Shown piece after piece: positions 1 to 26,782 of a DNA stretch of 26,782 bases (position 1 is its first letter; each line of letters opens with the position of its first letter). Source of the stretch: a virus; IMG/VR virus record IMGVR_UViG_3300035701_000235, positions 1 to 26,782 of that record. One strand, 5' to 3'. Under the pieces are notes generated by a model, which saw nothing but the letters and a program-made list of their open reading frames with translations, did no database searches and was not told where the DNA came from. Both the position numbers and the translations under genes were made by a program.

Positions 1-34
1 AAAAAATATTACGGCGTTGGAATTTATGGGGTGA
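1..34 (+). CDS. C-terminal tail of an upstream gene (partial)
   Basis: Reading from base 2, ten sense codons (KNITALEFMG) run to a TGA at 32-34. The open frame reaches the window edge, and the stop lies just before the next gene's start at 40, the tight spacing used throughout this operon. Too little is visible to assign a function, and such a short open stretch could be chance. Confidence 0.25.
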   Translation, partial: KNITALEFMG

Positions 35-39
35 TATTT

Positions 40-954
40 ATGTCAAAAACAAAAATCGAGTGGGCTGATAGAGTTTGGAACCCTGCCACCGGATGCACAA
101 AGGTGAGTGCGGGGTGTGAGCATTGTTATGCCGAACGTATGGCTGCGCGTTTCTCCTATGGGCTAGAAGCGGGAGGACCGTTTCATGATGTCATCTCGGG
201 AGGAAAGTGGAATGGAAAAGCCCAGCTTCACCACGGCAGGTTGGAACAGCCTTTCCTCTGGAAGAAATCCTGTCGGGTTTTCGTGAACAGCATGGGCGAT
301 TTGTTCCACCCATCTGTGCCGGACGAATATCTTGAAAAAGTGTTTCGCGTCATGGATCAATGCGGCGCTCAAGCGAATTATGGTGACGGTAACTGTGGCC
401 ATCAGTTCATGATCCTAACAAAAAGACCGGAGCGCATGAGAGATTTTGTGGGTCGCTGGTGGAAATCCTACCACGATGTCGGTGTCGAACCTTATGCGGA
501 CAATATCTGGCTGGGCGTGACGGCTGAGAACCAGGCCGCGGCGAATGAGCGGATTCCACTCCTCCTCCAAACGCCGGCGGCGGTGCGCTTTGTCAGCGTT
601 GAACCCATGTTGGAACCCGTCAATTTGGAAACCTACCTCGAAGGAAAAGAGAAACCAAAACTCGATTGGGTCATTTGCGGCGGCGAGACCGGCCCGGGCG
701 CCAGGCCGATGGATCCTCTTTGGGTATGGTTACTGCTCGATCAATGCCAAATCACCAAGGTCCCGTTTTTTTTCAAATCGTGGGGAGAGTGGGGTGACGA
801 TGCAGCGTGGAGCCGTTGGTGCGAAGATCATGACACAAAAACATACGACTGGCCGGAAAACAGAAAACGGGGGAGCCGTTATCGGGTTGGTAGGAAAGCC
901 GCGGGGCGCGAGATTGGCGGGCGAACTTTTGATGAGTTTCCGGTATCAGAATGA
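40..954 (+). CDS. DUF5131 (phage Gp37/Gp68 family) protein
   Basis: A 304-aa protein of the DUF5131 family, common in phages and of unknown biochemical function. Seen: the N-terminal family signature KTKIEW...WNPATGC, then cysteines C19, C26 and C29 (C-x6-C-x2-C, followed by YAER). Near the C-terminus come CGGETGPGARPM and VPFFFKSWGEWG, also typical of the family. The three-cysteine arrangement resembles an iron-sulphur cluster site of the radical-SAM type, but that is inference. ATG at 40 is preferred over GTG at 31 because GGGGTGAT (27-34) lies at correct distance from 40. The family assignment rests on several conserved blocks and is firm. It stands alone upstream of the packaging genes, so its role in the phage cannot be read from context. 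Confidence 0.85.
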   Translation: MSKTKIEWADRVWNPATGCTKVSAGCEHCYAERMAARFSYGLEAGGPFHDVISGGKWNGKAQLHHGRLEQPFLWKKSCRVFVNSMGDLFHPSVPDEYLEKVFRVMDQCGAQANYGDGNCGHQFMILTKRPERMRDFVGRWWKSYHDVGVEPYADNIWLGVTAENQAAANERIPLLLQTPAAVRFVSVEPMLEPVNLETYLEGKEKPKLDWVICGGETGPGARPMDPLWVWLLLDQCQITKVPFFFKSWGEWGDDAAWSRWCEDHDTKTYDWPENRKRGSRYRVGRKAAGREIGGRTFDEFPVSE

Positions 955-963
955 GGCGACATT

Positions 964-1155
964 ATGCATTGTCCTGTATGTAATGGTTTCGGAAAAATAA
1001 AAGACCCAAGCGAGTGGGGAAGGACGCGCAGAAAAAAAGCGGTTATCGTTTTAAGAACCGCAGGTTTCGGAATTCGGGAGATCCAGAGATTGGTCGGATA
1101 TGTGTCGCCTCGTTCTGTTTCGCTGATATTGAAAAATTACATGAGTGAGGGATGA
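964..1155 (+). CDS. Small zinc-knuckle plus helix-turn-helix protein
   Basis: A 63-aa basic protein. The N-terminus CPVCNGFGKI has the C-x2-C-x-G-x-G form of a DnaJ-type or rubredoxin-like half zinc finger. Residues about 22-60 read as a helix-turn-helix, with a helix ending in VLRTAGFG, then IREIQRLVGY and SPRSVSLILKNYM. It starts nine bases after the DUF5131 stop with GAGGCGA (952-958) as ribosome site. A DNA-binding regulatory role is likely from the fold alone; the target is unknown. The next gene is a second small HTH protein, so the pair may act together. With a single CxxC, metal binding would need a dimer or a partner. Confidence 0.7.
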   Translation: MHCPVCNGFGKIKDPSEWGRTRRKKAVIVLRTAGFGIREIQRLVGYVSPRSVSLILKNYMSEG

Positions 1156-1156
1156 T

Positions 1157-1342
1157 ATGCGGAGAAAATATACGGAATTGCGAGACAAAGAGATCGTTCG
1201 GAGACTGAACGGCGGCGATTACCCAAAAAATATCGCCAGTGAACTTGGAATTACTCCGTCCCAGGTGTGGAATGCTCGACGGAGGGAAACAAAGTACAGG
1301 AAAGTACAGCAAATTACAGGAAATACCAGGAGCCTTTCTTAA
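1157..1342 (+). CDS. Small helix-turn-helix DNA-binding protein
   Basis: A 61-aa basic protein. Residues about 8-38 (KEIVRRLNGGDYPKNIASEL, then GITPSQVWNARRR) form a homeodomain-like/resolvase-type helix-turn-helix. The C-terminal tail is basic and low in complexity because it is encoded by four tandem 10-bp repeats (1291-1330). ATG at 1157 is chosen over GTG at 1145 because GAGGGA (1147-1152) precedes it at good spacing and the start then sits just past the previous stop (1153-1155). Likely a regulator or a DNA-binding accessory of packaging or late transcription. It might bind the repeats inside its own 3' end, but that is inference. Confidence 0.7.
   Translation: MRRKYTELRDKEIVRRLNGGDYPKNIASELGITPSQVWNARRRETKYRKVQQITGNTRSLS
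1291..1330 (+). repeat. Four tandem 10-bp iteron-like repeats
   Basis: AAAGTACAGG, AAAGTACAGC, AAATTACAGG and AAATACCAGG follow each other with no spacer. The 10-bp period is close to one helical turn, so a bound protein would contact the same DNA face at each unit. The array lies in the last codons of the HTH gene and ahead of the hairpin cluster. Because 10 is not a multiple of 3, each unit is read in a different frame, so a protein-level repeat cannot explain the conservation. Confidence 0.75.
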
Positions 1343-1364
1343 CTTATTGCAGTACACTGAAGTC

Positions 1365-1414
1365 AGGTGAGAGTCCCGACAGGAGGAGTAGATGTCGGAG
1401 CTTTCACCTTTTTT
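1365..1414 (+). terminator. Long hairpin with T-run, enclosing a ribosome site
   Basis: Bases 1365-1380 pair with 1394-1409 (16 positions, one C-A mismatch, two G-T wobbles). The 13-base loop AGGAGGAGTAGAT is followed at 1409-1414 by six T. The shape fits an intrinsic terminator. The loop also holds a perfect Shine-Dalgarno and the first two bases of the ATG at 1392, so the fold may instead act as a translational switch for the 82-aa frame. First of three such hairpins in 180 bases. Confidence 0.55.
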
Positions 1415-1640
1415 GTTTCACGGCAAAAACGTAAAAAATATATTTAAGGGATTCTCACCGACTCCCGACAGGTCCGGCGGAAATTCACATGCCGGGCCTT
1501 CTTTTTTTAAGCAGGTCGCCGTTATTATCATGGCGGCCTTTCTTTTTGGTGTTGTCATCGTATTTGCCACGGGTTGCGCCGGGAAGAATGAATATCAAGA
1601 ACGAGAAATCATTGACCCATTATTGATTGCCAGATTTTGA
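1392..1640 (+). CDS. Possible small membrane lipoprotein
   Basis: An 82-aa frame. Residues about 41-60 (QVAVIIMAAFLFGVVIVFAT) are strongly hydrophobic and lead into GCAGKNE, an acceptable but weak lipobox with Cys at +1. ATG at 1392 has a perfect AGGAGG five bases upstream. An alternative ATG at 1530 would start directly at the hydrophobic segment and look like a normal signal peptide, but it has no good ribosome site. The first 46 residues look unlike a designed domain and overlap hairpin/T-run structures, so this stretch may really be leader RNA. After the stop, a different frame stays protein-like to 1699. Function is unknown; a spanin-like or surface lipoprotein is possible only by analogy. 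Confidence 0.4.
   Translation: MSELSPFLFHGKNVKNIFKGFSPTPDRSGGNSHAGPSFFKQVAVIIMAAFLFGVVIVFATGCAGKNEYQEREIIDPLLIARF
1471..1508 (+). terminator. Rho-independent terminator-like hairpin
   Basis: GGTCCGGC (1471-1478) pairs with GCCGGGCC (1491-1498) over eight positions with one G-T wobble, plus an outer A-T pair. The loop is 12 bases and is followed by TTC and seven T. This is a textbook intrinsic terminator shape on the + strand. It lies inside the 82-aa frame and would end transcription of the upstream HTH genes before the packaging operon unless antitermination or read-through occurs. Confidence 0.6.
1514..1547 (+). terminator. Second terminator-like hairpin in tandem
   Basis: GGTCGCC (1514-1520) pairs with GGCGGCC (1532-1538), with one G-T wobble, an outer A-T pair and an 11-base loop, followed by TTTCTTTTT (1539-1547). 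It comes 6 bases after the previous T-run, forming a tandem terminator. It overlaps the hydrophobic segment of the 82-aa frame, so part of the T-richness could come from the hydrophobic codons. Confidence 0.45.
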
Positions 1641-1676
1641 GCGACTCGCATAAAGACCATCCGGGCTATGAGCCGA

Positions 1677-1692
1677 TGCCGGGAAACCGGCA
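1677..1692 (+). other. GNRA-capped hairpin in intergenic gap
   Basis: TGCCGG and CCGGCA pair perfectly around a GAAA tetraloop, a very stable RNA element. No T-run follows, so it is not a terminator. It lies in the 115-base gap 1641-1755, in which I see no convincing promoter; a smaller GGCT/AGCC hairpin (1664-1674) precedes it. It could be an RNA processing or stability element of the packaging operon's leader. Confidence 0.4.
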
Positions 1693-1755
1693 GATTTAAC
1701 AGCAGTTCTATTATGCGCGTAGTACAGTGACAATTGAAATTTTGGGGAAAAACGC

Positions 1756-1932
1756 ATGAAAAAGAAAACGAAATACACGGTGGGGAAAGAATTTGGGGAC
1801 AATGCTTCGCGTGCCCAGATGTGCGATGGAGTCGGGAGGCTTTGCACTCTTTTGAATCAAAGAATCCTCGGCTGTGCCGACCGGGAGGAATTGCGCGGGA
1901 AGATGATCGTGGTCACGGTTGAGGTGAGGTGA
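1756..1932 (+). CDS. Hypothetical 58-aa protein before the small terminase
   Basis: ATG at 1756 to TGA at 1930-1932 gives a 58-aa product beginning MKKKTKYTVG and ending KMIVVTVEVR. It has normal amino acid composition and a central helix-like stretch with three Cys. GGGG (1744-1747) lies eight bases upstream as a modest ribosome site. A longer frame on the same strand (from 1734) gives a less natural Trp/His/Arg-rich sequence and is rejected. The 3' end, GAGGTGAGGTGA, doubles as the ribosome site of the small terminase gene, so the two are translationally linked. I do not recognise the family. Confidence 0.55.
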   Translation: MKKKTKYTVGKEFGDNASRAQMCDGVGRLCTLLNQRILGCADREELRGKMIVVTVEVR

Positions 1933-1938
1933 CTTTCA

Positions 1939-2439
1939 ATGAATGTATCAATGGGACGAAAAGATACTCGATTCAAAAAAGGGCACAAGCTTGCTCCCGG
2001 AGGAGCGAGAGAGGGCGCAGGCCGTCCCTCTGAAATTCATCGTGCCGAATGTCGACGACTTTTTGAAGAAAACAAATTTCGTGAAATGCTTTGCGCCGCC
2101 GCCAACGGTAAAAATGTTGACATCACAATAAACATGGACGGAAAAATTATCCACATTCCCACCGGTTTCGGAAACAAACTGAAAGCGATTGCATGGCTTG
2201 GCGAGCAAGGGTATGGCAAGGCACCTCAGGAAATTCAGCACACCATTTCCCCGGAAACGCTTGAGAAATTTGAACGTCAACTCCTGAGCATCTTCAACGC
2301 TTATGTCCCAAAAATGTGCCCGCATTGCAGGACAGCGCTCAAGTTGCCTCCGAATCTCGCAAAAGAAATTATGGAACTTTCCAAAATATTCGAACAGGAG
2401 GAGACGGATGCCTCCGTCATTGACGCGGCCAAGGTCTAA
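1939..2439 (+). CDS. terS: Putative terminase small subunit
   Basis: A 166-aa protein directly upstream of, and overlapping, the large terminase, the usual place of the small subunit that recognises DNA for packaging. The N-terminus RFKKGHKLAPGG followed by AREGAGRPS is the basic motif common at the start of phage small terminase-like and DUF5681-like proteins. A mixed helical region follows, with a C-terminal CPHC and acidic helices (about residues 125-160) that could contact the large subunit. ATG at 1939 has GAGGTGAGGTGA (1921-1932) at ideal spacing; ATG at 1951 is an alternative. The call rests mainly on position and the N-terminal motif, since small terminases diverge strongly. Confidence 0.65.
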   Translation: MNVSMGRKDTRFKKGHKLAPGGAREGAGRPSEIHRAECRRLFEENKFREMLCAAANGKNVDITINMDGKIIHIPTGFGNKLKAIAWLGEQGYGKAPQEIQHTISPETLEKFERQLLSIFNAYVPKMCPHCRTALKLPPNLAKEIMELSKIFEQEETDASVIDAAKV

Positions 2440-3946
2440 CTCCGCGGCGCTTGCCGAAGTTGTGCGGCGCGTAGGCCAGGGCATGATCCCGAACGAGATC
2501 AGCCTCCGTGATTTCATTGAGCGTGGTTGGCGTATCATCGAGCCCGCCACACCTCTCGAACTCAACTGGCATCACGATCTCATCCTCGAATATCTGGAGG
2601 CCGCATTCCTACGGAAGATCAAACGTCTCGTCATTAACGTTCCTCCACGAACGCTCAAGTCCATCCTGACGTCAGTGTTGTGGCCCGCATGGGCCTGGAC
2701 GCGCGCCCCGTGGAGCAGGTGGATGTTCACCTCCTACTCGCAGAGCCTGGCCACGGAGTTCTCAACCCGCCGGCGCCGGGTGATCAAAGACGACTGGTAT
2801 CAGGGCCAGTGGGGGAAGTTTGTGAATCTGGCCTTGGATCAGGACATGAAGACGGAGTTTGAGAATAAGCAAACCGGAAAGATGCAGAGCACATCAACTG
2901 GTGGTACGACCACGGGCAAGGGCGCGGACTACATTGTCATGGACGACCCGCAGAATCCGAAGATGGCGGAATCCGAGGCGGAGCGAAAAAGCACAAACGA
3001 ATTTTATACCAACACCCTGCTCTCCCGACTCAACAACAAAAAAACAGACGTCATGGTGTTGGTGCAACAGCGACTACATGCGGAAGACACAACGTCGCTC
3101 GTCCTGAAAGAGGGAGGATGGGAACATGTTTGCGTTCAGGCTCTCGCTCAAGCGCGCAAGACCTACTCGTTCCCGATTTCCAAAAAGAAGCACATCGTCA
3201 AGGTGGGGGAATATCTTCAGCCTTTGAGAGAGGGACCGGCGGAATATGCGAAGTTGCGAAAAGGGATGGGCGAGCGCACTCACGACGCCCAGTATCAACA
3301 GGCGCCCACATCCGAGGTGGGGAATATTTGGAAACGGCATTACTGGAACTTCTACAACGCGCTCCCAAAAGAATTTGATTTTGTCCTTCAATCATGGGAC
3401 ATGACTTTTACGGACACGACCGGTTCCTCTTTCGTGAGTGGTCAAGTTTGGGCGATGATCGGGGCAAAGAAATATTTGCTCGACGAGGTTCACGCGCAAC
3501 TCAACTACCCCAACTCCAAGCGCGCCATGCTCGCCCTCCTGGCCAAGTGGCCGAGCACGAGGGCCGTACTGGTCGAGGACAAGGCAAACGGCCCCGCTAT
3601 AGTTGCGGACCTGAAGAGCACTATCCCGGGGATGATACCCGTCACGCCTCTCGGTGACAAGATCGTGCGCGCCGTGGCGGTAACACCGACGATCGAAGCC
3701 GGCGACTGCTACATTCCCTCCCCCGAGATCGCGCCGTGGGTTAACGAATGGCTCAACGAGACGGCGGCCTTTCCCGAGCAAAAACTCAAGGATCGGGTGG
3801 ACGCGGCCAGCCAGGCGCTTTCGAGGATGGACGAGTTGGCGCTCGTACTGGCCGGCGCGAAAGAGGCACAGTCGGAACATGAAGGGCTTGACGACGGGAT
3901 GGGCGAAACAGTGTTTAACGAAGAAGAGGTTTTTTCCAATGTTTGA
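2408..3946 (+). CDS. terL: Terminase large subunit (ATPase-nuclease)
   Basis: A 512-aa DNA-packaging motor. N-terminal ATPase: Walker A variant VPPRTLKS (residues 78-85), the SYSQSLA segment near 109-115, and Walker B YIVMDD (175-180). C-terminal RNase H-like nuclease: QSWDMTF (D331), VEDKANG (E390, D391), and DRVDAASQAL near 470 supplying the last acidic residue. Length is normal for the family with this C-terminal domain. ATG at 2408 is chosen for the CAGGAGGAGA just upstream. It overlaps the small terminase by 32 bases, and its last 8 bases overlap the portal gene, so the three are likely translationally coupled. It moves DNA into the prohead through the portal and cuts concatemers. Confidence 0.95.
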   Translation: MPPSLTRPRSNSAALAEVVRRVGQGMIPNEISLRDFIERGWRIIEPATPLELNWHHDLILEYLEAAFLRKIKRLVINVPPRTLKSILTSVLWPAWAWTRAPWSRWMFTSYSQSLATEFSTRRRRVIKDDWYQGQWGKFVNLALDQDMKTEFENKQTGKMQSTSTGGTTTGKGADYIVMDDPQNPKMAESEAERKSTNEFYTNTLLSRLNNKKTDVMVLVQQRLHAEDTTSLVLKEGGWEHVCVQALAQARKTYSFPISKKKHIVKVGEYLQPLREGPAEYAKLRKGMGERTHDAQYQQAPTSEVGNIWKRHYWNFYNALPKEFDFVLQSWDMTFTDTTGSSFVSGQVWAMIGAKKYLLDEVHAQLNYPNSKRAMLALLAKWPSTRAVLVEDKANGPAIVADLKSTIPGMIPVTPLGDKIVRAVAVTPTIEAGDCYIPSPEIAPWVNEWLNETAAFPEQKLKDRVDAASQALSRMDELALVLAGAKEAQSEHEGLDDGMGETVFNEEEVFSNV

Positions 3947-5723
3947 ACTCCTGAAAAACTGGTATGGGGCGCACATTGAGGAAAGCCGTGTGCGACTGGC
4001 GCAGGTTCGTAACCGCCTCGAAATGGAAGAGGTGATGTCCTCAACGATTGAGGAAGCCTCGAATCTGGTGACTGAGAAATCGATGGGCGGCGGATGGGAT
4101 AGAACCGGCGGGACCTCTCAATATTGCCACACACCGTCAGATCAGCAGTCCATGCTAAAGCAGTGCCGAAACGCCGCACGTTTTGATCCAAACGCAAAGG
4201 CCGCTCTCATGACGGCGGTTTATTACATCGTCGGCGAAGGTGTGAAGGTTAACCCACAATCGAAGGATCACCGCATACAAAAACTCTGGCGGGAATTTTG
4301 GGATTCCCCCAGAAACCATATGGCACTTCGATTTCCGGAACTTGTACTTCGGACGTTCCGCGACGGTGAAATACTTTTGCAGTATTACAGCAGGGACGAA
4401 GCAGGTCAACCGTCATGGAAAACAACCGTCCGTTTTCGTGATGTTGAACTGCTATCGCAGCCAACCATCGGACAGGATGGGACGGGCAATGACGCTTCTC
4501 AGGGGATCAGAATTGATCCGAACGACCCAGAAAAGGAGATCGCTTTCTTTTTGAGAAAGAACTACACGAGCTCGGAAATAGAATCCGTCGACGCAAAAGA
4601 AATTCAGCACATCAAGATTCTTTCTGATTCGGAACAAAAGCGTGGTGAGTCCTACCTCCAGGCTTCGCTAGACCTTTTCAGTTACTACAAGGACTGGCTC
4701 AAATACCGGATCATCCTCAACAAGGTCCGCACGGCAATCGTGCTGATCCGAAAGGTGGAGGGCGGAACATCCGACGACGTGAAAGCCATCGCCAACAAAA
4801 TCTCCGAATCTTCCACAGCCAGAACCGGACAAGTCAAAAAGCAACTTCCTCCCCCTGGAACCATTCTTAACGCCAACAGTGGCGTGGACTACCGTTTTGA
4901 ATCAGCCAACATTAACGCAGGAGACGCCTCCGAGGATGGCCGCAATATTAAACTCGGAATGGCCGCGGCGACAAACATGCCGGAGTATGTTTTCGGTGAT
5001 GCGAGCAACTCCAACTACGCATCCACGCTGATTGCGGAGTCTCCTTTTGTGAAAGGGATCCGTTTCTGGCAAACCTTCTTTGAGCAACATCTCAAAGAAA
5101 TGTTTCGGCGTGTTGTGCAGGCGGCCGTTGATGCAGGCAAGCTGACGGCGCCGACCGAGGAAGATATTTTTCAGGATCCAGGATCAAAGCAAATAACGGA
5201 AGCAGTCGACCCGAACGTGCCCCCTAAACCTGCCGATGAACCTTCAAAGGTACCGGCCAATGTTTCGGAACCGAACCCAAAGGGTGGCGACAAGGAATCC
5301 GGAACTGGATCCATGATTTCGGAAGCGGAAGCATTTTTCAAATGTGACGTGCAATGGCCGGAGATCGTGCATCGGGACATGAAAGCGACGACGGACGCCA
5401 TCATCGCCCAGGTCAACGCCAAACTCGTGAGCGAGCCGACGGCGTCGCAGATGCTCGGGCATGACTACGACGAAGAAGTCCGGCGTCAACAACTCGTCGA
5501 AGAGGGTGCGGAGCATAATCCATTCAAGCAAAAAACGGATTCATTCGGGGACCCCCAGATGGACGCGGAAGTCAATGACTTGATGGCAGGTCTATCGCCG
5601 GAAGAGTCCGACGCGATACTCAAGAGTGGAGACGCGGGAAGCGTGATGAAACTGCTCAAGAAAAAGAAAGGGATCATTCCGGGCGTGCCGGGCGGAAAAC
5701 CGCCGGTCGCTCTGACCCAATAG
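3939..5723 (+). CDS. Portal protein, lambda family
   Basis: A 594-aa portal that forms the dodecameric DNA channel at one capsid vertex. Family features in order: FDPNAKAALMTAVYYIVGEG (about residues 84-103), the dimension segment WREFWDSP, FRDGEILLQYY, then SEQKRGESYLQASLDLFSYY with the lambda-portal RG-x-S motif. Later come NMPEYVFGDASNSNYAST and SPFVKGIRFWQTFF. A Pro/Lys/Glu-rich linker (about 425-470) and a charged C-terminal region follow and are less conserved. ATG at 3939 has AAGAGGT (3924-3930) upstream; extending to 3879 would only read through the terminase gene in another frame. It follows the large terminase with an 8-base overlap, the normal gene order. Confidence 0.93.
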   Translation: MFELLKNWYGAHIEESRVRLAQVRNRLEMEEVMSSTIEEASNLVTEKSMGGGWDRTGGTSQYCHTPSDQQSMLKQCRNAARFDPNAKAALMTAVYYIVGEGVKVNPQSKDHRIQKLWREFWDSPRNHMALRFPELVLRTFRDGEILLQYYSRDEAGQPSWKTTVRFRDVELLSQPTIGQDGTGNDASQGIRIDPNDPEKEIAFFLRKNYTSSEIESVDAKEIQHIKILSDSEQKRGESYLQASLDLFSYYKDWLKYRIILNKVRTAIVLIRKVEGGTSDDVKAIANKISESSTARTGQVKKQLPPPGTILNANSGVDYRFESANINAGDASEDGRNIKLGMAAATNMPEYVFGDASNSNYASTLIAESPFVKGIRFWQTFFEQHLKEMFRRVVQAAVDAGKLTAPTEEDIFQDPGSKQITEAVDPNVPPKPADEPSKVPANVSEPNPKGGDKESGTGSMISEAEAFFKCDVQWPEIVHRDMKATTDAIIAQVNAKLVSEPTASQMLGHDYDEEVRRQQLVEEGAEHNPFKQKTDSFGDPQMDAEVNDLMAGLSPEESDAILKSGDAGSVMKLLKKKKGIIPGVPGGKPPVALTQ

Positions 5724-5737
5724 GGAGAAAACACAAT

Positions 5738-5899
5738 ATGCCAATAGGATCTGTTTCAGCAGTTGATGCGCAAAAAGTCACTGATCGAGCATGGCAAATA
5801 CAAAACCAGATATCCGAAATCATCCGGAATTTGACACTTGCCAAGGCCGAAGAACTTCTGAAGATTGTTCAAAACTTCAATGATGAGTTGCACCCCTAG
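5738..5899 (+). CDS. Hypothetical 53-aa helical protein
   Basis: ATG at 5738 to TAG at 5897-5899, a 53-aa product beginning MPIGSVSAVDAQ. It is almost entirely predicted helix with Gln/Ile/Leu spacing suggesting a short coiled coil (about residues 12-50). GGGAGA after the portal stop serves as ribosome site, and its stop directly abuts the next gene's ATG at 5900. Position between portal and MuF-like gene, and coiled-coil nature, resemble the small gpW-size or head-assembly accessory proteins found there in other phages, but I do not recognise the family. Confidence 0.6.
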   Translation: MPIGSVSAVDAQKVTDRAWQIQNQISEIIRNLTLAKAEELLKIVQNFNDELHP

Positions 5900-7015
5900 A
5901 TGGCGAAGATCCTCTCATCAATCGAAGCGAAGAAAATCTACTCCCGCTATCCCGCGTTGGCGCGTACGCGCACATGGGTAACGATCGACGAGCTTCTCAA
6001 TGCCGGGCAGATCGACTCGGCATGGTCCCTGGCGGAGAAGGTCTCCAAGGCGTCCAAACAGATCAACGCCCAAAATATAACGGCTAGGAAGTTGAGGGTT
6101 GAACGCCTGAAGTTCTTCGCTTTGCAGGGCGCGATGATCGCAGAACTCCAGAGCCTGATGCAGGCGGCGGGCAAGCGAATCACTGACCAAGCGCAGGGGG
6201 CCAAACCGACACCCGCCTCTTTGCGCGATGTCAAGCGAATGGTGACAGTTGAGATGGGGATTCTCAGGCGTGCCATGATGAAGTGGGTGACGGATGCTGT
6301 CTGGGGTTCCGTGGAGATGGGTTTTCGAAACGTTGAAGCCGCACTCCTGCCGGTCTTCAAAGACAATCAAGAATGTCTTGACCAAGAGACTTGGAAGGAA
6401 ATGAATTTGATGGAAGAGCGGTTGACCTTCAGCATGGCGAAGACTCTGGCGAACAACGGAACCCCACAGATGGCGAAAAGTTCACAGGCATACCAGTCCG
6501 CCACCGACAATGCGTATCGGAACATCGTCAAGAAGAACAACGCGGGACTTCAGCTCTTTTCCAGAATCTGGGATTTGACGAAGCGTTCGGAGTTGGACCT
6601 TCAACGGATTTTGGAACGCGATATTTCAATCGGAACTTCTAGCAGGGACCTTGCAAAGAACGTCAAAGGCTACCTTTCGGACGAACCCGTATCCGGCCCT
6701 GGGGTCTACACCAAGCCGATGGCGAACGCCATGCGGATGGCGAGGACGGAGATGAACCGCGCCTACGTCGCCGCCCAGGCGGAGTGGGCGAAGACTCGGG
6801 GGTGGGTTGACGGTTTGATGGTCACATTATCTTCCGCACACGACGGTGGATCAGAGTGTGACTGCGAGGCGAACGCGGGCAAGGTCATGGATCCGGAGAC
6901 CTTCGCGGACACAGTGCCCTTCCACCCCCATTGCATGTGTTACGCGACGGTCGTCATCAAGGATGAATACGTAAATTTCGAGGAGGGGGTCAAAAATGCC
7001 GTCGCCGTTCTTTGA
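5900..7015 (+). CDS. MuF/SPP1 gp7-like minor head protein
   Basis: A 371-aa head morphogenesis protein of the MuF/SPP1 gp7 type, a minor capsid component that associates with the portal and DNA. The C-terminal domain carries MRMARTEMNRAYVAAQAEWA, then SSAHDGG...CDC...AG, and finally PFHPHCMCYATVV. This His/Cys set (C-x-C and HPHC-x-C) is the family's conserved, probably metal-binding, core. The N-terminal two thirds is helical and variable. It starts immediately after the preceding 53-aa gene, and its last 20 bases overlap the glycosyltransferase gene. No toxin or enzyme domain is fused at the C-terminus. Confidence 0.88.
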   Translation: MAKILSSIEAKKIYSRYPALARTRTWVTIDELLNAGQIDSAWSLAEKVSKASKQINAQNITARKLRVERLKFFALQGAMIAELQSLMQAAGKRITDQAQGAKPTPASLRDVKRMVTVEMGILRRAMMKWVTDAVWGSVEMGFRNVEAALLPVFKDNQECLDQETWKEMNLMEERLTFSMAKTLANNGTPQMAKSSQAYQSATDNAYRNIVKKNNAGLQLFSRIWDLTKRSELDLQRILERDISIGTSSRDLAKNVKGYLSDEPVSGPGVYTKPMANAMRMARTEMNRAYVAAQAEWAKTRGWVDGLMVTLSSAHDGGSECDCEANAGKVMDPETFADTVPFHPHCMCYATVVIKDEYVNFEEGVKNAVAVL

Positions 7016-7712
7016 AATCATTCTTCCTTCATGCAACCGGCCGCGACTCTTGAAACGAGCCGTTGCTTCCGCTTTGGCGCAGACGTACCAAAACTTTCGA
7101 CTCTGGGTGCTCGACATGTCGTCTCCGGAAAACTGGGAACGGATACAGAAAGACTGGAATGACCATATTTTCCGAGGAACTCACACCATTCGGCACTTCG
7201 ATACGCCGAAGGGTGTTGTCCCATATTCCTGGATGACAAATCAGATTTGGGGCGTGCTCAAGGAAGATTCTTGGGTGAGCTACTTGACGGACGATGCCTA
7301 TTATCCTGCCGACCGTTTGGAGATATTTGCGGAGGAAATTGGCGCCCATCCGGAAATTGAAGCCCTTTATGGTCAGCAGATTCGCATCAACTGCGGGGCG
7401 AAAAAGTTTCCTGTAGGTGAACATGTGAAGTTCATGGTGGCGCGGTCCGTCGATAAGAAGGAACTGGCGGAGCATAACTGGATTGACCATAACGCTCTCG
7501 TTCATAAAGTTGATCTCCTCAAAGAGGAAAAAACACCCTGGGTGATAGAACTGAAATGGATCAAGGTGGGCGACTGGAAGTGTTGGCACAAGATCATCGA
7601 AAAGACGGACATCTCATATGTTAAACGAGTGGTGGCTTTTGACGAGTGGTGGCCAAACGGGTTATCAGAAAGTTCCGATTTGCAATTGAAAGAAAAATTC
7701 GGTGCCCTGTGA
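6996..7712 (+). CDS. Glycosyltransferase family 2-like (GT-A) in the head module
   Basis: A 238-aa protein opening with the GT2 N-terminal signature (residues 8-41): a beta strand ending IILPSCNRP, helix LLKRAVASALAQTYQ, then strand FRLWVLD. The acidic LTDDAYY at about 97-103 is in the place of the DXD motif that holds the metal and nucleotide sugar. The C-terminal half has several Trp-rich segments and no membrane helix. Its start overlaps the MuF-like gene by 20 bases, with a GAGGAGGGGG ribosome site, and the protease/scaffold gene follows 15 bases later. Co-translation with head genes suggests it modifies a virion protein rather than DNA or the cell surface, but this is inference. The donor and acceptor are unknown. 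Confidence 0.8.
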   Translation: MPSPFFEIILPSCNRPRLLKRAVASALAQTYQNFRLWVLDMSSPENWERIQKDWNDHIFRGTHTIRHFDTPKGVVPYSWMTNQIWGVLKEDSWVSYLTDDAYYPADRLEIFAEEIGAHPEIEALYGQQIRINCGAKKFPVGEHVKFMVARSVDKKELAEHNWIDHNALVHKVDLLKEEKTPWVIELKWIKVGDWKCWHKIIEKTDISYVKRVVAFDEWWPNGLSESSDLQLKEKFGAL

Positions 7713-7727
7713 TAAGAGGAGGCGTCT

Positions 7728-8687
7728 ATGAAAGAAAAATTGATGGATCTGGGTGAGAGCATGGATTTGAGTGAGTCGCTCGGCGGCGCGAAGATCGATG
7801 AGGCGGCGGGCGTGATCCACGACGTCGTCCTGATGACGGGCAACGTGATTTCGGAAAACAAAACGAAGTACAGCGCGAAGGCCGTCCAGGAGGGGCTGAC
7901 CCGGTATGAGGGAGCGAAGATGTACCTCGACCACCCGCGAACGGACGAACTCAAGGAGCGGCGTGGCAATCGGTCTATCCGGGACCTTGCGGGGGTCTTC
8001 CGCAATCTCCATGTCGAGGAAGGGCCGACCCCGAGGCTCCGGGGGAACCTGCATTTGATGGAATCCGTCAAGAATATCGTGATTTCCATAGCGAAGAATC
8101 CACCGAAGCATACGGGGCTTTCGCTCCGTGACCGGGGATTCTACCGCCAGGAAAAAGGAGTGACCTTAGTCGAGGGATTCGAGGAGGGGGTTGACTACAG
8201 CGTTGACCTCGTCACTCGGGCTTCCCTCAACAAGAGTCTGTTTGAATCTACACAAGAAGGAGGAGGTGAAGAAACCATGGACCTGACAAAGTTGACGATT
8301 GAAGAACTCAAGGAGGGGCGCAAAGACCTCGTTGAGTCCATCCAGAAGGAGGCGACCTCCGCGATCTCCAAGCAATTGGAGGAGGCGGGTGTCAAATCCC
8401 TGGAGGCCAGCAAACTCGTGGCGCTGGCCGAAAGCGGTATGCCGGTGGAGTTCAAGGACTCCATCCGTCCCGCCATCATGAAGGCTGAGGTCACTCTGGA
8501 AGAGGCGAAGAAAATCATCCTCCTCCAAGAGTCTTTGGCTACGAAATTCTCGGTGAAGTCCGAGGAAAATAAATCCGCCGGAAACGGTGAACCCGCCGTG
8601 AAGGCAGGAAGTGCGCGTCCCATCGAAGAGGGCAAGAAACAAGACGCCCCCGATGAAGCCGCGTTTGTTTCTGCATTCAAGCGGTAA
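7728..8687 (+). CDS. Head maturation protease fused to scaffold
   Basis: A 319-aa protein in the protease/scaffold slot before decoration and major capsid genes. The N-terminal domain (1-180) has the pattern of phage prohead proteases of this layout: VVLMTGNVIS, KMYLDHP (H69), RSIRDLAGVF, then HTGLSLRDRG (H128, S132) and DYSVDLVTRA (D160). H69 and S132 are my candidates for the catalytic pair. The C-terminal domain (184-319) is highly charged and helical like scaffolding proteins, ending AFVSAFKR. AAGAGGAGG lies six bases before the ATG. The same gene has an internal start (see 8277). The protease would process scaffold and possibly capsid during prohead maturation; exact peptidase family is uncertain. 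Confidence 0.75.
   Translation: MKEKLMDLGESMDLSESLGGAKIDEAAGVIHDVVLMTGNVISENKTKYSAKAVQEGLTRYEGAKMYLDHPRTDELKERRGNRSIRDLAGVFRNLHVEEGPTPRLRGNLHLMESVKNIVISIAKNPPKHTGLSLRDRGFYRQEKGVTLVEGFEEGVDYSVDLVTRASLNKSLFESTQEGGGEETMDLTKLTIEELKEGRKDLVESIQKEATSAISKQLEEAGVKSLEASKLVALAESGMPVEFKDSIRPAIMKAEVTLEEAKKIILLQESLATKFSVKSEENKSAGNGEPAVKAGSARPIEEGKKQDAPDEAAFVSAFKR
8261..8269 (+). promoter_or_regulatory. Perfect internal Shine-Dalgarno in the protease gene
   Basis: AGGAGGTGA, a full match to the 3' end of 16S rRNA, sits inside the protease reading frame (preceded by AAGG), seven bases before an in-frame ATG at 8277. It is as strong as any gene-start site in the window and encodes part of a Gly/Glu linker between the two domains. 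Confidence 0.85.
8277..8687 (+). CDS. Nested scaffolding protein (internal in-frame start)
   Basis: Translation from ATG 8277 in the frame of the protease gene gives a 136-aa product beginning MDLTKLTIEELKEG. It consists of charged amphipathic helices with an acidic/Lys-rich C-terminus, as expected of an internal scaffold that templates capsid assembly and is then removed. The evidence is the perfect AGGAGGTGA at 8261-8269 and the domain boundary just before Met184. Lambda C/Nu3 and several other phages use the same nested arrangement to make scaffold in excess over protease. Capsid and decoration genes follow directly. Confidence 0.75.
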   Translation: MDLTKLTIEELKEGRKDLVESIQKEATSAISKQLEEAGVKSLEASKLVALAESGMPVEFKDSIRPAIMKAEVTLEEAKKIILLQESLATKFSVKSEENKSAGNGEPAVKAGSARPIEEGKKQDAPDEAAFVSAFKR

Positions 8688-8710
8688 CTTGAAACAAGGA
8701 GGAACAAAAC

Positions 8711-9142
8711 ATGTCAAATAAATTCAACTACCGTTCCGGCCCGAAGGACGTTGTTCGTGTGCCTATCGCGTCGGGTACGGTGGTAGAGATCGGTGACCTT
8801 CTCAAGCTCTCCTCGGGGAGAGCGGTGTTGATGGCCACCACGACCGACAACCTCACCTTCATCGGTGTGGCGGAGGAAGCGCACCTGGCGACGGATCCCT
8901 CGGGATCAATTTCCATGGCGAAGGCCAACCTTCAAACGGTGTATGAATACACCTTGGACGCGGAAACGGCAATCACCTATGGTGATATCCTGCAGTACAA
9001 CGCGGCCAAGACGCTGAAAAAATCAACGACCGACGGAATCGCAATTGCTGTTCGGTCCGAACTGGCCGCCACGACCGTACTCTGCATGTTCCGCCCGATT
9101 CAGGCGGCAGGCAATCTGTGCGATCTCGGCGACCCGAGCTAA
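8711..9142 (+). CDS. Capsid decoration/cement protein (DUF2190-like)
   Basis: A 143-aa beta-rich protein between scaffold and major capsid genes, the usual site of a head decoration protein. Sequence features resemble DUF2190-type cement proteins: KDVVRVPIASGTVVEIGDLL (about 12-31), GVAEEA, and a late YGDILQYN followed by a short strand region. AAGGAGGAACAAAAC precedes ATG 8711. It would bind the outside of the expanded capsid and stabilise it against DNA pressure. The two C-terminal Cys (about 124 and 136) are unusual for such a short protein but otherwise nothing is odd. Confidence 0.75.
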   Translation: MSNKFNYRSGPKDVVRVPIASGTVVEIGDLLKLSSGRAVLMATTTDNLTFIGVAEEAHLATDPSGSISMAKANLQTVYEYTLDAETAITYGDILQYNAAKTLKKSTTDGIAIAVRSELAATTVLCMFRPIQAAGNLCDLGDPS

Positions 9143-9154
9143 GGAGGAACGACC

Positions 9155-10240
9155 ATGAAAGGAATCGCAGTCAGAGACCTTTTTGAGTCCTTCGCCCGCG
9201 ACCACACGGATCCGAAAGTTGCGAACCGTGCGTTCAGCGATAAGGTGATGGGTCTCATCAAGGAAAAGAAAATCAGCATCTCGGATGTTTCCCTCAAGGA
9301 ACTCTGGGAAGGCCTGGTGGTTGCCCGTGGGATGGAAGAGTCCGCCTCTTCCACCGCGTTCCCGACGATCGCGGGGGAGATTATCTCCAGCGTCATGATC
9401 GCCGGTTACGATCAGTTCCCGAAACAAGGTCTTAGCCTTGTTCGCGTGGTTCCCTCGAAACAGAAGATCAGCCAGATTGTCGGCTGGCAGGGGATTGGCA
9501 AGCTGAGTCGTTCGAGCGAGGTCCGCGAGAAGGAAGACTACCCCGCGATCACCCCGCCCGAGGAGAAGGAAATTCGTATTAAGAATAAAAAGAACGGTCT
9601 GGTGGTTGCCTTGACGAAAGAGGCGATCTTCTTTGACCGGACCGGCCAGATCATGGGCGAGGCCTCGATGGTGGGCGCGGAACTGGCCCGCTGGCAGGAC
9701 GAGGTCATCATGTGCACCCTCATCGACCTCGATGCGACGGCCTACGACCTCGGCGACATGTTCAGCGGGGGCAACTCGAACTCCTACTCCGGCGCGGCCA
9801 CCGCGCTCGGCACGGCGGCGTTCGAAACCATGCTGACGTACTACCGAAAAAAGACGGACGAGCGCGGGAGGAAGATCAATACTCTCCCTGGCAAGCCCGT
9901 CCTCATGCACCCTGCGGACTTGGAATTCACCGTGGACAAGTTGTTGAACAACGAGAAAGGCCCCATCGGAACGGCGGCCCAATCGGACGTCAACACGGCA
10001 CGTGGAAAATTCCAGCCGATCCTCAACCCGTACTTTACCTCCACGACCGCTTGGCTCTTGGGTGACTTCAAGAACTCGGCGCGGTGGGAAGAAGTGTGGC
10101 CTCTGGAGACTTACCAGCGGATAGGCGGATTGACGGAAGATGGGTTCAAAAAGGACGTCGTCGCGGAGTACAAAGGCAGCATCTACGGTGGGTGCGGATA
10201 CGACGACATCCGTCGGGTGATCGAGTTCGCGGGAGCCTAA
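9155..10240 (+). CDS. Major capsid protein (HK97 fold)
   Basis: A 361-aa protein following scaffold and decoration genes, with the size and position of the main shell subunit. The N-terminal arm (1-60) is helical. SSTAFPTIAGEIISSVMIAG (about 66-85) and YDQFPKQGLSLVRVVPSKQK are typical of Mu gpT-like/HK97-fold capsid proteins at the start of the ordered domain. KKNGLVVALTKEAIFFDRTG gives the spine helix region, and HPADLEF...GKFQPILNPYF with late YGGCGYDDIRRVIEF complete the P- and A-domain pattern. AAGGAGGAACGACC is the ribosome site. A gap with stable hairpins follows, which may protect or limit this transcript. Confidence 0.88.
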   Translation: MKGIAVRDLFESFARDHTDPKVANRAFSDKVMGLIKEKKISISDVSLKELWEGLVVARGMEESASSTAFPTIAGEIISSVMIAGYDQFPKQGLSLVRVVPSKQKISQIVGWQGIGKLSRSSEVREKEDYPAITPPEEKEIRIKNKKNGLVVALTKEAIFFDRTGQIMGEASMVGAELARWQDEVIMCTLIDLDATAYDLGDMFSGGNSNSYSGAATALGTAAFETMLTYYRKKTDERGRKINTLPGKPVLMHPADLEFTVDKLLNNEKGPIGTAAQSDVNTARGKFQPILNPYFTSTTAWLLGDFKNSARWEEVWPLETYQRIGGLTEDGFKKDVVAEYKGSIYGGCGYDDIRRVIEFAGA

Positions 10241-10245
10241 AACTT

Positions 10246-10287
10246 CCGAGTGCAGGAACCCTCCCCCTTGAGCACTCGGGGGGAGGG
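10246..10287 (+). other. Two competing GC-rich hairpins after the capsid gene
   Basis: CCGAGTGC (10246-10253) pairs perfectly with GCACTCGG (10272-10279). CCCTCCCCC (10259-10267) pairs perfectly with GGGGGAGGG (10279-10287). The arms interleave and share base 10279, so the two long stems exclude each other. No T-run follows, so neither is a standard intrinsic terminator. Position directly after the most highly expressed gene suggests transcript stabilisation, attenuation or pausing that sets capsid level over downstream genes. Confidence 0.65.
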
Positions 10288-10308
10288 AAAGATTAAAGGA
10301 GGAAACAA

Positions 10309-11187
10309 ATGTTAAAGAAATTTTTGTCTATGTTCCTCGTCGGGTATATGCTCATGGGCGGGTTTTCTCCTTCTGCTCTTTTTGCGTATACCGACGCTTT
10401 GGCAACAAAAATGCCAGGTGATCTGAAATGCACCGACCTCAAACTCGGCGGGAACGACGTCCTCGATTCGAACGGGACGACCCGCCTGACGGTGGGATCC
10501 ACCAATTCTGTGGTTGGAGACCTCTCGGTCAGTGGAACCGTGACGGGAAGCAATTATGCGACCGTCGCGTCGTCTGGATCATTCACTCACCGAATTTTGA
10601 TGGGTCAAACCACGGCCATCAGCACCTTCACCCCGACCGCCCTTACTTTGGACGATGGGTTAACACTGACGGTCAACGGCCCGACGAAATTGGATGGGAC
10701 AGTGGGATCGAATACAGCATCGATCACCATCTCCACTCACATTGGCGTGACGGGGGATGTCTCGGCCAGCGGAGTTGTTTCGTCAGAAGATTCTCTTGTA
10801 GACGATGCGGCCATTCACGAGACCCTTTACCTGGGGCTTACGACGGCCATTTCCTCGTTCACACCTACGGCGATTACGTTAGATGACGGTCTTACACTAA
10901 CCGCCAACGGAACGCTGAACGTCAATGGAAACATGACTTCGACCGGCGCGGATGTGACTATAGCCACAAACGCGACCATATCGGGCACGTTAACATTGAG
11001 CGGCGGACTTATTCTAAGCGACCCGTATTCCGCCACTGCGACGGAGTTGAAGGCCTCCACCCCCACGGTAGTTGGCCAGATGTATTGGGATGAGACGAAC
11101 CTGGCGATGATCGTATCGACGGGCATCACCAAATGCGCGTCCTTTGGGTTGATCTACAACGGAGCATTGGCTCCCACTGGTTGGTAA
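10309..11187 (+). CDS. Signal-peptide, Ser/Thr-rich repeat protein
   Basis: A 292-aa protein with a clear Sec-type signal: KK, a hydrophobic core LSMFLVGYMLMGGF, and a likely cleavage after LFA near residue 26. The mature part is almost all Ser, Thr, Gly, Val, Asn and Asp in short beta-strand repeats. A longer repeat of about 31 residues occurs twice (about 94-124 and 170-201), each with TAIS-[ST]-FTPTA and LDDGLTLT-x-NG. NGNMTSTG (about 206-213) is shared with the fibre gene at 19786. The C-terminus ends GALAPTGW. AAAGGAGG precedes ATG 10309. It looks like a fibrous beta-helix/tail-fibre-type protein, yet it sits between capsid and connector genes. I do not know the family; role could be a head fibre or an exported adhesin. 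Confidence 0.7.
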   Translation: MLKKFLSMFLVGYMLMGGFSPSALFAYTDALATKMPGDLKCTDLKLGGNDVLDSNGTTRLTVGSTNSVVGDLSVSGTVTGSNYATVASSGSFTHRILMGQTTAISTFTPTALTLDDGLTLTVNGPTKLDGTVGSNTASITISTHIGVTGDVSASGVVSSEDSLVDDAAIHETLYLGLTTAISSFTPTAITLDDGLTLTANGTLNVNGNMTSTGADVTIATNATISGTLTLSGGLILSDPYSATATELKASTPTVVGQMYWDETNLAMIVSTGITKCASFGLIYNGALAPTGW

Positions 11188-11199
11188 AGGAGAAAAGCC

Positions 11200-11586
11200 A
11201 TGCGCAAGTTCTATGCGTTAATACCTCTCCTACTTCTGGCCTTTGCGGGCCGGTTGCGGGCTGAGTCAGGAGCCGTCACCATCTCCACGAGCAAGCGCGT
11301 GGCGGTTTCCATAAGCACGGCGACATCTCTGCTGACGGCGGATCCCCAAGCCAAGAAAACGTGCCTCCTCAACGCCACCACGGATTATCTCCTGATCGGC
11401 GACGAGGACACGACCTTCTCGACCAGCGCCACGACCGGGACATTCCGCCTTCCTGGGACTGTCGCCAACACCAATCCATGCTGGTATTGCTTCGACGGGC
11501 CGGGCGCACCCTACAAAGGCGCTCTCAAAGCCATGGCCCCCGGTGCGTCGGCCGCGGTTAACGTTGACGTCATCAGGGAGCGATAA
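11200..11586 (+). CDS. Small secreted beta protein with cysteines
   Basis: A 128-aa protein with a signal peptide (MRKFYALIPLLLLAFAGRLRA, probable cleavage after RA near residue 21). The mature part opens with Ser/Thr strands (VTISTSKRVAVSISTATSLL) and contains LLNATTDYLLIGDED. It ends with Gly/Pro-rich PWAG-like turns and GASAAVNVDVIRER. The layout (alternating strands, residue pattern N-x-T-x2-YL-x-IG) resembles the short jelly-roll proteins often found near phage connector genes, but here with an export signal and three Cys (C55, C90, C93). It starts 12 bases after the previous secreted protein with AAGGAGAAAAG. Function is unknown. Confidence 0.65.
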   Translation: MRKFYALIPLLLLAFAGRLRAESGAVTISTSKRVAVSISTATSLLTADPQAKKTCLLNATTDYLLIGDEDTTFSTSATTGTFRLPGTVANTNPCWYCFDGPGAPYKGALKAMAPGASAAVNVDVIRER

Positions 11587-11588
11587 CC

Positions 11589-11864
11589 ATGTCCGACACC
11601 ACCGCCCACTATTCCGCCCTTCTCACCAGGATTGACCTGAAAATCTCCGCCCTGGTGGAGAACCCGCAGGTGGATTACCAAGTGGGCGGTGGAAACGGCA
11701 CGGTCAGGATCACCGCAAGCCAAAAACTCGACCAGCTGATGAAGCTCCGGGAGTCCATACTCAAGCGGATAACGTCCAAACCGGAGGAAGTGATTGAGAC
11801 GCTTCAGACCGACTTCTCTGCTTTCGGGGAAGATTTCAACACCTACATCAACGAGGACATTTGA
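11589..11864 (+). CDS. Small connector-like protein (gpW-like position)
   Basis: A 91-aa helical protein. It has an N-terminal helix (about 8-25), a short beta-hairpin DYQVGGGNGTVRI (about 29-41) and a second helix ASQKLDQLMKLRESILKRI. This helix-hairpin-helix layout and the YQVGG...VTI/RIT pattern resemble lambda gpW-type head-tail joining proteins and similar small proteins. Position after the capsid genes and before the neck genes agrees. The stop TGA (11862-11864) overlaps the next gene's ATG at 11864. Sequence similarity is weak, so the call depends on size and context. Confidence 0.55.
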   Translation: MSDTTAHYSALLTRIDLKISALVENPQVDYQVGGGNGTVRITASQKLDQLMKLRESILKRITSKPEEVIETLQTDFSAFGEDFNTYINEDI

Positions 11865-12223
11865 TGCCTTGGGCACAACTCGACCAAGCCAAGCTGGACA
11901 TCTCCGGGCTGATCTCGGAGTGGGGAGTTACAGCGGTGGTGACTCGTGCGAGCGGAAGCCTCAACGGAAGTGGGCGGTTTTCCGGGACTTTCGTGACGAA
12001 GACCTCCGGAACGGTGTGGATTCAGCCGGACATGGGCAACTATCGGCGCGATCTCCCCGGAGTCCTGGAAGAGACATCCCATGTGGCTTTCGCCAGGAAG
12101 ACGTTGAACGTCCTTTCGGGCGACAGGCTCTTGCCGGCCGGTGACACCTACGAGTATGACGTGCTCGACATCCAGGAGAACCCGACACACAACGTCGTGA
12201 TGATGCGGAGGGTGAAGCGATGA
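11864..12223 (+). CDS. Putative head-tail connector/stopper protein
   Basis: A 119-aa beta-rich protein in the neck gene slot. It shows two strand-rich halves: residues about 20-60 with SGSLNGSGRFSGTF and SGTVWIQPD, then an AGDTYEYDVLDIQENPTHN segment typical of head-tail joining proteins, in which the loop reports a requirement for a beta barrel. ATG 11864 (within TTGATG) is preferred over TTG 11861. Both neighbours overlap by four bases or fewer, so co-translation is likely. It would close the portal and join it to the tail. No family motif is strong enough for a firm name. Confidence 0.55.
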   Translation: MPWAQLDQAKLDISGLISEWGVTAVVTRASGSLNGSGRFSGTFVTKTSGTVWIQPDMGNYRRDLPGVLEETSHVAFARKTLNVLSGDRLLPAGDTYEYDVLDIQENPTHNVVMMRRVKR

Positions 12224-12609
12224 GCGCATCAGTGCTCGGGAGAGAGCAGTTGGTGACAAACCTCTCGAAGTTCAAAAGGGATTTAGTTGACCGGCTGGTG
12301 ACTGCGGTGGAAATTGTCCAGACAAAGGTCGTCGAGAACGCACGCTCAAAGCACGGGGCTGATGCTCACCGAAGCGGACGATTCGTCACGCGGACCGGCG
12401 GGCTGGAGGAAAGTATTCAGCCGGGAGAGGTCAAGATTTCAAACGACATGATTTCCGGTGATATTGAGGCGAGGATGCCCTACGCGAGTAATGTTGAAGA
12501 CGGGACCTCAAAGAATCGGCCATACCCTTTCATGAAGCCTGCGCTTTTCGCCAACGCGAAGGAACTTCAGGCGCGGGCGCGCAAAGCGATGGGGGACACG
12601 GGAGCGTAA
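12220..12609 (+). CDS. HK97 gp10-like tail completion protein
   Basis: A 129-aa basic protein with the HK97 gp10-like pattern: an N-terminal helical region (LSKFKRDLVDRLVTAVEIVQ), then TGGLEESI, MPYASNVEDGTSKNRPYPF and MKPALFANAKEL. The YA-x-x-x-E-x-GT and R-P-[YF]-P/M-x-PA blocks are the family signature. This protein caps or completes the neck side of the tail. It starts in an ATGA overlap with the previous gene and ends two bases before the next. Length is normal. Confidence 0.85.
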   Translation: MSASVLGREQLVTNLSKFKRDLVDRLVTAVEIVQTKVVENARSKHGADAHRSGRFVTRTGGLEESIQPGEVKISNDMISGDIEARMPYASNVEDGTSKNRPYPFMKPALFANAKELQARARKAMGDTGA

Positions 12610-12610
12610 A

Positions 12611-13018
12611 ATGGAATCGGTAGAGAAGGCAATTTACACGAGGTTGACGGGCGACACGACCCTCCAAAATTTGCTTGGAGCGTCGGGCCGGATCCGTCAC
12701 GCTCAGGAGAACGTCCTACCGCTCGATGCCGGAACTGTGACATTCACGAACGTGTCCGTCATCCCAGGGTTCGTCGACTTCATGACAGATGTTGAGCTTT
12801 ACCAGTTCAACATCTACTCCAACAAGGCCGAGTCCATCAGGGATCGGATTCGCCGTTTGCTGGAGGGGTATCAGTTTCCTACGCCGACAGACGTCGGTAT
12901 AAAGAGTTGCATGTTCGACTGGGAGGGCGGGGACGAGTTTGATGTTCCGCTCCAAGTTGAGGTGAAAAGGATTCGTTTCAGAATCGCAATCTGCCGGTTC
13001 TCTCAAGCACCGGTCTAG
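12611..13018 (+). CDS. Tail terminator-like protein (DUF3168-like)
   Basis: A 135-aa protein beginning MESVEKAIYTRLTGD, the usual opening of DUF3168/gpU-like tail terminator proteins: helix, then short loop with the bound sequence LLGASGRIRH. A mid-sequence VELYQFNIYS...AESIRDRIRRLLEGY matches the family strand-helix element. Family members form the hexameric ring that ends tail-tube polymerisation. It lies between the gp10-like gene and the tail tube gene, the expected place. Divergence is considerable, so the assignment uses both pattern and position. Confidence 0.75.
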   Translation: MESVEKAIYTRLTGDTTLQNLLGASGRIRHAQENVLPLDAGTVTFTNVSVIPGFVDFMTDVELYQFNIYSNKAESIRDRIRRLLEGYQFPTPTDVGIKSCMFDWEGGDEFDVPLQVEVKRIRFRIAICRFSQAPV

Positions 13019-13033
13019 GAGGAGGAAAGAATC

Positions 13034-13819
13034 ATGCCATACGCAGAACCAAAAAGGTTACTTCTTGGACCCGGTGACCTTTACATCAACGACGTCTTCG
13101 TCGGAAATGTGAAGGACAGCGTCGAGTTCAAGTACGACCCGAACTACGCTTACCAGCGCCCAGGCAACTGCATTGCCGACGTCAAGGGTGAGCGGACATC
13201 CGAAGCCGCCACGCTGACGGCGAAACTGTGCGACTTCAAGGTGAGCCAGTTGCGCCGCGCCTTCGGAGTTGCAGAAGTTGTTTCATCGGGGAGTTTCCGT
13301 CTCCGAAACCAAGAGGTTATCAAGATGTCTGGTACGGGGGCCATTGCACTGGCGAAAACCGCGTGCACGGGTTCGCTCAAAGTGAGCAAACTCGACCGCG
13401 CAACGGTTGGAGCCTCGGGAACCTGGGGATCGGCATCTTACAAATCCGGAACCGACTTCTCGGCCACGGTCAGCGCGGTGTCCCGTGTTTCAGCGGGAAC
13501 CATTGCCGACCAGCAGTACGTGGTTGTGGAATACGACTTCCTCGACGCGACCGCCAATGCCGTCCGGGTTGGTGGCGAGAAGACCGCGCCGGAGACCTTC
13601 GAGTTGAACTTCGTTCACAAGCAGTCGAATGGGAAACACATTCAGATCACCTTCTACAAGGCGATGTCAAATTCCGACATCACCCTCCCGTTCAACGAAA
13701 AGTCCTCTGGGAATTACACGCTCCACCAGATCGGCTTCAAGGCACTCGTGGATCTGACGAAACCCGAAGGCCGGAATCTCTTCGAGATCATCGAAGAATC
13801 CCCGAAAGTGGCGTCGTAA
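13034..13819 (+). CDS. Major tail tube protein
   Basis: A 261-aa protein with GGAGGAGGAAAG before ATG 13034. It opens with LLLGPGDLYINDVFVGNVKD, followed by EFKYDP and later LTAKLCDFKVSQLRRAFGV, features of tail tube proteins that form stacked hexamer rings. The C-terminal half has VRVGGEKTAPETFELNF and strands ending GFKALVDLTKPEGRNLFEI, typical of tail tube barrels. An inserted Ser/Thr/Gly-rich segment (about 85-165) is longer than in minimal tube proteins and may be a surface-exposed domain. It sits directly before the glycosyltransferase cassette, which makes it a candidate substrate; this link is inference. Confidence 0.8.
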   Translation: MPYAEPKRLLLGPGDLYINDVFVGNVKDSVEFKYDPNYAYQRPGNCIADVKGERTSEAATLTAKLCDFKVSQLRRAFGVAEVVSSGSFRLRNQEVIKMSGTGAIALAKTACTGSLKVSKLDRATVGASGTWGSASYKSGTDFSATVSAVSRVSAGTIADQQYVVVEYDFLDATANAVRVGGEKTAPETFELNFVHKQSNGKHIQITFYKAMSNSDITLPFNEKSSGNYTLHQIGFKALVDLTKPEGRNLFEIIEESPKVAS

Positions 13820-13872
13820 GTTTCAAACCCGCGCCCGCAAGCGGAGCGCACAGAAAGGAGAGAATAGAGCAA

Positions 13873-14931
13873 ATGCAAAACGAAACGCCTACTCTCATTG
13901 AAAAACAGTTGGAAGAATTGAAATCCGCCGGCGCCAATATATTCTCGGGGCAGGTCCAGGCGCACAAGCCTGGGGAGAAAGGTGCTAACCGCGCCATCCT
14001 TGAGAAATGGCTCCCCGCCTGGATTCGAAACTCCTATCTTAATTTTGAAATAGCCCGCAATTCTCCTGGACTTTCTTTCTTAAAGTCCTCGGCAAAGGGC
14101 CTGCCCGCCGTCGTCGTTGGAATCGGCCCAAGCCTCGACCATACGGTCGAACGGCTCATCAATTTCCAAAGGAACTGCATCATTATCTCAACCGACGCCG
14201 CTCTCCGCCCCCTGACTGCCCGAAAAATTAAACCCCACATCGTTGTCAATGTGGATGCAAGCGACGTTCAGGAAGTTCTCTTCAAGGACGTCGACACCCA
14301 TGACATTGTGCTGGTTGCCCCGACTTCGACACATCCGTGGACGCTGGCGGCGTGGAAAGGCCCGATCATTTTTTTCAACATGGTTCACCCTGGGATCGAG
14401 TTCATGGACATTGTTCTGCCGACCGTTTTCCCATGCCAGGGCGAAATGTGTGTGCATGGGACTGTCGGCAATACGGCGACCCTCCTGGCTTACCAGATGG
14501 GATGCAAACAGATCATTGCCATCGGCATGGACCTCTGCTATGGGAAGGTCGGTGAAACCTGGAAGTACCGGTGCCAGGATTTTGAATGGTTCGACGACGG
14601 CGCGGAACATTTTTTCTGGAAACCGAAGGAATGCAGGATCCTTTACGACAACGATTTGCGGCTTAAACAGGCGTACGAGATTGAGGTCAAAGGCAAAAAG
14701 TTTATGGTGGACCCGGAACTTGAATTATATAGGAAGTCACTTTTTGAACTTGTCGGTTCTTTTGTCAACGTTTCTTTCACGGACTGTTCCGAAGGCGGAA
14801 TCCTCGGGGCGGCAGGGTTTTATACCCAGAAATTCGAAGACGCTTTGCTGGAGCACTGCGGTCGACAAATTCAAGAGGGAGAGTCAGTTGTATTGCACCT
14901 CCCTAAAATCCTCCAAAGGAGAGAACAATGA
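13873..14931 (+). CDS. DUF115/Maf-like glycosyltransferase
   Basis: A 352-aa protein of the DUF115 (MptE-like/motility-associated factor) family. Family blocks: GIGPSLD (83-89), STDAALRPL (106-114), VNVDASD (125-131) and HGTVGN...AYQMGC-x-QIIAIGMDLCYG (195-224). In bacteria, Maf proteins move nonulosonic-type sugars to Ser/Thr of flagellin; the MptE branch is a pterin kinase. The neighbours here are glycosyltransferases, so the former role is favoured. AAGGAG lies 12 bases upstream of ATG 13873, a loose spacing. The stop overlaps the next gene as ATGA. Extension further upstream would only read the tail tube gene in another frame. Confidence 0.8.
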   Translation: MQNETPTLIEKQLEELKSAGANIFSGQVQAHKPGEKGANRAILEKWLPAWIRNSYLNFEIARNSPGLSFLKSSAKGLPAVVVGIGPSLDHTVERLINFQRNCIIISTDAALRPLTARKIKPHIVVNVDASDVQEVLFKDVDTHDIVLVAPTSTHPWTLAAWKGPIIFFNMVHPGIEFMDIVLPTVFPCQGEMCVHGTVGNTATLLAYQMGCKQIIAIGMDLCYGKVGETWKYRCQDFEWFDDGAEHFFWKPKECRILYDNDLRLKQAYEIEVKGKKFMVDPELELYRKSLFELVGSFVNVSFTDCSEGGILGAAGFYTQKFEDALLEHCGRQIQEGESVVLHLPKILQRREQ

Positions 14932-15938
14932 AAATACTTCACATCACAACGACGGATCCTGCGGGTTCCGTTCTAAACTTCGTCAACGCAATCAATTATC
15001 ACACGCCTCACAGGGCGCGGCTCATCACTACCGTTCCGAACGCATTCAATTTTCCGACGGACATTGGCGGAATTTACGACGGTGGGGACGAGATCGAGGC
15101 TCTGCTCCGCGAGGCCGATGTCATTCACCTCCATAAAGTCCACGAGGACTTCGAAATTCCCGTCAACATGGAGAAGCGGGGAACCTTCCGCAAGTTCATT
15201 GTCGCCGACACCCTCAAGGCCTACCCGTCCAAGAAGCTGGTCTGCCACATTCACGGCCATCCCTTCGAGCGGAACAACGTCAAGGAGAACGCGGCGCACT
15301 ACAAGAGGTTGGGTGTCAAGGTTCTATGCTCCACGCCGGACTTGGAAGAGATGTATCAGCCAGAATATTCGGAGGTCTCCTACTTTCCGAACTGCGTCCC
15401 GATCAACGACGTCCGATACCTCCCCCGCGCGAGCGACCGCCCGCTCATGATGGCGGACGGGAGCGAACGACTCTGTGTCTGCCACATGCCTACGCACGCG
15501 CTTCTCAAAAATGTCAACGAGATTCAGAGCATCATGAAGCGGATCGGCGGGGAGACGAACAGTTTTCTCATGAACATCCAGGGCGTTGACCACGAGCAAG
15601 CCATTCGTCACAAGCGAAACGCCCACGTCGTCTTCGATCACATGCAGGGCTACTACGGACTCTCCAGCCTTGAGGGGTTGTCGATGGGCAAGCCGACGAT
15701 TGCCGGACTATCCAAATATACGCTGGACGCCATAATGAAATTCTTTGGAGTGGAGTTAGGAAAAATCCCGTGGGTGATTGCAACGAACGAATCAGAGTTG
15801 GAAACTCGATTGATTGGGTTATTAGGTAGCGAGGCACATCGGCGTAGTATTGGGGAAATTTCCCGTAAATTCATGATGGAGGTGTGGAGTGATAGAGCTG
15901 TCGGACAACGGCTGGCCGCATTCTACCAGTCCCTTTAG
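14928..15938 (+). CDS. GT-B glycosyltransferase (GT1/GT4-like)
   Basis: A 336-aa protein with two Rossmann-like halves. N-terminal half: KILHITTTDPAGSVLNFVNA (a nucleotide-fold glycine loop), EADVIHLH at about 62-69, and KLVCHIHGHP. C-terminal half: YFPNCVPIND and the E-x7-E-like donor-binding segment GYYGLSSLEGLSMGKPTIAG with E249 as the key acid. This is the normal GT4 layout, a retaining sugar transferase using NDP-sugars. No membrane segment is seen. It overlaps its upstream partner by four bases, and the next gene begins 50 bases before it ends, so the three form a tight unit. Confidence 0.85.
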   Translation: MKILHITTTDPAGSVLNFVNAINYHTPHRARLITTVPNAFNFPTDIGGIYDGGDEIEALLREADVIHLHKVHEDFEIPVNMEKRGTFRKFIVADTLKAYPSKKLVCHIHGHPFERNNVKENAAHYKRLGVKVLCSTPDLEEMYQPEYSEVSYFPNCVPINDVRYLPRASDRPLMMADGSERLCVCHMPTHALLKNVNEIQSIMKRIGGETNSFLMNIQGVDHEQAIRHKRNAHVVFDHMQGYYGLSSLEGLSMGKPTIAGLSKYTLDAIMKFFGVELGKIPWVIATNESELETRLIGLLGSEAHRRSIGEISRKFMMEVWSDRAVGQRLAAFYQSL

Positions 15939-16650
15939 AGCAGACCCCCCGCTCAATTCTGTCGGGATTGTGATCCCGATGCGGGATGGAATGAAGTTCT
16001 TCAAACTGTGCCTTTACAGTGTGTTGAATTTCACCTTCCCACCATACACTTTGACGGTGGTGGATAATCTGTCTGGGCTTCGAACGAAAAAACAACTCCG
16101 TTCTCTTTCCCAGAATCATCCGTTCGAAGTTGTTCGATACGATGAGCCGTTCAATTTTGCGGCGCAAGTAAACCTCGGACTTCGGAATGCATTCCGATTT
16201 CCCAACATTCGGTACGGGCTGATTCTCAATGCGGACACGGTTGTGGAACCTGACTGGCTGACTCGTTTGTTGGAGGCAATTCAATCGGATAACTACGGGG
16301 CTGTCGGCCCGATCAGCAACGTAGCAATACCTGAGCAGGAAGTCGGGCGAAAAGAATCCATGGTCAAAAAAGTCGAACGTCTTTCTGGATTCTGTATGCT
16401 GATCCGGAGGGAGGCGTTTGAAAATGCAGATGGGTTCGATGAACAGTTCAGCGGTGGGGGTTACGAGGATCAAGATTTTTCCATTCGACTCTCGAAGTTG
16501 GGATGGTTGTTGGGCGTTGACCGACGTGTTCACGTCCACCATTTCCACAGAGGGTTTCGTGTGGACAAAAAGCACACCGAGGAGATGCAGGAAAATCGGG
16601 TGCGATTTTTTGAGAAGCATTCAGCTCTCAAGGAGGAATCAAATGTCTGA
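15889..16650 (+). CDS. Family 2 glycosyltransferase (GT-A)
   Basis: A 253-aa protein with GT2 features: strand SVGIVIPMRDGMKFFKLCLY (24-43), VVDNLSG (57-63), the NAD variant of the DXD motif within LILNADTVVEPDWL (111-124), GFCMLIRREAFENADGFDE (167-185) and the ED motif in GGGYEDQDFSIRLSKLGW (189-206). This matches polysaccharide and O-antigen GT2 enzymes, and there is no membrane anchor. The start is GTG 15889, after GGAGGTG (15878-15884) at short spacing; no later Met would keep the first strand. It overlaps the GT-B gene by 50 bases, and its last 8 bases contain the next gene's ATG, so it is tied to the tail operon. Confidence 0.85.
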   Translation: MIELSDNGWPHSTSPFRADPPLNSVGIVIPMRDGMKFFKLCLYSVLNFTFPPYTLTVVDNLSGLRTKKQLRSLSQNHPFEVVRYDEPFNFAAQVNLGLRNAFRFPNIRYGLILNADTVVEPDWLTRLLEAIQSDNYGAVGPISNVAIPEQEVGRKESMVKKVERLSGFCMLIRREAFENADGFDEQFSGGGYEDQDFSIRLSKLGWLLGVDRRVHVHHFHRGFRVDKKHTEEMQENRVRFFEKHSALKEESNV

Positions 16651-17023
16651 AGCATTCGAAGATAGAACATTGTCGTACGTGGTTGGAGACAAGATTCTGA
16701 TGATGAAGCCCTTGACTTTGGGCCAGTTGAAGAAAGCCTTGCAGGTTGTCGAGAGTGCGGGGGCTAGTTTAATGCAAGCGGGCCCTAAAGACCCTGTGGC
16801 TTTTGTTCAAACTCTCCCGCCAATCATCGCGGGCAAGTTTGTTGAGATTGCTCCGATTCTTTTTCCAAACCAGGGATTAACGAAGGAGTGGATCGACGAG
16901 AACTTCGATGTTCCGATGGCGCGAAAAGTCATTATGGACGCGGCGCGGATCAACGACGTGACCGATTTTTTAGTCCATCTCCGGGGCCAGATGGAGAGTC
17001 AGGTCCCGGTGGCGAAGGTCTAA
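16643..17023 (+). CDS. Tail assembly chaperone, unshifted product (gpG-like)
   Basis: A 126-aa protein in the slot just before the tape measure gene. It is a soluble alpha-rich protein with MMKPLTLGQLKKAL and a late ARINDVTDFLVHLRG. The ATG at 16643 has AAGGAGGAATCAA upstream, the best kind of ribosome site here, and overlaps the preceding GT2 gene by eight bases. Codons 108-110 (GAT TTT TTA) contain a slippery heptamer. By analogy to lambda G/GT, the unshifted protein is made in excess and, with the fusion, holds the tape measure soluble while the tail tube polymerises. Not part of the virion. Confidence 0.85.
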   Translation: MSEAFEDRTLSYVVGDKILMMKPLTLGQLKKALQVVESAGASLMQAGPKDPVAFVQTLPPIIAGKFVEIAPILFPNQGLTKEWIDENFDVPMARKVIMDAARINDVTDFLVHLRGQMESQVPVAKV

Positions 17024-17256
17024 TTTACCACACCTTCGGAGTTGCGTATGGCTGGACAGTGGAGCAAGTCAACGAAAGAACGTGGCCGCAGATCAAGGCG
17101 CTTCTGAAGTTGATCAACCAGCTTCCTCCGCCCAGTGTTTTAGAGGGGCAACGTTTCTACTATAGCAATGTAAAGAAAGAAAGTTTGGACACCTTGCAAG
17201 GATCCGGGATACCGGTTAGGCAAGGGAAAGTTAAGCGGAGGGAAAATGGCTCTTGA
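16643..17256 (+). CDS. Tail assembly chaperone -1 frameshift fusion (gpGT-like)
   Basis: Reading 110 codons to base 16972, slipping back one base and continuing from A16972 gives a 204-aa fusion. Its downstream part runs from SPSPGPDGE through GLIYHTFGVAYGWTVEQVNE to RRENGS and a TGA at 17254-17256. The downstream frame has no start codon with a ribosome site, so it needs the shift to be made. The fusion stop overlaps the tape measure start at 17246. The Trp-rich downstream domain resembles the T part of gpGT, which contacts tail tube subunits. The evidence is the heptamer, the hairpin, the frame order and the position. Confidence 0.85.
16966..17009 (+). promoter_or_regulatory. Programmed -1 ribosomal frameshift signal
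   Basis: T TTT TTA (16966-16972) is a perfect X-XXY-YYZ heptamer in the frame of the upstream gene. After an 8-base spacer, CCGGGGCC (16981-16988) pairs with GGTCCCGG (17002-17009), eight pairs with one G-T wobble and a 13-base loop. An alternative hairpin CCATCT/AGATGG (16975-16994) is also possible but lies only 2 bases downstream. The spacer length and GC-rich stem are ideal for a stimulatory hairpin. Confidence 0.88.
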
Positions 17257-19096
17257 CGTTGGGGAACTTTTAGTCTCAATCAAGGCGGATCTGACCGATC
17301 TCAAGAAAGGCCTTGACGAGGCCAATACCAAGATAGGCGGTTTTGGAACTGGGACTGTTGCCATGGGCAACCTCATTTCTGCTGCCGTCCAGGGGTTCGG
17401 GGGGGAGGTTGCCCGCTACGGGATGGACTGCATCAAAGCCTTCGGCGAGGAACAACTGGCAATAGGACGACTTGAAGTTGCCCTACGAAATGCTGGCAGT
17501 GAGGTAACAAACACCTCCAAGGATCTCCAGGAATACGCAATGAGCTTGATGAAAACAACAACGTATTCACATGAAACTTCTCTTGAGATGATGTCCCTCC
17601 TAACGACATTCGGGTTGACGGGCGACGAGATGAAGAAAGCTCTGCAAGCGGCAATGGACTTGTCCGCCGGAGTCGGGGTCGATCTTAGAATCGCAGTTCT
17701 TGCAATGGGTAAGGCGGCGATGGGTGAAAACCCGACGATCAGAGGGATCGGGAACCTCCTGGCTGATGGAACACCAAAAGCGCTGATGTTTTCGGAAGCA
17801 ATCAAGGCGGTCAACAGTCGTTTTGGGGGATCAGAAGCGGCTAAAATGGAAACGTCCATAGGAAAAATTGCCGCACTCTCAAACCAATTCGACGAACTCA
17901 AAGAGACGATCGGCGAACTCCTCATGCCCGTCTTTAATTTTTACATTCAGAGACTACTTGTCCTCGTCCAGGTGATTGACGGCGTTAAGGGGTCTTTCAG
18001 AAATCTTGGAATGGCGGCGTTGGAATTGAGTAAATCGGTTACCGTAATTGGCGACGCGTTCGGTGTTCTTTTCCCTATATTCAAACTTTTCGGAATCAAT
18101 GTTGAAGCGGCAATGTTAAAAGTCAACGGAGCCATCGATAAGCAGATAGCGAAACTCAATCAGTGGGGTCGTCAGGAAGAAAAAGTTATAGATAATTCGG
18201 TCAACAATTATAAAGTGCGAAACCGCCTCAAGGAACGGATGGATCAAGAGGAGGAGAACGAACGAAAAAAGAAATTGGCAAAGGAATCCGCAGACACTGA
18301 CAAACAAACAGTGGACATGTTGGCAAAATATACGACCCGCAATGACATGATGGTTGTTCTCCAGACAAAGTTCACGGCGGCGCAGTCGTCGATCCTGAAT
18401 AACTTTCTTGACGTGTCAGCACAGAAGGAGCTTCTGGATCAAGTTACCCGCTTAGAAAACCAAGGCAAATTTGACGACGCCCGCCTACTTAAGGAAACCA
18501 CCCTCAAAGACGCGACGGTCAAGATGGGCGTGGAACAGAACACTGAACTCACCCGCCAGAATCAGTTGAGGATGCAAAATTTACAGACCGTTCTTGGTCA
18601 GATTTCGACGTTGTCGTCGGTGAAAAACAAAGAACTGGCGGCGATAGGGAAGGCGGCGGCGATCAGCATGGCGACGATGGATACCCTGGCGGCGGCGACA
18701 AAGGCATTGAACGCAACGCCCTGGCCGCCTGCAAATGCTGTGATGGCGGCGGCGGTCTACGCGGCGGGCATGGCGAACGTGGCGAAAATCGTAGGAGTGA
18801 AGCTTGCGAGGGGCGGTGTTGTCATGCCTCAGGATGGCGGGGTCACCGCGACCATCGGCGAGGGCGGGAGCGCGGAGGCGGTCATCCCGCTCAACGACCC
18901 CCGCGCCAAAAGAGAAATGGCCGGCGCAATGGGCGGCGGGACGAACATCACCGTCCAGATATCCGGCCAGTTCATTGAGGGAAGTCCGTCGAAGATGCAG
19001 AAGCTCGTACGGGAGACCCTTGTCCCGGAAATCCGTCGGTTCACCGACTACAATTCAAAGGGACCTTTCACCCGGCGCAGAGGGAGGAGCAATTAA
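17246..19096 (+). CDS. Tail tape measure protein
   Basis: A 616-aa protein. The N-terminus is the family start: LLVSIKADLTDLKKGLDEAN. A long helical middle follows, with hydrophobic segments (about residues 225-275) and charged coiled coil (about 310-360). The C-terminal globular part includes ARGGVVMPQDGG, TATIGEGGSAEAVIPL and the amphipathic helix MQKLVRETLVPEIRRF. Tape measure length sets tail length at about 1.5 angstroms per residue, so 616 residues suggests a tail near 90 nm. ATG 17246 lies within the chaperone fusion's last codons, after GGAGGG. No lytic transglycosylase or peptidase domain is visible. Confidence 0.9.
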   Translation: MALDVGELLVSIKADLTDLKKGLDEANTKIGGFGTGTVAMGNLISAAVQGFGGEVARYGMDCIKAFGEEQLAIGRLEVALRNAGSEVTNTSKDLQEYAMSLMKTTTYSHETSLEMMSLLTTFGLTGDEMKKALQAAMDLSAGVGVDLRIAVLAMGKAAMGENPTIRGIGNLLADGTPKALMFSEAIKAVNSRFGGSEAAKMETSIGKIAALSNQFDELKETIGELLMPVFNFYIQRLLVLVQVIDGVKGSFRNLGMAALELSKSVTVIGDAFGVLFPIFKLFGINVEAAMLKVNGAIDKQIAKLNQWGRQEEKVIDNSVNNYKVRNRLKERMDQEEENERKKKLAKESADTDKQTVDMLAKYTTRNDMMVVLQTKFTAAQSSILNNFLDVSAQKELLDQVTRLENQGKFDDARLLKETTLKDATVKMGVEQNTELTRQNQLRMQNLQTVLGQISTLSSVKNKELAAIGKAAAISMATMDTLAAATKALNATPWPPANAVMAAAVYAAGMANVAKIVGVKLARGGVVMPQDGGVTATIGEGGSAEAVIPLNDPRAKREMAGAMGGGTNITVQISGQFIEGSPSKMQKLVRETLVPEIRRFTDYNSKGPFTRRRGRSN

Positions 19097-19783
19097 ATGG
19101 CAGAAAACGCGGCGATTTTCCACACCACCTCGATCGTCTTGGACTGGGATAACGTGGTCGGCGCCAACCTCTACTCCATTCAGGTGAGCGTCTATCCGGA
19201 TTTCAGAACGGCTTTGGAATCCAGCAATGCGCTGGCAAATTCCACCCACTCCTTCACGGACTCTGGCGCGGACGACTCAAAACGGTATTGGAGATGGCGC
19301 TCCTCTACGGACTCCGGGACGACCTGGTCGCACTGGAGCGAGGCAGGATCCTACTGGCTCAACTCCGACTTGACGGCCGGCTACACGCCCGCGCAAGGCG
19401 GATGGGCGCTTGTGGACCCGGATGATCAAACAGACGCATACGTTTTCGGCGTGGCTCCGAGGCATACGATTGTTGAACGTTCGATTAATAGGGTGAAAGA
19501 GCGAAACCGTCAAGGCGAACTTTTGAGCGAGTATTTGACGACGAAGGCGTCCATCTCCCTCGAATTTCCAGAGGACGGTTTCATGAATCACGAGCAGTTT
19601 CGTGAACTTTGCCGGTTCCATACGGAGATCAAAACATTTTTCCTCGTGGCAAACACGGACAACGGACGTGATCATGTCACGCGAATTTGGAAGGTGCAGG
19701 TGGTGGAGGATCCCGCTCTGACGATGCTGGCGGCGGGGCGAGAAGATTTGTTGACCGGAACGGTCGAACTTGAGGAGGTTTGA
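19097..19783 (+). CDS. Tail protein with N-terminal FnIII-like domain
   Basis: A 228-aa protein immediately after the tape measure (TAA-ATG). Residues about 8-90 form a fibronectin type III-like sandwich: SIVLDWDNVVGANLYSIQVS, then STHSFTD and RYWRWRSSTDSGTTWSHWS, with the W/Y/W spacing of FnIII strands. A second region (100-228) carries a different beta domain (HTIVERSINRVKERNRQGEL ... LTGTVELEEV) that looks like a distal tail or minor tail domain. In siphophages the gene after the tape measure often codes for the distal tail protein (Dit), which would fit, but no clear Dit motif is seen. The FnIII domain probably sticks out and binds carbohydrate or host surface weakly. Confidence 0.65.
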   Translation: MAENAAIFHTTSIVLDWDNVVGANLYSIQVSVYPDFRTALESSNALANSTHSFTDSGADDSKRYWRWRSSTDSGTTWSHWSEAGSYWLNSDLTAGYTPAQGGWALVDPDDQTDAYVFGVAPRHTIVERSINRVKERNRQGELLSEYLTTKASISLEFPEDGFMNHEQFRELCRFHTEIKTFFLVANTDNGRDHVTRIWKVQVVEDPALTMLAAGREDLLTGTVELEEV

Positions 19784-19785
19784 AA

Positions 19786-21810
19786 ATGAAGAAAATACTT
19801 GTTGGTGGAATTATTGGTCTTGCACTTTTTGGCGTGGCGCTGGCAACTAATTTTCCGGCGTCCGTCAGCACAGATTCAAACCTTTACGTTGCGGTTAACA
19901 ATTGCTACACGACGCTCTCCGTCACGATCAGTATTTCCACTCCGATAATCACCGCGGCGGCAACGACGAACTTCCCATCCGTCGGCTACATGATCATCGG
20001 GAATGAGGTGATCAAATACACGGGAAAAACTTCGACCACTTTTACAGGGTGTTCCCGTGGTTCGGACGGGACTGCGGCGGCGTCCCATACAGCCGGTCTT
20101 GTCATTTACCACTCGATCGTGGCGGCGCACCACAATGTCTTGAAGGATGAGGTGATTGGGTTGGAAAACTATTTTCTGACTGGAAGCCTCTTGCATTTGA
20201 GCACTGCAACGTCGTTCGTCGGGATCAACAACGCTTCGCCCGCGTATGCGCTCGATGTTGGCGGGGGGATCAATCTGACAGGTGCAGTCACAGCGGGGAC
20301 CTCGGTCAATGGCGCATCCGCAACGTTCACCGGCGTCATCGAGGGCGCGACAATCAATACGGGGAATGGCGCCAATGAAAGTTACCCGATGGATCAAGCT
20401 GTTCGGACGACGGATTCTCCGACGTTCGCGAATGCGACTGCCACATACGGAATTTCTGCGGCGACCTTGACAACCTCGGGACTTGCAACGGTCAACACCC
20501 TTAAGGTGACAAATGGCGCGAGTCTCGGTTACCTTATGACTTCCGACGCAGACGGGGACGCTGTGTGGTCTCCCCAGGTTCCGCTCGGGGCGATTGGTAT
20601 GGACGTCACCGGCGCGGACAATAACGCCGTTCTCTACACTGACGGAAGTGGAAACCTCGACACGGACGCTACCCTCGGTTTTACAGGATCTCTTTTTACT
20701 GCGCCAGCAACAACACTGACAGGGACGCTTACTATAAACGGAAATGCGACATCAACAGGAACACTTACTGCTAATGGTTTTGTAGGGACGGGAACGGGGA
20801 CCTCGTTCACCATAACTAATTCGACAGTTATAATTTCCACGACCTCAGGCAATTATGGAATTCGTTTTCAAGACAATACTTTTCAGAATACGGCGGGAGC
20901 GTCTCAAGCTCAAGTCGATTCGATTGCTGTGTCAACGGGAGGCATTGACGCTCGGATCGACGGCCTTGTATTGTCGAGCGGAACATTTGATGCTGCAGGG
21001 GATTACGACATAACCGGGATTTGGACTTTCGAATCCTCGACGACCTTCAACGGGAATGTCACTTCAACTGGGACTGTTACCATAGGAACCTTCACAACTA
21101 CTGGCGCGTCCACCTTTAATGGAAACGTGACTTCAACTGGAACCGTCACCGCTGGAGAGCTCGACGTCCAAGGAGATATTGTCGTTTCGGGTACGGTTGA
21201 CGGGGTTGATGTTTCTGCAATTCCTTCGACGTATCTAACCCAGTCGTCGGCGACGCTGACTTACCTACAGAACTCCTCCGCAACGGCGACGTATCTGACA
21301 AAGTCCTCGGCGGCGGCGACGTATTTGACTGCAGTACCTTCGAGTTCTACATTCAATTTCATCCATGTCTCGACTCTTGAATTTACAAGTGCGCTTTATT
21401 TTATGGAGAGTTTTGATTTTTTTGGAAATGACTCCATTACCTACACAGACTACGTATCTGGTGTCAGTGAGAGTTTTGCACTTACGTGCTCAACTAAATG
21501 TTCTGATCTTTACACAATTAATGGTGGTTCAGTGACATTTAACAAATCAGGATACTACGGCTTTCAGTATGACACGCCATTCAATAAAACGTCAGGCAGT
21601 GGAGATCTGGTTAATTTTTGGAGTCATATATATATGAATGGGACTCTGGTCAGTAACGTTAGTGGAACCGACGATTCCTACGATCCCATGACTTACTCAA
21701 CTCATACTTGGGTAAATAAAGGCGATACGATCTATGAGTGCCATGGATTTGAAGTCAGGAATGGCCTAGGAAATACAGAATGGTCTGCGTATTTAAACAT
21801 ATGGAAATAA
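19786..21810 (+). CDS. Signal-peptide fibre protein with repeats and C1q-like head
   Basis: A 674-aa protein with a clear signal peptide (MKKILVGGIIGLALFGVALA, cleavage near residue 20), despite lying among tail genes. The shaft is Ser/Thr/Gly-rich beta repeats. FVGINNASPAYALDVGGG and PMDQAVRTTDSPTF are typical of phage tail-fibre shafts. NGN-x-TSTG occurs three times, then TYL repeats of exactly ten residues (482-511). The last 135 residues read as a C1q/TNF-like jelly roll: SGYYGFQYDTPF, MNGTLVSNVSG, NTEWSAYLNIWK. ATG 19786 is preferred over TTG 19780. GAGGAGG overlaps the previous gene's end. The jelly roll may be the receptor-binding head. The role of the signal peptide is open: an exported adhesin, or a virion fibre with a signal-like N-terminus. 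Confidence 0.75.
   Translation: MKKILVGGIIGLALFGVALATNFPASVSTDSNLYVAVNNCYTTLSVTISISTPIITAAATTNFPSVGYMIIGNEVIKYTGKTSTTFTGCSRGSDGTAAASHTAGLVIYHSIVAAHHNVLKDEVIGLENYFLTGSLLHLSTATSFVGINNASPAYALDVGGGINLTGAVTAGTSVNGASATFTGVIEGATINTGNGANESYPMDQAVRTTDSPTFANATATYGISAATLTTSGLATVNTLKVTNGASLGYLMTSDADGDAVWSPQVPLGAIGMDVTGADNNAVLYTDGSGNLDTDATLGFTGSLFTAPATTLTGTLTINGNATSTGTLTANGFVGTGTGTSFTITNSTVIISTTSGNYGIRFQDNTFQNTAGASQAQVDSIAVSTGGIDARIDGLVLSSGTFDAAGDYDITGIWTFESSTTFNGNVTSTGTVTIGTFTTTGASTFNGNVTSTGTVTAGELDVQGDIVVSGTVDGVDVSAIPSTYLTQSSATLTYLQNSSATATYLTKSSAAATYLTAVPSSSTFNFIHVSTLEFTSALYFMESFDFFGNDSITYTDYVSGVSESFALTCSTKCSDLYTINGGSVTFNKSGYYGFQYDTPFNKTSGSGDLVNFWSHIYMNGTLVSNVSGTDDSYDPMTYSTHTWVNKGDTIYECHGFEVRNGLGNTEWSAYLNIWK
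21046..21150 (+). repeat. Two copies of a 69-base fibre-shaft repeat
   Basis: The coding unit FNGNVTSTGTVT occurs at 21046-21081 and again at 21115-21150, 69 bases (23 residues) apart. The bases differ at many third positions, so the copies are old or selected at protein level. A weaker third unit (INGNATSTGTLT) lies near 20740, and a fourth (VNGNMTSTG) in the secreted gene at 10309. Confidence 0.75.
21229..21342 (+). repeat. Ten-residue TYL/SSA tandem repeats
   Basis: Exact 30-base spacing: units start at 21229, 21259, 21289 and 21319 (TYLTQSSATL, TYLQNSSATA, TYLTKSSAAA, TYLTAVPSSS). Such short periodicity is typical of trimeric beta or coiled shaft segments. The units end just where base composition drops and the C1q-like head begins. 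Confidence 0.85.
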
Positions 21811-21825
21811 GGATCATAAAATAAA

Positions 21826-23529
21826 ATGCCTGAGTACGGCCCACCATTATACGGCCCAGAACTCTACGGGACTGGCGGAGACCTCGACTCCGCTTTCCTG
21901 TACGAGATGGGAAAGAAACGGGACACGAACCCTTTCATCAAGATTGAGCATATTGATATGAACGGAACGGTGACCGACATCACGGACTATTACGACTCCG
22001 GCGGGAATATCAGTCGAGAGAAGGAACGCGCCCCAGACGAAATCCAAGCGGGGGACTTTGACATAACTCTTTTCAATCACAACGACTACTTCTCTGAATA
22101 CAAGGCGGGTTCGCTTTTCTACGGGATCCAGTATCACTTCTCAACCATACGCGTTTCCGTCGGGTTTGTTCTTGAGACTGGAGAGTCCGCGATAAAACAG
22201 ATGTGCCTTGGGTACATCGACGAACTGACTGTCCACGGGGACGAATCGAAAGTCACGCTCCGATGCCGTGACCTGATCCATAGAGTCATTGACGAGAGCC
22301 TTCACCTTCGATGTGAAGAGGAAATTCCAACCCCTGGAGTCGGCAACGTTGGCGATGGGGTCTGCTCAGCCATCAACACAAAGCCCTTTTCCACGGTCAA
22401 CGAAACCTGGACGTTGACTTGCACAACTCCGGGCGCGGACGGCGTCGCACAGTTTTCGGTTGTTGGTTCGGTTTCGGGGAGCGCGGGAACTGCCACCAGT
22501 GGCACTGAGTTTTCTTCTTCAGGAAAAGGAATCAAGTTCACCGTCTCTGCCGGCACTACTCCTTGGGCGGCGAGCGACGTTTTCACTTTCCAGTCATTCA
22601 AGCATCCAGAATGGACACAGGAAAACCCCGCCAAGATTATCTGGTCAGTCCTGACCGGTTACAATTACGATACCGATACCCAGGAAGTCTGGGCCGACAG
22701 CGTTCTCAATCTTGACCACACCCAGGACACGAACAACGTCGACATCGATTATGAATCCTTCATCCTGGCGGTTGACCAGATTGATGAATTCATTCTGACC
22801 GGATACGTTGACTTTAGCGAACCGGCCCAGGACGTTCTCGAAAGTCTCCTCCTCCTTTTCCTTGGATCAATCTTCACGAATGCAGACGGTAAGATCATTC
22901 TTAAAACGTGGGCGCCATCGATTGACGGTACCGCGCGATCCTTCTCGGACGACATGAAAATAACTCAGCTCGGGTACACGAGAACGGTCAACGAGATAAT
23001 CAACTACGTTCGCGTGGCCTACAAGAAAACCCAGACTTGGCAGTTCACGGGTGATGAAATAATTTATGATGGTTGGCACGTTGAAAAGGACGCGGCGTCG
23101 ATCCTTAAATACGACAAGCTTTCCCAAGAATACATGACCCGTTGGTACATGTCTGGCGGGACGCACGTGGAGGATTTCACAACTAGACTTCTATCCAGAT
23201 ATTCCGAGCCTCCTCTGGTGATCGAATTTGTGACTGGTTCGGACGGGATCTTGAGCGAGATCGGGGATAAGGTTTACATCACCGACACGAAATACGGTAT
23301 CGCATCAGCGGCGGCGGAAATCAGCAAGATCTCAAAGACGATTGATTCCAATCCTCTGTCAGTTGAAATTACGGCGCGGCGCGATGTGAGTATGGACACG
23401 ATTTACGGATACCTCGGAAGTCGGGCCGACGAAGGTGACGGGCGCGCACCGCAGGCGTCGACCTGGGGAACCGCGACGGTTGACGACAAACTTTTTTGTT
23501 ATCTCGGCCGAAGTTACAAAATGTATTGA
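21826..23529 (+). CDS. Tail hub/tip protein with inserted beta domain
   Basis: A 567-aa protein. It opens with a Tyr/Pro/Gly repeat (EYGPPLYGPELYGTGGD), then a hub-like domain with SREKERAPDEIQAGDFDITL and VTLRCRDLIHRV. Residues about 180-265 hold an inserted beta domain seen in several phage tail proteins (ETWTLTC...FSVVGSVSG...GTEFSSSGKGIKFTVSAG...WAASDVFTFQS). The hub region then resumes with acidic EFILTGYVDFSEPAQDVLES. The C-terminal domain (EINYVRVAYKK, then SEPPLVIEFVT and GDKVYITD) matches the tail-tip/baseplate hub proteins that join tube to fibres. ATG 21826 has only AAGG, 12 bases upstream, so translation may depend on coupling with the fibre gene. It sits between two fibre genes. 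Confidence 0.7.
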   Translation: MPEYGPPLYGPELYGTGGDLDSAFLYEMGKKRDTNPFIKIEHIDMNGTVTDITDYYDSGGNISREKERAPDEIQAGDFDITLFNHNDYFSEYKAGSLFYGIQYHFSTIRVSVGFVLETGESAIKQMCLGYIDELTVHGDESKVTLRCRDLIHRVIDESLHLRCEEEIPTPGVGNVGDGVCSAINTKPFSTVNETWTLTCTTPGADGVAQFSVVGSVSGSAGTATSGTEFSSSGKGIKFTVSAGTTPWAASDVFTFQSFKHPEWTQENPAKIIWSVLTGYNYDTDTQEVWADSVLNLDHTQDTNNVDIDYESFILAVDQIDEFILTGYVDFSEPAQDVLESLLLLFLGSIFTNADGKIILKTWAPSIDGTARSFSDDMKITQLGYTRTVNEIINYVRVAYKKTQTWQFTGDEIIYDGWHVEKDAASILKYDKLSQEYMTRWYMSGGTHVEDFTTRLLSRYSEPPLVIEFVTGSDGILSEIGDKVYITDTKYGIASAAAEISKISKTIDSNPLSVEITARRDVSMDTIYGYLGSRADEGDGRAPQASTWGTATVDDKLFCYLGRSYKMY

Positions 23530-23538
23530 GGAAAAACA

Positions 23539-25299
23539 ATGGCTGATTACACCGACATGAGAGGGCACTTCGTCTACAAGCGAGCCGTGTTTTGGGCGGA
23601 ACTTGACACGCTTGCGGAAAACGACGCCCATCTCAAGAACGACGATTGGGAGGATGGGTGCAAGACTCTTTTCTTTGACGCGTCTCCGATTGGCTGGACG
23701 AAGGTGACGGACGCAGGATTGATGGGGCGAACCCTCCGACTGGTCAGCGGAAGCGGAGGCGTGACCGGCGGTGGTGCCCAGTTGATCGAAAACGCCATCA
23801 CTCTTGCGCACACCCACGGAATGACCGCCGTCGCAAACCACACGCACACCCAACCCCATCGCCACAATTGGGACACCGGTGCGGATGTCCAGGGCGGACT
23901 ACCAGGGCACGCGTCTTCTTGTTACACGGTATTATGGGGAGCATTTCTGATACAGGCGAAAAGGGGGACTACACCCCATGACGCCGCCTCCCCTTGGACA
24001 GAATCAACAGATCCCACCACGGGCGCGGGCGGAGCGCACGACCACGGGACGACCGGATCAAAACTCACCGACATAACTCTTGCCTACGTGGACGTGATTC
24101 TATGTTCAAAGGACACAACTGCCGGCTACACGGATCTGACCGCATACTTTAGTTATGGGCTTGACATCGATACAGTGCCTTTCGATCAGTTTGCCGACAA
24201 TGACGCGCACGCAAAAGTCCGACTGATGCCACAGGGCGCGGTGTTGTACTTCTTCCAGGAGACTGCGCCAGTCGGATGGCTAAAAACTAACTGGATGAAC
24301 GATAGGGCACTTCGTCTGGTTCCGGTGATGGGAGGAACCTCGGGTGGTTCTTCGGCAATAAGCTCCACAATTTCATTAGCGCATAGTTCTCACACTGTTA
24401 CTCCCGTGGCCGCGCACGCTCACACCGTCCCCAACCATGTACACGTGATATCCGATGAAGGGGAGGCTTTAACGGACGTATCATTTACCATCCAGAACTA
24501 CTTCGGCATAGACGGTTCAGGCGATATTAAGCGTCTCGACGGTTCGGTAGTTTCGGCGGCTTGCGTAAGGAGCCAGACCGCAACCGACGGAGAAGGATCA
24601 ACCGCAAACGACGACAGGGGAGCAACCCACACACACGGAACAGCATCCGAACTTTCGAACACAACTCTGGCGTACGCCAACGCCATAATTGCAATGAAAC
24701 AGGCCTATAATGATGGGTATACTGATATGACGTCCTTCTTTTCCGACGACCATCTACTGGCATGGCAAGATCTCGAAACGCTGGCGCAGAACGATGAAAA
24801 CATCCACAGCCAGCAAATGCCTGCCGCGTCAATTACGTTCTTCTACCAGGCCGCCGCCCCACTGAACTGGACCAAGCTCACGAGTCACAACGATAAAATA
24901 TTGAGAATCATTTCAGGTGCCGGAGGGGGAACTGTCGGAGGTGTGACCGGGATTAGTTCCGTATTTTCCCTGGCGCACACGCATGTCATATCCTCCTCGT
25001 CCCATCGGCACTACATAAATTCACACACGCACAATATCTTAACGACGGACGTGGTGAACGCTGGCGTTCTGGAAGCTTACTACGCCTACCTATACGAGTA
25101 CGCAGGGTCGTTCGCGGTCATGGTGGACACCGCGCCATACATCAACAAGCCCAGGATGAAAAAAACTTTCTCAAGCCTTTATGCGTCCAGCTATCAATAC
25201 GGAAGCTATGATTCCAACAATCACGGCGGCGCGACCGGTTCCGCCTTGGCGGATACAACGCTGGCATATGCCGATGTCATAGCGTGCCAGAAAAACTGA
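23539..25299 (+). CDS. Triplicated collar-domain tail fibre with His clusters
   Basis: A 586-aa protein built of three tandem units of about 195 residues, beginning at residues 3, 197 and 394. Each starts YTD[ML]-x-[GAS]-[HYF]F and has a phage tail-collar core: FFDASPIGWTKV, FFQETAPVGWLK, FYQAAAPLNWTK, followed by RTLRLVSG, RALRLVPV or KILRIISG. Each unit then has a histidine cluster: AHTHGMTAVANHTHTQPHRH, AHSSHTVTPVAAHAHTVPNH and AHTHVISSSSHRHYINSHTH. Each ends GATGS-x-L-x-DTTLAYAD-x-I-type. In T4-type fibre tips, HxH motifs hold iron along the trimer axis, so metal binding is likely here. AGGAAAAACA precedes ATG 23539. It is likely a receptor-binding fibre. Confidence 0.8.
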   Translation: MADYTDMRGHFVYKRAVFWAELDTLAENDAHLKNDDWEDGCKTLFFDASPIGWTKVTDAGLMGRTLRLVSGSGGVTGGGAQLIENAITLAHTHGMTAVANHTHTQPHRHNWDTGADVQGGLPGHASSCYTVLWGAFLIQAKRGTTPHDAASPWTESTDPTTGAGGAHDHGTTGSKLTDITLAYVDVILCSKDTTAGYTDLTAYFSYGLDIDTVPFDQFADNDAHAKVRLMPQGAVLYFFQETAPVGWLKTNWMNDRALRLVPVMGGTSGGSSAISSTISLAHSSHTVTPVAAHAHTVPNHVHVISDEGEALTDVSFTIQNYFGIDGSGDIKRLDGSVVSAACVRSQTATDGEGSTANDDRGATHTHGTASELSNTTLAYANAIIAMKQAYNDGYTDMTSFFSDDHLLAWQDLETLAQNDENIHSQQMPAASITFFYQAAAPLNWTKLTSHNDKILRIISGAGGGTVGGVTGISSVFSLAHTHVISSSSHRHYINSHTHNILTTDVVNAGVLEAYYAYLYEYAGSFAVMVDTAPYINKPRMKKTFSSLYASSYQYGSYDSNNHGGATGSALADTTLAYADVIACQKN

Positions 25300-25315
25300 G
25301 CCCAGGAGGGACTCC

Positions 25316-25696
25316 ATGATGCACGACCACAATGAGAAAAAGAAGCCGATGTTCTGCACGCTGATGGGCGAGATTTGCGTAGAGGGATGGACTTCGAAGA
25401 TGGGGGAGAATCCAGAAACCCATGAGCGCCCACGATGCAACAAATGGGTTGGCGTCTTTGTCAACAACAAGGTCAAGAAGCAAGTCGAGGAAGTCTTCGA
25501 CTGCAACGAGCAGTGGGCAACTGACATGATCCAGCAGGTGGCGGAGGAGGTTTACCAGAATGCCGTGGCCACCGAGCAGGCGCGGAACCTCATCGCCGAT
25601 CAAACAACCGGACTCAAGCAAGTGACCCAGGTTTTTTCAGGGATTTTAGAACAGGTTAAACGAAGGCAAAATCAAATCGAGGGGAAGCAAACATGA
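25316..25696 (+). CDS. Hypothetical Cys-containing protein
   Basis: A 126-aa hydrophilic protein starting MMHDHNEKKK with AGGAGGG six bases upstream of ATG 25316 (25319 is equally in frame). Cysteines at about 14, 21, 41 and 63 sit in the N-terminal half as possible zinc ligands (C-x6-C, C-x-N). The C-terminal half (60-126) is one long helix with heptad-like spacing (ADQTTGLKQVTQVFSGILEQ). It is transcribed with the tail genes, and its stop overlaps the next ATG. I do not recognise the family; an assembly chaperone or a structural adaptor are possible. Confidence 0.55.
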   Translation: MMHDHNEKKKPMFCTLMGEICVEGWTSKMGENPETHERPRCNKWVGVFVNNKVKKQVEEVFDCNEQWATDMIQQVAEEVYQNAVATEQARNLIADQTTGLKQVTQVFSGILEQVKRRQNQIEGKQT

Positions 25697-25965
25697 CGAC
25701 GCACGAACATCCATTTGATCGTAGGAAATTTTTGAATTCGGAACGCCTCAGCAACTGGATTGCGGTGGCGGCGTTCATAGGATCCGCGCTGTTTTTTCTC
25801 AATCAGGTCAAAGAACTTCCGGACCGCGTCAACACACTCGACGTTCGCGTGACGAAAAACGAACAAACCGTTGCCGTCCACTGCGCCCGGCAGGAACAGT
25901 TTGAGGCGGATCTTGTTAGGCAACTGGAAAAAATGGACAGAAAATTGGATCGAATACTGAAATGA
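25693..25965 (+). CDS. Small membrane protein with coiled coil
   Basis: A 90-aa protein: a short basic N-terminus, one hydrophobic helix (about residues 20-37, NWIAVAAFIGSALFFLNQ), then a charged coiled coil (RVNTLDVRVTKNEQ) and a C-terminal basic helix. This resembles the small XhlA/haemolysin-type proteins that accompany phage lysis systems, or a tail-associated membrane adaptor. Only one membrane segment is seen, so it is not a typical two- or three-TM holin, though pinholin-like or Rz-like roles are possible. The ATG overlaps the previous stop; GAGGGGAAG is the ribosome site. No endolysin is visible in the window. Confidence 0.6.
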   Translation: MTTHEHPFDRRKFLNSERLSNWIAVAAFIGSALFFLNQVKELPDRVNTLDVRVTKNEQTVAVHCARQEQFEADLVRQLEKMDRKLDRILK

Positions 25966-25979
25966 CGAGGAGGACTTAG

Positions 25980-26552
25980 ATGAAAAAGCTCATTCCGTTT
26001 CTTTTTCTTTTTGTTCCGTTGGCTGTTTGGGCGGGGACGATTACGCTCAATGGGGCGTTTAGGTTTGACGGGTTGTTTACGTTCACGGAACCGGCAGTTG
26101 ACATGGGCGGATTTGTGGATGTGGACACGAACATGGCACTTGTTCCGACTATTGCTGGTGGTTTTGGATTTGATACAAATTCTGGTGTTAATGGAGCTGT
26201 TGTTGCGGCAGTAGAATCAACCCCGTATGGGAACGCATTAAAGATCACCTGTGATGGAAGTCAATCTTTACAAGGTATATCTTTTACGAATGGGACTAGT
26301 GGTTATTTTGATTTTGCGGGAGGACTTCATATTAGAATTGGGAATAGGGGAATTGCAGGGACGCAATTACTTATCACAGTCCTTGATCCTACTTTTAATA
26401 GAACTTACACTTTTCCATCCAATTTTGAAAACGGAGATTATCTTGACATAAAAATATTGGGGGCTGATTTGCCAAGCGAAATGCCTGGGGAATTGTGGAT
26501 ATGCGTTATTGGAACATCAACAAATACATTCACCGTCCAAATCGGACAATAG
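25980..26552 (+). CDS. Secreted beta-sandwich protein, AT-rich
   Basis: A 190-aa protein with a signal peptide (MKKLIPFLFLFVPLAVWA, cleavage near residue 18). The mature part is Gly/Thr/Phe-rich: ITLNGAFRFDGLFTFTEP, then FVDVDTNMAL and GGFGFDTNSGVNGAVV, ending TSTNTFTVQIGQ. This reads as a beta sandwich, perhaps carbohydrate-binding or fibre-like, but no family is recognised. GAGGAGG precedes ATG 25980. Hand counts over three lines (26161-26220, 26281-26400) give about 38% GC, lower than the tail genes, suggesting separate origin. It belongs to the set of exported proteins in this late operon. Confidence 0.65.
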   Translation: MKKLIPFLFLFVPLAVWAGTITLNGAFRFDGLFTFTEPAVDMGGFVDVDTNMALVPTIAGGFGFDTNSGVNGAVVAAVESTPYGNALKITCDGSQSLQGISFTNGTSGYFDFAGGLHIRIGNRGIAGTQLLITVLDPTFNRTYTFPSNFENGDYLDIKILGADLPSEMPGELWICVIGTSTNTFTVQIGQ

Positions 26553-26560
26553 GAGGAACC

Positions 26561-26782
26561 ATGAAACTATCAACAGTTGTTTACGCTTTGGTGGTGGTAT
26601 CGATTTTGTCGATGTTTGGGTATTCGGACGTCGGAATTGTCAAGCCGTGGGTATATGTTTCGGTGAGTGATTCTCATTGCAAGTATTTGTTTATGACCGA
26701 CGACGGCCACAATCTTGAAACGGAAAACATCTTGAAGGCGGGGTTGTCGGAGGCGATTATTGTTGCGGCCATCAACAAACGG
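26561..26782 (+). CDS. Partial gene with signal peptide
   Basis: Open from ATG 26561 to the window edge (74 codons visible). AGGAGG lies directly after the previous stop. The N-terminus MKLSTVVYALVVVSILSMFG is a signal or anchor. The visible mature part contains HCKYLFMTDDGHNLE and then ILKAGLSEAIIVAAINKR, a helical motif like the short C-terminal helices (L-x-K-A-G-L-S-x-x-[IV]-I) found in several secreted bacterial proteins. The rest is outside the window, so the function cannot be assigned. Confidence 0.65.
   Translation, partial: MKLSTVVYALVVVSILSMFGYSDVGIVKPWVYVSVSDSHCKYLFMTDDGHNLETENILKAGLSEAIIVAAINKR

Follow-up and report, generated by a model that had tools for sequence, protein, structure and literature searches.

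A dense array of three putative intrinsic terminators, the first folded over a start site, ahead of the packaging genes of a tailed phage

Introduction

What purpose could be served by three stem-loops with T-rich tails, crowded together directly ahead of the packaging genes of a phage, with the first of them enclosing a ribosome-binding site? The question is raised by an IMG/VR virus record of 26,782 bases from a bacterial tailed phage, analysed here over its full length and referred to as the window. The three hairpins are denoted H1, H2 and H3, and their setting is compiled below.

31-954, upstream of the hairpins: DUF5131/phrog_2045 gene (PHROG/Pfam profile match)
1145..1342, + strand: gene of a 65-aa HTH-like protein, GTG start predicted
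1392..1640, + strand: 82-aa frame with one hydrophobic segment, residues 42-60 (Kyte-Doolittle 2.88)
1756-1932, between H3 and TerS: 58-aa frame, codon score 0.171, typical for the genes of this phage
1939..2439, + strand: terminase small subunit (TerS), assigned by position and by 74-76% identity to the gene in the same position of the nearest relative
2408..3946, + strand: terminase large subunit (TerL; PHROG phrog_38, E 1.4e-93)
3879-5723, same strand as TerL: portal (phrog_21, E 5.1e-32)
5900-7015, same strand as TerL: head morphogenesis protein (phrog_1657, E 7.7e-28)

The region thus leads into the packaging operon, as an initial annotation of this DNA had stated, with TerS, TerL and portal all lying downstream. 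The gene in the TerS position itself had no PHROG match and no confident Pfam match, and the 58-aa frame gave no relative in the protein search and no PHROG or Pfam match. In a scan of bacterial genome contigs no relative of TerL was found, and the head protein had eight distant relatives (26-37% identity). Upstream of the hairpins two small HTH-type proteins are encoded, one of 63 and one of 65 aa, the latter matching the PHROG family phrog_836, 'late transcriptional activator', with E 3.1e-4 over residues 8-57, that is, in its HTH part only, and Pfam HTH_23 with E 3.4e-4, under the curated cut-off. The 65-aa gene has its stop codon 22 nt ahead of H1. Towards the end of the same frame (window 1290-1323) a 10-base unit, about AAGTACAGGA, occurs three times in tandem.

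Three Terminator-Type Hairpins within 183 Nucleotides

The hairpins and their tails, the latter read from the sequence, are as follows.

1365-1409, + strand: H1 terminator hairpin, -23.9 kcal/mol, with an 11-nt loop at 1382-1392
1409-1414, + strand: U6 tract of H1
1470-1499, + strand: H2 terminator hairpin, -17.2 kcal/mol, within the 82-aa frame
1499-1508, + strand: U-rich tract of H2, UUCUUUUUUU
1513-1539, + strand: H3 terminator hairpin, -15.5 kcal/mol, within the 82-aa frame
1539-1547, + strand: U-rich tract of H3, UUUCUUUUU

Each of the three has the form of an intrinsic terminator, a stable stem-loop with a U-rich tract directly after it; the three stems with T-runs that had been described within about 180 bases are indeed present at 1365-1547, and the wording 'more than a single terminator' was well chosen for three hairpins of terminator grade. 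The 231-nt region folds with -79 kcal/mol (mean of the shuffles -57.9 kcal/mol, z = -4.17), and none of 200 shuffles was as stable. A strict, purpose-made scan for stems with a U-tract after them, run on both strands of the whole 26,782-base window, returned three matches on the + strand, exactly H1, H2 and H3, spanning 183 nt, and two on the - strand, separate from one another. Dinucleotide shuffles (n = 60) gave a mean of 1.37 such matches per strand, with two of them within 200 nt in 0/60. Among 36 related-phage loci (388 kb, some overlapping, the duplicates L001, L003 and L011 left out), the strict scan found a pair within 200 nt in four and a triple in none. A simpler terminator scan of positions 1-6000, with a loop limit of 8, returned H3 alone of the three, because the loops of H1 and H2 both exceed 8. 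Chance origin of the cluster is rejected on the grounds of the regional fold and the strict-scan shuffles; the triple terminator arrangement is real and unusually dense, each of its parts being of a familiar kind.

Two further features of the region were considered and set aside. The 10-base direct repeat TCCCGACAGG is present at 1374 and 1463, as had been noted early on, but is weak as stand-alone evidence and was dropped as such: of 2000 shuffled versions of the region, 32 had some 10-mer repeat, and 21 pairs of 10-mer repeats at most 100 nt apart, overlapping ones included, occur in the window. A search of the region against Rfam 15 gave no family above its gathering threshold and no known antitermination RNA family; the sole match was to ctRNA_pGA1 (19.3 bits versus a gathering score of 45, E 0.46). 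An antisense ctRNA is rejected in view of this score, far below gathering, and of the missing terminator-like tail on the minus strand at H1.

The Start Site inside H1 and the 82-aa Frame

The special feature of H1 is the start site that it encloses.

1381..1386, + strand: AGGAGG Shine-Dalgarno, 5 nt ahead of ATG 1392

Five of the six AGGAGG bases and the A of the ATG lie in the H1 loop, with the UG in the stem, which agrees with the claim that the first loop holds both AGGAGG and the start of the 82-aa frame. The computed cost of opening the RNA at ATG 1392 (±60 context) amounts to 19.4 kcal/mol, the highest among 26 chosen starts, the remaining ones that were folded requiring 4.4-16.2 kcal/mol; it drops to 7.1 kcal/mol if the RNA is taken to begin at 1378, that is, without the 5' arm of H1. 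The energetics suggest that H1 may lock the start site of the 82-aa frame. The + strand of the window has 14 sites of the form AGGAGG-(4 to 9 nt)-ATG, and 12 of the 13 others fit starts of long frames, with the exception near 25545 (2408 being used as the TerL start, two of the frames being shortened and a further one still open where the record ends). Because these other sites match gene starts so consistently, ATG 1392 is probably used as a start.

The frame itself is probably, though not certainly, the gene of a small membrane protein, judging by its single hydrophobic segment. The TGC after this segment resembles a lipobox. Some of the hydrophobicity may be incidental, since the U-tracts account for part of the T-rich codons; measured from the start of the frame, H2 follows after 78 nt and H3 after 121 nt. 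Protein searches returned no relatives of the 82-aa protein. Its codon score of -0.013 ranks between coding and non-coding, and is below both limits used (5th percentile of in-frame segments, 0.008; 95th percentile of out-of-frame segments, 0.035). The two adjoining small HTH-like genes score low as well (-0.139 and -0.019), and for this reason the codon score has little power here.

Related Phages

By TerL, the nearest relatives are L002/G001 (88%) and L004/G002 (74-75%), and in neither L002 nor L004 was there a DNA or small-protein counterpart to window 900-2000. Searches with the region DNA, with the 82-aa, 58-aa and 65-aa proteins and with TerS found no record that shares the hairpins. In one region DNA search, the best 10 of 137 matches (E up to 10) covered 3-4% of the query with E 0.3-4 and were taken as noise; another returned four records with E 0.4, all over the same 44 bases.

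L002 and L004 carry inverted repeats of their own, both imperfect, at 4747-4775/4827-4855 in L002 (29 nt arms, 86%, T-rich loop of 51 nt) and at 4749-4808/4864-4923 in L004 (60 nt arms, 70%, T-rich loop of 55 nt). Their scores of 53.5 and 54, respectively, compare with shuffled maxima of 27-33.5 from eight mononucleotide shuffles of the L002 stretch only, and their fold z values are -4.01 and -2.91. Alignment gave no convincing homology between these repeats and the window hairpins, and the idea of a shared sequence was dropped. In three more distant phages (L008, L009 and L010, 42-44% TerL identity) no inverted repeat of comparable strength was found. In this group a strong hairpin structure repeatedly precedes the packaging genes, in the form of different elements.

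Some side observations on these relatives may be added. The inverted repeats of L002 and L004 precede two small shared genes, alike by eye (4920-5252 and 5249-5581 in L002, 4958-5221 and 5197-5571 in L004), which are followed by TerS and have no positional counterpart in the window; candidate roles of the repeats are a terminator, an RNase III site, an origin or a packaging site. At 3279-3689 L002 encodes a 136-aa protein that begins in the manner of a lipoprotein, with a hydrophobic stretch and then TGC; it is a separate candidate for a small lipoprotein ahead of TerS. DNA identity of the window to its nearest relative is 74% at 2020-5707 versus 96% at 5900-9843, and the jump at 5708-5899 therefore suggests a recombination border near 5.7-5.9 kb.

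A Probable Redundant Terminator Array

The reading that we favour, with a probability of roughly 0.6, is that of an array of three intrinsic (Rho-independent) terminators lying after the HTH-type genes and before the packaging/structural operon, H1 in addition locking a start site. Observed are the hairpins with their U-tracts, the stability computed for them and the way they cluster. RNA polymerase arriving from upstream would be released successively at one or other of the three hairpins, and upstream transcription would thereby reach the packaging genes weakly. In E. coli, as described in the consulted part of PMC4824070, lambda tR2 is repressed by the ribosome when the terminator has a stop codon nearby, and its efficiency rises with stop-codon distance to become maximal beyond about 27-30 nt; according to the same part, terminators placed within the initial 100 bp of a coding region remain functional. 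A trailing ribosome could weaken H1, 22 nt past the stop codon, with H2 and H3 serving as back-ups, and such back-ups make sense because H1 would be partly exposed to ribosome interference.

The promoters of the region bear on how tight such a barrier could be.

1417..1444, + strand: weak sigma-70-like promoter match, TTCACG-16-TATATT, 9/12 matches, between H1 and H2

Sigma-70-like matches numbered six versus 3.7 expected in 6 kb, both strands, which is not clearly above shuffles. On the + strand none was found between 1445 and 3575, a search by which a phage-specific promoter would be missed, and the packaging genes may on this account depend on transcripts that pass at least H2 and H3. That no promoter could be recognised from H3 to the terminase genes speaks, as far as sequence can tell, for some read-through. 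Three points count against the array as a plain barrier. Packaging transcripts may need passage of H2 and H3, which would fit a regulated terminator better; the 82-aa frame, with its strong Shine-Dalgarno and spanning both H2 and H3, may be unusual for a plain terminator region if it is a real gene; and the two nearest relatives have no similar sequence at the site.

Alternative Readings

Regulated passage is at the heart of the first alternative, a late leader of the lambda type. The packaging transcript would start from a promoter located at H1-H2 or ahead of it, and H2 and H3 (and H1 as well, if the start lies upstream) would stop it early, until a phage protein, perhaps one of the upstream HTH proteins, permits late passage. 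The site directly ahead of the packaging operon, the promoter-like match at 1417-1444 together with none between H3 and terminase, and the match of the 65-aa protein to a 'late transcriptional activator' PHROG are all consistent with such a leader. However, the promoter match is weak, an HTH match alone does not define an antiterminator, and no antitermination RNA family was matched in Rfam 15; we consider this leader unlikely.

The second alternative replaces the protein by translation and requires a competing partner for the 5' arm of H1.

1361..1377, + strand: 5' arm of the alternative stem, overlapping the H1 5' arm
1448..1463, + strand: 3' arm of the alternative stem, which also folds locally as 1448-1466

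The H1 5' arm would pair either with its own 3' arm, leaving the start locked, or with 1448-1463, freeing the start; translating ribosomes would then cover H2 and H3, and polymerase would pass. The duplex 1361-1377/1448-1463 reaches -27.7 kcal/mol. No shuffled target (n = 2000) equalled it, and among 3806 positions with this geometry, taken across the window in 7-base steps, two did, of which one or both may be this site itself. As a free inverted-repeat search the same stem scores 29.5, inside the shuffled maxima of 25-33.5 (eight shuffles), and it stands out only once the H1 arm is specified. With a transcript end at 1462 the alternative fold is favoured, with an ensemble share of 0.87, and the cost of opening the start site is lowered from 19.4 kcal/mol to 13.4 (transcript to 1462) or 15.4 (to 1470); the almost regular use of AGGAGG-ATG sites as gene starts in this phage points in the same direction. 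The favoured window is, however, a few nucleotides wide: from an end at 1471, and at four longer ends, H1 holds 0.93-0.99 and the alternative 0.005-0.074, since 1448-1466 folds on itself. Moreover, the alternative stem forms after polymerase has cleared H1 and therefore cannot decide termination there; it could matter solely for translation of the 82-aa frame, and hence for H2 and H3. H2 lies less than 100 bp into the frame, a zone in which E. coli terminators still work (PMC4824070, consulted part), the codon score of the frame is ambiguous, and no record found shares the region for covariation. A translation-coupled switch of this kind is accordingly judged quite improbable, and its fullest form, in which H1, the partner 1448-1463 and the 82-aa frame make up one bistable RNA whose folding sets translation and whose translation sets passage of H2 and H3, a timing switch without a dedicated antiterminator protein, is a slimmer prospect again. 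The initial annotation had suggested an antitermination or translational switch. Computed energetics support a translational effect of H1; for a switch proper, Rfam 15 gave no known antitermination family, and the alternative pairing is minor at five of six transcript lengths. An active switch is possible.

Least credible is a control site at the DNA level, in which the 12-base motif GGTGAGANTCCC, exact at 1366-1377 (+) and 1448-1459 (-) and nowhere else in the window, would form inverted operators on both sides of the promoter-like 1417-1444 for a putative HTH protein, two small HTH genes lying upstream, and the terminators would be incidental, for this leaves the terminators unexplained, and with up to two mismatches the motif is no commoner than chance (8 matches versus 8.5 expected).

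Returning to the terminator array, the locus, if read correctly, would place the transcriptional boundary of the packaging operon for a phage group about which little is known, and would offer a dense natural example of back-up terminators joined to a locked start site. Were the switch true, late phage genes would be timed through translation of a short membrane-protein frame.

Comparison with Known Systems

In the open-licence library searched, no paper was found on tandem terminators together with the terminase small subunit. The parts of the locus are already known in kind, as tandem intrinsic terminators and as a start site locked by a hairpin in T4 (PMC3014915, consulted part). With tandem intrinsic terminators the array shares the G+C-rich stem, the short loop and the U-tract, occurring three times along a single strand at the boundary of an operon; it differs in that three stand within 183 nt, versus at most two within 200 nt in the 36 related loci, and in that H2 and H3 lie inside an open frame with H1 over its start.

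The hairpins of T4 gene e, soc, 49 and I-TevI, as covered by the consulted part of PMC3014915, likewise hold Shine-Dalgarno and AUG in a helix of upstream-derived transcripts, which for H1 is a computed property. In T4 the 5' strand of the helix contains a late promoter that yields lock-free transcripts, whereas no sigma-70-like promoter was found at the equivalent place here, where a phage-specific one would be missed. The T4 helix is not described as a terminator in that part of the paper, in contrast to the terminator-grade H1. Lambda tR2 in a small frame (W48 construct with the NinA start; consulted part of PMC4824070) is also a terminator within the first 100 bp, but a single one in a reporter construct, whereas here H1 covers the start and two more follow. 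Finally, in the leader-peptide attenuator of pil1 from Streptococcus gallolyticus (PMC3894217, consulted part), a frame runs into terminator stem-loops just as the 82-aa frame runs into H2 and H3; the pil1 element is opened by the ribosome and was genetically tested, whereas the present one is known from its arrangement.
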